From Parvibium lacunae (GTDB lineage Bacteria; Pseudomonadota; Gammaproteobacteria; Burkholderiales; Burkholderiaceae_D): 64,000 bases of DNA. The DNA lies in the NCBI RefSeq assembly GCF_003335215.1, contig NZ_QPGB01000001.1, positions 372,001 through 436,000 of the forward strand. The letters run 5' to 3'. Position 1 is the stretch's first letter, and the number at the start of each line of letters is the position of its first letter. Below are positions 1-64,000 of the stretch, piece after piece. A program made the translations under genes and the position numbers. The notes under the pieces were generated by a model that made no database searches, was not told the origin of the DNA, and was given only the letters and a program-made list of their open reading frames with translations.

Positions 1-317
1 TACCGTATGTCACACAGCAATTTGCTAAGAGCGAAGGCCCGATTATTGCGACGACCGACTACATGAAAGTGTATGCCGATCAGATTCGCCAGTTTATGCC
101 TGCGGGTCGCACTTATCGCGTGTTGGGTACAGATGGTTTTGGTCGTTCTGACTTCCGCGCCAAACTGCGTGAGCACTTTGAAGTTAACCGTTCTTTCGTA
201 GTAGTGGCTGCCTTGCGCGCCTTGGCCGATGAAGGCAAACTGCCGCTCGCCAAAGTCGCTGAAGCGATCAAGAAATACGGCATTAACCCAGAGAAAGCCA
301 ATCCGCAATACGCGTAA
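1..317 (+). CDS. aceE: Pyruvate dehydrogenase E1 component, 3' end (partial)
   Basis: Only the C-terminal ~105 codons are present; the 5' part lies before the window. The frame is open from base 3 and ends at TAA 317. The readable tail (TDYMKVYADQIRQFMP, then VLGTDGFGRSD and a REHFEVN stretch) matches the C-terminal end of homodimeric, thiamine-diphosphate-dependent E1. E1 decarboxylates pyruvate and acetylates the lipoyl groups of AceF. aceF follows 92 bp downstream and lpdA after that, so the three PDH subunits are clustered. Identification rests on the C-terminal sequence plus context. Confidence 0.93.
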   Translation, partial: PYVTQQFAKSEGPIIATTDYMKVYADQIRQFMPAGRTYRVLGTDGFGRSDFRAKLREHFEVNRSFVVVAALRALADEGKLPLAKVAEAIKKYGINPEKANPQYA

Positions 318-326
318 TTTGGTGTC

Positions 327-351
327 ATGGCCCCTCTTCTGTAGGGGCCAT
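327..351 (+). terminator. Hairpin between aceE and aceF
   Basis: A 9-bp stem (ATGGCCCCT pairing with AGGGGCCAT) with a 7-nt loop begins 10 nt after the aceE stop. It is followed only by TTTGCTG, a weak U-tract. It could be a partial terminator or an RNA-stability hairpin that sets the aceE:aceF expression ratio. Confidence 0.55.
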
Positions 352-409
352 TTGCTGTCAGCACAAAGACTGTATGCGATCAACAAGCAATGAATAGAAA
401 GAGACAACG

Positions 410-2053
410 ATGAGCAATTTAATTGAAGTCAAAGTCCCCGATATTGGCGACTTCAAAGACGTTGAAGTAATTGAAGTGTTGGTGAAAGTCGGCGATACGA
501 TTGCCGCCGAACAATCCTTGATTACCGTCGAATCCGACAAAGCCAGCATGGAAATTCCAAGTTCCACTGCGGGCGTGGTGAAAGAACTCAAAATTAAATT
601 AGGTGACAAGGTTAACGAAGGCACGCTGTTGCTGGTTGTAGAAGCCGCCGGTGCCGCTGCACCAGCAGCTGCACCTGAAACTGCAGCTGCGCCAGCCTCC
701 GCTCCCGCACCAGCAGCCCCCGCAGCTGTGTCTGTGGCTGCTCCTGCCGCTGCGAGTGGCCCTGTGCAAGTGGACGTGCCGGATATCGGTGATTTCAAAG
801 AAGTGGAAGTCATTGAAATTCTGGTTAAAGTGGGTGACACCGTTGCCGCTGAACAATCGCTGATCACCGTTGAATCCGACAAAGCCAGCATGGAAATTCC
901 TAGCTCGGCCGCCGGTGTCGTGAAAGAAATTAAAGTGAAGCTGGGCGACAAAGTGTCGCAAGGTACACCGCTGCTGGTACTCGAAGGCGCTGCTGCCGCT
1001 GTGGCTGTTGCGGCTCCCGCACCTGCACCAGCGACGGCTGCCGCGCCAGCTCCGGTTGCTTCTGCACCGGCTAAGGCAGCTCCCGCTGCCACTACTTTCG
1101 ATTCGCACGACAATAGCAATATCACCAAGCCACACGCTTCCCCTTCCGTGCGTAAATTTGCACGCGAGCTGGGCGTTGATTTGTCCAAAGTAAAAGGTTC
1201 CGGTCCTAAAGAGCGAATCGTGCACGATGATGTACAGGCTTACGTCAAAGGTGCTGTCGCGGCGTTTGAAGGCGGTGCCGGTAAAGTGGGTGCCACTGCT
1301 GCAAATGCGGATGGTGCTGCGCTCGGCCTGTTGCCATGGCCAAAAGTAGACTTTGCGAAATTTGGCCCGGTCACCACCGCGCCATTGTCACGCATCAAGA
1401 AAATTTCTGGTGCTAACTTGCATCGTAACTGGGTCATGATTCCCCATGTGACCAACCATGATGATTGCGATATCACTGATCTCGAAGCCTTCCGCGTCCA
1501 GTGGAACAAAGAAAATGAGAAGTCAGGTGTCAAGCTCACCATGTTGGCGTTCATGATTAAAGCGGCGGTAGCGGCACTCAAGAAATTCCCAGAATTTAAT
1601 GCGTCACTGGATGGCGATAACTTAGTGCTGAAGCAGTACTACCACATTGGCTTTGCCGCTGATACCCCGAATGGTTTGGTCGTGCCCGTGATTAAAGACG
1701 CCGACAAAAAAGGTGTGGCTCAAATCGCCCAAGAAATGGGTGAGCTGGCCAAGAAAGCCCGTGATGGCAAGCTGGGTCCTGCTGAAATGACCGGTGGTAC
1801 CTTCACCATTTCTTCACTGGGTGGCATCGGTGGTCGTTACTTCACGCCGATTATCAACGCACCTGAAGTGTCGATTATGGGTGTCTGCAAATCTAGTATG
1901 CAACCAACTTGGAATGGTAAAGAGTTCGTACCACGCTTGATTCTGCCCTTGTCACTGTCTTGGGATCACCGCGTGATTGATGGTGCTGCTGCGGCTCGCT
2001 TCAATGCTTATTTTGGCGCAATCATGGCAGACTTCCGCCGCGTAATGATCTAA
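410..2053 (+). CDS. aceF: Dihydrolipoamide acetyltransferase (PDH E2)
   Basis: Forms the core of the pyruvate dehydrogenase complex and transfers acetyl groups from lipoyl arms to CoA. The 547-aa protein has two lipoyl domains (about 1-80 and 118-195) with lipoylation lysines K44 and K158 in ESDKAS, joined by Ala/Pro-rich linkers. A peripheral subunit-binding domain follows (about 240-280, [11 protein letters not shown]), then the catalytic acyltransferase domain ending in [10 protein letters not shown] with catalytic His about residue 520. The ATG is preceded by AAAGAGA. The lipoyl domains are near-copies of each other and of the N-terminus of the lpdA product downstream. Length suits a two-lipoyl-domain E2. 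Confidence 0.97.
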
Positions 2054-2091
2054 TTCCAGTTCGTCATTGAAGCGCTAACTGTGTTGGTGTC

Positions 2092-2140
2092 GAAAATTCA
2101 TGCTCGCTGTACTACATGTACTATCTGCGCGTGAATTTTC
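2092..2140 (+). repeat. Hairpin element, copy A (variable stem, conserved core)
   Basis: Arms GAAAATTCA (2092-2100) and TGAATTTTC (2132-2140) pair perfectly around a loop containing GCTGTACTACATGTACTATC. Essentially the same core recurs at 44,130 (copy B), and a diverged reverse-oriented form near 58,314 (copy C), but the stems differ in sequence. It lies between aceF and lpdA. Confidence 0.6.
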
Positions 2141-2212
2141 TTACCGCCTTGTTATCCCTCCAATGACTTGCTGGAATCAATACTTAATCTGTTTTTATTA
2201 AAGGGTGCAAGC

Positions 2213-3970
2213 ATGAGCAACCTAATCGAAGTTAAAGTCCCTGATATTGGTGATTTCAAAGAAGTGGAAGTCATCGAAGTATTGGTAAAAGCCGGAGACG
2301 CCATCAAAGAAGAACAGTCTTTGATTACGGTGGAGTCCGATAAAGCCAGTATGGAAATCCCTAGCTCAGCTGCTGGCGTCATTAAAGAACTGAAAGTAAA
2401 GCTGGGCGATAAAGTGAGCGAAGGCTCCTTGTTGCTGTTGCTTGAAGCCTCGGGTGCCGCTGCTGTTTCTGCTGCGCCTGCAACTGGAACTCCTGCCGCA
2501 GCGCCTGCTTCTGCTGCCGTACCCGCTCCTGCTGCCGCTAGTTTTGGTGGTGGGGCAGATGAAGAGTTCGATATGCTGGTACTCGGCGCAGGCCCCGGCG
2601 GGTATTCCGCCGCGTTCCGCAGTGCCGACCTTGGCATGAAAACCGTTTTGGTTGAACGTTATAGTACCCTCGGTGGTGTCTGTTTGAACGTCGGTTGCAT
2701 TCCTTCTAAAGCCTTGCTGCACAGTGCCGCCGTCTTGGAAGAAGCCAAGCACATGGCCGATATTGGAATCAGCTTTGGTGAACCGCAAGTGGATATCAAC
2801 AAGCTGCGCGATCACAAAAACAAAGTGATCGGCAAACTCACTGGCGGTCTGGCTGGCATGGCGAAAGCCCGCAAAGTGACAACCGTGCAGGGCGTGGGTA
2901 GCTTCCTTGACCCGCATCATCTCGAAGTGACTCTGGCTGACGGCGGTAAGAAGGTCATCAAGTTCAAGCAAGCGATTATTGCTGCGGGCTCTTCCGTGGT
3001 GAAGTTGCCGTTTGTGCCGGAAGATCCTCGCATTGTCGATTCCACCGGCGCGCTCGAACTGCGCTTTGTGCCACAAAAAATGCTCATCATGGGCGGTGGC
3101 ATTATCGGTCTGGAAATGGGTACGGTGTATTCCGCGCTCGGCGCACGTTTAGATGTGGTTGAGATGATGGATGGCCTAATGCAAGGTGCGGACCGCGATC
3201 TGGTCAAAGTTTGGCAGAAGAAAAACGAAGGCCGTTTTGATCGCATCATGCTCAAAACCAAAACCGTTGCTGTTGAAGCGAAACCCGATGGCATTTACGT
3301 GACCTTTGAAGGCGAAAACGCCCCTGCGGAACCACAGCGTTATGACATGGTGTTGTCAGCGGTAGGTCGTGCGCCGAATGGTAAAAAAATCGGTGCCGAA
3401 AAAGCAGGTGTGATTGTGAATGAGCGTGGCTTTATCCCCGTCGATAAACAACAGCGTACCAACGTGCCCCACATCTTCGCGATTGGCGATATCGTCGGGC
3501 AGCCGATGCTGGCGCACAAAGCCGTACATGAAGCACACGTTGCGGCTGAAGTCGCCCATGGTGAAAAAGTGTACTTCGATGCGCGCACGATTCCCTCTGT
3601 TGCTTACACCGATCCTGAAGTGGCTTGGGTGGGCTTAACCGAAGATGAAGCCAAGAAAAACGGCGTCAAAATCGGTAAAGGCGTGTTCCCGTGGGCGGCT
3701 TCCGGTCGCGCGATTGCGAATGGCCGTGACGAAGGCTTTACCAAATTGATTTTTGATGAAGCGACTGGCCGCGTCTTAGGGGGCGGGATTGTGGGCACAC
3801 ATGCCGGTGATCTGCTCGGCGAAATCTGCTTAGCCGTTGAAATGGGTGCCGATGCTGTTGATGTGGGTAAAACCATTCACGCGCACCCAACGCTGGGTGA
3901 GTCTGTCGGGATGGCCGCTGAAGTGTACAAAGGTGTTTGTACCGATCTGCCCCCACAAAAGAAAAAATAA
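2213..3970 (+). CDS. lpdA: Dihydrolipoamide dehydrogenase with N-terminal lipoyl domain (E3)
   Basis: Flavoprotein that reoxidises the dihydrolipoyl groups of the PDH E2 and passes electrons to NAD+. The ATG at 2213 is preferred over an upstream in-frame start (2168) because AAAGGG sits 8 nt before it and because it begins with [10 protein letters not shown] like AceF; this gives 585 aa. Residues 1-80 are a lipoyl domain (ESDKAS, K44), followed by an Ala/Pro linker. The E3 part shows FAD-binding [10 protein letters not shown], the redox disulfide [14 protein letters not shown]-binding [10 protein letters not shown] and the C-terminal HAHPTLGES dyad. A lipoyl-fused E3 is known in Neisseria and other betaproteobacteria. 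Confidence 0.96.
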
Positions 3971-3989
3971 ATCGCACCATCTTGGTGCT

Positions 3990-4025
3990 AACGCTCTCAG
4001 CCGCAATGGCTTGAGAGCGTTTTTT
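3990..4025 (+). terminator. Rho-independent terminator after lpdA
   Basis: A 10-bp stem AACGCTCTCA/TGAGAGCGTT followed by TTTTTT, 20 nt after the lpdA stop. It closes the aceE-aceF-lpdA unit. Confidence 0.88.
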
Positions 4026-4259
4026 ATTTGTCTAACCAAATGTCTAGCCAGTTGGTCTAATAAAACATCCTTTGAGAGGCAATTAAACTGATATTTATTA
4101 AATAGCGTTAAGTTTGGTTTAGTAATTGTCATAATATTGTCTATGATGACTGTTAAAAATAATTTCATGTACTAGAATAATTTTGAACTATTTTGGTGCG
4201 TTTTTTGCTGCTTGGACTGGAATGTATTTTTGCCATCATTAAACACAAGGGGAATCTGC

Positions 4260-5522
4260 ATGCAGCCATTCAGTTCTCCCTTGATTAAATATCAACGGAT
4301 TCATTCTCCCGAGCAAGTCCATAGTGGTGTCACAGATGACATTAGTCAGGCACGTGTATTGGCTATCGCGTTGGGGATGACTGAATCGGTATGGCACATT
4401 CAGCAGAGCATGATTGACGCATTCGATGCCAACATTACCGTTCTTGATAAGTTTGGGCGAATTCTGCTGGTAAATCATCACTGGTGCCAATTTTCTGGGG
4501 CCAATGGTGGTAGCCCTAATGCAGCGGCTTGGATTGGTAAAAATTATCTTGACTCAATTTGCGCACCAGAGCCAACCAACCCTCAAGCCCGCGTAGTGGC
4601 TGCTGAGTATGATGCTGCTGATATTCGCCATGCCATAGAGCAAATTATTCATGGTCAGCGCGAGCACTTTGCGTGTACTTATCCCTGCCATAGTCTGCAT
4701 GAGCGGCGTTGGTTTGAACTGCGGGCGCATCGCTTGCCGCACGGACAAGAACAGGATGTCAGTTGCGTCCTGATTCAGCATATCAACATTACACAGAGTT
4801 ATGTGAATCTGTGCGAGCTACAGGCCGCAAATGATGAATTGCAAGCTTTGACGTATTCTTTGGCCCATGACCTGCGCACCCCTTTGCGGGCTATTCACGG
4901 CTATGCCAGTATGGTAGGAGAGCATATCAATCCAGCGACGCAGACTGAGCCACAGCGTTTGCTGCGGAAAATCAAAGATGCCGCAGAAGAGGTCGCGAGT
5001 ATGCTGGAATATGTCATGCAGGCGGTGCGGATGGTGACTGCCGAGTTACACATTGAACCGATAGACTTGGCTGAAAAAGCGAAGGTAATTTGGCAGCAGG
5101 TTTGTGGCGCTTATGCTGTAGAGCGGCAAATTCAACCCGCATTGCGCATTCGACATGCGATGCCGGTACTGGGAGATCGAATTTTACTGCATAGTGTTTT
5201 AATGAATTTACTGTCGAACGCTGTCAAATATGCTCATCCCGATCGCGCTTGCGAAGTTTCTTTCTCAGCAGAATTATTAGTTCCCCCCGGTGGTCTGCGG
5301 CCTATTCTCACTTACGTACTTACAGACAATGGGATTGGTTTTGAAACGCGCGATGCGGAGCATTTATTTCGCCCCTTTTATCGTTTGCATATGGGGCGCG
5401 GGATTGCAGGCTTTGGGCTTGGTCTGGCACTGACTAAACGTGTCATTGAGCGTCATGGTGGCATGATTTGGGCAACAGGCAGCCCAGGAAAAGGGGCCAC
5501 ATTTTACTTTACCCTCGGTTAA
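4260..5522 (+). CDS. PAS-containing sensor histidine kinase (orphan)
   Basis: Cytoplasmic two-component kinase of 420 aa from the ATG at 4260, which has AAGGGG 8 nt upstream; an upstream in-frame TTG/ATG lacks this. An N-terminal PAS-like sensor region spans roughly residues 45-185. HisKA follows with the H-box LAHDLRTPLR (phospho-acceptor His about 203). The HATPase domain has an N-box (LLSNAVKYA), G1 (DNGIGFE) and G2 (GFGLGLALTKR). No membrane segment and no linked response regulator are seen, so the signal and partner are unknown. The 290-bp upstream gap is AT-rich and probably carries its promoter. The family call is firm; the role is not. Confidence 0.88.
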   Translation: MQPFSSPLIKYQRIHSPEQVHSGVTDDISQARVLAIALGMTESVWHIQQSMIDAFDANITVLDKFGRILLVNHHWCQFSGANGGSPNAAAWIGKNYLDSICAPEPTNPQARVVAAEYDAADIRHAIEQIIHGQREHFACTYPCHSLHERRWFELRAHRLPHGQEQDVSCVLIQHINITQSYVNLCELQAANDELQALTYSLAHDLRTPLRAIHGYASMVGEHINPATQTEPQRLLRKIKDAAEEVASMLEYVMQAVRMVTAELHIEPIDLAEKAKVIWQQVCGAYAVERQIQPALRIRHAMPVLGDRILLHSVLMNLLSNAVKYAHPDRACEVSFSAELLVPPGGLRPILTYVLTDNGIGFETRDAEHLFRPFYRLHMGRGIAGFGLGLALTKRVIERHGGMIWATGSPGKGATFYFTLG

Positions 5523-5580
5523 GCGAGTCTGGCTGCTGCTCTATAATGGAAGCTTGACTTGAGTTTAGCTAGGGGGAATT

Positions 5581-6255
5581 GTGCAGAGTACGGTTGATCA
5601 ACAAAGACTCAAACAAGACGTTGCGCGAGCGGCGCTTGCCTATGTACCTGAAGACTCGATTATTGGTGTGGGTACCGGCTCTACGGTAGATTGTTTTATT
5701 GATGCTCTAGCGGACAAGAAAGATCATATTCGAGGGGCAGTATCAAGCTCGGAGCGCAGCACGCAAAAACTAAAAGCCTTGGGTATCGAGGTATTCGATT
5801 TGAATTCAGTGAGCGAGTTACCGATTTACGTTGATGGCGCTGATGAAGTGAATACTCATTTAGCCATGATCAAGGGTGGGGGCGGGGCGCTTACCAGAGA
5901 AAAGATCGTTGCCGCAGTCGCACGGAAATTCATTTGTATTGCGGATCAATCGAAACTGGTGGCGATCCTCGGCCAATTCCCTTTGCCGATTGAGGTGATT
6001 CCCAGTGCGCGTTCATATGTGGCGCGTCAGCTGATTGCATTTGGTGGTGAACCACGCTTACGTCAGGGGTTCACAACCGATAATGGGAATGTGATTCTTG
6101 ATGTACATGGCCTGCAAATTGTTGACCCTTACACCCTTGAGCAAGCTCTAAATCAGATCGTGGGGGTTGTTTGTAATGGCTTATTTGCAAAGCGTGGGGC
6201 CGATGTTCTCTTGCTCGGCACGCCGAATGGGGTCGAAACCAAACATCCTGGTTGA
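5581..6255 (+). CDS. rpiA: Ribose-5-phosphate isomerase A
   Basis: Interconverts ribose-5-phosphate and ribulose-5-phosphate in the non-oxidative pentose phosphate pathway. The 224-aa protein starts at GTG with AGGGGG 5 nt upstream. Family motifs are the phosphate-binding [15 protein letters not shown], the active-site DGADEVN and [11 protein letters not shown]. Length is standard (about 220 aa). It is co-oriented with phoU, but the gap between them carries a separate Pho-type promoter, so phoU can be expressed independently. Confidence 0.96.
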
Positions 6256-6267
6256 TTGACTGTATGA

Positions 6268-6301
6268 GTGTCATATTTTTGTCATTTATGACAGCTATAG
6301 T
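6268..6301 (+). promoter_or_regulatory. Pho box and -10 upstream of phoU
   Basis: GTGTCAT-ATTT-TTGTCAT (6268-6285) is two 7-bp PhoB half-sites with 4-bp spacing, close to the consensus CTGTCAT-N4-CTGTCAT. Ten bp further is TATAGT (6296-6301), the spacing expected when a Pho box replaces the -35. Confidence 0.75.
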
Positions 6302-6327
6302 TAGACAAATTTACTGAGGCAACGTCC

Positions 6328-7026
6328 ATGAACGAGCATACCTTCAAACAATACGATCAAGAGTTAGAGCGTCTACGGAGTACGCTGTTGCAGATGGGCG
6401 GCGCGGTCGAGCAGCAAATCATTAATGCGATTGAAGCGTTTGTTGATGGTGATTTATTGCTTGTTAATCAAGTGATTCGTCGTGAGTCAGAAATCAATAA
6501 ATTTGAAACAGATTTGGATGACGCTTGCACCAACTTTATCGCCAGATTACAGCCGGCAGCTTATGATTTGCGGATGGTGTTGACCGTCGGCAAAATGACA
6601 CGCGATTTAGAGCGCGTCGGCGATGAAGCAGAAAAGATTGCGCGCAATGCCAAACTCATCCACGATGCTGGTAGGACGAATATGCCTCGGGTTGAGATCA
6701 GCTCGATGGGAAATCAAGCCGTTGATATGTTGCGCCAGTCTCTCAACGCCTTTGCTCGTCTTGATGCTCCTGAGGCCGCCGCTGTTATTCGGCAAGATCT
6801 TTCTCTTGATGATCAATTTAGTTCGGTCTTTCGCCAACTGGTCACGTACATGATGGAAGATCCCAGAACTATTTCACGCTCGATTGATTTATTGTTTATT
6901 GCAAAAGCACTAGAGCGTATTGGAGATCACGCCAAAAATATGGCGGAGCAGGTTGTGTACTTGGTTAAGGGCCAAGACATTCGTCATCAGGGTGTTGAGC
7001 AAGCCGAAACTACGGCGCGTATCTGA
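6328..7026 (+). CDS. phoU: Phosphate signalling regulator PhoU
   Basis: Helical-bundle protein that links the Pst transporter to PhoR and represses the Pho response when phosphate is sufficient. The 232-aa protein has the two PhoU repeats, including LTVGKMTRDLERVGDEAEKI and the second-half counterpart FIAKALERIGDHAKNMAEQV; both carry the E(x)xxD metal-binding pattern. GAGG lies 8 nt before the ATG. Unlike E. coli it is not next to pst genes here, but a Pho box stands directly in front. Convergent with the EAL gene downstream. Confidence 0.96.
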   Translation: MNEHTFKQYDQELERLRSTLLQMGGAVEQQIINAIEAFVDGDLLLVNQVIRRESEINKFETDLDDACTNFIARLQPAAYDLRMVLTVGKMTRDLERVGDEAEKIARNAKLIHDAGRTNMPRVEISSMGNQAVDMLRQSLNAFARLDAPEAAAVIRQDLSLDDQFSSVFRQLVTYMMEDPRTISRSIDLLFIAKALERIGDHAKNMAEQVVYLVKGQDIRHQGVEQAETTARI

Positions 7027-7044
7027 AGCTTCTTATATCGGTGC

Positions 7045-8784
7045 CTAGGTGGTGCCGAATTGTCTAAACCCAAACTGACTTGGGTATTGCGCTAGCATTT
7101 CTGTCATAGCCTCAGCACTGCGGGGCATGCTAAACAGATAGCCCTGGGCCCGTTGGCAGCCTTCATTTTGCAGAAATTTGAGCTGTTCCAGGTTCTCAAC
7201 CCCTTCGGCTTGCATTTCTAGCCGCAGCGCATGCCCCAGTGCATTAATCACTCGGACGATCGACGCATCGTCTGGGTCTGTTTCAATATCGCGCACGAAT
7301 GATTTATCGATTTTCAAAATATCGATTGGAAATTTACGTAAATAGCTAAGTGATGAGTAACCGGTGCCAAAGTCATCAATTGCGACTCGCACTCCCGAAT
7401 TTTTCAAACTTTTTAGGGTTTGAATCGCGCTTTCTGCATCCTGCATCGCCACAGTTTCGGTAATTTCAACTTCAATGCGATCAGGCGCGATGCCCGTCTC
7501 TAAAATTATCGGCAATACCTTCTCAGCCAATTTTTCTTGTCGGAATTGAATCGCCGAGAAGTTGATCGCGATATTTAAATGACTGTAGCCAGCGGCATGC
7601 CAGCGCTGCGTTTGCAAACAAGCTTCGCGTAAGACCCATTCGCCGAGTGGAATAATCATGCCGGTTTCATCGGCAAGCGGGATAAACTCGTCTGGGCGGA
7701 TCAGGCCAAACTCTGGGTTACGCCACCTCACTAAGGCTTCTGTTCCAATCAGTTTTTCGCTCGCGAGGTCAAAAACAGGCTGAAACTCCAGATAAATTTG
7801 GCCCCGGCTGATTGCATGGCGCAATCCTAATTCCAACATGTAGCGCCGTGAAGCGCGGCCACTTAATTCATCCGCATAAAACAAGTAACGCTGTCCACCC
7901 TGGCTTTTAGCTCGGTACATGGCGCTTTCAGCGTTTTTAATTAATTCGGGGCCATCGATTCCCTGTAGTGGAAACATCGCTATCCCGATACTGGCAGATA
8001 GATAGAGTTCTTGGGTTTGTTGGTCTGGCGTCGTCACATAACAGGGTTCACCTAGGCGCCCGAGAATTTGCTCAGCAAGATGAATGGCATCGTGATTAGA
8101 AGCACAATTCTCAAGCAACAGGGTAAATTCATCCTGGCTTAACCGACAAATGGTGACATTGTAGGGAAGGCTTTTGAGACGAGCGGCACAAGTCTGAATT
8201 AAAAAATCACCAATTTGGTAGCCGAACGATTCATTGATTCGCATGAATCGATCTAGATCAATGTACAGCAAGGCCGCTTGTTCATGGGCTTCTTGCAATT
8301 GCGTGAGCTTAGCGTCCACGATATCGAGAAAAAACTGCCGATTTGGCAGTCGGGTTAATTTGTCGTAACGCGATAATGATTCAATTTCGTTTTCAGCAAC
8401 CGATTTGGCACGTCGCAAACGTGAAGTATTTAATTCACGTTGCACAACCGGAATCAGGCGGGCAGGGCTCCCTTTTTCAACGAAGTCACTGGCACCCCGC
8501 TGCATGGCCTGTATGCCCTCTTGTTCCGAATAATGGCCGGAATACACAATAAAGGGCGTCTCATTCTTTAATTCTTTGACGATCATCAAAGCGGCGCGTG
8601 AGTCAAACTGTGGCATTGAGTGATCGCAAATGATCAGATCCCAATCTTCCTCTACCAGGGCATGGCGAAAATCTAGTGCATTTTCGACACGGCGATGCGA
8701 AAACTTGCCCAAGGCACGCTCAATTTGCGCGCTGGCGAGCAAAGCATCGTCTTCGTTATCATCAACTAGTAAAATTCGGTGCAT
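7045..8784 (-). CDS. Response regulator with degenerate GGDEF and active-type EAL domain
   Basis: Predicted c-di-GMP phosphodiesterase under two-component control, 579 aa. A receiver domain (1-120) has phospho-acceptor D54 in ICDHSMP. The GGDEF domain (about 135-305) has SQDEF at 216-220 in place of GGDEF, so cyclase activity is unlikely. The EAL domain (about 320-570) keeps EALVRW (349-354), the Asn and Glu motifs (NFSAIQ, EITET), DDFGTGYS (470-477), KIDKSFV and QAEGVE, consistent with catalysis. No histidine kinase is adjacent on its strand. Convergent with phoU, 18 bp away. Confidence 0.92.
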   Translation of the reverse strand: MHRILLVDDNEDDALLASAQIERALGKFSHRRVENALDFRHALVEEDWDLIICDHSMPQFDSRAALMIVKELKNETPFIVYSGHYSEQEGIQAMQRGASDFVEKGSPARLIPVVQRELNTSRLRRAKSVAENEIESLSRYDKLTRLPNRQFFLDIVDAKLTQLQEAHEQAALLYIDLDRFMRINESFGYQIGDFLIQTCAARLKSLPYNVTICRLSQDEFTLLLENCASNHDAIHLAEQILGRLGEPCYVTTPDQQTQELYLSASIGIAMFPLQGIDGPELIKNAESAMYRAKSQGGQRYLFYADELSGRASRRYMLELGLRHAISRGQIYLEFQPVFDLASEKLIGTEALVRWRNPEFGLIRPDEFIPLADETGMIIPLGEWVLREACLQTQRWHAAGYSHLNIAINFSAIQFRQEKLAEKVLPIILETGIAPDRIEVEITETVAMQDAESAIQTLKSLKNSGVRVAIDDFGTGYSSLSYLRKFPIDILKIDKSFVRDIETDPDDASIVRVINALGHALRLEMQAEGVENLEQLKFLQNEGCQRAQGYLFSMPRSAEAMTEMLAQYPSQFGFRQFGTT

Positions 8785-8933
8785 GGGCAGCGCTGGTTGA
8801 CGGGCGTTTCGCCCAGAATCAATAGAATAGTAATCTTACAAAAGTGAGCAGATTTTAGATATAAGAATAACGACTATAAAGCACGTAACTTAAACCGTTA
8901 TTTGTCTTAAACAATGAAAGCTAAGCAAAAAAA

Positions 8934-9476
8934 ATGAGCATAAATCAAGGTTGCGAAGAAGAGGAAACGTCTCATCAGGATACCCCGCAGGGCACAAAAA
9001 ATTACATTACCCCAGTGGGCTTGGCACGATTAAAAGCGGAATTACTACAGCTCATTGACGAAGAGCGTCCTGCGGTTGTTAAGGTTGTTTCCTGGGCGGC
9101 TTCAAATGGAGACCGTTCAGAAAATGGCGATTATTTGTACGGCAAAAAACGCTTACGTGAAATCGACCGGCGCATCCGTTTCCTGACCCAGCGGCTGGAT
9201 CTGGCTGTGGTGGTTGATCCTGCTGACCAAGTTAACCAAGACCAGGTTTTTTTCGGTGCTCGAGTCAAGTATGAAGATCAGCATGGGCGGATGCATACGA
9301 TCCAGATTGTCGGGGTGGATGAGATAGCACCGTTACAGGGGAAAATTAGTTGGATTTCTCCCGTTGCACGTGTGCTTCTCAAAGCCTATGTGGGCGACAC
9401 GGTGACATTGCGTTCACCGCGTGGGCTCGAAGTTCTTACCATTATGGAGATTGAGTATGCGCCGTGCGCAGAGTGA
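8934..9476 (+). CDS. greB: Transcription elongation factor GreB
   Basis: Rescues backtracked RNA polymerase by stimulating transcript cleavage in the secondary channel. The 180-aa protein has an N-terminal coiled coil with the GreA/B signature (NYITPVGLARLKAELLQL, then SNGDRSENGDYLYGKKRL carrying the acidic tip) and a C-terminal FKBP-like domain. The DYLYGKKRLREIDRRI spelling is typical of GreB rather than GreA. The N-terminus is about 20 residues longer than E. coli GreB. No clear Shine-Dalgarno precedes the ATG. Convergent with spoT, which also acts at the level of RNA polymerase control. Confidence 0.93.
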   Translation: MSINQGCEEEETSHQDTPQGTKNYITPVGLARLKAELLQLIDEERPAVVKVVSWAASNGDRSENGDYLYGKKRLREIDRRIRFLTQRLDLAVVVDPADQVNQDQVFFGARVKYEDQHGRMHTIQIVGVDEIAPLQGKISWISPVARVLLKAYVGDTVTLRSPRGLEVLTIMEIEYAPCAE

Positions 9477-9489
9477 CTACTGATCTCGC

Positions 9490-11805
9490 TTAATGGCGGA
9501 GGCGATGAATTTTGGTGACCGCGGCTAAGTTGCGAAGGCTACGGAAGACACGTGCCAAGTGAACGCGATCATGAACTTGAATTTTAAATTTCAGTGCTGT
9601 ATTGGTGCCGGCTTCTTCATCCATCTGCACTTGAACAATATTGGCTTCTGCCTCGGATAAGGCCGCCGCGACCTTACCAAGTACGCCTCGACCGTTGATC
9701 ACTTCCACATCAATGCGCGTATCAAAAAGACCATGGGTATCCAGTGCCCATTCAATTTCTACCCATCGTTCTGGGTCTTTGCTGCGTAAACGGCGCGCAG
9801 TATGACAGTCTTCAGTATGGACAAACAGCCCTTGTCCCCCCCGCATATGACCAATCACAGGATCACCAGGCAGCGGGTGGCAACAGGTTGAATAATGCAC
9901 CGCAGAGCCTTCATTACCAGAGACGGTGATCGCTTGGCTGAGCGGTTCCTGTAAATGTTCGCTGCTCGTCGCCAGCAGCGCTGCCGTCTGCGGATTGTCT
10001 GCTTTTTCACTGAAGGCATACAAACGCCGCGCCAGAACGGCCGGCATTTTCCTGCCGAGGCCAATGTCCGCCAAAATATCCACTTTACTGCTAGCTGCCA
10101 GCTCTTTAGTGAGCTTTTGCCAGGCGCTATCGGGGATGGCATGATGCCGACCTGCAATATTTTCCCAGGCCTGCTCTAGTAAGCGATCACCGAGGGCAAT
10201 CGATTCTTCCAACTTCATGGTTTTGAGATAGTGGCGAATTTCTGAGCGAGCGCGGCCCGTCCGCACAAAGTTTAACCAGCTGGGATTCGGGCGTGCTGTG
10301 TTGGCAGTGAGTATCTCAACCACATTACCGCTTTTGAGTTCTGTTCTTAGTGGCGACTGGGTGCCGTCGATTTTAGCAGCGATCGCATGGTTGCCAATAT
10401 CGGTGTGTACGTAATAAGCAAAGTCAATCGCCGTGGCGCCGCGCGGCATGGCTAATATTTTCCCTCTTGGGGTAAAGACATAGACCGCATCGGGGTAGAG
10501 ATCGACTTTGACGTGTTCTAAAAACTCATCTGCATCCCGTGTTTGATTCTGAATATCGAGCAGAGATTGCAGCCATTGATGGGTATGTTTTTGTAGATCG
10601 TTCAGTTGAGCCCGATCATTTTTATATAACCAGTGCGCCGCCACACCACCCTCTGCGATTCGGTGCATTTCACGTGAGCGGATTTGGAACTCGACTGGTG
10701 TGCCATAGGGGCCAATGAGTGTCGTGTGTAATGATTGATAGCCATTGACCTTAGGAATGGCAATATAGTCTTTGAATTTTCCCGGCATCGGCTTGTAAAG
10801 GCTGTGCAGCGCCCCCAATGCAAGATAGCAGGTCGCTTCATTTTCAACGACGATACGGAATCCATAAATGTCCAGGACTTGCGAAAACGATAGGTGCTTC
10901 TCAAGCATTTTGCGATAAATGCCATAAATCGTTTTTTCTCGCCCAAACACGACTGCATCGATATTAAAGCTAGGAAGCTTGGTTTTAACGGTCTGCAGAA
11001 TCTTTCCAATCACCTCGCGTCGATTGCCGCGTGCAGCCAAAATTGCCTTGCGTAGTACTTGATAGCGGTAAGGGTTAACGGCCTTAAAACTGAGGTCTTG
11101 TAACTCACGGTAGATCGCGTTTAACCCCAGTCGGTTGGCAATCGGTGCATAGATTTCGAGCGTCTCACGGGCGATTCGGCGGCGTTTATCGGCACGCATC
11201 GCATCGAGCGTTCGCATATTGTGCAGGCGATCCGCCAGTTTGACCAAAATCACTCGAACATCTTTAGCCATTGCCAACAGCATCTTGCGGAAGTTTTCGG
11301 CTTGTGCTTCTTCACGGGTTTGAAATTCAAGCTTGTCTAGCTTGGAGAGGCCGTCTACCAATTCGGCAACTTCGGGCCCAAATTTTTCTAATAATTCTTG
11401 TTTTGCGATCCCTGAGTCTTCCATCACATCATGCAACAACGCAGACATGAGCGCTTCTTGATCAAGTCGCCACTGGGCACAAATCTCAGCAACCGCGATG
11501 GGGTGAGAAATATAGGGCTCACCGCTTTGTCTGAATTGGCCAAGGTGAGCGGCATCACTGAAGCGATAGGCATCACGAATTTGCTTGACGGCACTTTCTG
11601 GCAAATATTGCTGTACAAGCTGTGTGAGGCTGGCCAGTGAAGCAACTGCTGGTGGGGTATCGGTTAAGTGTTCACTAAAGCCGTAAAGATGAGAGCCGTA
11701 TTCAGGAATGAAGCCGGTAATGCTATGGTTTTTTTTTGAAACAGGGGATTTCTCTTGTGGACTCGCTGCTTGGGTATCGGCGCTGGGTGGCGGATTGGCA
11801 GGCAT
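9490..11805 (-). CDS. spoT: Bifunctional (p)ppGpp synthetase/hydrolase SpoT
   Basis: Makes and degrades (p)ppGpp in the stringent response. The 771-aa protein has, in order, an HD hydrolase domain with intact HD pair (SHPIAVAEICA, LLHDVMEDSG), a synthetase domain (KDYIAIPKVNGYQSLHT), a TGS domain (VYVFTPRGKILAMPRGATA), a helical/zinc-finger-like region with YSTCCHPLPGD and a C-terminal ACT domain. The intact HD motif marks a hydrolase-competent SpoT/Rel rather than RelA. The extra ~55 N-terminal residues are polar. AGGGG precedes the ATG. rpoZ lies 19 bp upstream and gmk before it, the classic gmk-rpoZ-spoT order. Confidence 0.95.
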   Translation of the reverse strand: MPANPPPSADTQAASPQEKSPVSKKNHSITGFIPEYGSHLYGFSEHLTDTPPAVASLASLTQLVQQYLPESAVKQIRDAYRFSDAAHLGQFRQSGEPYISHPIAVAEICAQWRLDQEALMSALLHDVMEDSGIAKQELLEKFGPEVAELVDGLSKLDKLEFQTREEAQAENFRKMLLAMAKDVRVILVKLADRLHNMRTLDAMRADKRRRIARETLEIYAPIANRLGLNAIYRELQDLSFKAVNPYRYQVLRKAILAARGNRREVIGKILQTVKTKLPSFNIDAVVFGREKTIYGIYRKMLEKHLSFSQVLDIYGFRIVVENEATCYLALGALHSLYKPMPGKFKDYIAIPKVNGYQSLHTTLIGPYGTPVEFQIRSREMHRIAEGGVAAHWLYKNDRAQLNDLQKHTHQWLQSLLDIQNQTRDADEFLEHVKVDLYPDAVYVFTPRGKILAMPRGATAIDFAYYVHTDIGNHAIAAKIDGTQSPLRTELKSGNVVEILTANTARPNPSWLNFVRTGRARSEIRHYLKTMKLEESIALGDRLLEQAWENIAGRHHAIPDSAWQKLTKELAASSKVDILADIGLGRKMPAVLARRLYAFSEKADNPQTAALLATSSEHLQEPLSQAITVSGNEGSAVHYSTCCHPLPGDPVIGHMRGGQGLFVHTEDCHTARRLRSKDPERWVEIEWALDTHGLFDTRIDVEVINGRGVLGKVAAALSEAEANIVQVQMDEEAGTNTALKFKIQVHDRVHLARVFRSLRNLAAVTKIHRLRH

Positions 11806-11824
11806 GAGAATCCCCTGCGATCAA

Positions 11825-12028
11825 TCAGGTGGGGACTTTACGCAGCATTTCGATGCCTGTTTTACCACCGGCGATTTCTTTTAGCGCGGTGACAACGGCT
11901 TTGTTTTTGGTCTCAATTTTGGCGCTGTGTCCTTGGGCGAGCATCCGAGCGCGATAGGTGGCGGCGAGCGCCAGTTCGAAGCGGTTTGGGATCTGTTTTA
12001 AGCAATCTTCAACGGTAATACGGGCCAT
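11825..12028 (-). CDS. rpoZ: RNA polymerase omega subunit
   Basis: Small subunit that helps beta-prime folding and forms part of a ppGpp site on RNA polymerase. The 67-aa protein begins [20 protein letters not shown] and continues AATYRARML, both canonical for omega. Length is typical of betaproteobacteria. AGGATAG precedes the ATG. It sits between gmk and spoT on the same strand and is probably cotranscribed. Confidence 0.97.
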
Positions 12029-12084
12029 GATCTATCCTATCTCTTTAATCGGTTGATGTAGTAACAACCCTGCGGTAACCGACT

Positions 12085-12705
12085 TCAGACATGAATTCCC
12101 AATTGTGTAAATAGCGTTGCGTGGCGCGCTGCTTGTGCAGCAAAACGCTGTCGGCTGGCGTAAACAATGGTTTTCATGGCATTCAGCGCGGCTGAAAAAT
12201 CTTCATTAATGATAACATAGTCAAACTCAGTCGCGTGGGCAATCTCCCCACCAGCTGCCAGTAAACGGCGCTCTATGATGTCAGGCTCATCTTGCCCGCG
12301 CTTGCGTAAACGCTCGGCCAACACAGCAATCGAGGGGGGCAAAATAAAGATGCTAATGGCTTGGGGGAAGTGTTGGCGAACTTGTCGGGCACCTTGCCAA
12401 TCTATTTCAAGTAAAACGTCTTTGTCTGCAGCAATTTTTTCCTGGATCCAGCGCTGCGAGGTGCCGTAATAGTTGCCATGAACTTCAGCACTTTCGAGAA
12501 ATTCACCCGCTTGTTTGCGTGCTTGGAATTCTGCCACGCTGCAAAAATGATATTCCCGCCCGGCTTGCTCGCCGGGCCGAGGCGGTCGGGTTGTCCAGGA
12601 AACTGAGAGCTCAATACCAGGTTCAGCAGCCAAGAGCGCATTGACCAGCGATGATTTGCCCGCACCTGACGGTGCGGCGATAATAAATAAGCTGCCAGCA
12701 GCCAT
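12085..12705 (-). CDS. gmk: Guanylate kinase
   Basis: Phosphorylates GMP to GDP with ATP. The start at 12705 (206 aa, [19 protein letters not shown]) is chosen over an in-frame start at 12759. It has GGAG 6 nt upstream, matches the family N-terminus and avoids overlapping yicC. Motifs: Walker [14 protein letters not shown]-binding TTRPPRPGE and REYHF, and [11 protein letters not shown]. It links with spoT downstream, since the GMP/GDP pool feeds (p)ppGpp synthesis. Confidence 0.96.
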
Positions 12706-12721
12706 GCAATCTCCGTATCGG

Positions 12722-13609
12722 TTATTCCAGATTTTGGACTTGTTCGCGCATTTGCTCAATTAATAGTTTAAGCTGCATCGCTGCATTTGAGAGCTCAATG
12801 ACGCTGGCTTTAGAGCCCAGGGTATTGGCTTCACGGTTCATTTCTTGCATCATGAAATCAAGCCGCTTGCCCACTTGTCCCCCTTCTTTCAAAATGCGAC
12901 GGGTTTCGCCAATGTGGGTTTGTAGCCGGGTTAACTCTTCCGCGACGTCAAATTTCATACCAAACAGGGTAACTTCTTGTTTGATGCGCTCACCCAGTTC
13001 GCCTGCAGCCTGTCCTCCAACCTCTTTCAGGCTGTCACGTAAGCGTTCCGTGAGCTTACGTTGCTGTTGTTCTAGTACGGTAGGCATGAGTGGGAGTAAA
13101 CGCTGAACGGTGTCGGTCATTTGTTGCAGACGATCTTGGATCGTGAGGCTTAGCTTGTCTCCCTCGCGTCCACGTGCTGCTTTAAGCTGAGTAATCGCTT
13201 CTTCGATGAGGCTTTTAATTAAGCGGTTAAGCTCTTCAGGATCTAAGGCGTTTTCAATAATGACTCCGGGCCATTTGAGAATATCGGCGACGCCCATGGG
13301 CGCACTGCGTGGACTCACTGCAAGCACTTGAACTTGAAGCGCGATCAGTCGTGCCACCATCGCTTGTTCAACCACGATATCCGGGCTGGCTGAGGTTGCG
13401 CGATTTAGAATGAGTCGGCAATCAATTTTCCCCCGCGCAAATGCCGCACTCAGGGCTTCCCTCAGCGTTGATTCATAGGTACGCAACTCATCACTGATCC
13501 GAAACTGCAAATCCAGAAAACGTGAATTAATACTTTTCAGCTCCAGGCTGAGTACCCCTGCGTCGGTTTCACGATTCGCCGCCGCATAGCCAGTCATGCT
13601 AAATATCAT
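12722..13609 (-). CDS. yicC: YicC-family endoribonuclease
   Basis: A 295-aa member of the YicC family; the E. coli protein has been reported to act as an endoribonuclease. It starts MIFSMTGYA, the standard family N-terminus, and keeps the C-terminal block [24 protein letters not shown] lies 7 nt before the ATG. It is upstream of gmk on the same strand with 16 bp between the genes, an arrangement seen in many proteobacteria. Divergent from the Ser/Thr kinase gene. Confidence 0.92.
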
Positions 13610-13804
13610 GTTAGCGCCTTTGTTGTTCGCACTTTAAGAATGGGAGTATCGAAACGCTTTGGTTGCGTGTCAAATATATCTGCGCCGAGTGTTGCAGCAA
13701 AGTGCTTAGGATAATGGAATCCCGCCAAAATAGTGCATAATTCAGCCAGTTTATTAATAGATGCCGATTTGTTTCGGAAACCACAGGCAGGCGACTCTTT
13801 ATTT

Positions 13805-14860
13805 ATGGCGCAACAGACTAATGCTCCTTTACCAGATGGCATTGAAATTGCGGGTTACCGCATTGTCAAGAAAATCGCCAGTGGTGGCTTTAGCATTGTT
13901 TATCTTGCCTATGATGAGCACAACCAACCGGTGGCCATTAAAGAATATCTGCCAAGTAACCTGGCCTTGCGCAATATAGGGCAGCTTGCCCCCATTATCC
14001 AGCCTGAAAATCTGCAAGCATTTAGAAGCGGTTTGAAATGTTTTTTTGAAGAGGGGCGCGCCCTCGCTCGCATTATTCATCCCAATGTCGTGCGTGTTCT
14101 GAATTTTTTCCGTGCCAATGATACGGTTTACATGGTGATGGGCTATGAGTCCGGCATGTCTTTACAACAGCATATTTTGCGCAATCGGGAAAATGTACGC
14201 AGCGTTGGGGCCAGCGAAATCGTGAGTGAGCGGATGACACGACGGGTATTTCGTCATGTCATGAATGGTTTGCGTGAAGTCCACTCAAACAAATTGCTGC
14301 ACCTGGATTTAAAGCCCGCGAATATATATCTACGTCATGACGGTACGCCAATCCTCTTAGACTTTGGGGCTGCGAGACAAACCTTGACGGCCGATGCGCC
14401 TCGATTATTTCCAATGTATACCCCAGGGTTTGCGGCGCCGGAGCTCTATCAGAAAAATGCACAGTTGGGTCCATGGACTGATATCTATGCTGTTGGTGCC
14501 TGCATTTTTGCCTGTATGGCTGGCTCACCGCCCCAACCCAGTGATGCGCGCCAGCAGCATGACAAGATGAAAGCCGCCTTCAAAGCACTGCGAGGGGCTT
14601 ACAGTGATGATTTGGTGGATATTACCGAGTGGTGTTTGCGTCTCAGCCCCCTTGAGCGCCCGCAAAGCGTTTTTGCTCTGCAGCGCCGCTTATCGAGTAA
14701 AGTACCTGAACGCAAAAAAACCGGCATGTTCGGGCAGGTCTCCAAGGCCTTCAAAGAGCTCGTTATGAAGGGTCGTCAGCGCGAGCGTATGACAGAAATG
14801 AGCTCTTCCAGTGTTTTTCGGACTAATCTTGATGGCACACAGGTAGACCACACCAAATGA
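13805..14860 (+). CDS. Hanks-type serine/threonine protein kinase
   Basis: Cytoplasmic protein kinase, 351 aa from the ATG at 13805. An in-frame GTG at 13733 would add 24 unconserved-looking residues; neither start has a strong Shine-Dalgarno. Kinase motifs in order: glycine loop IASGGFSIVYLA, VAIK lysine K46, catalytic loop HLDLKPANIYL (Leu-Asp in place of Arg-Asp, so non-RD), DFGAAR, and activation segment YTPGFAAPE. The C-terminal ~60 residues are basic, with no membrane anchor or sensor domain. A PP2C phosphatase gene follows 45 bp later, implying a reversible phosphorylation pair. Substrates are unknown. Confidence 0.9.
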   Translation: MAQQTNAPLPDGIEIAGYRIVKKIASGGFSIVYLAYDEHNQPVAIKEYLPSNLALRNIGQLAPIIQPENLQAFRSGLKCFFEEGRALARIIHPNVVRVLNFFRANDTVYMVMGYESGMSLQQHILRNRENVRSVGASEIVSERMTRRVFRHVMNGLREVHSNKLLHLDLKPANIYLRHDGTPILLDFGAARQTLTADAPRLFPMYTPGFAAPELYQKNAQLGPWTDIYAVGACIFACMAGSPPQPSDARQQHDKMKAAFKALRGAYSDDLVDITEWCLRLSPLERPQSVFALQRRLSSKVPERKKTGMFGQVSKAFKELVMKGRQRERMTEMSSSSVFRTNLDGTQVDHTK

Positions 14861-14905
14861 TTCAGACAAACTTGATGAGAACTGGCCAAGCGCGTTGAGG
14901 GTAGG

Positions 14906-15850
14906 ATGAAATTTTCAATTTATCAAGAAAGTAAGCTCGGCACCCGACAAGTCAACCAAGATCGCATGGGATTCAGCTATTCTCGCGACTGTTTGATGAT
15001 GGTGGTGGCCGATGGCATGGGCGGACATGCGAACGGCGAAATCGCCGCCCAGATTACCCTCCAGGCAATAGCCGGTATGTTTCAGCAGCGCGCTCGCCCG
15101 GTGATCAAAGATACGGCCAAATTTTTGGAAGATGCGATTAATGCTGCGCATAAGGAAATTCACCGCTTTCGTGCTGTGAATCAGCTCCCTGAAGCGCCTC
15201 GCACCACGGTTGTGGTTTGTGTCGTGCAGGATGGTTGTGCTCATTGGGCCCACGCGGGGGATTCACGCTTGTATCTCATGCGTGAGGGTGAGGTACTGAT
15301 TCGCACGAAAGACCATACAAAAGTACAACGTCTGGTCGATGAAGGCTACATTTCACAGGAACAGGCTTATTTGCACCCAGAGCGCAATAAGGTCATGAAC
15401 TGCTTGGGGTCTCCCATGGAGCCTCGGGTTGAAATCGGCAAGGTCGAGGCCCTGCATAAAGGCGATGTCTTGCTGCTCTGCACCGATGGTCTATGGGCGG
15501 CGATTCATGATCAAGAACTCGCCCGCGCTTTCATGAATAATCAAGTGACAGAATCACTGCCTGACGTGCTGGAGCATGCAGTCCAACGCTCTGGGCGCAG
15601 CGCCGATAATGCGACTGGAATCGCCATGATGTGGGAAGGTAAAGAAGAAGTTGAAGCGCGGTCACATCGCCGCAGTACGCATTCAACCAAGCGGATGCCA
15701 AACGGGGCATTCACGACCACCATCCGCGCCCCCCGTTTTGCTGACTTCGAAGACAGTATTCCGCTTTCCGAAGAGGACATTGAAAATGCGATTGATGAAA
15801 TTAATGATGCACTCAATCGTTCTAAGAATGCCATGAATAACAAAGAATAG
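14906..15850 (+). CDS. PP2C-family protein serine/threonine phosphatase
   Basis: Metal-dependent phosphatase of 314 aa. Visible PP2C motifs are [22 protein letters not shown] (metal-binding Asp/Gly), [30 protein letters not shown] and [12 protein letters not shown] (final metal Asp). The last ~70 residues are a polar, acidic extension outside the catalytic fold. GAGGGTAGG precedes the ATG. It most likely reverses phosphorylation by the kinase encoded upstream. rph follows 16 bp later, so the kinase-phosphatase pair may be transcribed with RNA-metabolism genes. Confidence 0.92.
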
Positions 15851-15866
15851 AGACGCCGTTGCTGCT

Positions 15867-16598
15867 ATGACCATAGAAACTCGTTGTGATGGCCGTCGTG
15901 CTGATGCCCTGCGTGCCATTTCCATTCAGCGGCATTACACCAAGCATGCCGAAGGCTCCGTCCTGATTCAATTTGGTGATACCCATGTGCTTTGTACTGC
16001 TTCAGTCCTAGAGAAAGTACCTGGCTTTATGAAAGGCAAAGGGGAGGGCTGGGTAACGGCAGAGTATGGGATGCTGCCACGTTCTACCCACAGTCGGATG
16101 GACCGCGAGGCAGCCAAAGGCAAGCAATCCGGGCGTACGCAAGAAATTCAGCGTTTAATCGGTCGTAGCTTGCGCGCAGTGATCGACTTATCGGCATTGG
16201 GTGAGCGCACCATTCAACTTGATTGCGATGTGATCCAAGCAGATGGGGGCACTCGCACTGCCAGCATAACAGGGGCCTACGTTGCATTAGTCGATGCGGT
16301 ACGGGGCCTAGAAGCAAAAGGGCTGCTTGCGGTTAATCCAATCAAAACCGCGGTAGCCGCCATTTCGGTTGGCCTTGTACAAGGGCAGCCTTTACTGGAT
16401 CTCAACTACCAAGAAGACTCAAGCTGCGATACCGACATGAATGTTGTGATGACCGGACAGGGCGGCATGGTCGAAGTGCAGGGGACCGCTGAGGGCGAAC
16501 CCTTTACCCGTACCCAGTTTGATCAACTACTCAAACTGGCAGACGTTGGCATTCAGCAATTACTGGCGTATCAAACGCAAGCATTAAGTCAGTCTTGA
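15867..16598 (+). CDS. rph: Ribonuclease PH
   Basis: Phosphorolytic 3'-5' exoribonuclease that trims tRNA 3' ends. The 243-aa protein has [21 protein letters not shown] and the phosphate-binding/active-site segment [20 protein letters not shown], plus [19 protein letters not shown] near the C-terminus. Full family length, no truncation (unlike the known frameshifted rph of E. coli K-12). rdgB starts 15 bp downstream; the rph-rdgB-hemW order is widespread in proteobacteria. Confidence 0.97.
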
Positions 16599-16613
16599 GT
16601 AGCGGCTGAATCC

Positions 16614-17246
16614 ATGGACAGCCTTGGTAACACACTCATTCTGGCATCAGAAAATACGGGTAAGTTACGTGAATTTAATGCCTTGCTCGCCCCATTAAAG
16701 ATTGACGTTGTTCCACAATCTGCTTTCAAGGTGCCAGAAGTGGCTGAGCCATTTCAAACCTTTATAGAAAATGCGCTAGCGAAAGCGCGGCATGCCAGCC
16801 AACATACTGGCTTACCCGCATTGGCTGATGATTCCGGCATTTGTGTGCCTGCTTTGGGCGGTGCGCCAGGAGTCCACTCAGCCCGCTTTGCGTCATTGCT
16901 AGATGGCCTGCCCAGAGACGATGATCGTAATAACACCCGTCTTGTTAGCGAGCTAGCCGCGCATGCTGATCGTCGTGCCTATTATTACTGCGTTTTGGTC
17001 TTGGTTCGTGCGCCGCATGACCCGCAACCCTTGATTGCAGATGGCAGTTGGTATGGCGAAATAGTCTCATCTCCGCGGGGAACTGCTGGCTTTGGTTATG
17101 ACCCTCATTTCTGGCTGAGTGATTTACAAAAAACAGCGGCAGAATTAACCCCTGCAGAAAAGAATCAGCTCAGCCATCGTGCTCAGGCAATACAGCGTTT
17201 ACTCAGCTTACTACAGCGTGAGCGGGCATCTATTTTTCAGAAATGA
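16614..17246 (+). CDS. rdgB: XTP/dITP pyrophosphatase (RdgB/HAM1)
   Basis: Hydrolyses non-canonical purine triphosphates such as dITP and XTP to monophosphates, keeping them out of nucleic acids. The 210-aa protein has the HAM1 signatures LILASENTGKLREF, FIENALAKARHAS, ALADDSGICVPALGGAPGVHSAR and GTAGFGYDPHFW. Its last bases overlap the hemW start in an ATGA arrangement, indicating translational coupling. Confidence 0.96.
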   Translation: MDSLGNTLILASENTGKLREFNALLAPLKIDVVPQSAFKVPEVAEPFQTFIENALAKARHASQHTGLPALADDSGICVPALGGAPGVHSARFASLLDGLPRDDDRNNTRLVSELAAHADRRAYYYCVLVLVRAPHDPQPLIADGSWYGEIVSSPRGTAGFGYDPHFWLSDLQKTAAELTPAEKNQLSHRAQAIQRLLSLLQRERASIFQK

Positions 17247-18529
17247 GTCCTGTGCCCACGATTCCGATTCAATCCGCCACAACGGCTACCACAGAGACCG
17301 TTGATGCGACGCCGACTTCTTTACCGGATTCGGCTGAGTTGGCCGCACTCTATTTGCGGCCTGGGCCTCTGCAGCTCAAAAGCCTGCCCCCACTAGCGCT
17401 CTACGTACACCTGCCTTGGTGCGTGCGTAAATGTCCTTACTGTGATTTCAACTCCCATGGTCTGAGCCAGCTACCGCAACAAGCACTCCCCGAGGCTGAT
17501 TATTTACAAGCTCTGCGCGCAGATTTAGAGCAAGCCTTGCCGCTCATTTGGGGCCGCAAAATACACAGCGTCTTTATCGGTGGCGGAACCCCCAGTTTAT
17601 TTTCAGCAGCGGCTATCGAACAATTACTGAATGATATTCGTATGCTGACCGGGTTGGGCCCGGATGTTGAAGTAACGCTGGAAGCCAACCCTGGCACTTT
17701 TGAAGCTGAGAAATTTAGTGCTTTTCGGACAGCAGGTATCAATCGTCTGTCATTGGGAATACAGAGTTTTGCGCCGGAACACTTGCAAGCGCTGGGCCGC
17801 ATTCATGATGACCGGCAAGCGCATGCCGCTGTTGCGCATGCTGCGAAGTATTTTGATAATTTCAACCTTGATATTATGTTTGCGTTACCGCAACAGACCC
17901 TCGCCGAATGCGCATTAGACATTGAGACGGCATTGGGCTATCGCCCGCCCCATATTTCGATCTACCATCTCACGCTCGAACCCAATACCTATTTCCATCG
18001 CTACCCGCCTGTATTGCCAGATGATGATCTCGCAGCGGATATGCAAGCGCTAATTACGACACGCACCGCTGAGGCGGGTTATGTTCACTATGAGGTTTCT
18101 GCCTATGCGCAGCCAGGTCGAACGAGCCGGCACAACAGTAATTATTGGGAGTTTGGCGATTATCTGGGCATTGGCGCGGGCGCTCACTCTAAATTGAGTT
18201 TCCCGCACCGGATTGTGCGCCAGCTGCGTTACAAGCAACCCAAACACTATATGGCGCAGGCAGTTCGGCGACAGGCAATTCAGGAAAGCCATGAGGTCGC
18301 AATCAAAGAGTTACCGTTTGAGTTTATGCTCAACGCCCTGCGCCTGCAGGCGGGGTTTCCCGTGAATTTATTCTATGAGCGAACCGGCTTAACCCTCAAT
18401 CAAATCGAGTCCCAATTAAATCAAGCGGAAACTCAAGGCTTGCTGGAACGGGATTTTCAGCAGATTCGCCCGACCGCGAAAGGCCGGGCCTTTTTGAATG
18501 ATCTGCTGCAACTTTTTTTGTCTAACTGA
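17243..18529 (+). CDS. hemW: HemW, radical SAM haem chaperone
   Basis: Oxygen-independent coproporphyrinogen III oxidase-like radical SAM protein, now regarded as a haem chaperone. The 428-aa product carries the 4Fe-4S motif CVRKCPYCDF (CX3CX2C), GGGTPSL, LEANPGT, LSLGIQSF and the HemW-type segment RHNSNYWEFGDYLGIGAGAHS. It lacks the extra N-terminal elements of true HemN. The ~50 residues before the radical SAM core are Thr/Pro-rich. Overlaps rdgB by 4 nt. Confidence 0.93.
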   Translation: MSPVPTIPIQSATTATTETVDATPTSLPDSAELAALYLRPGPLQLKSLPPLALYVHLPWCVRKCPYCDFNSHGLSQLPQQALPEADYLQALRADLEQALPLIWGRKIHSVFIGGGTPSLFSAAAIEQLLNDIRMLTGLGPDVEVTLEANPGTFEAEKFSAFRTAGINRLSLGIQSFAPEHLQALGRIHDDRQAHAAVAHAAKYFDNFNLDIMFALPQQTLAECALDIETALGYRPPHISIYHLTLEPNTYFHRYPPVLPDDDLAADMQALITTRTAEAGYVHYEVSAYAQPGRTSRHNSNYWEFGDYLGIGAGAHSKLSFPHRIVRQLRYKQPKHYMAQAVRRQAIQESHEVAIKELPFEFMLNALRLQAGFPVNLFYERTGLTLNQIESQLNQAETQGLLERDFQQIRPTAKGRAFLNDLLQLFLSN

Positions 18530-18533
18530 TTGC

Positions 18534-19280
18534 TCAAGCTAGTATCACAGATTTTTCTTCCATTTCTGCTTTAACCTTCACATCGGTCGTTGTGGAGAGC
18601 ATGAAGTCAACAGCTTGCTGGATGTGTAAAGCGGTGGTGTCGAACACCGGGACAGTGACATCTGCTTGTGTAATCAGTAGCGGAATTTCGGTGCAACCGA
18701 GAATCACCCCTTCAGCCCCTTGCTGTTGAAGCCCTGCGATGATCGACAACATCTGCGTTTTCGACGCCATGGTGATCTGCCCTTGGCACAACTCGGCAAA
18801 GATTATCTGATGGATTCTTTCACGCCCATCTTGATCGGGCGTCAGTGTTTCAATGCCGTAACCGGCCAAAATATCCCGGTAAAAAGGCATTTCCATCGTA
18901 AAACGCGTGCCTAAGAGGGCAACTTGTCGTATTCCTTGCGCTTGAATCGCTTGTGCTGTGCAGTGAGCGATATGCAGTAACGGGACAGGTAGCACTTGGC
19001 TCAGCGCCGGCGCTAAAACGTGCATCGTGTTGGTCGCAATCAAGATCGCCTCCGCGCCGGCTGCTGTGAGCTGTTGGGCATGGGCCAGTAAGCGTTTTTC
19101 CAGGCCCGCCCAATCGCCTGCTTTTTGCATTTGCGCGACAAGTGCAAAATCATCGCTGTGCAGCACGATCTTCCCGGAATGCAGGCCGCCAAGCTGGCTT
19201 GCAATCGTCCGGTTAATGCCTTGGTAATACAGACTGGTCGATTCCCAGCTCATGCCGCCCAGAATGCCGATTGTTTTCAT
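18534..19280 (-). CDS. Aspartate/glutamate racemase family protein
   Basis: Cofactor-independent amino-acid racemase, 248 aa. Signatures are IGILGGMSWESTSLYY at the N-terminus, ATNTMH and GCTEIPLL. The first catalytic position carries Thr rather than Cys (ATNTMH), as in the one-cysteine YgeA-type members, so substrate and direction cannot be predicted from sequence. GGAG lies 5 nt before the ATG. It is divergent from an Lrp-type regulator, which probably controls it. Convergent with hemW, 4 bp away. Confidence 0.88.
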   Translation of the reverse strand: MKTIGILGGMSWESTSLYYQGINRTIASQLGGLHSGKIVLHSDDFALVAQMQKAGDWAGLEKRLLAHAQQLTAAGAEAILIATNTMHVLAPALSQVLPVPLLHIAHCTAQAIQAQGIRQVALLGTRFTMEMPFYRDILAGYGIETLTPDQDGRERIHQIIFAELCQGQITMASKTQMLSIIAGLQQQGAEGVILGCTEIPLLITQADVTVPVFDTTALHIQQAVDFMLSTTTDVKVKAEMEEKSVILA

Positions 19281-19305
19281 GATGACTCCAGTTCAATTGC
19301 TTAAC

Positions 19306-19330
19306 GATCAACACGATTTTGATCGATCAA
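19306..19330. promoter_or_regulatory. Candidate Lrp-type operator
   Basis: GATCAA (19306-19311) and TTGATC (19319-19324) form an inverted repeat with a 7-bp spacer, and TTGATCGATCAA (19319-19330) is a perfect 12-bp palindrome. The site lies 26 bp before the racemase start in the gap shared with the lrp-type gene. Confidence 0.45.
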
Positions 19331-19420
19331 GCAAGGAATATGTTTCTAATTTTTTTATTTATTTCCAATATAATAGAAATTATTTCCTTAAATTTAATTA
19401 ATTTGATAATATTTTGTTAA

Positions 19421-19879
19421 ATGGATAAAATAGATAAAAAAATCATCAATTTATTGCAGGCAGATGCCAGCTTGCCCTTGCAAGTGCTGGCTGAGAAAGT
19501 ACAGCTGTCTACCACGCCCTGCTGGCGACGCATACAGCAATTAGAAGCGCAGGGGGTCATTACCCAACGTGTTGCGCTTATTGATGCTGCAAAGGTGAAT
19601 TTAGGCGTAACCGTGTTTGTCTCTGTTAAGGCGGCTAGCCACAGTAAAGCTTGGTATGAGCAATTTAGCAGTGTTGTTAAAGCCATTCCAGAAGTTCTGG
19701 ATTTTTATCGTCTCAGTGGGGATGTCGATTATCTATTACGCATCGTCGTGCCGGATATCCAGGCTTTTGATCGGATTTATAAGCATTTGGTCAGTCAGGT
19801 AGAGTTGCGCGATGTTAGCTCTAGCTTTGCGATGGAAAAGTTAAAGAGTACGACCATCCTGCCGCTAGATTACATCTAA
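19421..19879 (+). CDS. Lrp/AsnC-family transcriptional regulator
   Basis: DNA-binding regulator of 152 aa. The N-terminal helix-turn-helix starts MDKIDKKIINLLQADASLPL and continues LAEKVQLSTTPCWRRIQQLE, the family recognition helix. The C-terminal RAM/ACT-like ligand domain includes FYRLSGDVDYLLRIVVPDIQAFD. No Shine-Dalgarno is visible, and the upstream DNA is strongly AT-rich. Divergent from the racemase; local control of that gene in response to an amino acid is the likely role. Confidence 0.92.
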   Translation: MDKIDKKIINLLQADASLPLQVLAEKVQLSTTPCWRRIQQLEAQGVITQRVALIDAAKVNLGVTVFVSVKAASHSKAWYEQFSSVVKAIPEVLDFYRLSGDVDYLLRIVVPDIQAFDRIYKHLVSQVELRDVSSSFAMEKLKSTTILPLDYI

Positions 19880-19932
19880 GCACAGACGCAGCTTTCATGG
19901 GCGGCAATTGCTGCAGCAAGGGGGCAAACGGG

Positions 19933-19938
19933 TATAAT
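19933..19938 (+). promoter_or_regulatory. Candidate purL -10 element
   Basis: A consensus TATAAT lies about 70 bp before the purL start. A possible -35, TTGCTG (19908-19913), is spaced 19 bp, slightly long. No purine riboswitch is apparent in the short leader. Confidence 0.45.
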
Positions 19939-20011
19939 TTAGGCTGTATGTCCAAATCGCTTTTTCTCTTCCCGAAGCCTCGCTCTTCATTTCGTCTGAC
20001 ACCGCCTTTTC

Positions 20012-23000
20012 ATGACCCTTGCCTCCATGACTTCGACTGATTCTTCATCTGCCTTTATCCTGGCCGGTGCGCGTGCATTATCTCCTTTTCGTTGTGAACG
20101 ATTGCTTAAGCAGATTGCGTCTCAAAACGCAGACGTTGCCCACAAGATCGCTGATATCCAAGCGCGTTATGTTCATTTTGTTTGGTCAAGCGCGCCGCTA
20201 TTTGGCAATGAACTCACCACGCTGCAAGCGCTTCTTCAGTATGGCGACCCAGCTATCGACTTAGCGCAAGCCGAAAAAGTCTGGGTCGTACCGCGTTTGG
20301 GCACCATCAGCCCTTGGGCCAGTAAAGCGACGGACATTGCCCACAATGCCGGTTTGGCGAAAATCAAGCGCATCGAACGTGGGATGGAAGTAAGCATTGC
20401 GCTCAAAGGTGGTTTAACGGGTGCGCTGAACGCTGTTACCAAGGTGGTCACCAAAGGTTTATTGGGTAAGCCCACCAGCCTAAGTGAAGCCGAGTGGCAA
20501 GTGGTGTACGGCGCCATTCATGACCGCATGATCGAAAACGTGCTGCCAGTGGATACCGATCCGCAAACCCTGTTCAAAGAGCTACCCCCTCAACCCTTGG
20601 CGACGGTGCCTTTGCTGGAAGAGGGCAGTGCCGCGCTGGTTAAAGCCAATACCGAGCTGGGCTTGGCGCTGTCGGACGACGAAATTGATTACCTGAATAC
20701 GGCTTTCACCCAAGCCGGGCGTAACCCCACTGATGTGGAATTGATGATGTTCGCACAAGCGAACTCCGAACATTGCCGTCACAAAATTTTTAATGCGGAT
20801 TGGACGATTGATGGCGTGGATCAAGATAAATCCCTGTTCGCCATGATTCGCAATACGCACCAGCTCACCCCGCAATACTCGGTGGTCGCCTATTCCGATA
20901 ACTCGGCGGTGATGGAAGGCTGCGAGGCCCAGCGTTTTTACCCCCGTGCTGAGCAAGGCCAGCAGTATGCCGCCAGCCAAGAGCTGACCCACACCTTGAT
21001 GAAAGTAGAAACCCACAACCACCCGACGGCGATTGCACCATTCCCCGGTGCTTCAACTGGTTCGGGCGGCGAGATTCGCGATGAAGGGGCCACGGGGATT
21101 GGCGGCAAACCCAAAGCCGGTTTAGTCGGCTTTTCGGTTTCTAACTTGCAGATTCCAGGCTTTGAGCAGCCTTGGGAAAACGCGCAAGACGTCACAGCGG
21201 CAGAAAAATCAACAGCCCAGCCTTACGGCAAGCCGGAGCGGATTGCATCTGCCCTGCAAATCATGATTGATGGCCCGATTGGCGGCGCGGCGTTTAACAA
21301 CGAATTTGGCCGTCCTAACTTGCTTGGCTATTTCCGCACCTACGAGCAAAACATTGCTGGCAATGTCCGTGGCTACCATAAGCCCATCATGATCGCGGGA
21401 GGCTTGGGCAATATCAAAGCCGAACATACCCATAAGAAATCCCTGCAAGCCGGTGATTTACTCATCCAGTTAGGTGGCCCCGGCATGCGTATTGGCATGG
21501 GCGGTGGTGCGGCTTCGTCCATGGCGACGGGCACCAATACCGCCGATCTCGACTTTGATTCAGTCCAGCGTGGCAACCCTGAAATTGAACGACGTGCGCA
21601 AGAGGTCATCGACCGTTGCTGGGCGCTCGGTAACGATAACCCGATTCTCTCGATTCATGATGTGGGTGCCGGCGGCCTATCCAATGCCTTCCCCGAGATC
21701 GTGCATGGTGCAGAAAAGGGCGCACGCTTTGATTTGCGCAAGATTCAGCTGGAAGAGAGTGGTCTCTCGCCCAAGGAAATTTGGAGCAACGAATCACAAG
21801 AGCGTTATGTACTGGCGATTTCGCCAAGCAGCCTCGAGCAATTCAAAACCATTTGTGAGCGCGAGCGTTGCCCGTTTGCCGTGGTGGGTGTCACGACCGA
21901 TGAGTTGCAACTACAAGTGGTTGATCCAGAGTACGGGAATAACCCGGTTGATATGGATATCAACGTGCTGCTGGGCAAACCGCCCAAGATGCACCGCAAT
22001 GTGGAACATGTCACCCCCAAAACCGCGCCGATTGATTTAGCGACGTTAGACTTAGCCGAAGCGGCGCAGCGCGTGTTGCGTTTGCCTGCGGTGGCCAGTA
22101 AATCTTTCCTGATTTCGATTGGCGATCGTAGCGTCGGTGGCTTATGTTCGCGCGACCAATACGTCGGCCCGTGGCAAGTGCCGGTAGCCGATTGTGCCGT
22201 GACTTTAATGGACTTCCAAGGCTATCGTGGCGAAGCCATGAGCATGGGCGAGCGCACCCCGCTGGCCGTGCTGGATGCACCCGCTTCGGGCCGCATGGCA
22301 GTTGGCGAGGCGCTCACCAACCTCGCGGCTGCCCCGGTTGCCGATATCAGCCAAATCAAACTTTCTGCTAACTGGATGGCCGCCTGTGGCCAGCCCGGTG
22401 AAGATGCTGCATTATTCGATACCGTGAAAGCCGTGGGTATGGAAATTTGCCCAGCATTGGGTATCAGCATTCCCGTGGGTAAAGATTCGCTGTCGATGCG
22501 GACCACTTGGCAAGACGAGACCAATGGCACCGCCAAGTCCGTGACCGCGCCTGTGTCCCTGATTATCAGCGCTTTTGCACCGGTGACCGATGTGCGCCAA
22601 GTGCTGACCCCGCAATTACGCACCGATGTCACTGATACCGTACTCGTACTCGTCGATTTAGGCCAAGGCAAAAACCGCCTGGGAGCCTCGGCACTCGCCC
22701 AAGTTACGCAGCAGCTCGGCGAAGCGGTGCCGGATGTGGATGATCCCGCGCTGTTGAAAGGTTTCTTCAATGCCATTCAGCAGCTGAATCAGCAAGGGCT
22801 GTTGTTGGCCTACCATGACCGTTCAGATGGCGGCTTATTTGCCGCTGCCTGTGAAATGGCCTTTGCCGCACATTGTGGTGTTTCGTTGAATGTGGATCTG
22901 CTCACCATCGACCCCCATGCGCAAGACTGGGGCGATTTCAAAATTCGCGCCGAGCAAGTCAGCGTGCAGCGTAATGAGCTGACCCTGAAAGCGCTGTTCA

Positions 23001-24112
23001 GTGAAGAACTCGGCGCCCTGCTACAAGTGCGCCGTGCTGACCAAACCGCGATTATGCAAGTGCTGCGCCAAGCTGGGCTGGCCGCGCATACCCATGTGGT
23101 GGGGATGCTCAATCAAAGCGATGCGATTGAAATCTGGCGAGATGCCAAGGCCGTATACAGCTCACCACGGGCTGAGTTGCAGCGCATCTGGAGCGAAACC
23201 AGCTATCAGATTGCCCGCCTGCGCGATAACCCACTCTGTGCCGAACAAGAGTTTGAGAGCCTGCTCAATGCCAAGGACGCCGGGATCAGCCCGCGCTTGA
23301 CCTTTGATCCCGCGGAAAATATTGCTGCGCCTTTTATCAATGGGGGTGCTAAGCCACGCATGGCGATCTTGCGTGAGCAGGGTGTCAATGGCCAAATCGA
23401 AATGGCCGCTGCGTTTGACCGTGCGGGTTTTGCCGCGGTGGATGTGCACATGAGCGATCTGCTCGCTGGGCGAGTAAACCTCGCCAATTTCCGTGGCTTT
23501 GCCGCGTGTGGTGGCTTCTCCTATGGTGACGTGCTGGGGGCCGGTGAGGGCTGGGCGAAAACCATTCTCTACAACCCGCAGTTGGCTGACATGTTTGCGC
23601 AATTCTTCCAGCGCAGCGATACCTTTGCCTTGGGGGTATGTAACGGTTGCCAGATGATGAGCAACCTCAGCAGCATCATTCCCGGTGCGGAGCACTGGCC
23701 CAAATTTACCCGGAATAAATCCGAGCAATTTGAAGCTCGTTACGTCACACTCGAAGTCAGTCAGTCGCCGTCCTTGTTCTTTGAGGGTATGGCCGGTAGC
23801 CGCATCCCCGTGGTGGTTTCACATGGCGAGGGCTTTGCTAACTTCAGCTCGGAAGACCATCGCGTGCGTGCTTTGGTTGCGGCCCGTTTTGTGGATAACA
23901 ACGGTGAGCCGACCGAAATCTATCCGTTCAACCCGAACGGGTCTGTAGGTGGTATTACCAGCGTAACCACGCCCGATGGCCGCTTTACGGTGATGATGCC
24001 GCACCCTGAGCGCGTATTCCGTACTGTGCAGATGAGCTATCACCCCGCAGCGTGGGGTGAAGATTCGCCATGGATGCGGATGTTTTGGAATGCGCGGAAG
24101 TGGGTGGGGTAA
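20012..24112 (+). CDS. purL: Phosphoribosylformylglycinamidine synthase (large PurL)
   Basis: Fourth step of purine synthesis: converts FGAR and glutamine to FGAM using ATP. The single-chain 1366-aa form contains the N-terminal linker, FGAM synthetase domains ([41 protein letters not shown]...[24 protein letters not shown]) and a C-terminal class I glutamine amidotransferase with nucleophile Cys in [13 protein letters not shown] and His/Glu in [11 protein letters not shown] second in-frame ATG at 20027 is an alternative start. Length is slightly above E. coli PurL (1295 aa). Downstream is a terminator, so the gene stands alone. Confidence 0.97.
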
Positions 24113-24120
24113 ATCAATAA

Positions 24121-24148
24121 AAGGCTTTCAGTTTGGAAGCCTTTTTTC
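24121..24148 (+). terminator. Terminator after purL
   Basis: AAGGCTT and AAGCCTT pair around a 9-nt loop, followed by TTTTTCTT. It lies 9 nt after the purL stop. Confidence 0.85.
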
Positions 24149-24154
24149 TTATAG

Positions 24155-24448
<294 letters not shown>

Positions 24449-24469
24449 TAATGCTAGTGTTAATTTTGG

Positions 24470-24725
24470 AAGTGTTTGCGGGTCTCGGCCCGCTGCCGAG
24501 GTACTTTCTTTTGCGTGGCCAAAAGAAAGTACCCAAAGAAAAAGCCAGCCTCCGCCTGCATTTCCTTGCTTCTCACCAGCCTTGGGAGTGTGCAAAAGAA
24601 CTCGCGTCCAAGGCTACGCCTAGGTCGCTCAAACAGCTTTTGCACACGACGCAAAGCAGCGCTTTGCTGCCCAAGTTCTGGTGGGGCGCTGCGGGCAGGC
24701 AGAAGGCCCAATTTCCCGAGGCAAC
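24470..24725. repeat. Structured intergenic repeat with three hairpins
   Basis: This non-coding stretch contains three inverted repeats in a row: GTACTTTCTTTT/AAAAGAAAGTAC (24501-24512 and 24521-24532), GTGTGCAAAAG/CTTTTGCACAC (24588-24598 and 24637-24647) and GCAAAGC/GCTTTGC (24651-24667). Open frames cross it on both strands but look like no protein. From memory, similar sequence recurs in intergenic regions of betaproteobacterial genomes; that cannot be checked here. Confidence 0.6.
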
Positions 24726-24769
24726 CAGTATTGCCTATTCAGTTATGATCTTTTTTAGTAGGGGTATTC

Positions 24770-25060
24770 ATGTTCCTTATTCTTTTGACCTACCAAAAAC
24801 CCTTGTCCGAAGTGGATGCGCTGCTAGAAGCGCATCGGGCTTTTTTGAAAGCGCAGTATGCCGCGGGGCATTTTTTATTATCGGGTCCAAAGATGCCGCG
24901 CACGGGTGGGGTGATTTTGGCGCAAGCGGAAAGCGCTGAGGCCTTGCAGGCAATCTTGGCGCTTGATCCGTTTTATCAGTCGGGTGTGGCAGCGTATGAG
25001 GTGGTGCAATTCAATGCGGTGGCGAGCCACCCAGATTTAGCCCAGTGGCTGAACGCCTAA
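24770..25060 (+). CDS. YciI family protein
   Basis: A 96-aa ferredoxin-like-fold protein. It starts MFLILLTYQKPLSEVDALLEAH and contains HFLLSGPKMPRTGGVILA and LDPFYQSGVAAYEVVQF, the pattern of YciI/YCII proteins. Some relatives are dehydrohalogenase-like or muconolactone-isomerase-like enzymes, but the activity of most is unknown. The conserved His (EAHRAF) and Asp (LDPF) residues are present. AGGGG precedes the ATG by 5 nt. Convergent with the hemerythrin gene. Confidence 0.85.
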   Translation: MFLILLTYQKPLSEVDALLEAHRAFLKAQYAAGHFLLSGPKMPRTGGVILAQAESAEALQAILALDPFYQSGVAAYEVVQFNAVASHPDLAQWLNA

Positions 25061-25081
25061 CCTCTTTGGGTATTCACTAAT

Positions 25082-25627
25082 TCATTGAACCGCGACACCC
25101 CGGCGTTTTTCCATATCCAAGCCAACGGCGGCCAGCACGGCGGGATCAAGTAGCTGTTGCGCATAGGGCAGTACTTCTTGCTCTTCACAGCGAATATGTT
25201 GCGCATACTGCTGGGCAAAGCTATCAATTTTTTTGCGATCGGCCTGCCATGTTCCAGTCATATTTGCCAGCACTAATTTGGCACGAATACTTTGCCAGAG
25301 ATTTTCTAGCGTACGGTGTTCGCTTTGCAGGGTAAGAATCACGCGGCGAACGGCGGTTGGCAATTCGGGATGCTGGAGCAGCGCCGGAAAGAGTGCATTT
25401 TCTTCGTCTGCATGATGCACTGGGCCAGCATGATCAAAATATTGCATAACACGTTGCACAGCTTGGCGGGCTTCATCATCGTAACCACGTTGCTGCACAT
25501 GGTCATCGACTTTACCGAGCAAGCTGGAAAATTTTTTCACGCGTAGGTGACAAGCATCTAGCATTTCAAGCGGTTCATCAAAGCCGGCTTCTAATTTGGC
25601 GAGGCCAGGAAAGCTAACGATATTCAT
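25082..25627 (-). CDS. Hemerythrin-like HHE domain protein
   Basis: A 181-aa cytoplasmic four-helix bundle with diiron-ligand candidates: HADEENALFPALLQHPE, EHRTLENLW and HIRCEEQEVLPYAQ. Such proteins bind oxygen or nitric oxide, or serve in iron/redox protection. AAAGGG lies before the ATG. The nitronate monooxygenase-like gene ends 25 bp upstream on the same strand, so the two are probably cotranscribed. A nitro/nitrosative or redox-stress role is inferred only from that pairing. Confidence 0.85.
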   Translation of the reverse strand: MNIVSFPGLAKLEAGFDEPLEMLDACHLRVKKFSSLLGKVDDHVQQRGYDDEARQAVQRVMQYFDHAGPVHHADEENALFPALLQHPELPTAVRRVILTLQSEHRTLENLWQSIRAKLVLANMTGTWQADRKKIDSFAQQYAQHIRCEEQEVLPYAQQLLDPAVLAAVGLDMEKRRGVAVQ

Positions 25628-25652
25628 ACTAAGGCCCTTTCTGTTGGATGAA

Positions 25653-26897
25653 TTACGCGAGTTGTAAGGTGCTATGTGTACTTAAATCGGGTTTGATGCC
25701 ATTGAGTAGGTATTGCATCAATTCCCGCACAGAACGAATCTGTTCACCAAACGGTAAGCTACTGCCACCTCGGAAGAATAACCCTTTATCGACTTGGCCG
25801 TGTAAGGCAGCGGCGAGGTGATGGTCAATACAAAATTGCCCAGCCTTGGGGTTGCCATCGCGCAGACCGCATTGCGCCAAGCAATCAAAGGCCATCATGC
25901 AGCGTGGTTTGGCCTTGGCTTTGTCTTGCATGCGTTGTTCGTGGCTGAGATATTTATCCAGCCACGGGGTACGCACCGCCCGTGCGGGCAAGCCCGCGAC
26001 ACTCATGAATTCCACCATGTCTTCGGGTTTGGCTTCGGCCAATACCTTTTTGAAATTGACGTGGGCGTCGCCTTCCTGCGTCACAGCAAAGGCCGTGCCG
26101 AGTTGCACACCGCGTGCGCCTAGCGCAAAGAGCTGTTGTACTCGTTCGTGAGAATTGATGCCGCCCGCCGGAATCAGTGGGATGCTTTGCGCACTGAGGC
26201 CATGCTTTTCAAGCACGGCCAAGGTTTCGGGAATGACTTTTTCAAAATCAAAACGGGCGTCATGGACTTCACTCATTTGCGTTGCGCCTAAATGGCCACC
26301 CGCATAGCCGGGGTGTTCAATGATGAAGGCATCGGGTAAGCGGTTTTTTCTTTCCCATTTGCGCAAAATGAGTTGCGCGGTGCGGGCATCGGAAATAATC
26401 GGAACGAGCGCAACGTGCGGATAGTCTTGCGTCAGCTCGGGTAAATCGAGCGGTAATCCGGCGCCTACGGCCAGCATATCGGCCCCACTGCGGCAGGCTT
26501 GGCGCACGTATTCGGCATATTCACTCACGGCGCGCATGACATTCACCGCGATTAGTCCCAGCCCGTTTGCGACTTTTTTGGCAAGTTGAATTTCGCGATC
26601 AAGCGCAATTAAATTAATCGCATTGATTTTGTCTTTCAGTGCGGCATCGTTGCGATCCCCCTGCGTTTGCGCCATCAAGTCGGGGTGATGGCGCCGTAAA
26701 TCGACGCTGGAGAGGGTGCCGATACCTCCCTGGGCAGCCACCGCACCCGCCAGCTTATGGGCCGATACGCCGACGCCCATGCCGCCTTGAACAATCGGTA
26801 ATACCTCGTGCGCTTTTAAGCGCAAATAGGGCAAGTTGAGATTGTTGAGGGCGTGTAACAAGGGTTGCAAGGGCTGCGCGGTTTGCGAATTGGGCAT
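25653..26897 (-). CDS. Nitronate monooxygenase-family FMN enzyme
   Basis: A 414-aa TIM-barrel flavoprotein of the NMO/2-nitropropane dioxygenase family. FMN-binding motifs include VLPIVQGGMGVGVS, EHPGYAGGHLG, IPAGGINSHERVQQLFALGARGVQLGTAF and the C-terminal Cys-containing CLAQCGLRDGN. The family oxidises toxic alkyl nitronates; some relatives are FabK-type enoyl-ACP reductases, but the C-terminal extension argues against FabK. The hemerythrin gene follows. The cupin gene is divergent from the shared ~175-bp upstream region, in which no clear operator is seen. Confidence 0.83.
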   Translation of the reverse strand: MPNSQTAQPLQPLLHALNNLNLPYLRLKAHEVLPIVQGGMGVGVSAHKLAGAVAAQGGIGTLSSVDLRRHHPDLMAQTQGDRNDAALKDKINAINLIALDREIQLAKKVANGLGLIAVNVMRAVSEYAEYVRQACRSGADMLAVGAGLPLDLPELTQDYPHVALVPIISDARTAQLILRKWERKNRLPDAFIIEHPGYAGGHLGATQMSEVHDARFDFEKVIPETLAVLEKHGLSAQSIPLIPAGGINSHERVQQLFALGARGVQLGTAFAVTQEGDAHVNFKKVLAEAKPEDMVEFMSVAGLPARAVRTPWLDKYLSHEQRMQDKAKAKPRCMMAFDCLAQCGLRDGNPKAGQFCIDHHLAAALHGQVDKGLFFRGGSSLPFGEQIRSVRELMQYLLNGIKPDLSTHSTLQLA

Positions 26898-27073
26898 GAT
26901 GTAAGACCTAAAGAGTAGGCCTCCATTCCACCCTAATTTTCTTGGGCGACCCTTGCGCTAGGTCAAGTCTCATGTTTAACGACAAGATCGCTTGATTTGT
27001 TGAGCAGTTACTAAGCTGGCGTATTCCTTGCTTTTGTTGATATGGGATCGTTTGAAATAGGGTGAGAAAACGC

Positions 27074-27436
27074 ATGTACCGTGAGCGAATTTTTAATAGC
27101 CTGGCTTATTTTCAGGCAACGGCGACCAATCAAGGAGAGCCGATCCGTTCAGTGATTAGTGAGTCACCCGATGCCGTCGTGGTGGCATGGCATGTTTTAC
27201 CAGGTCAAAAAATTCTGCCTCATGTTCACCCGCATGGGCAAGATACGTGGATGGTGATTCGAGGCCAGGGGGAGTACACCATTAATACCCGTGGCGTCAG
27301 TCAACCCATTACTGCAGGCGATATCGTTATAGCGAACACCAATGAGGTGCATGGCGTGTTCAACAATGGGCAAGAACCTTTGCAGATTATTTCAGTAGTA
27401 AGCCCGGCAGAGGCGGGGTATGCCCTGCTCTCCTAG
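27074..27436 (+). CDS. Cupin-domain protein
   Basis: A small single-cupin protein of 120 aa. The start at 27074 is preferred to the GTG at 27062 because AGGGTGAG lies 7 nt before it. Metal-binding cupin motif 1 is visible as LPHVHPHGQDTWMVIRGQGEY (His residues and Glu), and motif 2 as ITAGDIVIANTNEVHGVFN. No enzymatic class can be assigned; such proteins often bind small ligands or act in metabolite turnover. It faces queE and diverges from the nitronate monooxygenase gene. Confidence 0.82.
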   Translation: MYRERIFNSLAYFQATATNQGEPIRSVISESPDAVVVAWHVLPGQKILPHVHPHGQDTWMVIRGQGEYTINTRGVSQPITAGDIVIANTNEVHGVFNNGQEPLQIISVVSPAEAGYALLS

Positions 27437-27488
27437 GGCAAGGAAACAAGTGCTACAGGTTGTGATTAGCCCTAGCGATTGATGCCGA

Positions 27489-28160
27489 TTAGCGAATATT
27501 GATCATTTTGTGCGTTTGTAGGCTTAAATGCCATTGCGGGTGCGCGAGGCAATAGGCCGTAGCCGCAGCAATATTCGCTTGAGTCGCACTGCTATCTCCC
27601 AATACGGCCATCGGCTGAATAAAAAAATGCTGAAAATCAAGTTGGCCCAGGGCATCCAGATTGGTTTCAGCTTGCGGATACACCACTTTCAACTCATGCC
27701 CGCTCGGTTGCAGCAACGGTTGATTGCCTTTGGGGGAGACACAAATCCAATCGATTCCAGCGGGTGCAGGTAAGGTGCCATTGGTTTCTATCGCGATCTC
27801 GAACCCCTGTGCGTGTAGCGCTTCGATGAGGGCGGTGTCGATCTGTAGCAGCGGTTCACCGCCGGTACACACAACATATTTGCGGGGTGGCGCTTTCCGT
27901 TGTATGGGGGCGGTCGTCAGGCTTGGCCATTGCCCTGCAATTTCTGCGGCTAGCGCTGCGGCAGTCGCATATTTGCCACCTAGGGTGCCATCGGTGCCAA
28001 CAAAATCAGTATCGCAAAACTGGCAGGCAGCACTGGCGCGGTCGGCCTCGCGGCCACTCCATAAGTTGCACCCGGCAAAGCGGCAAAAGACCGCCGGGCG
28101 GCCAGCTTGTGCCCCTTCACCTTGCAGGGTATAAAAAATTTCTTTAACGCTGTAACTCAC
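27489..28160 (-). CDS. queE: 7-carboxy-7-deazaguanine synthase
   Basis: Radical SAM enzyme of queuosine biosynthesis that contracts the ring of 6-carboxytetrahydropterin to 7-carboxy-7-deazaguanine. The 223-aa product carries the unusual cluster motif CX14CX2C (C31, C46, C49 in AGCNLWSG...CQFCDTDF) characteristic of one QueE clade, plus CTGGEPLLQ. The start is GTG at 28160 after GGGAACC. It is downstream of the plcP-sixA unit on the same strand, 113 bp away. No other que genes are nearby. Confidence 0.93.
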   Translation of the reverse strand: MSYSVKEIFYTLQGEGAQAGRPAVFCRFAGCNLWSGREADRASAACQFCDTDFVGTDGTLGGKYATAAALAAEIAGQWPSLTTAPIQRKAPPRKYVVCTGGEPLLQIDTALIEALHAQGFEIAIETNGTLPAPAGIDWICVSPKGNQPLLQPSGHELKVVYPQAETNLDALGQLDFQHFFIQPMAVLGDSSATQANIAAATAYCLAHPQWHLSLQTHKMINIR

Positions 28161-28273
28161 GCGGACCGGTTCCCAAAAAACATAACGCAGCGTGGGTCAA
28201 CGGCCCACATTTACATTGCACCAGCCATTTTAGCCTTTTTGTGCGATGAAATTGTGCGATGAAATGCGAATCG

Positions 28274-28771
28274 TTACAGGAAATCCGGGCTGATGACGGT
28301 ACGCAGTACCACTTGAGCGTCGCGCTCACGCTGGCGCGCTGAGAGCCACCATACGGCCCCCTTTTTAATGCTCCAGCGTTGTTCTTCGCCTGCCAATAGG
28401 AGGCTAGCCACATAGCCCAGTGTCGGTTGATGCCCCACAATCACGACCGTGTCATACCGCTGACTCTGCTGCTTATCGCTGATTTGTCCATTCGGCCAGT
28501 CAGCCGCAGCCAATACCGCGCTGACGTCAGCATCAGGGGCAAGGCTTTCATCAATTTTGAAGCTATCAGTTAACGCGCTGGCAGTTTGGCGGGTACGAAT
28601 GGCGGGACTTGCAATCACCAGGCTACTGGGTGGTAAATGTTGCTGTAACCAGGCAGCAACCTTTTGGGCCTGCTTATGACCGCGGTCGGTGAGTTGACGG
28701 CGCAGGTCGGTAGCATAACTTTCACGTAAATTTTCTTCGGCTTCTGCGTGACGCCAGAGGATGAGATTCAT
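28274..28771 (-). CDS. sixA: Phosphohistidine phosphatase SixA
   Basis: Histidine-phosphatase-superfamily enzyme that in E. coli dephosphorylates phosphohistidine proteins (ArcB, and the nitrogen phosphotransferase protein NPr). The start at 28771 (165 aa, MNLILWRHAEAEE) is preferred because it begins at the canonical RHA motif and overlaps the dgkA stop in an ATGA. RHA and VIVGHQPTLGYV supply the two catalytic histidines. It is the last gene of an apparent plcP-glycosyltransferase-dgkA-sixA operon. Why a phosphohistidine phosphatase is placed there is unclear. Confidence 0.9.
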   Translation of the reverse strand: MNLILWRHAEAEENLRESYATDLRRQLTDRGHKQAQKVAAWLQQHLPPSSLVIASPAIRTRQTASALTDSFKIDESLAPDADVSAVLAAADWPNGQISDKQQSQRYDTVVIVGHQPTLGYVASLLLAGEEQRWSIKKGAVWWLSARQRERDAQVVLRTVISPDFL

Positions 28772-29244
28772 AAGCCGTTTTTGAGTAAAGACACACAAAT
28801 CGGGCCTGCCAAACAGCCCCAGGTTAACAAGCAAAGCGCCAGCGCGAGCAGCACCGCAGCACTACCCAGGTCTTTGGCGCGCTTGGAGAGCCGATGACGC
28901 TCTAACGAGATACGATCAATCGCTGCTTCAACAGAAGAATTAAGCAATTCAACAATCAGAACTAAGATGACCGAGCCGATCAACAGCACCCTTTCGACCG
29001 CTGTAACGGGCAACAACAGGGCCACTGGTAGTAACAATATTGCCAGCGTCAGCTCCTGACGAAACGCACTTTCATGGCGAATCGCGAGCATCAAACCATT
29101 GCATGAATGAAACAGGGCATAGTAGGCGCGTTTGATCCCAATATTGCCTTTGAAGGGGCTTTCTGTCCCTGTTTCATCAATCGAGTTGTTGTCAGTCAGC
29201 GCTGCTGGTGGATGGTTGGGTGGGGAAGGGGGAAGCGGTTTCAT
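28768..29244 (-). CDS. dgkA: Diacylglycerol kinase
   Basis: Small integral membrane kinase that phosphorylates diacylglycerol to phosphatidic acid. The 158-aa protein has a polar N-terminal extension (~38 aa), then a DgkA core with three membrane segments and the signature ELLNSSVEAAIDRISLE followed by KDLGSAAV. It overlaps the upstream glycosyltransferase gene and the downstream sixA by 4 nt each. In this operon it would recycle diacylglycerol released by PlcP, competing with the glycosyltransferase for the same substrate. Confidence 0.94.
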   Translation of the reverse strand: MKPLPPSPPNHPPAALTDNNSIDETGTESPFKGNIGIKRAYYALFHSCNGLMLAIRHESAFRQELTLAILLLPVALLLPVTAVERVLLIGSVILVLIVELLNSSVEAAIDRISLERHRLSKRAKDLGSAAVLLALALCLLTWGCLAGPICVSLLKNGL

Positions 29245-30281
29245 GCCGTTGCAGTTTCTGATCGAGGGCTGTTAGCACTCAGTTTAATGGGTTTTAAGTA
29301 AGAAACAAATTGCTCAGTGCAGGCTTGCCATGAGTATTTCTCTGCCTGTTTTCTGGCTTGGCTGCGCTGGATTGTTAAGGCCTCCAAGCAAGCAGTGCGT
29401 AAGTCATCATGCAGTGCGCCAGCACCGCTCTGGCCTATCACATCAATTGGCCCTGTAACAGGATACGCCGCAACGGGTAAGCCACAAGCCATCGCTTCCA
29501 ATAACACTAGGCCAAAAGTGTCGGTGCGACTGGGGAACACAAACACGTCGGCGGATCGGTATAAATCTGCTAAATCGGGCTGTTTCAGTACCCCTGTAAA
29601 GTGAACATCGGGGTATTTTTGACGGATATTTGCGAGTGCTGGGCCTTCTCCTGCAACCCATTTTGACCCGGGGAGATCAAGTGCTAAAAATGCCTCGACA
29701 TTTTTTTCTACAGCCACCCGGCCTACATAGAGAAAGCGGGGACGTTCAGTCTCAATCGCATCCGTGCGGCCTGTAACGCTAAATGTGTCTAAATCTACCC
29801 CACGTGACCAAATCACCGGATTAACAAAGCCATTTTGCCGTAAATCTTCTCGGACCACTTGGGTGGGAACCAAGCAGGCATGGCCGGCATTATGAAACCA
29901 ACTGAAAAAGCGATAAGAAACCCATAAAGGAATACCGAAACGGGCTTTGACATATTCGGGAAAGCGGGTGTGATAAGCGGTTGTGAAGGGAAGATTGTGG
30001 CGCAAGGCGTAAGCGCGAGCGGCTAATCCGAGAGGGCCTTCGGTTGCAATGTGTAAGGCATCTGGCCGTGCGGCGGCGATTCGTGCGGCTACCCTTTTAC
30101 CTGGAAAAATGGAGAGTCGAATTTCAGGATAGGTGGGGCAGGGAATGGTTTTGAATTCAAGGGGAGTAAGTAAGTCGACGTTATGCCCCATCTGAATGAG
30201 TTCATGACGAGTTTGTTTCAACGTCCGTACCACACCGTTGACTTGTGGTTCCCAGGCATCGGTGACGATCAAAATATTCAT
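29241..30281 (-). CDS. GT4-family glycosyltransferase, Agt-like (diacylglycerol glycosylation inferred)
   Basis: A 346-aa GT-B glycosyltransferase. The start at 30281 is chosen because GAAAGG lies 6 nt before it and MNILIVTDAWEPQVNGVVRT is the family N-terminus. Further motifs: YVGRVAVEKN, VAGEGPALANI, FVFPSRTDTFGLVLLEAMACG (EX7E) and PVAAYPVTGPIDVI. It begins 17 bp after the plcP stop. In other bacteria the PlcP partner at this position (Agt) glycosylates diacylglycerol to make phosphorus-free membrane lipids during phosphate starvation. That role is inferred here from context and family, together with the Pho box upstream. Confidence 0.82.
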   Translation of the reverse strand: MNILIVTDAWEPQVNGVVRTLKQTRHELIQMGHNVDLLTPLEFKTIPCPTYPEIRLSIFPGKRVAARIAAARPDALHIATEGPLGLAARAYALRHNLPFTTAYHTRFPEYVKARFGIPLWVSYRFFSWFHNAGHACLVPTQVVREDLRQNGFVNPVIWSRGVDLDTFSVTGRTDAIETERPRFLYVGRVAVEKNVEAFLALDLPGSKWVAGEGPALANIRQKYPDVHFTGVLKQPDLADLYRSADVFVFPSRTDTFGLVLLEAMACGLPVAAYPVTGPIDVIGQSGAGALHDDLRTACLEALTIQRSQARKQAEKYSWQACTEQFVSYLKPIKLSANSPRSETATA

Positions 30282-30298
30282 GGGTATTCCTTTCGGGA

Positions 30299-31207
30299 TC
30301 AAAGAGACGTCGAGGGTGTTGTGCGTGAGTTAAAGAGTGCTTTGCGCAGTGTTGACGAGGTACTGGGGCTGACTGGGGCAGTGAGCGCGGGAATGGTTTT
30401 CAGTTTTTTTGAGCTTTCAGCCAGCGTAGCCCAGGTAATAATCTTCAGCTCACCTTGATGTGTTTCAACCAGTGCGGTAAGGCTTTCAACCCAATCCCCG
30501 TCATTACAGTAAAGCGTGCCATTAATCTCACGGATTTCTGCTTTATGGATATGGCCACAAACGACTCCGTCATAGCCACGTCGCTGCGCTTGCTCTACCA
30601 GGGCTTCTTCAAAGTCAGTAATGAAACTGACTGCATTTTTGACTTTATGCTTTAGGTATTGGGAGAGTGACCAATAAGACAAGCCGCAGCGATGTCGAAT
30701 CCGATTGAACCAGTGATTGAGCGCAAGAATAAAGGTGTATAGGGTGTCGCCTAGGTAAGCAAGCCATTTCGCGTGCTGAATCACCCCATCAAACAAGTCT
30801 CCGTGCGTGACCCACAAGCGCTTGCCATCTAGGCAGGTATGCACCGCTTCATCGCATACTTGAATATCGCCAAAACTGATATTCAGATAATCTCGGGCGA
30901 ACTCATCATGGTTTCCAGGGATATAGAAAACCTTGGTTCCTTTACGGGCTTTGCGTAAAATTTTCTGTACGACGTCGTTGTGTGTTTGTTGCCATGTCCA
31001 ACCTTTACGCAACTGCCAACCATCGATAATATCGCCGACCAAGTAAAGCTTGTCCGATTCGTTGTGTTTCAAAAAATCCAACAAATAACCGGCTTTGCAA
31101 CCTGCTGTACCGAGATGAACATCTGAAATCCAAATCGCACGGTAATGATGTGTAGGGGGATCTTCGCTCGTATTTAGGGTGGCGGGATAGTCGTGGTGGT
31201 CTGTCAT
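30299..31207 (-). CDS. plcP: PlcP-type phospholipase C (LpxH-like metallophosphoesterase)
   Basis: Calcineurin-fold phosphoesterase, 302 aa from the ATG at 31207. An in-frame ATG at 31252 is rejected because it lies inside the Pho box and upstream of the predicted -10. Metal-binding motifs are SDVHLG, GDIIDGW, PGNHDEF, THGD and VCGHIHKAE. Extended segments such as HNDVVQKILRKARKGTKV, YWSLSQYLKHKVKNAVSFI and NDGDWVESLTALVE match my memory of PlcP rather than lipid-A LpxH. PlcP removes phospholipid head groups to give diacylglycerol when phosphate is scarce. Followed by the glycosyltransferase, dgkA and sixA. Confidence 0.82.
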   Translation of the reverse strand: MTDHHDYPATLNTSEDPPTHHYRAIWISDVHLGTAGCKAGYLLDFLKHNESDKLYLVGDIIDGWQLRKGWTWQQTHNDVVQKILRKARKGTKVFYIPGNHDEFARDYLNISFGDIQVCDEAVHTCLDGKRLWVTHGDLFDGVIQHAKWLAYLGDTLYTFILALNHWFNRIRHRCGLSYWSLSQYLKHKVKNAVSFITDFEEALVEQAQRRGYDGVVCGHIHKAEIREINGTLYCNDGDWVESLTALVETHQGELKIITWATLAESSKKLKTIPALTAPVSPSTSSTLRKALFNSRTTPSTSL

Positions 31208-31234
31208 CCTGGTCAGGTAGGAGTAGTTTCCCGT

Positions 31235-31268
31235 ATTACACTGCGGTGACATGTCATCCTCATGACAG
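31235..31268 (-). promoter_or_regulatory. Pho box and -10 for the plcP operon
   Basis: Reading the minus strand, CTGTCAT-GAGG-ATGACAT (31268-31251) matches the Pho box in 12 of 14 half-site positions. After 10 bp comes TGTAAT (31240-31235), a good -10 at the spacing PhoB promoters use. Another perfect CTGTCAT lies exactly 22 bp (two repeat units) upstream at 31290-31284, in phase for a second PhoB dimer. Confidence 0.72.
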
Positions 31269-31303
31269 TTTGTTTAAAGTTAGATGACAGCCACTGTTTG
31301 CAG

Positions 31304-31657
31304 TTAAGCCAGCGAAGTACGAATAAAGCCATTGCGGTTGGGGGTTTGAGCAGATGGGCTTGGGGCATCCAGAATCGTCGCATGTTGCGTTACCCCCATC
31401 ATTTTGAAAAGCATCATGGTCATTTTGTTGGCCCCAAAAATTGCAACCTTCTTGTTCAGATAACGAAGTTCGCGCAGTGTTTTGAGCAGCAATGCAATGC
31501 CCATTGAATTAATTCTGATCACTTGAGAAAAATCAAAAACGACTTCACTGTAGCCACCGACACTGGCAACCGCCTTTTGAAAAAAACTGGCTGACTCAGC
31601 ACTAATCACCCCTTGTAGCAAAATGGTGTAGGGTTTGCTCATCGGAAAGTTTGACAT
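31304..31657 (-). CDS. STAS-domain protein (anti-sigma-factor antagonist type)
   Basis: A 117-aa single STAS domain. The ATG at 31657 has GAGGAG 6-7 nt upstream; an in-frame TTG further up is not favoured. It contains VVFDFSQVIRINSMGIALLLKTL, with the Ser of INSMG at the usual phosphorylation position. A SpoIIE-type phosphatase with its own kinase-like domain is encoded 27 bp upstream on the same strand, so this is probably its partner-switch substrate. The downstream target (sigma factor, cyclase or other) is not in the window. Confidence 0.85.
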   Translation of the reverse strand: MSNFPMSKPYTILLQGVISAESASFFQKAVASVGGYSEVVFDFSQVIRINSMGIALLLKTLRELRYLNKKVAIFGANKMTMMLFKMMGVTQHATILDAPSPSAQTPNRNGFIRTSLA

Positions 31658-31684
31658 GATCAACTCCTCATCAAAATAAGATCA

Positions 31685-33925
31685 TCAATTAGATGCCTGA
31701 TAGGTAATTTGGACGCTTTTTTCATGCACGTCATCAGCGATGCCATTTGCATGAAAAAAGACTGTAATACTGGTGCGTTTGCCTGGCGCTATATGAATAT
31801 GCAAGTAATCAGCAAGGCGCCACACCATATATAAACCTGCTCCGCCCATGCCATTCTCACTGGCATGAGATTGCACCCCAACGCCATAGAGATTGCGTTG
31901 CAGCCGTTCCAGTAATTTGTCGCCATCAAAGTTGCCGCCGTCATCGCTGATTTGAATCGCAATTAAATGGGGCTCGCAGCCAAGCGCTAGGCTGATGCCT
32001 TGAGGGTCTTGAAAGACTAGGTCTTGCCCTTTGGCATAAGGTTGGGCATGTCGCTTGCTGCTGGCCATGAAAGCGTTCTCTAACAGCTCATCTGCGATCA
32101 AGGCTGCAATTTCGATGATTTCAGGGCGAGTCTGCGCCAACTGCGCCCGCTCCATAGCAGCAATCAGTTGCTGAATGGTAATTTCCTTATCGGCTGTCTG
32201 CGATAAATAAAATCTGATGGGTTGGCAGAGTTGATGCAAATTAATAAACTCGTCACCAATATGTCCCAGCAGCAGGGTTGGCCAGCCTACATAATCAATA
32301 ATCGGATCCGCTTCCTGAATCAGTCGTAAAACACCAAGATTACGCAGTAGCGAAATTTGCTTACTTAAACTTCTTGCGGTGAGCAGTATGGGTGATTGTC
32401 CTGGTTTAAACGCTACTAACTCGCGGAAATTGGCATTAAAGAAATGCTGTGTGAGTATCGTGGGTGACGGCAAATCATGCATTGCGATATGCTGCCTCGA
32501 TAGCCGTTGGAAGGGTAGTTTCGTCTGTTGAAGCTGTTGCTCTATCGTGGTGGTGCGAAGTTCAAAATCAGCCACCCCGATAGAGATTGATTGACGCTGT
32601 TGATATTGCGCTGGCGCGGCAACTTCGATGCAGAGTAAAGTGACATCATCATCAATATCAGGTTTGTGGGTTTGGAAATGCTGGCTGGCATAGCTTGCAA
32701 CACCTTTTACCAAGTTGGTAGAGGTTTGCTTGGCGAAGTTGGTTAAATGCGATTCAAGCCGCTCATAGCCAAATTCTTCTTCCTGAGTATTGGTATTTTC
32801 AATCAGGCCATCTGTATAAAAGAAGAGTTTATCGCCTGCTTGTAACCGCACAGAATGTATTTGATACGTTGGCTGATTATCCAAACCCAGTGGGGCCTCT
32901 CCTTCAGTATCAAGCATGAGTGGGGTGTTATCGTTATTGCGTAGCCAGTATGGAAAATTATGTCCCGCATTGGCATACTCAAAGACAAGGTCTTGAGTAT
33001 TAATGACGCCATAGCAAAACGTCATCAGCAATTGCCGCATGCCGGTGGCTAAGATTGCTTGATTGAGCTGTTGGAGAGTTACAGCAGGGTTCAAGCGCGT
33101 TTCTGTTGGTAGTGCATGCAAAGCGCCTTTAGCCGCACTGACTAACATGCCAGCGGGAACGCCATGGCCCGAGGCATCGCCGATTGCAATCCCAATATGG
33201 TTCTGGTCTAGCACAAAATAGTCAAAAAAATCACCGCCGACTTCGGTTGACGTAAAGACCTGGCTGGCGATCTCGATGTTATCTAAGCGCGCTTGTTGCG
33301 CAGGTAATAGCTCGGCTTGCAAGGCGGCAGTCTTAGAAACTTCGCTATGTAAGCGTTGGCTCATCTCAGCCAGTTGCTGGTAGAGGGCGGTCTGGTTACG
33401 AGAGATGGCTAAAATCAGCGCAGGAATCGCGATCTGACCGATTAACTTGGTGTCCCTAAAAATAGGCACAGCATCTAGCTTGAGTCTGGGGTCATGCGCT
33501 AGCAGCTTTTCTAGTGCGGTCGTGATTGTCTCGCTGGCTTGGAGTGAAAAATAGCCTGTTTCTGCGATATCACTCAGCAATTTTCGCTCATTCAATTCGC
33601 GCTGATAAGGCTCCGACATTCTCTTTAAGAACTGACGGCAATAGATCAGCCCCGTCACTTGCTCGTCAGCTGCAATCGCGACACACTGGGTGTCTGGATG
33701 TTGAATTAACTTATCGTGTAGGGCAAGTACGCGTGTTGAGCCAGGCAGCAAGGCGATTGGCTTAACAAGAAAATCGATCGTATTGTTGTTGACTGGCTCA
33801 ACCTCGTCCAATGTGTGTGAGCGCTTTGTCAGGGCTTCCTTGCCTGAATCGATGCGCGGCGGCGTGGCGCCAATCGCAGCATCATACGGAGGGGTAATAC
33901 GGAGCGTGTCAGGAATGGCAGACAT
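31685..33925 (-). CDS. SpoIIE-type phosphatase with CBS-like N-terminus and C-terminal HATPase domain
   Basis: A 746-aa regulatory protein. The N-terminal ~180 residues resemble a CBS-type sensor pair (for example LDAVPIFRDTKLIGQIAI). A short helical linker leads to a PP2C/SpoIIE phosphatase with EVGGDFFDYF (228-237) and GDASGHGVPAGM (249-260), then FEYANAGHNFPY and FFYTDGLIE. A region of unclear nature precedes a C-terminal GHKL ATPase-like domain with ADELLENAF, ISDDGGNFDG and GMGGAGLYMVWRLADY. Phosphatase and anti-sigma-like kinase are thus joined in one chain, with the STAS protein encoded next. No transmembrane segments are seen. Confidence 0.85.
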   Translation of the reverse strand: MSAIPDTLRITPPYDAAIGATPPRIDSGKEALTKRSHTLDEVEPVNNNTIDFLVKPIALLPGSTRVLALHDKLIQHPDTQCVAIAADEQVTGLIYCRQFLKRMSEPYQRELNERKLLSDIAETGYFSLQASETITTALEKLLAHDPRLKLDAVPIFRDTKLIGQIAIPALILAISRNQTALYQQLAEMSQRLHSEVSKTAALQAELLPAQQARLDNIEIASQVFTSTEVGGDFFDYFVLDQNHIGIAIGDASGHGVPAGMLVSAAKGALHALPTETRLNPAVTLQQLNQAILATGMRQLLMTFCYGVINTQDLVFEYANAGHNFPYWLRNNDNTPLMLDTEGEAPLGLDNQPTYQIHSVRLQAGDKLFFYTDGLIENTNTQEEEFGYERLESHLTNFAKQTSTNLVKGVASYASQHFQTHKPDIDDDVTLLCIEVAAPAQYQQRQSISIGVADFELRTTTIEQQLQQTKLPFQRLSRQHIAMHDLPSPTILTQHFFNANFRELVAFKPGQSPILLTARSLSKQISLLRNLGVLRLIQEADPIIDYVGWPTLLLGHIGDEFINLHQLCQPIRFYLSQTADKEITIQQLIAAMERAQLAQTRPEIIEIAALIADELLENAFMASSKRHAQPYAKGQDLVFQDPQGISLALGCEPHLIAIQISDDGGNFDGDKLLERLQRNLYGVGVQSHASENGMGGAGLYMVWRLADYLHIHIAPGKRTSITVFFHANGIADDVHEKSVQITYQASN

Positions 33926-34047
33926 AGGTCAAAACGTAAACGCCATAAGCAAATAAACGCATACCTTAGTGCGGATGCATGACATCTTGATGACGTTTAC
34001 CCCCAGCGGAGGTGGGCAAGCCGTTTTGGCTGCAAGCCTTGCAGTAG

Positions 34048-34078
34048 TTGCCAATGGAAGCCAAAGCTATGCTATAGT
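34048..34078 (+). promoter_or_regulatory. tRNA-Val promoter
   Basis: TTGCCA (34048-34053) and TATAGT (34073-34078) are spaced 19 bp, and the tRNA begins 18 nt after the -10. Confidence 0.55.
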
Positions 34079-34095
34079 AACGAACTTACAACGAC

Positions 34096-34172
34096 AGGCA
34101 CGTAGCTCAGTTGGTTAGAGCATCACCTTGACATGGTGGGGGTCGTTGGTTCGAATCCAATCGTGCCTACCA
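34096..34172 (+). tRNA. tRNA-Val (anticodon GAC)
   Basis: A 77-nt cloverleaf with encoded CCA. The acceptor stem is AGGCACG/CGTGCCT, the D-stem GCTC/GAGC, the anticodon stem TCACC/GGTGG around the loop TTGACAT (anticodon GAC, valine), and the T-arm contains GGTTCGAATCC. All stems pair (one G-U in the anticodon stem and one in the T-stem). Confidence 0.97.
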
Positions 34173-34285
34173 AGCTTCACTTCCAATCTTTGCATCCTTA
34201 TTTAAGAATAGAGAAAGGCAAACTGGTTATGACACCGCGAACGACTTTGTTCCCTGTTCACTAAACCACGCCTAGCTATTTTGAA

Positions 34286-34313
34286 AAAGCGCGACGTGGT
34301 TCGCGCTTTTTTT
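34286..34313 (+). terminator. Terminator upstream of thrS
   Basis: AAAGCGCGA pairs with TCGCGCTTT around a 6-nt loop, followed by TTTT. It can end the tRNA-Val transcript, or act as an attenuator in the thrS leader 47 bp before the thrS start. Confidence 0.75.
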
Positions 34314-34359
34314 ACGTCTATATCTTCTGATTTCAAGCTTATACCGATAGAGGTTCAAT

Positions 34360-36285
34360 ATGGTCACCATTACCTTACCCGATGGGTCGCAACGCCAATA
34401 CCCGCAAGCCGTTACCGTAGCGGAAGTGGCCGCTTCAATTGGCGCCGGGCTGGCGAAAGCCGCACTGGCTGGGCGCGTGGAGGGTGAATTGGTCGATACC
34501 TCGCACCTGATTGAGCAGGATGCCAAATTGGCGATTGTGACGGACAAAGATGCCGATGGCGTAGACATTATTCGCCACTCCACCGCGCACTTGTTGGCCT
34601 ATGCAGTGAAGGAGTTATTCCCTGATGCGCAAGTGACGATTGGCCCCGTGATCGATAACGGTTTCTATTACGACTTTTCCTACAGGCGTCCCTTTACGCC
34701 CGAGGATTTGCAGGCGATTGAAAAGCGTATGCAGGAATTGGCGAAAAAAGACGAAAAGGTTACACGCGAAGTGTGGAAGCGTGATGATGCGGTGGCATTT
34801 TTTAATTCAATTGGCGAAAAATACAAAGCCGAAATTATTTCGTCGATTCCCGCCGATCAACATATCTCCTTGTACCGCGAAGGCAATTTTATTGATCTGT
34901 GTCGTGGCCCGCACGTGCCCTCAACCGGCAAGCTTAAAGTGTTTAAGCTCATGAAAGTGGCCGGCGCTTACTGGCGCGGCGATGCCAAAAACGAAATGCT
35001 GCAACGGGTCTATGGCACCGCCTGGGCTAAAAAAGAAGATCAAGAAGCTTATTTGCACATGCTGGAAGAAGCGGAAAAACGCGATCACCGTAAGCTTGGT
35101 AAAGAGCTTGATCTATTCCACTTTCAGGAAGAAGCGCCCGGTTTAGTGTTTTGGCACCCCAAAGGCTGGGCGGTCTGGCAGGCGGTTGAGCAATACATGC
35201 GCAAAGTCTATTTGGACAATGGCTATCAAGAAGTGAAAGCCCCGCAAATTTTGGATCGTACCCTCTGGGAAAAAACTGGGCATTGGGAAAACTATCGTGA
35301 CAATATGTTCACGACCGAATCTGAAAACCGTTACTACGCCCTCAAGCCCATGAACTGTCCTGGGCATTTGCAAATTTTCCGTTCTGGTTTGCACTCTTAT
35401 CGTGAATTGCCGATTCGCTATGGTGAGTTTGGGCAATGCCATCGGAATGAGGCCTCCGGCGCGTTGCATGGCCTCATGCGGGTACGCGGCTTTACGCAAG
35501 ATGATGGTCACATTTTCTGTACCGAAGACCAAATTCAGCAAGAATGTTTGAACTTCACTGCCTTGGTGAAGAAGGTGTATGGTGACTTTGGCTTTACGCA
35601 AGTGGCGTATAAGCTAGCGACTCGTCCGGCCAAACGGGTGGGCGACGATGCGGTGTGGGATAAAGCCGAAGCCGCGCTGGCCGAATCACTCAAAGCCTCT
35701 GGCGTCGAATATGACATTTTAGATGGCGAGGGCGCGTTTTACGGCCCGAAAGTCGAATATCACTTGAAAGACTCGATTGGCCGTTCATGGCAGTGCGGCA
35801 CGATTCAGGTCGATTTCTCCATGCCCGTGCGTTTGGGCGCGGAATATGTGGCTGAAGATAACAGCCGCCGCGTACCAGTTATGCTCCACCGCGCCATCTT
35901 GGGGTCATTGGAGCGCTTTATCGGCATGTTGATTGAAAACTACGCGGGGGCCTTACCGGTTTGGTTAGCACCTGTGCAAATTGTGCTCATGAATATTACC
36001 GATAGTCAGGCTGAATACGTCGCTGCATTAGCACAATCCCTGAAAAAACAAGGGCTTAGAGTTGAGGCAGATTTGCGTAACGAAAAAATTACGTATAAAA
36101 TTCGCGAACACAGCTTGCAAAAAGTCCCTTATCTGCTCGTCATCGGGGATAAGGAAATGCAAGCCGGAACGGTGGCCGTGCGTGCCCGTGGGGGTGTCGA
36201 TTTAGGCGTAATGTCGGTCGATGCATTTGTGGCTCGTGTGCAAGCAGAGCTTGCAACACCTGCTGCAACACCCAGCGGAGCTTAA
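34360..36285 (+). CDS. thrS: Threonyl-tRNA synthetase
   Basis: Charges tRNA-Thr and edits mischarged Ser. The 641-aa protein has an N-terminal TGS domain ([16 protein letters not shown]), an editing domain with [17 protein letters not shown], and the class II core with motif 1 region, [21 protein letters not shown] (zinc/Cys), [20 protein letters not shown] (motif 2), then [21 protein letters not shown] (motif 3) and a C-terminal anticodon-binding domain. GAGG lies 6 nt before the ATG. It heads the thrS-infC-rpmI-rplT-pheS-pheT-ihfA cluster. Confidence 0.97.
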
Positions 36286-36321
36286 GCGCGGCTTATTTTT
36301 TTCTTTTTTTGGAGTCGTAAC

Positions 36322-36843
36322 ATCGCTACAGATAAGACACATCGCATTAACGGTGAAATTACCGGCACAGAAGTGCGATTGATTGGGGTAGACGGCGAAC
36401 AGTTGGGAATCGTCCGTTTGGGTGACGCACGTCGTATGGCTGAAGAAGCCGACGTCGATTTGGTTGAGATCTCCGCTCAGGCCTCGCCGCCGGTGTGCCG
36501 TTTGATGGATTACGGCAAATTCAAGTACCAAGAGCAGAAAAAGGCGCACGAAGCCAAGCTCAAGCAAAAAGTCATCCAAGTGAAGGAAATTAAGTTCCGC
36601 CCTGGTACTGATGAAGGCGATTACCACACCAAAATTCGTGCCTTAACGCGGTTCCTGGAAGAGGGCGACAAAGCCAAGGTAACACTGCGCTTCCGTGGTC
36701 GTGAAATGGCGCACCAAGAACTAGGTATGCAGCTGCTGGAACGGGTTAAAGCGGATTTGCAGGAAATCAGCCAAGTGGAAGCCATGCCCAAGCTCGAAGG
36801 TCGGCAAATGGTGATGATGTTGGCACCGAAGAAGAAGAAATAA
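36322..36843 (+). CDS. infC: Translation initiation factor IF-3 with AUC start
   Basis: IF-3 controls start-codon selection and subunit dissociation on the 30S ribosome. No ATG, GTG or TTG exists at the right position. The family N-terminus ([20 protein letters not shown]) is in frame from ATC at 36322, with GGAG 7 nt upstream, giving 173 aa. Starting at the GTG 36373 would delete the conserved RINGEI block. Other motifs: [26 protein letters not shown] and the C-terminal basic tail. A rare AUU/AUC/AUA start is the known basis of IF-3 autoregulation. Confidence 0.93.
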
Positions 36844-36847
36844 TCTG

Positions 36848-36856
36848 TGTTATAAT
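36848..36856 (+). promoter_or_regulatory. Extended -10 element downstream of infC
   Basis: TGT directly followed by TATAAT (36851-36856) lies 5 nt after the infC stop and would give rpmI-rplT their own promoter. No well-spaced -35 is seen, which extended -10 promoters tolerate. Confidence 0.5.
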
Positions 36857-36859
36857 CAT

Positions 36860-37030
36860 GGGCTTTTCGGGATTGATCAGCATGTTTGATCCCCTAAGCT
36901 GATTGTACGTTGAGGTTGACTCGATCAACCCACTGTTGTGATACAGAGTACGTCAGAAAACAAGTGCGGTCAGGTCAAAGAAGCGTTATGAGTTAGTACA
37001 TAACCACCTGGATCAGCATCTAAAACTGGA
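36860..37030 (+). promoter_or_regulatory. rpmI-rplT leader (possible L20 control region)
   Basis: A ~180-nt untranslated stretch between infC and rpmI with several inverted repeats, including GGTTGA/TCAACC. In E. coli and Bacillus, ribosomal protein L20 binds leader RNA to repress this operon, though by different structures. The length and position fit such a leader, but no specific L20 site could be proved by eye. Confidence 0.3.
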
Positions 37031-37038
37031 GTTGTTGT

Positions 37039-37236
37039 ATGCCAAAGATGAAAACCAAGAAAAGTGCAGCCAAGCGCTTTATCGTGCGTGCTGGCGGTAC
37101 TGTCAAACGTGGCCAGGCTTTTAAACGCCACATCCTGACCAAGAAAACCACGAAAAACAAACGTCATCTGCGTGGAGCAGTGAACGTGCATGCGTCTGAT
37201 TTAGGGCGGATTGCACAAATGATGCCTTTTGCTTAA
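37039..37236 (+). CDS. rpmI: 50S ribosomal protein L35
   Basis: A 65-aa basic protein of the large subunit. [14 protein letters not shown] at the N-terminus, [22 protein letters not shown] in the centre and IAQMMPFA at the end are canonical for L35. GGAG precedes the ATG by 7 nt. rplT follows 55 bp downstream. Confidence 0.97.
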
Positions 37237-37291
37237 TTGCGGCATCACGTTATTTCGATTGTTTAAAATTTCAGGATATTAGGAGTTAATT

Positions 37292-37654
37292 ATGCCTCGC
37301 GTAAAACGTGGTGTGACAGCAAGAGCCCGTCATAAAAAAGTCATCGACGCTGCTAAAGGTTATCGTGGTCGTCGTGGTAATGTATTCCGCATCGCTAAAG
37401 AAGCGGTCATGCGCGCTGGGCAATATGCCTACCGCGATCGTCGTAACAAAAAGCGCGTATTCCGCGCACTTTGGATTACCCGTATCAACGCCGGTGTGCG
37501 TGAGCTGGGTTTGACTTACAGCGTATTCATGAACGGTTTGCAAAAGCTGTCGATTGAGATCGACCGTAAAGTGTTGTCCGACATGGCCATTAACGACAAG
37601 CCCGCATTTGCGGCCATCGTTAATCAAGTGAAGGCCAGCCTCGCAGCAAACTAA
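37292..37654 (+). CDS. rplT: 50S ribosomal protein L20
   Basis: A 120-aa assembly-critical 23S rRNA-binding protein and, in other species, the repressor of its own operon. [39 protein letters not shown] and [20 protein letters not shown] are diagnostic. AGGAG lies before the ATG. Confidence 0.98.
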
Positions 37655-37706
37655 TTTAGCCGATCTCATCGGACTGGTGTGCCGCTGATAGTGGACACAC
37701 AATAGC

Positions 37707-37735
37707 AAGGGCCTTCTCGTAAGGCCCTTATGCTT
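37707..37735 (+). terminator. Terminator after rplT
   Basis: AAGGGCCTT and AAGGCCCTT pair around a 5-nt loop; the U-tract is interrupted (ATGCTTTT). It separates rplT from pheS. Confidence 0.65.
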
Positions 37736-37832
37736 TTAAAAAGCCTTTTTTGGCGTTTGTTTTAAAACTCTTTATACATGCCTGTTTTCCTCGCCATAGC
37801 CAATATGCTGTGACGACTACTGCGGAATCGAT

Positions 37833-38846
37833 ATGGATATTCAACAACTTTACCAAGAAGCCGAGCAAGCCTTTGCCCAAGCGCAAGATGCCGCGACGTT
37901 GGAAAATGAAAAAGCCAAATTTTTAGGTAAAACCGGCAAGGTGACCGAGTTGCTGAAAGGCATGGCCAGCCTGAGTCACGAAGAAAAGAAAACCCAAGGT
38001 GCCGCCGTCAATGCCCTGAAAGGGCAAATTGAAGCCGCACTCAACGCCCGCCGCCAGGCATTGGCCGATGCGCAAATGCAAGCCCGTTTGAATGCCGAGG
38101 CGATTGATGTAACGCTCCCTGGTCGCGGGCGCACGCGCGGTGGCTTGCACCCAGCCACTCGGACCTTGGCGCGGATCGAACAACTCTTTGCCAGTATGGG
38201 TTTTGCGGTGGCCGATGGCCCAGAAATTGAAACCGACTGGTATAACTTCACGGCGCTGAACAATCCGCTGAATCACCCCGCCCGGTCGATGCAAGATACC
38301 TTCTACGTGGAAGATAAAGACAGCACCGGCTTGCCGCTGGTGCTGCGTACCCACACCAGCCCGATTCAAGTGCGCTACGCCAAACACCACCAGCCGCCGA
38401 TCAAAGTCATCGCCCCGGGCCGCGTGTATCGCGTGGATAGCGATGCCACCCATACCCCCATGTTCCATCAGGTAGAAGGGCTGTGGATTGCTGAGGATGT
38501 AAGTTTTGCCGACCTCAAGGGCGTGATTACCGATTTCTTGCGCAACTTTTTTGAGTCCGATGATTTAGAAGTTCGTTTCCGTCCTTCTTTCTTTCCCTTT
38601 ACTGAGCCGAGTGCAGAAATCGACATGAAATTTTCCACCGGCCCCAATAGGGGTAAATGGTTGGAAATTGCGGGTTCTGGTCAAGTACATCCGGAAGTGG
38701 TGCGCAATTATGGTCTGGACCCAGAGCGCTACATCGGCTTTGCCTTTGGGATTGGGCCAGATCGTTTGACCATGCTCCGCTATGGCATCAATGATTTGCG
38801 GATGTTTTATGACAATGACCTACGCTTCCTCAAGCAATTTGTCTAA
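37833..38846 (+). CDS. pheS: Phenylalanyl-tRNA synthetase alpha subunit
   Basis: Catalytic subunit of the alpha2-beta2 enzyme, 337 aa. An N-terminal coiled-coil tRNA-binding region (about 1-95) precedes the class II core with [52 protein letters not shown] and the motif 3 region [18 protein letters not shown]. Length matches the family. pheT follows 68 bp later. No Phe-rich leader peptide is visible upstream. Confidence 0.97.
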
Positions 38847-38914
38847 ATGCGAACTTGATCGTTGCCTCTATGCAGGTGGCCGTTGGAATAGTGAAAAAAT
38901 CTCTGTGAGAAATT

Positions 38915-41362
38915 ATGAAATTCTCTGAAAACTGGTTACGTACTTTTGTGAACCCCGCGCTTGATAATGCGCAGCTCACCCACCTGCTAACCATGGCGGG
39001 TTTGGAAGTGGAAGAAAATGATCCCGTCGCGCCCGCTTTCACGGGCGTGGTGGTTGCCGAAGTGCTAGAAGTCGCGCCCCATCCCAATGCCGATCGCTTG
39101 CGGGTGTGTAAAGTGAATGTTGGCCAAGCTGAGCCGCTGCAAATTGTCTGTGGCGCGCCGAATGTGGCGGTGGGGCTCAAGGTACCGTGCGCCACTATCG
39201 GTGCCAGTTTACCTGGCGGCATGGCGATTAAGCCTGTGACTATGCGTGGAGTGGATAGCCAAGGTATGTTGTGTTCCGCCAAGGAACTGGGCATTAGCGA
39301 AGAATCCAATGGTCTGCATATTCTCGTCGCCAGCGCCACTGCCGGGCAGGATATTCGCCAGGCTTTGGATTTAGATGATCGCCTCATCACCATCAAGCTC
39401 ACGCCTAACAAAGCTGATTGCCTGAGCTTGCTCGGCGTGGCACGCGAAGTATCGGCGCTCACCGATACCCCCTTGAGCGCACCCGCCAATACTCCAGTGC
39501 CTAGCAATATGGCTGAAGTATTGCCCGTCAAGATTGAAGCACCCGATTTATGTGGCCGTTTTACGGGCCGCGTGCTGCGCGGGGTGAATGCTGCTGCGCC
39601 AACGCCGCAGTGGATGAAAGATCGCTTAGAACGCTGTGGTCAGCGTTCGATTTCCGCCTTGGTCGATATTTCCAATTACGTCATGTTGGAGCAAGGACGC
39701 CCGAATCATATTTTTGATCTGGATAAAGTCAGTGGTGGCCTCACTGTACGCTGGGCCAAAGCGGGTGAAACTCTCAAACTGCTGAATGAACAAACCATCG
39801 AACTCGCCGCGGATATTGGGGTGGTGGCCGATGCCAATGGCCCGGAAGCGATGGCAGGGATCATGGGCGGGGATGCGACGGCGGTCAGCACCGAGACCCG
39901 CAATATTTATCTCGAAGCCGCCTTCTGGTGGCCCGAAGCTATTGCCGGTAAAGCCCGCCGTTATAATTTCAGCACCGATGCCAGCCACCGCTTTGAGCGG
40001 GGGGTGGACTTTGCGACCAACGCCGAACATATCGAGCGCTTAACCCAATTGATTCTAGAAGTGTGCGGTGGCGTGAATGGTGAGCCAGTGCAAGTCGGCC
40101 CCATCGACGATCAAGCCGTGAACCTGCCCGCCCGCACACCCGTGAAGATGCGTGTGGCCCGCGCACAAAAAATCATTGGCGTGGCGATTCCTGAAAGCGA
40201 AATGGCAGCGATTTTTAAACGCCTGCAACTCAGTTTTACGCTGGAAGACGGCATGTTTACCGTAACCCCGCCTTCGTATCGCTTTGATATTGCGATTGAA
40301 GAGGACTTGGTTGAAGAAATCGCCCGCGTGTATGGCTTTGACAATATTCCCGCCAATCCGCCTGTCGCCCCTAGCAAAATGCTGCGTCAGCCTGAAGGCC
40401 AGCGTACTCTCAGTCAGTTGCGGCAATTGGTCGCCCAGGCCGATTACCAAGAGGTGATTAACTACAGCTTTGTCGAAGCCGAATGGGAAACCGATTTTGC
40501 GGCAAATAACAATCCGATCAAGTTGCTCAACCCTATCGCTAGCCAGCTCGCGGTGATGCGCAGTAATTTGGTCGGTAGCCTGCTGCAAACTCTGCGCTTT
40601 AACCTCAATCGCAAAGCCAGCCGCGTGCGCGTATTTGAAATTGGTCGCGTGTTCAAGCGCGATGCTGTTGTCGTGGATGGCCCTGCAACTGTCGCCGGGC
40701 TAGATCAGCCCTTGCATGTCGGTGGCTTAGCCTTTGGCCCCGCGCAGGAAGAGCAGTGGGGCACCCCCACCCGTGCCGTCGATTTTTACGATGTGAAGGC
40801 CGACCTCGAACTACTCTTCGCTCCCGCTGCCGTGCGCTGCATTGCGTTTAGTCCTGATGAGGCCCATCCCGCCTTGCACCCAGGGCGTTCGGCCAACATC
40901 GAAGTGAATGGCCGCGTGGTCGGTTGGCTGGGCGAATTGCATCCCCGCTGGCAACAAAAATACGATCTGCCCCAACAAGCCGCGCCGGTTCTATTTGAAA
41001 TCGAGGCCGAGGCGCTGCGTCAGATTGCCGTGCCGGTATTCGCCGAAATCAGCCGCTTCCCGGCCGTCGTGCGTGACTTGGCAGTGGTGGTACCCATAGA
41101 AACCCCGGTACAGGTATTGCTAGATGTCGTCGCAACAGCGCGTAGCGAGAGTTCAGCGTTAGGCGTGTTGCAAGACGTGCGTTTGTTTGACGAATTTCGT
41201 TCAAAAGATCCCGCTAAGGGCTTGATGCAAAACGAAAAATCGCTTGCATTTCGCCTGACCTTGCAAGATACTGAGCAAACTTTAGATGATGCCGTCGTCG
41301 ATGCTGCTATCACGCAAGTGACGCAACTCTGGACGCAGCACTGTGACGCACGTTTGCGCTAA
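38915..41362 (+). CDS. pheT: Phenylalanyl-tRNA synthetase beta subunit
   Basis: An 815-aa partner of PheS providing tRNA binding and editing of Tyr-tRNA(Phe). [14 protein letters not shown] starts the family N-terminus. It is followed by an EMAP/OB tRNA-binding domain ([15 protein letters not shown]), the B3/B4 editing domain, B5 ([22 protein letters not shown]) and a C-terminal ferredoxin-like anticodon-binding domain ([16 protein letters not shown]). Full length. ihfA follows on the same strand. Confidence 0.97.
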
Positions 41363-41421
41363 TTCATCCCTGGGGCTTGTCAACACGGCAGCCTTTAAGC
41401 GAACACTCCCGCAATGACAAC

Positions 41422-41847
41422 ATGAATACTGTATCTGAGGCCTCTGTGACAGAATTGGGCGATCTAAGCAACGCTGCCAATATGGCGACGTTGACCAAAG
41501 CCGAGTTGGCTGAAATGATCTTTGAACGGGTTGGATTAAACAAGCGAGAGGCCAAAGAAATCGTTGACCTTTTCTTTGATGAAATTCGAGATGCCCTCGT
41601 GCATGGAGACAGCGTTAAATTATCAGGTTTCGGTAATTTTATGCTGCGCGACAAACCCCAGCGGCCTGGCCGTAACCCAAAAACAGGCGAAATCATTCCG
41701 ATTACCGCCCGTCGGGTTGTCACCTTTCATGCCAGCCAAAAACTCAAGGCCATGGTTGAAGTGACTGACGATAAAGCCTCGCGTCAGAGCTCAGTGCGCG
41801 CCAGTGCAGCGGAAACGCAAGCCCTCTACACCCCAGATTTTGCCTAA
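41422..41847 (+). CDS. ihfA: Integration host factor alpha subunit, with N-terminal extension
   Basis: DNA-bending nucleoid protein (alpha subunit of IHF). The core from about residue 21 ([14 protein letters not shown]) to [20 protein letters not shown] and [12 protein letters not shown] is canonical, including the Pro that intercalates into DNA. From ATG 41422 the protein is 141 aa, with about 20 extra N-terminal and about 20 extra C-terminal residues. ATG 41482 would give the usual N-terminus; neither has a clear Shine-Dalgarno. Position after pheT is standard. Confidence 0.9.
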
Positions 41848-41862
41848 GCATAACAACCGATT

Positions 41863-42309
41863 ATGGCCCGCGAAGAGACTCCCACTATTGAGCTACCTGC
41901 GATTCCAGCCAAACGTTATTTCACGATTGGCGAGGTCAGCGAGCTCTGTGCCGTTAAGCCACATGTACTGCGCTACTGGGAACAAGAATTTACCCAGCTT
42001 AAACCTGTCAAGCGGCGGGGTAACCGTCGCTATTACCAACACCATGAAGTGCTACTGATTCGCCGTATCCGCGAATTGCTTTATGAGCAAGGATTTACCA
42101 TCAGTGGTGCGCGCAATAAACTCGAATTGCGCAATGACGCGATAGCAGCAACCCCGACAAGTGCCAGTCAAAAAGATCCGCTCTCGCCGATTGAAACTCG
42201 TTTACAACAAGCGGTAGTCGCTACGCCTGTTGAGTCGCTCCCGGCATACACTGACCTGCACGGCGTTCGACAACAATTGGAAATGGCCCTACATATTTTG
42301 CGCAGTTAA
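41863..42309 (+). CDS. MerR-family transcriptional regulator
   Basis: A 148-aa protein with a MerR-type winged HTH: RYFTIGEVSELCAVKPHVLRYWEQEFTQL and GNRRYYQHHEVLLIRRIRELL. The C-terminal part is short and lacks cysteine metal-binding motifs, so this is not a metal-sensing MerR. A protein of this type sits directly after ihfA in many beta- and gammaproteobacteria; its targets are not established. 15 bp separate it from ihfA, indicating cotranscription. Confidence 0.9.
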   Translation: MAREETPTIELPAIPAKRYFTIGEVSELCAVKPHVLRYWEQEFTQLKPVKRRGNRRYYQHHEVLLIRRIRELLYEQGFTISGARNKLELRNDAIAATPTSASQKDPLSPIETRLQQAVVATPVESLPAYTDLHGVRQQLEMALHILRS

Positions 42310-42343
42310 TTTTTGCTGCGCGTTTAGTTGGCCTGTTTCACCA

Positions 42344-42352
42344 TGATATAAT
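42344..42352 (+). promoter_or_regulatory. tRNA-Pro extended -10
   Basis: TGA directly followed by TATAAT (42347-42352), 11 nt before the tRNA 5' end. Confidence 0.6.
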
Positions 42353-42362
42353 TTGATTTCAG

Positions 42363-42440
<78 letters not shown>

Positions 42441-42472
42441 AAGAAAATCAACACATGATGCTCTTGAGTGAT

Positions 42473-42505
42473 AAAGCCGTTTCTTTTGGAACGGCTTTTT
42501 GCTTT
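42473..42505 (+). terminator. Terminator after tRNA-Pro
   Basis: AAAGCCGTT and AACGGCTTT pair across a short loop, followed by TTGCTTTTTT. It lies 32 nt after the tRNA. Confidence 0.8.
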
Positions 42506-42573
42506 TTTACGCCGCATGACGCTATTGTTACCTCTTGTAGCTGGCCTGCACCGCGGAGCCCTTGTGATTTCTG

Positions 42574-42579
42574 TATAAT
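42574..42579 (+). promoter_or_regulatory. Candidate guaB -10
   Basis: TATAAT lies 25 bp before the guaB start; no convincing -35 is seen. It sits downstream of the tRNA-Pro terminator, so guaB needs its own promoter. Confidence 0.5.
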
Positions 42580-42604
42580 TCGCTTTTGCGTCGAAAGGTG
42601 AATT

Positions 42605-44074
42605 ATGCGCTTATTGCAAAAGGCCCTGACGTTCGATGACGTCCTCCTCGTTCCTGCCTATTCTGAAGTTCTCCCGCGTGACACGTCTCTCAAGACCAAA
42701 CTCTCACGCAATATTGCCTTGAATATTCCGGTTGTGTCCGCTGCGATGGACACGGTGACAGAAAGCCGCCTCGCGATTGCGCTTGCGCAAGAGGGTGGGA
42801 TTGGTATTGTGCACAAAAACCTCAGCGCCAAACAGCAAGCCGCTGAAGTGGCCAAGGTGAAACGCCACGAAGCCGGTGTGTTGCGTGACCCCGTCACCAT
42901 CACCCCCGACATGAAAGTGCGTGATGCGATTGCCCTGCAACGCCAGCACGGCATTTCAGGCCTGCCCGTACTGCAAGGTAAAGAAGTGGTCGGGATTCTC
43001 ACCAACCGCGACTTGCGCTTTGAAACCCGTTTAGATGAAGACGTGCGCAACGTCATGACCCCCCGTGACCGCTTGGTGACGGTTCGTGAAGGTGCCAACC
43101 CCGAAGAAGCCAAAGCCCTCATGCACCAACATCGCCTGGAGCGCGTGCTGGTGGTGAACGATGCCTTTGAGTTGCGCGGCCTCATTACCGTCAAAGACAT
43201 TACCAAATCCACCGCCCACCCCAATGCTTGTAAAGACGAATTCGGCAAGTTGCGCGTCGGCGCTGCCGTTGGCGTAGGCGAGGGCACTGAAGAGCGTGTA
43301 GAGCTGCTGAATGCCGCTGGCGTGGATGTGATTGTGGTCGATACCGCGCACGGCCATTCCAAAGGCGTGCTGGACCGCGTGCGTTGGGTGAAAAAACACT
43401 TCCCGCATATTGAAGTGATTGGCGGCAACATTGCGACTGGCGATGCCGCCCGTGCGCTGCTCGAGCATGGCGCAGACGGTGTCAAGGTTGGGATTGGCCC
43501 CGGCTCGATTTGTACCACCCGTATCGTGGCTGGTGTGGGCGTGCCGCAGATTAGCGCGATTGCCAATGTGGCCAAAGCATTAGAAGGTACCGGGGTACCC
43601 CTGATTGCCGATGGCGGCATTCGTTATTCTGGCGATATTGCCAAAGCCCTCGCAGCCGGTGCCTATACCGTGATGATGGGCGGCATGTTTGCCGGGACCG
43701 AAGAAGCCCCCGGCGAAGTCATTCTGTACCAAGGCCGTTCGTATAAGTCATACCGTGGCATGGGTTCCGTGGGCGCGATGCAAGATGGCTCTGCCGACCG
43801 CTACTTCCAAGACAACAATCCCAACAACCCCAACAACGATAAATTCGTGCCCGAAGGCATCGAAGGCCGCGTGCCCTACAAAGGCTCCGTGCTGCAAATT
43901 ATTTATCAGTTGGTCGGTGGGGTTAAATCATCCATGGGCTACTGCGGCTGCAAGAGCATTGATGAAATGCGCCAAAAAGCCGAGTTTGTTGAAATTACGG
44001 CGGCCGGTATGCGGGAATCGCACGTGCATGATGTGCAGATTACTAAAGAAGCCCCTAACTACCACGTCGAATAA
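42605..44074 (+). CDS. guaB: IMP dehydrogenase
   Basis: Oxidises IMP to XMP with NAD+, the committed step to GMP. The 489-aa TIM barrel has two CBS domains inserted (about 95-205), the active-site loop [20 protein letters not shown] with catalytic Cys, [18 protein letters not shown], and the flap region [18 protein letters not shown] lies 5 nt before the ATG. guaA follows after a hairpin element; the two give consecutive steps of GMP synthesis. Confidence 0.97.
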
Positions 44075-44176
44075 AGTTTGTTAATTTGGGTGCTGCGCGG
44101 CGTTGCTTTCGCCTTGCTGTACTACCTGTACTATCTGCGGCTCAGCGCCTAGCGCAGCCTCCCAACTTAACAAGCT
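44075..44176 (+). repeat. Hairpin element, copy B (variable stem, conserved core)
   Basis: A ~25-bp imperfect stem begins immediately after the guaB stop codon: AGTTTGTTAATTTGGG pairs with CCCAACTTAACAAGCT, extended by GCTGCGC/GCGCAGC. The loop carries GCTGTACTACCTGTACTATC, one base different from copy A at 2109. It occupies most of the guaB-guaA gap. Confidence 0.65.
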
Positions 44177-44252
44177 CCTTATATCCATCCAGCATCATCA
44201 GCATTTAAATTGATGATTTTTGATTGCTGTCCTTACTAATACAGCGTTTGCC

Positions 44253-45851
44253 ATGTCCCACAACAAAATCCTCATTCTCGATTTCGGTTCTCAAGTCACT
44301 CAGCTCATCGCCCGCCGCGTGCGCGAAGCCAATGTGTTTTGCGAAGTGCATCCCTGCGATGTCACCGACGACTTTATTCGTGACTACGCCAAAGACGGCA
44401 GCCTCAAAGGCGTCATCCTCTCTGGCAGCCACATGTCAGCGTATGAAGAAAGTACCGATAAAGCGCCCGCCGCCGTGTTTGAGTTAGGCCTGCCCGTGCT
44501 CGGCATTTGTTATGGCATGCAAACCATGGCGCAGCAACTGGGCGGCAAGGTAGAGCCGGGCCAATCGCGTGAATTTGGCTACGCCGAAGTGCGGGCACAT
44601 GGTCACACCGCGCTGCTCGAAGGCATTCAAGATGCTACCAATGCCGAAGGCCACGGCCTGCTCAAAGTGTGGATGAGCCATGGCGATAAAGTCACGCAAC
44701 TCCCCGCTGGCTTTAAAGTCATGGCCTCTACGCCCGCGTGCCCCATTGCCGGTATGGCTGATGAAACCCGCAAGTTTTACGCCGTCCAGTTCCACCCCGA
44801 AGTCACCCACACTCAGCAAGGCGCGGCGATCCTCGAGCGCTTTGTCCTCAAAATCTGCGCTGCCAAAGCGGACTGGATCATGGGCGACTACATTGCCGAA
44901 GCCGTGGAAAAAATCCGCGCCCAAGTTGGTAAAGAAGAAGTCATCCTCGGTTTATCCGGTGGCGTGGATTCCAGCGTGGCTGCCGCGCTGATTCACCGCG
45001 CCATTGGCGATCAACTCACCTGTGTGTTCGTCGATCATGGCCTGCTGCGCCTGAACGAAGGCCAAATGGTGATGGACATGTTTGGCCGCAACTTTGGCAT
45101 GAAAATCATCCACGTCGATGCCACCGACCAGTTCATGGGTAAGCTCGCCGGCGTGAGCGACCCCGAAGCCAAACGCAAAATTATTGGCAAAGAATTTGTC
45201 GAAGTGTTCCAAGCCGAATCCGGCAAACTCACCGCGGCTAAATGGCTCGCGCAAGGCACCATTTACCCAGATGTGATTGAATCCGCTGGCGCAAAATCCA
45301 AAAAAGCCACCACCATTAAAAGCCACCACAACGTCGGTGGCCTGCCCGATACGCTGCACCTCAAATTACTCGAGCCACTGCGCGAACTCTTCAAAGACGA
45401 AGTGCGCAAACTCGGCGTCGCGCTCGGCCTACCGCCCGAAATGGTTTATCGCCACCCATTCCCCGGCCCCGGCCTGGGCGTGCGGATTTTAGGTGAAGTT
45501 AAAAAAGACTACGCCGACCTGCTGCGCCGCGCCGATGCGATTTTTATTGAAGAGCTGCGCAACACCATCGACCCCGCCACCAACAAAAATTGGTACGACC
45601 TCACCAGCCAAGCCTTTGCCGTGTTCCTGCCCGTGAAATCGGTCGGCGTCATGGGCGATGGCCGCACCTACGAATACGTGGTCGCCCTGCGCGCCGTGCA
45701 AACGCAAGACTTCATGACCGCACACTGGGCACACCTGCCACATGAGCTGCTTGGCAAAGTCTCGAACCGTATCATTAACGAAGTGCGCGGCATCAACCGC
45801 GTTGTGTACGACATTTCAGGCAAGCCCCCCGCGACGATTGAGTGGGAGTGA
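44253..45851 (+). CDS. guaA: GMP synthase (glutamine-hydrolysing)
   Basis: Aminates XMP to GMP. The 532-aa protein starts at ATG 44253 ([14 protein letters not shown]); an upstream in-frame TTG is not used by the family. The class I amidotransferase has nucleophile Cys in [11 protein letters not shown] and His/Glu in QFHPEVTH. The ATP pyrophosphatase domain has the P-loop LSGGVDSSV, followed by the dimerisation domain ending [10 protein letters not shown]. The 3' end is repeated at 47,931 and 50,019-50,156, marking it as an insertion target for mobile DNA. Confidence 0.97.
45831..45851 (+). other. guaA 3'-end attachment site, copy 1 (left boundary)
   Basis: The last 21 bp of guaA (codons for PATIEWE and stop) form the presumed integrase core. 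The same coding end recurs as ACAATCGAGTGGGAGTGA at 47931-47948 and as a full copy at 50136-50156. DNA after this point differs in character from the housekeeping region. Confidence 0.65.
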
Positions 45852-46180
45852 CGATTTTTAGAAAGTCTATGTAAATCAATAATTTACGAAGTCTTGGCGA
45901 TGACGCGATTTGCATCGTCAACGAATTGTCCAGTTTCGTTAAGTACCTGTTTTGTATGGAGATTCTTGCTGCGGGAGCTTCATCAACTGTCGAGGAGTTG
46001 CGTTCCCAGCGTCGACTTTTGACGGTATTGGGGACGGTACAGAATCAGGGCTGACGGAGGTCATATTCACGTCAATTTTGAGCCCGAATTCTCCAGACAC
46101 TGTCTAGAGAATTCCAATGGAGGCGCGTGCCACTTGCGATCCAAAGCAGGCCAGTTGACAAAATAACAGAGACTTTCGAG
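45852..46180. other. Non-coding stretch after guaA, with near-perfect 29-bp palindrome
   Basis: No intact gene is seen in this ~330-bp interval. On the minus strand a ~55-codon frame (about 46,105 down to 45,945) with no start could be a gene remnant; I do not recognise it. At 46086-46114 a palindrome (GAATTCTC...GAGAATTC with inner AGACA/TGTCT) has one mismatched pair around a single central base. Confidence 0.5.
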
Positions 46181-47242
46181 TCAAGCTTTCCACAACCCGA
46201 ACAAGACTCCACTTGCCAGCGCGCCCAAGAAAGCGAAGCCGAGATAGGCAGCAAACACGCGCGCACGAGCCACTGCCCAAACGGCCATTGCAGCGGGCAG
46301 GGATGTGACGCCACCTGCGACCAAGAATGCCATGCTTGCGCCTGGCGAAAGACCTTGCCCCATCAAACCGCTGACCAAGGGCAATGCAGCATAGCCATTG
46401 AGATACGAAGGAATGCCCACCAAAGTGGCCAGCAAAACTGGCATGAAGCCCGTACCGCCAGCGACTTGTGCAATCAAATCGCGTGGCAGGTAAGCCACCA
46501 TCAAACTTTCAAGTACGAAGGCCAGCAACAGCCATTTCACCAAAAACAGCGCGTTCGTTTTGAAACTGGCGAGCGCCGTGCTAAGTCGTGAAGAGTCCTT
46601 CCAGAAAGCCCAGACCACCGGCTTGGGTGTGCGGATTTTGGAGCCTGCGCAGCCACCGTTGCCCACACCATCTTTGAGCACATCAGTGATCCAGCCTTGG
46701 CGCGTGAGCATAAAAGCCCCCCAGCCGCCAAGCAAACCGATGCTAACGGCAATCATGGTTTTAGCCACCGCGAATTCCAGCCCCAAAGTTGCGCTCGTCA
46801 TGATGAACATCGAGGGATCCATTAATGGTGAAGCCAGCCAAAACGCCATCACCGGCGCGAGTGGCACGCCCATGGCCAGCAACGCCACAATGATTGGGAT
46901 CACCCCGCAGGAGCAAAATGGCGAGACTGCTCCCATCAGCGCCGCGCTCACCACGGCCAGCAAGGGTGGGCCGCTGAAGGCGCGCGAGATCAGGTTATCG
47001 ACTCCGCTGGCTTTGGCGTACGCAGTGAGTCCCACTGATAGCAGCAGAAATCCAAAGGTATTGAGAGCCGCTTTGCTGACAAAAGCCAATGTAGCGGGCA
47101 GTTGCGGCTGATCCAGCGCGGCTAGAGCCAACAAAATCAAACCGATGGTGAGCCAAACGCGATCAAGGCGATAGGCCTTGAAGCCTTGATACAGGCGCTG
47201 CGAGCGGCTGGTGGTGATGGGGGGTGAGAGTGTTTTCATCAT
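46181..47242 (-). CDS. ArsP/YraQ-family permease
   Basis: Integral membrane protein of 353 aa with about 8 hydrophobic segments. The permease family is recognised by AVSPFCSCGVIPIIVALLAMGVPLAP and a second half with GIPSYLNGYAALPLV. ArsP members export trivalent organoarsenicals; others have unknown substrates. The Cys-Ser-Cys in FCSCG fits a thiophilic ligand, and NGGCAGSK adds a loop cysteine. AGAAAGG precedes tandem ATGs, overlapping an ArsR-type palindrome. The ArsR-family gene is directly upstream, so metalloid or metal export is the inferred role. Confidence 0.8.
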   Translation of the reverse strand: MMKTLSPPITTSRSQRLYQGFKAYRLDRVWLTIGLILLALAALDQPQLPATLAFVSKAALNTFGFLLLSVGLTAYAKASGVDNLISRAFSGPPLLAVVSAALMGAVSPFCSCGVIPIIVALLAMGVPLAPVMAFWLASPLMDPSMFIMTSATLGLEFAVAKTMIAVSIGLLGGWGAFMLTRQGWITDVLKDGVGNGGCAGSKIRTPKPVVWAFWKDSSRLSTALASFKTNALFLVKWLLLAFVLESLMVAYLPRDLIAQVAGGTGFMPVLLATLVGIPSYLNGYAALPLVSGLMGQGLSPGASMAFLVAGGVTSLPAAMAVWAVARARVFAAYLGFAFLGALASGVLFGLWKA

Positions 47243-47247
47243 CTACC

Positions 47248-47265
47248 TTTCTAATAAAATAGAAA
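47248..47265. promoter_or_regulatory. ArsR-type operator before the permease
   Basis: TTTCTA-ATAAAA-TAGAAA, a 6-6-6 dyad with the same half-sites as at 47706-47723. It lies 6 bp upstream of the permease start and covers its ribosome-binding region. Confidence 0.6.
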
Positions 47266-47304
47266 ATAACAGGCAAAAAAAAGCAAACACGTTGGCGAGG
47301 AGAA

Positions 47305-47685
47305 TCACGCTATCTCTGTTTGCTGGTTTAAATCGTTCCTATTCACCTGGCGCACCGCGTGATCGCTTTCTGAATTGCCAGCGCAGCATTCGTTAAGCAA
47401 AAATGCACTGAGGCGGCGTATATCTGCAAACTCAGCCCGACAAATCAGCTCGCGCCCTTGCCGCTCTTGAGAAACCAAACCCGCCGCCACCAAAGCGCTG
47501 ATGTGATGCCCCAGCGTAGAGGGCGGAATGTCCATCAGGCGCTGCAGCCCCGTCACACTCAGGCATTCGTGCCCGCTGCGAAGCAGTACGCGAAACAGCT
47601 TCAAGCGCACCTCGCTGCCCAACGCAGCCAGCATTGGAGCGGCTTGGGCATCAGTGAGGCTGGGAGAGCATTTTGAGGGGATCAT
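47305..47685 (-). CDS. ArsR-family transcriptional regulator
   Basis: A 126-aa winged-helix repressor. LAALGSEVRLKLFRVLLRSG and the recognition helix region LMDIPPSTLGHHISALVAAGLVSQ are typical of the ArsR/SmtB family. The classical helix-3 CxC metal site is not evident (ECLSVTGL has one Cys). A CC pair near the C-terminus (LNECCAG) could bind metalloid. Dyads with identical half-sites flank it, in front of its own start and in front of the permease gene, indicating autoregulation and control of the transporter. Confidence 0.85.
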   Translation of the reverse strand: MIPSKCSPSLTDAQAAPMLAALGSEVRLKLFRVLLRSGHECLSVTGLQRLMDIPPSTLGHHISALVAAGLVSQERQGRELICRAEFADIRRLSAFLLNECCAGNSESDHAVRQVNRNDLNQQTEIA

Positions 47686-47705
47686 GCTTGCACTATAGCA
47701 TTAAA

Positions 47706-47723
47706 TTTCTATAATTCTAGAAA
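47706..47723. promoter_or_regulatory. ArsR-type operator before arsR
   Basis: TTTCTA-TAATTC-TAGAAA, 20 bp upstream of the arsR-family start. Half-sites are identical to those of the dyad before the permease. Confidence 0.6.
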
Positions 47724-47930
47724 AATAATTATGTGGTTGCATTTGTGCAACACCTTCATTGGCCAGATTTCGCAGAGACAGCCTGCGAAATCCACTTGAT
47801 GCGAGCGTGGGCGGCAAGCACGCTGGCGCTAACGGTAAAACTGACGGTATGGACGGCCTTGGACGATGCGTAACTATCGTCCAGCCGCACGCGACACGGT
47901 TCTACAGAATCCACGTTTTTGCTAGGGTTC

Positions 47931-47948
47931 ACAATCGAGTGGGAGTGA
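47931..47948 (+). other. guaA 3'-end attachment site, copy 2 (internal boundary)
   Basis: ACAATCGAGTGGGAGTGA encodes TIEWE-stop in the guaA frame and differs from the guaA end by two bases (ACGATT to ACAATC). Homology stops immediately upstream. A terminator follows 46 nt later, as after copy 3. Between 47724 and 47930 I see no gene. Confidence 0.6.
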
Positions 47949-47993
47949 TCTCGCGTCTGACGGTGCTTGCCCAACAGGCACTAAAACACAGCT

Positions 47994-48019
47994 AAGCCCG
48001 CGATTTTGCGGGCTTTTTT
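47994..48019 (+). terminator. Terminator after guaA-end copy 2
   Basis: AAGCCCGC pairs with GCGGGCTT, followed by TTTT. Its stem is similar to that of the terminator after copy 3 (50200-50226). Confidence 0.85.
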
Positions 48020-48088
48020 GTTTAGAGGCTATTTGTTCTCTTCATCGGCTCATGCGGTATAGCACCCTGAGTTTAATATAACGTAACT

Positions 48089-48119
48089 TTGCACGATAAC
48101 TACAATTGTGTTATCGTGC
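48089..48119 (+). promoter_or_regulatory. Promoter with perfect inverted-repeat operator for the HTH-NTase pair
   Basis: GCACGATAAC (48091-48100) and GTTATCGTGC (48110-48119) are a perfect 10-bp inverted repeat with 9-bp spacer. A possible TTGCAC -35 (48089) and TATCGT -10 (48112) lie within it, so a bound regulator would block transcription. It lies 26 bp before the first gene. Confidence 0.6.
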
Positions 48120-48145
48120 TAAAAATATGTTAAATAGGATATACC

Positions 48146-49141
48146 GTGCAAACTCTCGCGATTGCCGTTGCTCATTATCTCAACGAGGTTTTGGGGATTA
48201 GCGTGCCCGAACCCAAGCCGTGGGCCGGTGCCAATGCGCTTCCCTATTTTCTGAGAGACGCATTCGAGTTAGAAATGCTGGAAATACTGGGGCATAGCGT
48301 CGTTTTGGCAATAGGGCGCGGCGAGGTCAAGCAGTCCCTCAGCGAGGTCAGAAGCTGGTTAGGAAAAATCAACGCCCAGGCGGGCCAGCCTGTGGTCTAC
48401 GTTACGCATGCATTAGCTTCTTATGAGCGTCGGCGTTTGATTGAGCAAAAAGTCCCATTCATTGTGCCGGGCAACCAGCTCTATCTGCCCGATCTGGGCT
48501 TAGACCTGCGTGAATACTTTCGTCAGCGTGCATCCGCCACGGAAGCGCCTCTGAGCCCAGCTGCGCAGGCCATACTCATCACCGCTTTGCTAAGCCAACC
48601 CTGGCAATCTGATTGGCAGCCTGCCAAGGTCGCAGCCGCCTTGGGCTACACGCCGATGACGCTCTCGCGTGCGGTTAGGGAACTGACTGCGGCTGGGCTG
48701 GCAGACGCATACACAGTCGGCCGCTCGCGCTGGCTGCGAATGGCGCTTCCACCTGAGCAAGTCTGGGAACGCGCAACGCCCCTACTGCGAACACCCGTCA
48801 AACGCACGGTCTGGGTGGCGGGTGATACGGTGCCTGCATACTTACCCCGCCGCATCGCTGGCGTGAGTGCGCTTGCGTCCTATTCCATGCTGGCCGAACC
48901 CAAGTTGCCGGTGTATGCGCTGTTCGTCAATGACTGGAAAGCCGCGACGGATGCTGGTGTGCGTGAGTTACCCGAACCCGAAGCCGGTGCCCAAGAGTGG
49001 CAACTATGGAGCTATAGCCCCGCGTTGTGGGCAGACGCCCATACGGTCGACCCACTCTCGCTAACGCTCAGCCTACGGGATAACATTGATGACCGTATCC
49101 AGCTTGCACTGGACGAGCTGAAAGGACAACTGCCATGGTGA
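48146..49141 (+). CDS. AbiEi-like winged-HTH antitoxin candidate
   Basis: A 331-aa protein starting at GTG with AGGA 6 nt upstream. The middle region has a winged-helix signature (WQPAKVAAALGYTPMTLSRAVRELTAAGLAD). The remainder is mixed alpha/beta without other recognised motifs. The next gene encodes a nucleotidyltransferase-like protein and starts within the last 7 nt of this one, the arrangement of type IV/AbiE-like toxin-antitoxin systems where the HTH protein is the antitoxin and autorepressor. The perfect inverted repeat upstream supports autoregulation. Family assignment is from architecture. Confidence 0.7.
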   Translation: MQTLAIAVAHYLNEVLGISVPEPKPWAGANALPYFLRDAFELEMLEILGHSVVLAIGRGEVKQSLSEVRSWLGKINAQAGQPVVYVTHALASYERRRLIEQKVPFIVPGNQLYLPDLGLDLREYFRQRASATEAPLSPAAQAILITALLSQPWQSDWQPAKVAAALGYTPMTLSRAVRELTAAGLADAYTVGRSRWLRMALPPEQVWERATPLLRTPVKRTVWVAGDTVPAYLPRRIAGVSALASYSMLAEPKLPVYALFVNDWKAATDAGVRELPEPEAGAQEWQLWSYSPALWADAHTVDPLSLTLSLRDNIDDRIQLALDELKGQLPW

Positions 49142-49917
49142 GAGGGTTGGATATTTTTCAAAGGTCTTTCGCGGCATACGCCGATCAGTATGTTCTGATT
49201 GGTGGTACAGCCGCGAGCCTCACCATGGAAGAGGCCGGGCTAGCATTTCGTGCCACCAAAGACCTCGACATCGTCCTGCATGTGGAGGCGCTCACCCCAG
49301 CGTTTGGCGAGGCTTTCTGGAAATTCGTTGAGGAGGGTGGCTACGAAATCCGCCAAGCCAGCAATACCGGAAAGCCAATCTTCTACCGCTTTCAAAAGCC
49401 CGCTGATGCCCGCTACCCAGCTATGCTCGAGCTATTCGCTAGAGCGCCTGATGGGTTGCAACCGGCCATAAACAGTCGCCTCACCCCCATACCGCTAGAC
49501 GAAGCCATCAGCAGCTTGTCCGCCATCTTGCTAGATAACAGCTACTACGCATTCATCATGGCTGGGCGCCGTGAAGTCAATGGCTTACCCTGGGTTGGCG
49601 AAGATCGGCTGATCCCACTCAAAGCCATCGCGTGGCTAGATTTGACTGCGCGAAAAGCGCAGGGTGCCAATGTGGACGCCAAGGACGTGCGTAAGCACCT
49701 CAACGATGTGCTGCGCCTGTCGCAGTTGCTCGCCCCCGCCACGCGCATTGCGCTCGACAAAAAGATGAGCGACGACATGACGCGGTTCCTTCTTGCCGTT
49801 GCTGCCGACCCCGCGATTGACCCGAAAACATTGGGGCTTGGCAACTCCGTCGCCGAGCTGGTCAGCCGTATCGCCCAAGCCTATGAGATTCAAATGCCTG
49901 CGCAGAAGGCGGAATAA
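49135..49917 (+). CDS. AbiEii-like nucleotidyltransferase toxin candidate
   Basis: A 260-aa protein with the minimal nucleotidyltransferase signature. VLIGGTAASLTMEEAG gives the GG-x-A/S motif, and ATKDLDIVLHVEAL the DxD metal motif, with a later VGEDRLIPLKAIAWLDLTARK resembling the AbiEii Lys motif. Such toxins modify tRNA or other targets with nucleotides. It overlaps the HTH gene by 7 nt, implying translational coupling. The pair lies between guaA-end copies 2 and 3 and so appears to be the cargo of the second insertion. Confidence 0.72.
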   Translation: MVRGLDIFQRSFAAYADQYVLIGGTAASLTMEEAGLAFRATKDLDIVLHVEALTPAFGEAFWKFVEEGGYEIRQASNTGKPIFYRFQKPADARYPAMLELFARAPDGLQPAINSRLTPIPLDEAISSLSAILLDNSYYAFIMAGRREVNGLPWVGEDRLIPLKAIAWLDLTARKAQGANVDAKDVRKHLNDVLRLSQLLAPATRIALDKKMSDDMTRFLLAVAADPAIDPKTLGLGNSVAELVSRIAQAYEIQMPAQKAE

Positions 49918-50018
49918 AAAATGGGTGGTGCAGCCGCAGTAGTAGCGTTTTTTTATTGAATAGCTGCGTAATGCCTGTGTAGAACCCTCTCCCACAGGGA
50001 GGGGGGGGTAAAACGGAG

Positions 50019-50156
50019 ATGACCGCACACTGGGTACACCTGCCGCATGAGCTGCTCGGCAAAGTCTCTAACCGTATCATTAACGAAGTACGCGGCATCA
50101 ACCGCGTGGTGTACGACATTTCAGGCAAGCCCCCCGCGACGATTGAGTGGGAGTGA
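50019..50156 (+). pseudogene. Displaced 138-bp guaA 3' fragment (attachment copy 3)
   Basis: This 138-bp segment ([14 protein letters not shown] to ATIEWE and stop) matches guaA 45714-45851 with about 6 mismatches. Five are synonymous third-position changes and one gives Ala-to-Val. It lacks the rest of the gene. The pattern indicates a homologous guaA end from another lineage, or the original host end displaced by insertion. It marks the right boundary of the tandem insertions. The gap 49918-50018 contains only a G-rich run and nothing recognisable. Confidence 0.8.
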
Positions 50157-50199
50157 GCTGCGCCTCGTATGTTTATCTCGCCGATAATCAAACATATTT

Positions 50200-50226
50200 A
50201 AGCCCGTTTTAATGCGGGCTTTCTTG
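50200..50226. terminator. Terminator after guaA-end copy 3
   Basis: AAGCCCG and CGGGCTT pair around an 8-nt loop, followed by TCTT. It is 44 nt after the fragment's stop codon, close to the 46-nt spacing at copy 2. It may also serve the convergent OLD gene. Confidence 0.75.
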
Positions 50227-50251
50227 GTGATAGATCCTCGTATCTAACCAG

Positions 50252-52102
50252 TTATTTCAACATGCTATAAATTTTGGTTAACCAACCAATTACTTCATTA
50301 GACGTATCGCTCTGAGCAAGCCTGGCTACTGTCATTTTCCCGGCAGCATCGCGGTTGAGTCGCTTTTTGGCTTGACTAATTTTCTTATCTAGGCACTTGT
50401 TATCATTGGTTATTTCGGCCCATGCTCTTCCGGTACCAGATGCCGTATGTACCGCTTGGGCTACTATTTCAGGTACATCACATGTATCCGTGAACGTAAC
50501 CACAATTCCGTTCATGCCTTCCCTTATCGCATCTGCATGAAGATAGTTCTCAAGTTCGCGCTTTGTCGTGAGAACAGCCCATGAGCGGTCACTTCGTTTG
50601 TTGACAGCATCGCATTCCTGTTGATATTTCGGTGGAGTGCCTTCATCCCTGTCGTATATGTGAACTTCTGGAATGCCTAGGTTGCGCAGGTAATGTTTGG
50701 CAACCCATTGCTTTAATGATCCTCCACCGAGGGGTACCAGTGCAACACGGCTGTCGCTAGTGAAATCTACGATATTGGGGAAATTAGGCTTGAGCATCGA
50801 ACTTACACGCTCAAGGAATTCGATGTCATTCGTTCCTTCAACGAAAACTAAAACCTGAACTCTTCGATCTGGTAGAACGCCAAGCTCATTTGCTATTACG
50901 GTCAAATCGGTATCGCTGCAATGAGAAACGGCTGCTGTGCCGTCAGCTTGCTTGCGAACATATCGCAGACTGTCGCTTGGGAGGAGGCCAGCCAAGCCTG
51001 GCGTATGCGATGTGACCAACACTTGTGTATTCTCATCCGCCGCAAGGTCCTTGAGCGCCTGGACCAATAGTCGCTGGTTGTCAGGATGCTGCGAAGTCTC
51101 CGGTTCCTCAATGGCATAGATTACGTTCAAGGCTCCCTTCTCGGTGCGCCGCCGTTCTGCTTCAGCCCGGAAGAAATTCAACAGAATAAGACGCCGGACG
51201 CCGCTCCCTCGCTTGTTGATAGGGATGTCGTTGTCCCCCACCAGTCCGAATTTGAAAACATCCCATTTGGGGTCAGTCTTAAAAAATGGCTTCAGTTCGC
51301 TTGCCAAACGGCCATCCATTTCATTCAGCTTTGCCAGCGTTCGTTTCGCTACGTCCTCGGCTCGGGCTCGCACTGAATCTTCAATTCTTTTTAAATCGTC
51401 TGCCATTTCCTTCAATGCCTGAGTGATAGCAAACTTGAGCGGGCTCTGAACCTCCTCGTCTCCGTCTTGGCTTGGGCGGTCTGATTTGAAGAGCGCATAC
51501 ATTGGCAGTTGGGGCTTGAGCTGGTCCCAAACCTTTTTGGCATCGTCTTTGTCAAGTGGTAATAGCTTCCGCTCAAGCGTTAGTGGCTGGCAGGCCTCGC
51601 GAATTGCTTCCCTCATGCTGCCACTGATGCTTAGATTTACGGTGGTTTCGTCAATTCCTAATAACTTTACGCGAGACTTTAGATCGCTGATTTTCAAAGT
51701 GAGCAAATCAGCTACATTAGGGTTAGTAGGATGTAGTGCTGCAGCAAAAATTGATTCCTTTGGTGTTTTTGCTGACGAGTCCCATTCCTTGATGATTTCT
51801 AACTCACCATTTTCATTTAACAGATATTCGGCAGCGAGGCTAGTAGGAGCTGCTGCATCAATGATTATTGGATTTGATAGATTTGTGAATGTGCAACCGA
51901 TGCGAATCGTAGTTTCAGTGCTGTGGACACAGACGTCGCTGCGTTCAGGTTTCACGTCATTCAAGAAGATATCAAGCGCTTCTAAAATTGTTGACTTACC
52001 TGCGTCATTTTTACCAATAAAAGCAGTGAGATCATCTATAGAGATTCGGGTCTTCTGATAATAGCCTCGAAAATTTTCAAGAATTACGGCTGAAAGTTTC
52101 AA
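50252..52102 (-). CDS. OLD-family ATP-dependent endonuclease (ATPase plus TOPRIM)
   Basis: A 616-aa protein. The N-terminal AAA/ABC-type ATPase has a Walker A-like GKNDAGKSTILEALDIF and, in the second half of the ATPase, ALNVIYAIEEPETSQHPDNQ (Walker B/D-loop) and VLVTSHTPGL (switch His). The C-terminal TOPRIM domain has VLVFVEGTNDIEFL and HIYDRDEGT, the metal-binding Glu and DxD. OLD nucleases act in phage defence alone or with a UvrD-like helicase (Gabija); no helicase gene is adjacent, so this is a solitary class. The start is TTG at 52102 after AGGA. The neighbourhood is accessory DNA. Confidence 0.87.
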   Translation of the reverse strand: MKLSAVILENFRGYYQKTRISIDDLTAFIGKNDAGKSTILEALDIFLNDVKPERSDVCVHSTETTIRIGCTFTNLSNPIIIDAAAPTSLAAEYLLNENGELEIIKEWDSSAKTPKESIFAAALHPTNPNVADLLTLKISDLKSRVKLLGIDETTVNLSISGSMREAIREACQPLTLERKLLPLDKDDAKKVWDQLKPQLPMYALFKSDRPSQDGDEEVQSPLKFAITQALKEMADDLKRIEDSVRARAEDVAKRTLAKLNEMDGRLASELKPFFKTDPKWDVFKFGLVGDNDIPINKRGSGVRRLILLNFFRAEAERRRTEKGALNVIYAIEEPETSQHPDNQRLLVQALKDLAADENTQVLVTSHTPGLAGLLPSDSLRYVRKQADGTAAVSHCSDTDLTVIANELGVLPDRRVQVLVFVEGTNDIEFLERVSSMLKPNFPNIVDFTSDSRVALVPLGGGSLKQWVAKHYLRNLGIPEVHIYDRDEGTPPKYQQECDAVNKRSDRSWAVLTTKRELENYLHADAIREGMNGIVVTFTDTCDVPEIVAQAVHTASGTGRAWAEITNDNKCLDKKISQAKKRLNRDAAGKMTVARLAQSDTSNEVIGWLTKIYSMLK

Positions 52103-52466
52103 AAGTTTTCCTGCCTCATTAGTTAGAAGATTTACTGTCTATTGCTAATTATTAAGTCATTATTAATGATACGACGTGATTATAAATTAAGCTAGTTAAA
52201 ACAGATATCTTCAGTCCATCTATAAACCTCTCGAATAATCAATCTGGTATTTAGTCTGAATATCAACTTATGGATTTGCTTGAGAGTCTCTTCTAAATCA
52301 AACAGTTTTATCCGTATATTCACTCGGTTGTTTCATAACATTTTTCTCCACTAATCCAATTAATACGTTCTTATAACCCGTCTAACTTCTCACTCCTTGC
52401 TTGCAAGGCTTTGATTTAGAATCGTTCCGTTGCCTACACCACAACTAACTTGCAATAAGAGAACAA
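52103..52466. other. AT-rich intergenic region between OLD and tssM-like genes
   Basis: A 364-bp gap between divergent genes, clearly more AT-rich than the flanks. No RNA gene, terminator or convincing promoter was identified by eye. It must hold the start signals for both genes. Confidence 0.5.
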
Positions 52467-55310
52467 ATGACAAACATCCGGCTCCCCCTTACAGCGTCTA
52501 AATCGTTTGTGTATGTGTGGTTGGGGCTGGGCCTAGCGCTGATTGCCGGTGGGGCTTGGTTATTCAGCGAGCACCATGCGCTGGCGCAGCTAACAACCCG
52601 CTTTGAAACCCAGCTCGCAGCGAGCGATGCCGCCCCTGTGGCTGACGGCAGCGGGTGTTTAAGCACCACTGCGGTGGATGAAACCTTATCCCGTTTGGGC
52701 GAGCTTAGCGCAAGCTTGGATCGTGTGGCCTTCGTGCCGTCTTGGTTGCTGGGTGGAGAGAAGCAGCGGGCGGTTGCGCTGGTGTCGGAAAAAGTGTTGC
52801 CCAAGCGCGTGTTTGCGGCGATGGCTTGCCAGCTGCAATTGCGCGAGCGTGCGATCTGGGCCATTCAGCTGACTACTGATGGGCCTGCCGACCCCGAAGC
52901 GATGGGCAAGCAGCTACGGGTAAACACACAAGCATTGGTGGCGCTAGAGGAGGCCGTGGCTAACTTGCAGCGTGCGGCTAACCATGCCGATTCGCCCGCC
53001 GTGCGTTTGCGTGCGCTTTATCAAGCGGCGCAATATCTGTGGTCTCGCCCTGTGTTGGGCAAAGCGGTTTCAAGTCAGCGGCTTCTCCTCCAGGCGCTAG
53101 ATGAACGCGTCGTGCCATTGCCTGCTCGCGCTGGGCAAACCCGGCAGCAGGCTTCGGCGTGGATCAGCAAGGCGATTCCTCAATATGTAGCCGCTCTTCA
53201 AACTGAAGCCGCAAAGGGCGCGCCACTGTTGCAGTCTGTGGCGGCGATGGGGTCTACCGCGCCAGTCGATGCGCAGCATGTGACGGATTGGCTGACGGGG
53301 GTTGAACGCGATTGGTTGCAAGACGCCAAGAACACCAACCCCTGCGCTCGGCTGGATGGCGAGCTACGCCCGCTATTGCAGGCGCTGGTGCAAGTGCATG
53401 GATACCCCAGCGCGCTGGCGAATAGTTTGGATAGTCTGGGCCCTGCGCAATGTGTTGAACCCGTGTTAGCCCGCTTGCGCGGCATGCAGCTAGCACCGCA
53501 GGGGGCGCTGTTCGATTCAACTGCGCAAGGCTTGGCCTTTACGCCGTGGGTGAATGAGGAGCTGCAAGGCTTGCGGGCGCTGTGGGTGCAACCGTTTGTG
53601 TCCGCTGCGCATGCAGGACAGTCCGTTTCGTTTGCCTGCAACCCCGCCGCATCTAGCTGGCAGCCGGCCAACCTCGCGCAAGCGCAGCGCTATGTAAAAG
53701 CCTATCAGGCCTTTACAGCCTCGCCTACCCTAGCGCCGCCGGTAGGGGCTAAGTTCCCGCTGCCCCTGTATTTGCGTTTGGCGAAGTGGCATGTTGAAGC
53801 AGCCATGAACGCGAGTTTGAAGGCCGCGCAAATGCCTGTGGGCGATCAGTCGTTGTCCTTAGTTCCATCTCTAAATAAATCAATAGTGATGCCAGAGCGC
53901 GCTTTGGCGCAGCACAGTGCCGAATTTGCGCAGTCAACTGAAGATTGGTTGTCGTTGCTGGCTAGCTATCAGCAAATTGGTTTGGCGAAGAGTTACCAAG
54001 CGGTGGCGCACTGTGTGAGTAGCCGTGCGGTTGGGGCTTTGCAGCAGGTGTCGAGCTTGGCCGAGCAAAGCCGGTTGTACACACCGCGTTTTGTTGCTTC
54101 GGATCCAGATAGCTTAGGGTTCGATTGGCCTTCTGCAATATTGCAAGATCATCTGGAGCGAAACCGAGCGCGTGTGCAGGTGCTGGCGGGCTATGCCATG
54201 CCCTATGTGCATTGGCTGAATCATACCGACCAACAGACCCGTACGAGTGACCTGCGTGCCGCCTCGCTAGTATCGTATTGGTCAAATACCCTCAATGAAT
54301 TGAACACCTATTTGCAAGCCACGGGGGAGGCGATTCAGCTCAACGCGCTTGAAGAAACCTTGCTACAAACGGATGCGCCCGGCCTTACCTTCAGTAACTG
54401 TCACCAGAAACTTGCAGACATGAAGCAGCCACCCTTTGACAATGATTTGTTCTCTGAGCGGCGGCAGAGCTTGATGAGCATGCTTTCATGGCGATGCGAT
54501 GATCGACAGTCTGCGGTGGCACTTGAGGAATATCAAGCACTGGCTGCGCGTTTTAACAGCGAGCTGGCCGGGCGTTATCCATTTGCGGGCTTGGACGCGC
54601 GGGACGCTAACCCGGAGACGGTGCGCGCTTTCTTTGCCGATTACGCTGTGCAACGCGAAGTTCTCCGTGAAAAACTCTCAAGCCGTCAGGGTGATAAGTG
54701 GCGCGCTGCTTTAAGCTTTGTGGCGCAGCTTAATGCGGTGGCCGACTTCCTGCGCGGTGGGCAGTTAGTTGGCTCGTCCGTGTTGGTTAACGTTCAAGCG
54801 CAACCGCTACGAAACTCGCCGCAGAAAAATCTGATGCCCGGACATAATCAGTTAGTGAGCTGGGCATTAAGTACCAGTAGTAGCCAAATCGTCGCACCAA
54901 GTGGCGCAACCACGCAGCTTTACTGGGCGGTTGGGCAAGCCTTAACCTTTAATTTAACGTGGGCCGACCGCTCGCTGTGGCGCCCTGAGGGTGAGGCGAA
55001 TACTGAGGGCATGCAGACGGAAGGCGTTGCCGCTAACTTTGACTTTAATGGCCCTTGGGCTATGCTGCGCTTACTTGAGCAGTGGGCCGCACGCCCAAGC
55101 AGCGGCGCACAGGGGCCATCGGCAAAGGCTTGGCCGATTGAGTTTCGTGTTCCAGTGCGTCGTGCAACCCCCACCAATGAAAGCACACAGCAAGGTGTGG
55201 CAACCCTCAGCTTCGACGTAACGCTGAGTACGACCGACCCGGTGACAGGGGCGGCTCAATCTCTGGGTGGGCCGGTTATTTTCCCGCGCAGTGCGCCGCA
55301 GAGTTGGTAA
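52467..55310 (+). CDS. TssM/IcmF-like membrane protein lacking the NTPase half
   Basis: A 947-aa inner-membrane protein. One N-terminal transmembrane helix (about 14-36, VYVWLGLGLALIAGGAWLF) is followed by a very long, probably periplasmic helical region. The C-terminal third resembles TssM of type VI secretion: RYPFAGLDARDANPETVRAFF at about residue 704 and FNFNGPWAMLRLLEQ-like text (DFNGPWAMLRLLE) at about 860, then a beta-rich end. True TssM is about 1100-1200 aa with an N-terminal Walker-A domain between membrane helices, absent here. A tail-tube gene follows in the same direction, and a TssJ-like gene converges on it. Confidence 0.68.
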   Translation: MTNIRLPLTASKSFVYVWLGLGLALIAGGAWLFSEHHALAQLTTRFETQLAASDAAPVADGSGCLSTTAVDETLSRLGELSASLDRVAFVPSWLLGGEKQRAVALVSEKVLPKRVFAAMACQLQLRERAIWAIQLTTDGPADPEAMGKQLRVNTQALVALEEAVANLQRAANHADSPAVRLRALYQAAQYLWSRPVLGKAVSSQRLLLQALDERVVPLPARAGQTRQQASAWISKAIPQYVAALQTEAAKGAPLLQSVAAMGSTAPVDAQHVTDWLTGVERDWLQDAKNTNPCARLDGELRPLLQALVQVHGYPSALANSLDSLGPAQCVEPVLARLRGMQLAPQGALFDSTAQGLAFTPWVNEELQGLRALWVQPFVSAAHAGQSVSFACNPAASSWQPANLAQAQRYVKAYQAFTASPTLAPPVGAKFPLPLYLRLAKWHVEAAMNASLKAAQMPVGDQSLSLVPSLNKSIVMPERALAQHSAEFAQSTEDWLSLLASYQQIGLAKSYQAVAHCVSSRAVGALQQVSSLAEQSRLYTPRFVASDPDSLGFDWPSAILQDHLERNRARVQVLAGYAMPYVHWLNHTDQQTRTSDLRAASLVSYWSNTLNELNTYLQATGEAIQLNALEETLLQTDAPGLTFSNCHQKLADMKQPPFDNDLFSERRQSLMSMLSWRCDDRQSAVALEEYQALAARFNSELAGRYPFAGLDARDANPETVRAFFADYAVQREVLREKLSSRQGDKWRAALSFVAQLNAVADFLRGGQLVGSSVLVNVQAQPLRNSPQKNLMPGHNQLVSWALSTSSSQIVAPSGATTQLYWAVGQALTFNLTWADRSLWRPEGEANTEGMQTEGVAANFDFNGPWAMLRLLEQWAARPSSGAQGPSAKAWPIEFRVPVRRATPTNESTQQGVATLSFDVTLSTTDPVTGAAQSLGGPVIFPRSAPQSW

Positions 55311-55400
55311 TGGTGCGTTGGTGACGGTGCGTCGCCAGCAGGTTCACAATGGCGTTGCGAGGAAATTCTTTTTACCACTACTTTTTATTTAGGATGAATG

Positions 55401-55871
55401 ATGGCGGATGATGAAAGTAACGCAGGTTCGATATGGCCGCTGCCCAAGTTTCGTTTTAGTGTGGATTTTGGAACGGAGCTAACCAACATTGGCTTTCAGG
55501 AAGTCTCTGGCATGGATAAAGAAGTTCAGGTGATTGAATACCGAGCCAGCAACAATCCACTTTTTTCAACGATCAAAATGCCCGGTATTGTTAAGCATGG
55601 CAATGTCACCATGAAGCGCGGCATTTTTGTAGGCGATATGACATTCTGGAACTGGATCAACCAGATCAAGATGAATACGATTGCACGGCGCACGGTGATC
55701 ATCCGCTTACTTGATGAGAACAACCAGGTCACCATGCAATGGACGCTGAGCAATGCCTGGCCGACAAAAATTACCAGCACTGATCTTAAATCAGAAGGTA
55801 ATGAGGTGGCAGTGGATAGCATTGAGATTGCTTATGAGTCCTTGCAGATCACGAATCCCCACCATGTTTGA
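55401..55871 (+). CDS. Phage/eCIS-type tail tube protein (gp19-like)
   Basis: A 156-aa protein of the T4 gp19/TIGR02241-like tube family. It contains RFSVDFGTELTNIGFQEVSG, EYRASNNPLFSTIKMPGI, VTMKRGIFVGDMTFWNWI, then IIRLLDENNQVTMQW and a closing IEIAYESLQI. These proteins form the inner tube of contractile tails and extracellular injection systems; T6SS Hcp is a distant relative. Start: ATG 55401 (AGGA 6 nt upstream) or the adjacent ATG 55398. It follows the tssM-like gene by about 90 bp. No sheath, baseplate or spike gene is in the window. Confidence 0.82.
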   Translation: MADDESNAGSIWPLPKFRFSVDFGTELTNIGFQEVSGMDKEVQVIEYRASNNPLFSTIKMPGIVKHGNVTMKRGIFVGDMTFWNWINQIKMNTIARRTVIIRLLDENNQVTMQWTLSNAWPTKITSTDLKSEGNEVAVDSIEIAYESLQITNPHHV

Positions 55872-55892
55872 TTGGTGAATAGCCGTATTTAG

Positions 55893-56348
55893 CTAATACG
55901 CTTCATACCCCACGGTCTGCTCCTGCAGCTTAATCCTTACTTTTTTAAAGTTCGTTAAATCCCCCATCGCTTGCCCGCCTATGCTGAGGTAATTGGTATA
56001 GCAGTACACCGCCACGGCTTTCTTGGCGTGCTTGGGGAGTGGCACATCATCTATCAACTTGGCAGGCGGAATCTGTAGGCTCACCACCTTCATCGCGTCG
56101 CCTAAGCCCGCTGTTAGTGCGGCTTTTTTTGTAAACCATTCTGGCCCGGTTTGGGGTAGCTGGCTGAGTGCAGCTTGGTCGTATACGAGCACAATGTCGA
56201 TTGCGGTGGCGCTGTTCTGATTGGCATCAGTATCGGCTTGAATGCTGATGGTGCGTGAGTTAGCAAAGGGCCAATCGAGGGTCGAGCAGGCGGTGAGGGC
56301 GCAGAGGGCGGTGATGAGGAGCAGGGCGGCGAGGGTTAGTTTTTTCAT
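55893..56348 (-). CDS. TssJ-like outer-membrane lipoprotein
   Basis: A 151-aa lipoprotein. The N-terminal signal peptide MKKLTLAALLLITALCALTAC has lipobox LTAC (lipidated C21). The mature part looks like a beta-sandwich with SATAIDIVLVYDQAALSQLP, GPEWFTKK and LIDDVPLPKHAKKAVAVYCY. Size, lipidation and strand pattern resemble TssJ of type VI secretion, which anchors TssM to the outer membrane. The assignment is tentative and leans on the TssM-like gene nearby. It is transcribed towards the tube gene (convergent, 21 bp apart). Confidence 0.55.
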   Translation of the reverse strand: MKKLTLAALLLITALCALTACSTLDWPFANSRTISIQADTDANQNSATAIDIVLVYDQAALSQLPQTGPEWFTKKAALTAGLGDAMKVVSLQIPPAKLIDDVPLPKHAKKAVAVYCYTNYLSIGGQAMGDLTNFKKVRIKLQEQTVGYEAY

Positions 56349-56517
56349 GGGTGTTGGGGATGCCGGTGAGTTGTGTGGGGAGTATAGAGCGGTGGCGCGT
56401 GAATTTTGCGGTTTTTTGTTGGGTTTACGTCTTTTGTATTAGGGTTTCTACTAATCTGTCATCACCTTCTGGTAGTCTTTCGCTTAATAACGAATACATC
56501 ACTACATTGAGGGAAAC

Positions 56518-57855
56518 ATGCAAGCAAATCAAACAGCGGCGGCCGATTCGGCGCATCGGATTGTCATTGTGGGCGGGGGCGCAGGGGGCTTGGAACTGGC
56601 CACGAGACTGGGTAAAAAGTTGGGCCGCAAAGGCAAAGCCCAGATTACGCTGGTGGATGCTAATCGCACGCATTTGTGGAAGCCGCTGCTGCACCAAGTG
56701 GCGGCGGGTACGTTAGATCATCATGCGGATGAGGTGGAGTACATTGCCCAAGCGCGCTGGAATTATTTTAATTTTCGGTTGGGCCGGATGGATGGCTTGA
56801 ACCGCGCAGCCAAAGAAATTTACTTAGCGCCGATGCAAGATGAAGATGGCGAAATGCTGCTGCCGCGCCAGACGATTCCCTACGACACCTTGGTGTTGGC
56901 GCTGGGCAGCCAGAGTAATGACTTTGGCACGGCAGGCGTGAAAGATCATTGCATTTTGCTGGACACGGCGCAGGCTGCTGAACGCTTTCATAAAAAGCTC
57001 ATCAATAACTTCCTCAAGGTACAGGCCCAGCCGCTGGGGCAGGGCAAGGGCCGGGTGACGCTGGCCATCATCGGCGGTGGCGCAACCGGCGTGGAGCTGG
57101 CGGCGGAGCTGCACATGACGGCGCGAATTATGAGTAGCTATGGCCTGAACCATGTGCATCCTGAGCAGGATTTAAAAATTGTGATTTGCGATGCCGCGCC
57201 CCGTATTTTGCCGATGTTGCCCGAGCAGTTGTCGGCCTCCGTGGCGCGGGAGTTACGCAAGCTGGATATTGATATTCACACCAATGAGAAAGTAGTCGAA
57301 GTGCGGCCCGATGGCGTGCAAATGGCCAGCGGTAAATTCATCCCCAGTGCGCTCACAGTGTGGGCGGCAGGGATTAAAGCCGCCGATTTCTTAAAAGAGA
57401 TTGATGGCTTGGAAACCAATCGTGCCAATCAACTCGTGGTGTTGCCAACGCTGCAAACCACGCACGATGCCAACATCTTTGCGATGGGTGATTGCGCCGC
57501 TTGCCCGCAAGGTGAAAACCTCCCGATTGTGCCACCCCGTGCGCAATCCGCACACCAAATGGCGATGCTGTTGGCAAAATCCATCCCGCTCAAAATCCAA
57601 GGCAAAACCTTGCCTGCGTTCAAGTACCACGATTATGGCTCGCTGGTGTCTTTGGGCGAGTATTCCACAGTGGGCAGCCTGATGGGCGGCATTACGCGTG
57701 GCTCGGTGTTTATCGAGGGCCTGATGGCGAAGTGGATGTACTGGTCCTTGCATAAAAAGCATCAAGTGGCGATCAACGGCTGGTTTAGAACCTGGCTCGG
57801 CACGTGGATTGAAACGATTGGTCGTGTGAAGAACCCCAGAATTAAATTACACTAA
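56518..57855 (+). CDS. ndh: Type II NADH dehydrogenase
   Basis: Single-subunit, non-proton-pumping NADH:quinone oxidoreductase on the inner membrane surface. The 445-aa flavoprotein has FAD-binding IVIVGGGAGGLELATRLG, the family motif HLWKPLLHQVAAGTLD, NADH-binding IIGGGATGVELAAELH, TVWAAGI, FAMGDCAACP and PPRAQSAHQMA. The C-terminus has an amphipathic/hydrophobic stretch suited to membrane attachment. GAGGG lies 5 nt before the ATG. It marks the return to ordinary chromosomal genes after the accessory block. Confidence 0.95.
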   Translation: MQANQTAAADSAHRIVIVGGGAGGLELATRLGKKLGRKGKAQITLVDANRTHLWKPLLHQVAAGTLDHHADEVEYIAQARWNYFNFRLGRMDGLNRAAKEIYLAPMQDEDGEMLLPRQTIPYDTLVLALGSQSNDFGTAGVKDHCILLDTAQAAERFHKKLINNFLKVQAQPLGQGKGRVTLAIIGGGATGVELAAELHMTARIMSSYGLNHVHPEQDLKIVICDAAPRILPMLPEQLSASVARELRKLDIDIHTNEKVVEVRPDGVQMASGKFIPSALTVWAAGIKAADFLKEIDGLETNRANQLVVLPTLQTTHDANIFAMGDCAACPQGENLPIVPPRAQSAHQMAMLLAKSIPLKIQGKTLPAFKYHDYGSLVSLGEYSTVGSLMGGITRGSVFIEGLMAKWMYWSLHKKHQVAINGWFRTWLGTWIETIGRVKNPRIKLH

Positions 57856-57899
57856 GGGCTGTTTATCCAACACCGTCTGTGTACGGTTATTCAGCCCGT

Positions 57900-58252
57900 A
57901 TGTTTGAATCTCGTCACCATACCCTTGCCACACGCGCCGTCTTTTTGCGGCGCGTTTTGCTATCGCTCGTGTTGGGTTTCCTGCTGGTCGTAGTATCGCT
58001 GGCGGTGGGCATGTGGGGTTACTGGCACTACGAGGGCTTAAGCTGCTTGGATGCTTACCTGAATGCCGCGATGATTTTATCGGGCATGGGGCCGCTGCAT
58101 AACCCCGCGACCGTGGGTGGCAAAGCCTTTGCCGGTACCTATGCGCTGTATAGCGGGCTAGTGGTTATCTTGGTAACCGGGATTATTTTTGCGCCGGTGG
58201 TGCATCGCTTTTTTCATCATTTTCATTTAGAAGATGAAGCGGATAAACCTTG

Positions 58253-58253
<1 letters not shown>
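57900..58253 (+). CDS. Conserved two-transmembrane protein of unknown function
   Basis: A 117-aa protein. The start at ATG 57900 is preferred to the GTG at 57879. Two transmembrane helices (LLSLVLGFLLVVVSLAVGMW and LYSGLVVILVTGIIFAPVV) flank a short segment, NAAMILSGMGPLHNP. That layout is reminiscent of a pore-helix/filter arrangement in two-TM channels but lacks a TVGYG filter. The C-terminus is His-rich (HRFFHHFHLE). I do not recognise a function. It lies 44 bp after ndh and may be cotranscribed; a terminator-like hairpin (57932-57955) falls inside its first codons. Confidence 0.7.
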
Positions 58254-59848
<1,595 letters not shown>

Positions 59849-59902
59849 CGCGTATTGAGGTGCTGGTAACAAGGCAGGATAGCAACGCGGTGCCGAGAAA
59901 AC

Positions 59903-59932
59903 AAAAAAGCCAGTCTGCAGACTGGCTTTTTT
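59903..59932. terminator. Bidirectional terminator between ldcA and the small lipoprotein gene
   Basis: A 14-bp perfect inverted repeat AAAAAAGCCAGTCT/AGACTGGCTTTTTT with a 2-nt centre. The A-run on one side and T-run on the other serve both convergent genes. Confidence 0.92.
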
Positions 59933-59948
59933 GCGGAAACAGTATGAA

Positions 59949-60191
59949 TTACTGTTTTGGTGCTTCAGCTGGTTTTGCATCAGCAGCAGGAGCGGCAGCA
60001 GCAGGAGCGGCAGCGTCAGCTGGTTTTGCGTCAGCAGCAGGTGCGGCTGGAGCAGCTTCAGGAGCAGCAGGCGCGGCAGCAGCAGGAGCAGCAGCTTCAG
60101 GTGCTGGTGCAGGAGCAGCAGCTTCTTCTTTTTTGCCGCAAGCAGCCAAAGCGATGGCTAACAGGGAAGCGACGAGTAGGGACTTCTTCAT
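59949..60191 (-). CDS. Small Ala/Pro-rich lipoprotein
   Basis: An 80-aa protein with a lipoprotein signal peptide (MKKSLLVASLLAIALAAC, lipidated C18) followed by GKKEE and about 55 residues made almost only of Ala, Pro, Glu, Asp and Lys. The tail includes imperfect repeats of the type AAPAAAAPAADAKPA. No globular domain is present. Small lipoproteins like this are common and often abundant, but their role is unknown. An 18-20-bp perfect palindrome overlaps its predicted promoter. It ends in the shared bidirectional terminator. Confidence 0.85.
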   Translation of the reverse strand: MKKSLLVASLLAIALAACGKKEEAAAPAPAPEAAAPAAAAPAAPEAAPAAPAADAKPADAAAPAAAAPAADAKPAEAPKQ

Positions 60192-60219
60192 GTGATTTTC
60201 CTCTTTGAAAGTGTGAATG

Positions 60220-60263
60220 GATAATTACCGGTAATTATCAATTGCTTATTTGAGTTGTTTCAA
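60220..60263 (-). promoter_or_regulatory. Promoter with overlapping palindromic operator for the small lipoprotein
   Basis: On the minus strand TTGAAA (60263-60258), 18 bp and GATAAT (60239-60234) form a good sigma-70 promoter. The -10 lies inside the perfect palindrome GATAATTACCGGTAATTATC (60220-60239), a likely operator. The start codon is about 29 bp downstream. Confidence 0.65.
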
Positions 60264-60481
60264 AGACTGTCGTGAATAAATCTTGACAGGCAATGTTAGA
60301 TAACTCAGCCCAAGATTATAACAAAACAAACTCCGTGCTGTCGAATTTGCCGCGCATCTTTCACGCATGTAAACCCGAATATGCCAGGAATAACGCTGTA
60401 TTTAAGCCATGCTGGGATTGAATCGTGGCTTTTTTGTCCGATTATGTAACTGTTTGCTACTAAGACAGAAACTGCCGCCGG

Positions 60482-61717
60482 TTATGGCGCCAGTGATTCC
60501 TGCCCTTCGCCTAGCAAGAGCCAACCTGACAGATACCAATCGTGCAGCTGTGCCATGAAGTCTGGCAGCGTGAGCACGCTCACGAGCTCAGTCGGGCTAA
60601 GCGTATGCTGATTCGCCAGTCGCGTCAGCAGTTTGCGCTCTATCCCGCTGGCATAAAGGCTTTGACCATTGAAATAGATGTTATCGGCATCGTAAAGCAG
60701 GCGGCTGCGGGCACTCAGCGCTAGGCCATCTCGTTGCAGCCGTTGTTTGAATTGGCTCAGGTTGAGGGATTTGGCGGGCGCTGAAAAAAAGGTGGTGGCT
60801 TTGGGTTCGCTAAAGTATTCACCCACAAAGGCTTGAATATCTTCCGCTGTGGGCGCTGCTTTGCGTAACGCCTGGGTAAATTGTTCAACGAGCCAGCCAG
60901 GGATCCGCGCCGGTTCTGCGGTTTCGGTCAGTAAATTAGCATCATGCACCGCACCCGGAATATCCAATTGTTCGGCAAGCCAGGTATAAAACTGCTGTGC
61001 CAATTCATTAAATGCTGGCGCACGAAAACCCACTGAAAGTGTGATGCACTCGCCTTGCGCAATGCCATTATGGGCGTAGCGTGGTGGCAAATACAGCATG
61101 TCGCCAGGTTCCAGGCACCATTCATCCTCTACCGTAAAATTTTGCAGAATTTTGAGGGGTAAATTGGGTTTGAGCGTGAGGTCTTTTTGTGCGCTAATCT
61201 GCCAGCGCCGAACCCCTTCAAGCTGCAATAGAAAGACATCATAAGAATCAAAATGGGGGCCGACCCCACCGCCATCAGTGGCGTAGCTGACCATGATGTC
61301 ATCCAGCCGCACATCGGGTAAAAAGCGAAACCGCCGTAATAGCGCTGCGATTGGGGGGTGATGCAAATTCATTCCCTGCACGAGCAGGGTCCACTGACGC
61401 TGTGTCAGTGGTGGCAGAGCGCTGGGCTGGGCGGTAAATTGCCATTGTTTCCCCTCGGCGACAATCAATCGGCTTTCTACCCCTTCTTGCTGACCTAAGG
61501 TCAGGAGTCGTTCCCGATCGCATTGCAACGCGGTCAACTCTGCTACTGAAAGGGCTTGCCGAATCAACAGTGGTTTTTTATGCCAGTGTTTGTAGAGAAA
61601 TTGATTAATGCTAAGGCCATTTAGAAGAGGATTTCCAGCCCCCGAATCAAGCATTGCGGGCGTGCCAAGACGTTTCTTGGGGGCAGAGGTAGCAGGCTGT
61701 TTGGATTTGCTTGGCAT
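60482..61717 (-). CDS. roxA: Ribosomal oxygenase RoxA (L16 arginine hydroxylase)
   Basis: A JmjC/cupin 2-oxoglutarate and Fe(II)-dependent oxygenase; E. coli RoxA (YcfD) hydroxylates an arginine of ribosomal protein L16. The 411-aa protein has FLYKHWHKKPLLIRQAL, the iron motif HFDSYDVFLLQLEGVRRW (HxD) and PGDMLYLPPRYAHNGIA with the distal His. A C-terminal winged-helix-like region includes RKLLTRLANQHTLSP. A basic ~25-residue N-terminal extension precedes the domain. Divergent from slyD. Confidence 0.9.
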   Translation of the reverse strand: MPSKSKQPATSAPKKRLGTPAMLDSGAGNPLLNGLSINQFLYKHWHKKPLLIRQALSVAELTALQCDRERLLTLGQQEGVESRLIVAEGKQWQFTAQPSALPPLTQRQWTLLVQGMNLHHPPIAALLRRFRFLPDVRLDDIMVSYATDGGGVGPHFDSYDVFLLQLEGVRRWQISAQKDLTLKPNLPLKILQNFTVEDEWCLEPGDMLYLPPRYAHNGIAQGECITLSVGFRAPAFNELAQQFYTWLAEQLDIPGAVHDANLLTETAEPARIPGWLVEQFTQALRKAAPTAEDIQAFVGEYFSEPKATTFFSAPAKSLNLSQFKQRLQRDGLALSARSRLLYDADNIYFNGQSLYASGIERKLLTRLANQHTLSPTELVSVLTLPDFMAQLHDWYLSGWLLLGEGQESLAP

Positions 61718-61754
61718 GGCGTAAAATAGCGGCTTGTTTGGAAGAAAGCCTGTT

Positions 61755-62342
61755 ATGAAAATTCAAAAAAATACCGTCGTCTCTTTACAGTTCAAAGTCA
61801 CAGACACACAAGGTCATGTGCTCGAAGACGGTGATCAGCCCATGGTTTACCTGCATGGGGGTTATGACGAGATTTTCCCACGGATTGAGGAGCTCTTGCT
61901 GGATAAAGAAGAGGGCTATAGCGCCCAGATTCAATTAGACCCGCAAGACGCCTTTGGGGACTACGATACCGAGCTGCTGCGGGTTGAAGATCGGCAGTTG
62001 TTTCCAACCGAGCTCGAAGTAGGCATGCAGTTTGAAGGCGTGCCCAGTGATGCCGATGAAGTGGACAGCCACGTCTACACCGTGACCGATATTGCCGAAG
62101 ATAAGGTGATATTAGACGGTAATCATCCCTATGCGGGTATGGCCTTACGTTTCGAGTTGCGTGTGCTCGCGGTACGAGAAGCGAGTGAGCAGGAAATTGA
62201 GCAGGGTTTCGCCAGTGACGCCAGTGGTTTAACCATTGGCACAACCACGGAAATTTATCCCGATGATGACGAAGACGAGGAGGACGAGAACGACACCTCT
62301 GCGCATAACGCTGCTCGCCAGCGCCCGCGGACGCTGCATTAA
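61755..62342 (+). CDS. slyD: SlyD-type FKBP peptidyl-prolyl isomerase
   Basis: Prolyl isomerase and chaperone of 195 aa. ATG 61755 (MKIQKNTVVSLQFKV) is preferred to an upstream in-frame TTG; GGAAG lies 9 nt before it. The FKBP fold is interrupted by the insert-in-flap chaperone domain (DPQDAFGDYDTELLRVEDRQLF and following). The C-terminus is acidic and contains EIYPDDDEDEEDEND, with only two His residues near the end. The nickel-binding His/Cys-rich tail of E. coli SlyD is therefore absent. Divergent from roxA. Confidence 0.9.
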   Translation: MKIQKNTVVSLQFKVTDTQGHVLEDGDQPMVYLHGGYDEIFPRIEELLLDKEEGYSAQIQLDPQDAFGDYDTELLRVEDRQLFPTELEVGMQFEGVPSDADEVDSHVYTVTDIAEDKVILDGNHPYAGMALRFELRVLAVREASEQEIEQGFASDASGLTIGTTTEIYPDDDEDEEDENDTSAHNAARQRPRTLH

Positions 62343-62416
62343 TGCCGCCCTCAGCGCCAGTCGCTGAGGAAGCATGCGTCGTGTTGGCTATTCACCAAGC
62401 TGATTCAGCGCTCGCT

Positions 62417-63400
62417 TTAGTCGGGGGAGTTAACTGATATTTGCTTGACTTCAACCGAAAAAGGATTGCTGCGGTTAAGGTCGACATTCACTTTCACCCA
62501 GTTCAGGGCTGAGGGCGAGCCAAATACTTCTAAGCGACTGACGTGCGGCAGGCTCTTCTCTTTATTGCCGCTACCCCAATTCAGGGGTTGATTAAAGCGG
62601 TAGCGGTGGGTGTCGCCATGAATCAGCAGCACATGCCCCTGGTATTGGCTGGCGAGCTGCCATAAAAGGCGCCGTAATTCCTGATAGCCATCACGATAGA
62701 GGGCTTTGGGGTTTTCGTGGCGTTCAAAAAAAGGATTCGCCTGAAACGCGATAACGATGGCCGGCAGTTGCCGTTGCTGGGCTTGGGCAAATGCTCGTTG
62801 CAGCCAATATTCATTGGCTAACAAGCGTTCTTCGAATTCGCCATTGCGCCCGGCCTCTTTACGGTAATTATTATTGCTGCCGGGGATATTCAGACCAACA
62901 AACAAGACCCCATGCATTTCCCAGCGTACGTTTTCGCGATACTGACGAAATTTGGCGATCTCGCTCTGGCGTTGCAACCGGAATGGGGCCCCCCCGAGCG
63001 TCATCTCATCGGGATAAAACCACTCACGCAAGCGCTCAAGCCGTTCCTGCGGCGCAAAAGGCGGGTTCGATTTGAGTTCACAGTCAGTCCATTCATTATC
63101 ACCGGGCAGATAAACCAGCGCATGTCGGGTTGTGGTTAACAAGGCCTTACGCTGCAAGATCAACGCATCACTACAAGGTTCGCTGCTGCTTTTTAAGTCG
63201 CCGACATGCAAGACAAACTGCAATTCTTCCTGATCGATTTCTCGTAACACTTCTCGTGTCCAATGCGCATCGCGCGGGCCATAAGGCACATCGCCCAGGG
63301 CGGCAAAGCTGAAACGCTTGGGTGTCGCTCTTTCCTCGGCACCCACTTGGGTCAGCCAGCCGAGAAAGCAGAGGGTGAGGCAAACGGCAAAACGAATCAT
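62417..63400 (-). CDS. Secreted calcineurin-like metallophosphoesterase
   Basis: A 327-aa protein with a signal peptide ([21 protein letters not shown]) and a metallophosphoesterase fold: [30 protein letters not shown] and [10 protein letters not shown] supply the metal ligands. Substrate unknown; it may be periplasmic or exported. Its ATG overlaps the mutS stop (ATGA), so it is translationally coupled to mutS although no functional link is known. The start is fixed by that overlap and the signal peptide. Confidence 0.82.
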
Positions 63401-64000
63401 GCTAGTAATTTTCGGAGTTCATACAGCGCATCCAGCGCCTGCTTGGGGCTAAGTTCATCCAAGCGCAAATCGGCTAATTGAGTGAGGACGGGATGTTCGC
63501 CTGCTGGTGCCGCTTGTGCAGCGGCCGCAGTGTTAAATAAATCAAACTGTGGCGTTTGGACCTGCGCTTGCGCCAGTTGTTCCAGCTCGGCTAGCTTTTG
63601 CCGCGCTTGGCGGATCACCGAGCCGGGCACCCCCGCCAGTTTGGCCACCTGTAAACCATAGCTTTGGCTGGCCGCACCCGCCTGCACGCTATGCAAAAAC
63701 ACAATGCTGTCGCCATGCTCGACGGCGGCGAGATGCACATTGGCAAGCTGCGAATAACGCTCAGCCAGTTGCGTCAGTTCAAAATAATGCGTGGCAAAGA
63801 GGGTCAGGCTACGGTTGGTTTCTACCAACCGTCGCGCAATCGCCCAAGCCAGCGCTAAGCCATCAAAGGTCGAGGTGCCGCGCCCGATTTCATCCATGAG
63901 GACCAAACTATTCGGGGTGGCGCTATTCAAAATCAGTGCCGCTTCGGTCATTTCCACCATAAACGTCGAGCGCCCGCCGGCTAAATCGTCGGCCGCGCCA
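63397..64000 (-). CDS. mutS: DNA mismatch repair protein MutS, 3' part (partial)
   Basis: The C-terminal ~200 codons; the 5' part lies beyond the window. The frame is open to base 64,000. It encodes the ABC ATPase end of Mut[15 protein letters not shown], Walker [23 protein letters not shown] and switch [12 protein letters not shown]. The C-terminal helical region after an Ala-rich linker ends [18 protein letters not shown], typical of MutS. It recognises mismatches with MutL in post-replicative repair. Confidence 0.96.

Follow-up and report, generated by a model that had tools for sequence, protein, structure and literature searches.

Organization of the predicted plcP-agt-dgkA-sixA operon

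Four closely packed genes lie on the minus strand of the window, the 64,000-nucleotide stretch of Parvibium lacunae DNA analyzed here, in the order plcP-agt-dgkA-sixA, with a 17-bp gap followed by two 4-nt overlaps. These coordinates and overlaps agree to the base with the spacings of the original prediction. The features considered are:

31251..31290, minus strand: Pho box with four units (CTGTCAT, CTTTAAA, CTGTCAT, ATGACAT) at 11-bp spacing
31235..31240, minus strand: -10-like hexamer TGTAAT, 10 bp past the last Pho unit
30299..31207, minus strand: plcP, predicted PlcP-type phospholipase C, 302 aa with the second ATG as start
29241..30281, minus strand: agt, GT4 glycosyltransferase, 346 aa, after the 17-bp gap
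28768..29244, minus strand: dgkA, integral-membrane diacylglycerol kinase, 158 aa, ATGA overlap with agt
28274..28771, minus strand: sixA-like histidine phosphatase (branch 1), 165 aa, ATGA overlap with dgkA
6268..6285, plus strand: second Pho-box match within the window, 42 bp ahead of phoU (6328-7026)

An alternative plcP start, the ATG at 31252, would yield a 317-aa protein, yet it overlaps the last Pho unit. A STAS/SpoIIE pair located upstream was left out of the system, as BLAST returned no match to it in the stretches from 34 relatives, some of which start near plcP.

Identity of the phosphoesterase and the glycosyltransferase

The plcP product belongs to the metallophosphoesterase families PF00149/PF12850. 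On the LpxH model NF003743 it reaches only about 48 bits (48.2 in the genome search, 47.8 with the protein) and fails the cut-off of 134, whereas a separate LpxH encoded in the same genome at C1:341905 scores 271.6 bits. The phylogeny against LpxH and PlcP that the original prediction had proposed (11 PlcP and 11 LpxH rows) separates two groups at 100/100 and places the window protein with PlcP, upholding its description as PlcP-like. The protein is 55.6% identical to a P. aeruginosa PA3219-type protein and 22% identical to E. coli LpxH. Residues D44, H46, D74, N114, H150, H234 and H236 (317-aa numbering), which we take to be the metal-site residues of the metallophosphoesterase, are invariant across 15 sequences. 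An LpxH identity was rejected on the model score, far under that of the true LpxH of this genome, and on the tree split; the operon phosphoesterase is PlcP, with predicted phospholipase C activity.

The agt product combines the GT4 domains PF13439 and PF00534 and shares 47% identity over 342 aa with a P. aeruginosa PA3218-type glycosyltransferase, whose PAO1 counterpart is reported to produce MGDG (PMC8528852). Family membership and similarity to a characterized Agt point to a putative glycolipid glycosyltransferase that would join diacylglycerol (DAG) to sugar from UDP-glucose or UDP-glucuronate.

The Pho box and predicted phosphate control

The region upstream of plcP reads CTGTCAT-N4-CTTTAAA-N4-CTGTCAT-N4-ATGACAT-N10-TGTAAT in an 11-bp register, and thus holds every element originally claimed, namely CTGTCAT-N4-ATGACAT, TGTAAT at 10 bp and a further in-phase CTGTCAT 22 bp upstream. 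Without mismatch, CTGTCATN4ATGACAT occurs only once in the 2.63-Mb genome, and the operon is the sole site in the window with an exact CTGTCAT pair at 22 bp. With up to two mismatches, the window contains three such pairs against 0.28 expected, a count reached in none of 100 shuffles; the looser two-unit pattern (up to three mismatches) is less telling, with 11 occurrences against 5.0 expected and 2 of 100 shuffles as high. The first three units of the operon box match at 18 of 21 positions, compared with 15 of 21 for the reversed reading of the region, and the box shares the best three-unit score with one other locus (L106) among the 115 plcP upstream regions scanned, which include four duplicates. 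At least 12 of 14 box positions matched in 17 of these 115 regions and in none under the reversed control, the other 98 falling below this level. A sigma-70 scan did not list a promoter at the TGTAAT hexamer (31235..31240); a good -35 element is often absent from PhoB promoters.

Within the P. lacunae genome, 6 of 17 box matches with up to two mismatches sit 33-102 bp before plcP, phoU, ppk, pstS or an olsB-like gene. The Pho box alone is not specific, since the closest matches (0-1 mismatch) precede parE and a metallophosphoesterase gene or fall within a thiol peroxidase gene. The genome encodes PhoB (362 bits) and carries Pho boxes ahead of both core phosphate genes and plcP, as befits a Pho regulon, and control of the operon by phosphate via PhoB is well predicted.

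Linkage of dgkA to plcP across genomes

Among 111 distinct PlcP loci, 31 have dgkA within 4.5 kb downstream and 64 do not have it linked, the remaining 16 falling in neither class. Linked loci occur in genera including Burkholderia, Paraburkholderia, Caballeronia, Cupriavidus, Ralstonia and Polynucleobacter, and Cupriavidus necator A5-1 carries the operon at locus L083; linkage is common in the Burkholderiaceae and present in some other lineages, and a synteny survey recovered the full four-gene order in five related genomes. The tight linkage to dgkA that had been put forward as new is real, but its novelty does not stand, given the 31 linked loci and a similar gene set already described (PMC10734472). 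On the PlcP tree, well-supported branches force at least three gains or losses of the linkage; gains and losses are not distinguished, and one gain with two losses also fits.

Two gene orders were observed. In genome G012 (locus L068) the order is plcP-dgkA-agt, with a 0-bp gap between plcP and dgkA; a PlcP-DgkA fusion was ruled out there, because in translation plcP ends in a stop codon with an ATG directly next to it. In the drawings of the remaining linked loci, agt separates plcP from dgkA. Copy number was determined in 14 genomes, which account for 14 of the 23 linked loci of one survey; in 11 of them the linked dgkA is the sole copy.

The 64 loci without linked dgkA indicate that PlcP-Agt works elsewhere without it. 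In 20 genomes with unlinked dgkA (loci L157-L176), 14 loci have an IclR-type regulator gene no more than 2.5 kb away from it and 11 have a D-Ala-D-Ala endopeptidase-type gene no more than 3.4 kb away, each name being taken from one member, L170. Unlinked dgkA thus has a conserved neighborhood of its own, the second in which the gene recurs, so that dgkA has no general tie to phosphate.

DgkA and the sources of diacylglycerol

The dgkA product scores 111.2 bits on DAGK_prokar (PF01219; cut-off 22.3), aligns to E. coli DgkA (3ze3) at E 9e-27, and is encoded by the only DAGK_prokar gene of the genome. Profile searches covering PF00884 (OpgB/EptA-type) and PF04185 returned no protein of either family; DAG may also come from PAP2 phosphatases and be used by DAGK_cat kinases. 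As no OpgB/EptA-type protein was found, PlcP most likely supplies the DAG used by DgkA in P. lacunae. Likewise, none of the five relatives that share the four-gene order has a PF00884 protein over the cut-off, G010 having one match below it. This argument is local and fails outside its group: PF00884 exceeds the cut-off, in some cases weakly, in 13 of the 14 linked genomes beyond it, and in G033, which sits closest to the window on the PlcP tree, the searches gave three PF00884 proteins and no dgkA. Together with G012 and G056, which also have a match over the cut-off, these genomes contradict a general rule by which dgkA would join plcP where EptA/OpgB is missing.

The same observations bear on an alternative in which dgkA and sixA are housekeeping passengers whose co-transcription is incidental, with DgkA recycling envelope DAG (from OpgB or EptA) or phosphorylating undecaprenol. 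As the only dgkA of the genome, the gene must cover any housekeeping need; PF00884 passes the cut-off in 39 of 42 dgkA-bearing genomes outside the window's group of six; the distance from dgkA to such a gene is 185 bp in G043 and about 1.2 kb in G011; and the recurring neighbor of unlinked dgkA is an IclR-type regulator (14/20) rather than a phosphate gene. We nevertheless consider this alternative rather unlikely, for PF00884 is missing here and stays below the cut-off in the five related genomes, plcP-dgkA linkage recurs on separated branches in two gene orders, and the product aligns well with E. coli DgkA.

A second alternative, which we regard as very improbable, has PlcP and DgkA exchanging head groups in a cycle that runs from PE or PG through DAG to phosphatidic acid and retailors phospholipids, with glycolipid as a mere side product. 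In its favor, DgkA provides the one known route found here from DAG back into phospholipid synthesis, and plcP and dgkA adjoin directly in G012. Against it, the remaining linked loci, as drawn, carry agt between the two genes, and expression under phosphate scarcity is what the Pho box predicts. Least of all do we credit the reading suggested by public annotation names, of LpxH or another lipid A enzyme in a cluster concerned with LPS: 13 of the 15 plasmid matches listed (of 31) are named UDP-2,3-diacylglucosamine diphosphatase, the other two being unannotated there, and NCBIfam LpxH models match the window protein weakly, yet the true LpxH lies elsewhere in the genome, the tree split stands at 100/100, the box is of phosphate type and the neighbors in relatives are phosphate genes.

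SixA and the wider phosphate block

The sixA product carries His_Phos_1 (PF00300), is borderline on TIGR00249 (73.6 bits, cut-off 74.5), and aligns to PDB SixA entries at E 1.9e-6 and 2.5e-4. Five related genera have plcP-agt-dgkA-sixA-olsB-ppx-ppk as one block, which is split in P. lacunae, where the olsB-like gene lies about 110 kb from the operon. The predicted link to a phosphohistidine phosphatase proved real, but sixA accompanies a wider olsB/ppx/ppk/pst block: 26 further PlcP loci have sixA close by, and in 5 of these dgkA is linked. SixA is probably a passenger of this phosphate block (olsB-like, ppx, ppk), a view we hold jointly with the operon reading given below, and its target is probably a phosphohistidine protein involved in the control of phosphate or polyphosphate.

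Comparison with known systems

In P. aeruginosa, plcP (PA3219) is followed at once by agt (PA3218), with a Pho box upstream (PMC8528852). The plcP-agt order is the same in P. lacunae, whose proteins are 55.6% and 47% identical to the pair at locus L179, which we infer to hold PA3219 from its overlap with the glycosyltransferase gene and its neighbors. In contrast to P. lacunae, no dgkA or sixA lies behind agt in the 5.8 kb covered at L179, the next annotated gene being a convergent cyclase-domain gene. Marine heterotrophs have plcP-agt with Pho boxes as type 2 of six arrangements (Sebastian et al., PMC4796936); the text on these arrangements does not name dgkA, sixA, olsB or ppk, nor does the main text contain "diacylglycerol kinase".

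The only published gene set like plcP-agt-dgkA-sixA found in the literature searched is the phosphate genomic island fGIp-C/D/E of the alphaproteobacterium HIMB59, with pst, PhoBR, ppk, ppx, SixA, "LpxH", a glycosyltransferase (RfaG in the legend) and DGK (PMC10734472, 2023), the likeness resting on named genes and not on gene order. Its authors assign LpxH to lipid A synthesis and see no direct phosphate function for the glycosyltransferase and DGK (PMC10734472); we read this LpxH as a putative PlcP. In Acinetobacter baumannii a Pho box precedes olsB, and aminolipids at low phosphate are described via phoR deletion (PMC11828411). The olsB-like gene of P. lacunae also lies behind a Pho box; plcP does not appear in the main text of that paper, whereas the related genera examined here have olsB and plcP in one block.

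Proposed mechanism

These results lead us to favor, with reasonable though incomplete confidence, a PhoB-induced membrane-remodeling operon in which PlcP and Agt swap lipids, DgkA acts as an overflow valve and SixA is a passenger. When phosphate runs out, phosphorylated PhoB would bind the 11-bp-spaced repeats at 31251-31290 and induce the operon. PlcP would convert phospholipids to DAG and a phosphorylated head group, Agt would turn DAG into a phosphate-free glycolipid of MGDG and/or GADG type, and DgkA would convert unglycosylated DAG to phosphatidic acid, serving as an overflow or return valve that keeps DAG low and leaves phospholipid synthesis able to resume. The function originally proposed, of PlcP-Agt lipid remodeling with a PhoB box and DgkA handling DAG, holds up on its sequence side, where the phosphoesterase does not group with LpxH.

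Rephosphorylating DAG spends ATP and puts phosphorus back in lipid, contrary to the aim of the operon, a cost that speaks against a valve.

Discussion

PlcP-Agt remodeling was already known in marine and Pseudomonas species. What is added here is the tracing of plcP-agt with dgkA behind it through Burkholderia, Paraburkholderia, Caballeronia, Cupriavidus, Ralstonia and Polynucleobacter. Because the plasmid homologs, among the matches listed, are mostly annotated as LpxH, the pathway is hidden, and a lipid reading can now be offered for the glycosyltransferase, DGK and "LpxH" of the HIMB59 phosphate island (PMC10734472).

More tentatively, it is conceivable that in the window's group, and perhaps in the Burkholderiaceae, the sole DgkA has been captured by the phosphate regulon, with PlcP rather than OpgB/EptA as the main DAG source and DgkA splitting DAG between glycolipid and phospholipid, while SixA would dephosphorylate a histidine protein of the phosphate system (e.g. 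polyphosphate kinase 1 or PhoR), linking remodeling with polyphosphate storage. If dgkA truly belongs to the pathway, the fate of the DAG released by PlcP would be testable through removal of a single gene. The linkage of dgkA may also account for the fate of the lipid backbone once released.

PlcP identity and operon organization

The operon consists of four minus-strand genes, with a 17-bp gap between plcP and agt followed by ATGA overlaps at agt/dgkA and dgkA/sixA, arranged and spaced as originally predicted. Gene families were assigned with Pfam and NCBIfam.

31207-30299, minus strand: plcP, metallophosphoesterase, 302 aa from the second ATG
30281-29241, minus strand: agt, GT4 glycosyltransferase
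29244-28768, minus strand: dgkA, prokaryotic diacylglycerol kinase
28771-28274, minus strand: sixA, SixA-family phosphatase

The sixA product falls slightly below the SixA cut-off (73.6 versus 74.5 bits). Translation of plcP probably starts at the second ATG, since the first one falls within the final Pho unit; the first invariant residue comes 22 residues after the second ATG.

The lipid A enzyme LpxH is ruled out as the identity of the phosphoesterase, which has 22% identity to E. coli LpxH and scores 48 bits against the LpxH model (cut-off 134), whereas a separate gene of the same genome scores 271.6 bits. A phylogeny of 11 PlcP and 11 LpxH sequences, the genome's own LpxH included, separated the two groups at 100/100 support and placed the 302-aa protein with PlcP, bearing out the PlcP-like assignment of the original prediction. 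As reference we used a P. aeruginosa gene pair from plasmid record NZ_CP137508.1 (L179), to which PlcP shows 55.6% identity over 234 residues and Agt 47% over 342. The gene next to this pair encodes a cyclase domain, and in P. aeruginosa PA3217 is cyaB. We take the pair to be PA3219-PA3218, because of this neighbor and because, according to PMC8528852, PA3219-PA3218 appears operonic and is kept in every one of 770 P. aeruginosa genomes. Three P. aeruginosa plasmid records (NZ_CP137508.1, H7 and H8) carry a plcP homolog, accompanied by the glycosyltransferase gene in the first; this may be chromosomal DNA carried by a plasmid or an artifact of assembly.

Pho boxes upstream of plcP and across the genome

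Upstream of plcP, the sequence reads CTGTCAT-N4-CTTTAAA-N4-CTGTCAT-N4-ATGACAT, followed at 10 bp by TGTAAT and 27 bp further on by the plcP ATG, in agreement with the predicted repeats and in-phase upstream unit. Two CTGTCAT units at the observed spacing are far more than expected from shuffles, and the genome encodes PhoB (362 bits, cut-off 296). A sigma-70 promoter scan of the plcP upstream region returned no match. No minus-strand terminator was found between the STAS gene (31304-31663) and plcP, so read-through from upstream is possible. The same-strand stretch directly upstream (31304-33925, minus strand) encodes this STAS protein and a 746-aa SpoIIE phosphatase (PF07228, with a HATPase match just under cut-off), a pair unmatched in 34 stretches from relatives.

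Across the genome, the two-unit consensus yielded 188 matches with at most three mismatches, and its reversed form 102. Among the 17 with at most two mismatches, six lie 33-102 bp before plcP, phoU (within the window), ppk, pstS or an olsB-like gene. Surroundings were inspected for 11 of the 17, leaving out five on contig C2 and one on C3, with ORF starts assigned mechanically; of the other five inspected matches, two precede parE and a metallophosphoesterase gene, respectively, two fall within genes (one for a thiol peroxidase, the other at 25082-25627 of the window), and one lies at a site with no same-strand gene start. The first two are among the closest matches in the genome (0 and 1 mismatch): one (L151, local position 3920) precedes parE (704 bits, just under the cut-off of 723), and the other (L152, local position 3555) precedes the metallophosphoesterase gene and, by eye, a kinase-like ORF. 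They represent either chance or unusual Pho genes. The olsB-like gene is preceded by three consecutive Pho units, one at three mismatches, and a second pstS bears a tandem pair with three mismatches at its start.

In a crude scan of 115 plcP upstream regions, including four duplicates, 17 regions scored 12 or more of 14 for the two-unit box and 13 scored 16 or more of 21 for three units, versus none in the reversed control for either; at a looser limit (at least 11 of 14), 32 regions matched versus 12 reversed. For the plcP region of the window the score is 18 of 21 (15 reversed). The box of its genome's olsB-like gene also scores 18 of 21, though the reversed region still reaches 16, and olsB upstream regions in five relatives score 13-16 versus 11-13 reversed. 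The Pho box therefore recurs before plcP, yet is unseen at most loci with this crude scan.

Distribution of the plcP-dgkA linkage

Strong plcP matches were present in 34 of 60 genomes, the window's own counted, and 34 plcP regions were fetched from 32 of the other 33, leaving out G021, where a contig end cuts the match. A wider scan of one genome per species (84,980 species) returned at least 571 confirmed relatives, of which the best 80 loci were kept. Removal of four duplicates from the resulting 115 loci left 111 distinct PlcP sequences. With linkage defined as a same-strand dgkA at most 4.5 kb downstream, dgkA is linked in 31 of the 111 (window included) and not linked in 64, and the stretches of the other 16 end too early to be scored; because the sample is weighted to near relatives, 31/111 is not a frequency. 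The tight linkage that had been put forward as new was thus observed, but it is not peculiar to this genome.

Among the best 80 of at least 571 loci, the plcP-agt-dgkA order is found in Burkholderia, Paraburkholderia, Caballeronia, Cupriavidus, Ralstonia, Polynucleobacter and several MAGs. It also occurs in G056, whereas G012 has plcP-dgkA-agt with zero gap between plcP and dgkA. In 18 of the 31 linked loci a candidate dgkA start is no more than 60 bp away from the agt stop, with the exact 4-nt overlap in four. On a quick PlcP tree with SH-aLRT support only, linkage requires 7-8 changes of state, a number as low as this arising in none of 500 shuffles, and well-supported branches force at least three changes. 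Three forced changes may also fit one gain and two losses; repeated gain is nonetheless likely, given the different order in G012 and the distant rows L109/L129 and L050/L124.

Two loci in this sample show irregularities. A MAG titled Klebsiella pneumoniae (L091, CAMDGF010000010.1) carries a betaproteobacterial-type PlcP locus whose PlcP core is identical to that of G036, from the same order as the window's genome, and its title looks wrong. In G048, plcP is spread over two ORFs (L066, 8879-9718), a possible frameshift or pseudogene, and a second copy is present (L067).

DgkA as a proposed partner of PlcP

The window dgkA is the only DAGK_prokar gene in its genome, and its product aligns along E. 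coli DgkA. For the E. coli enzyme, diacylglycerol (DAG) is supplied by OpgB/MdoB and EptA, both of them PF00884 proteins. Profile searches of the window's genome found no PF00884 match, and no PF04185 phospholipase C. In the 60 genomes, dgkA is present in 48 and PF00884 over cut-off in 46; PF00884 is over cut-off in none of the six comprising the window's genome and five relatives with the four-gene order (one match below it in G010), versus 39 of the 42 other dgkA genomes. Counter to this pattern, three PF00884 proteins occur in G033, the row closest by path in the PlcP tree; no dgkA was matched in this genome, whose contig ends inside agt.

Likewise counter to it, 13 of 14 linked genomes checked (from 23 linked loci in the best 80) have PF00884 proteins over cut-off, a few weakly; even so, in 11 of the 14 the plcP-linked gene is the only dgkA, with positions matched by eye. 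Of 20 unlinked dgkA genes (L157-L176), which have recurring neighbors of their own, 14 lie near an IclR-type regulator gene and 11 near a D-Ala-D-Ala endopeptidase-type gene. We infer that DgkA works as a functional partner of PlcP and would serve as an overflow and return route for DAG; the case is clearest in the window's genome.

sixA and the wider phosphate block

Within the stretches fetched for 110 other loci, genes near plcP include sixA (26), olsB-like (35), ppk (26), ppx (19), pstS (11) and phoU (7), with at least one of these in 44 loci and sixA, olsB and ppk together in 20. The predicted linkage of sixA to the operon holds in the window, but dgkA is not its usual partner: only five of the 26 sixA loci have a linked dgkA. 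Together with the neighbor counts, this indicates that the partner of sixA is the phosphate/polyphosphate block.

Five related genera (G008, G010, G020, G034 and G035) combine plcP-agt-dgkA-sixA with an olsB-like gene, convergent ppx and ppk in one block. In PlcP trees they sit close to the window, but in the larger tree no branch with good support unites them with it. In the window's genome the block appears split, as olsB-ppx-ppk lies ~110 kb from the plcP operon. This other half (L150, G000:C1:511500-521000) holds the olsB-like N-acyltransferase gene (NF052554, 159 bits, cut-off 350; PF13444) behind its tandem Pho units, beside ppx and ppk.

PlcP-Agt and its Pho box were already known (PMC4796936; PMC8528852), as was phosphate regulation of olsB in A. 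baumannii (PMC11828411). PMC10734472 describes a HIMB59 island in which pst and PhoBR are grouped with SixA, ppx, ppk, DGK, 'LpxH' and a glycosyltransferase. We suggest that this 'LpxH' may be a PlcP. A search for papers joining plcP with dgkA, in a collection that lacks most subscription journals, listed one with both terms, PMC13086504, where they occur in a gene table and in passages apart from each other.

The original observation is sound and its reading largely right. What is new is that dgkA recurs at plcP, often as the sole copy, and that 'LpxH' islands can be given a proposed new reading. The operon represents a type of PlcP-Agt remodeling common in Burkholderiaceae, which includes dgkA, in some cases sixA and, in relatives, also olsB, ppx and ppk.
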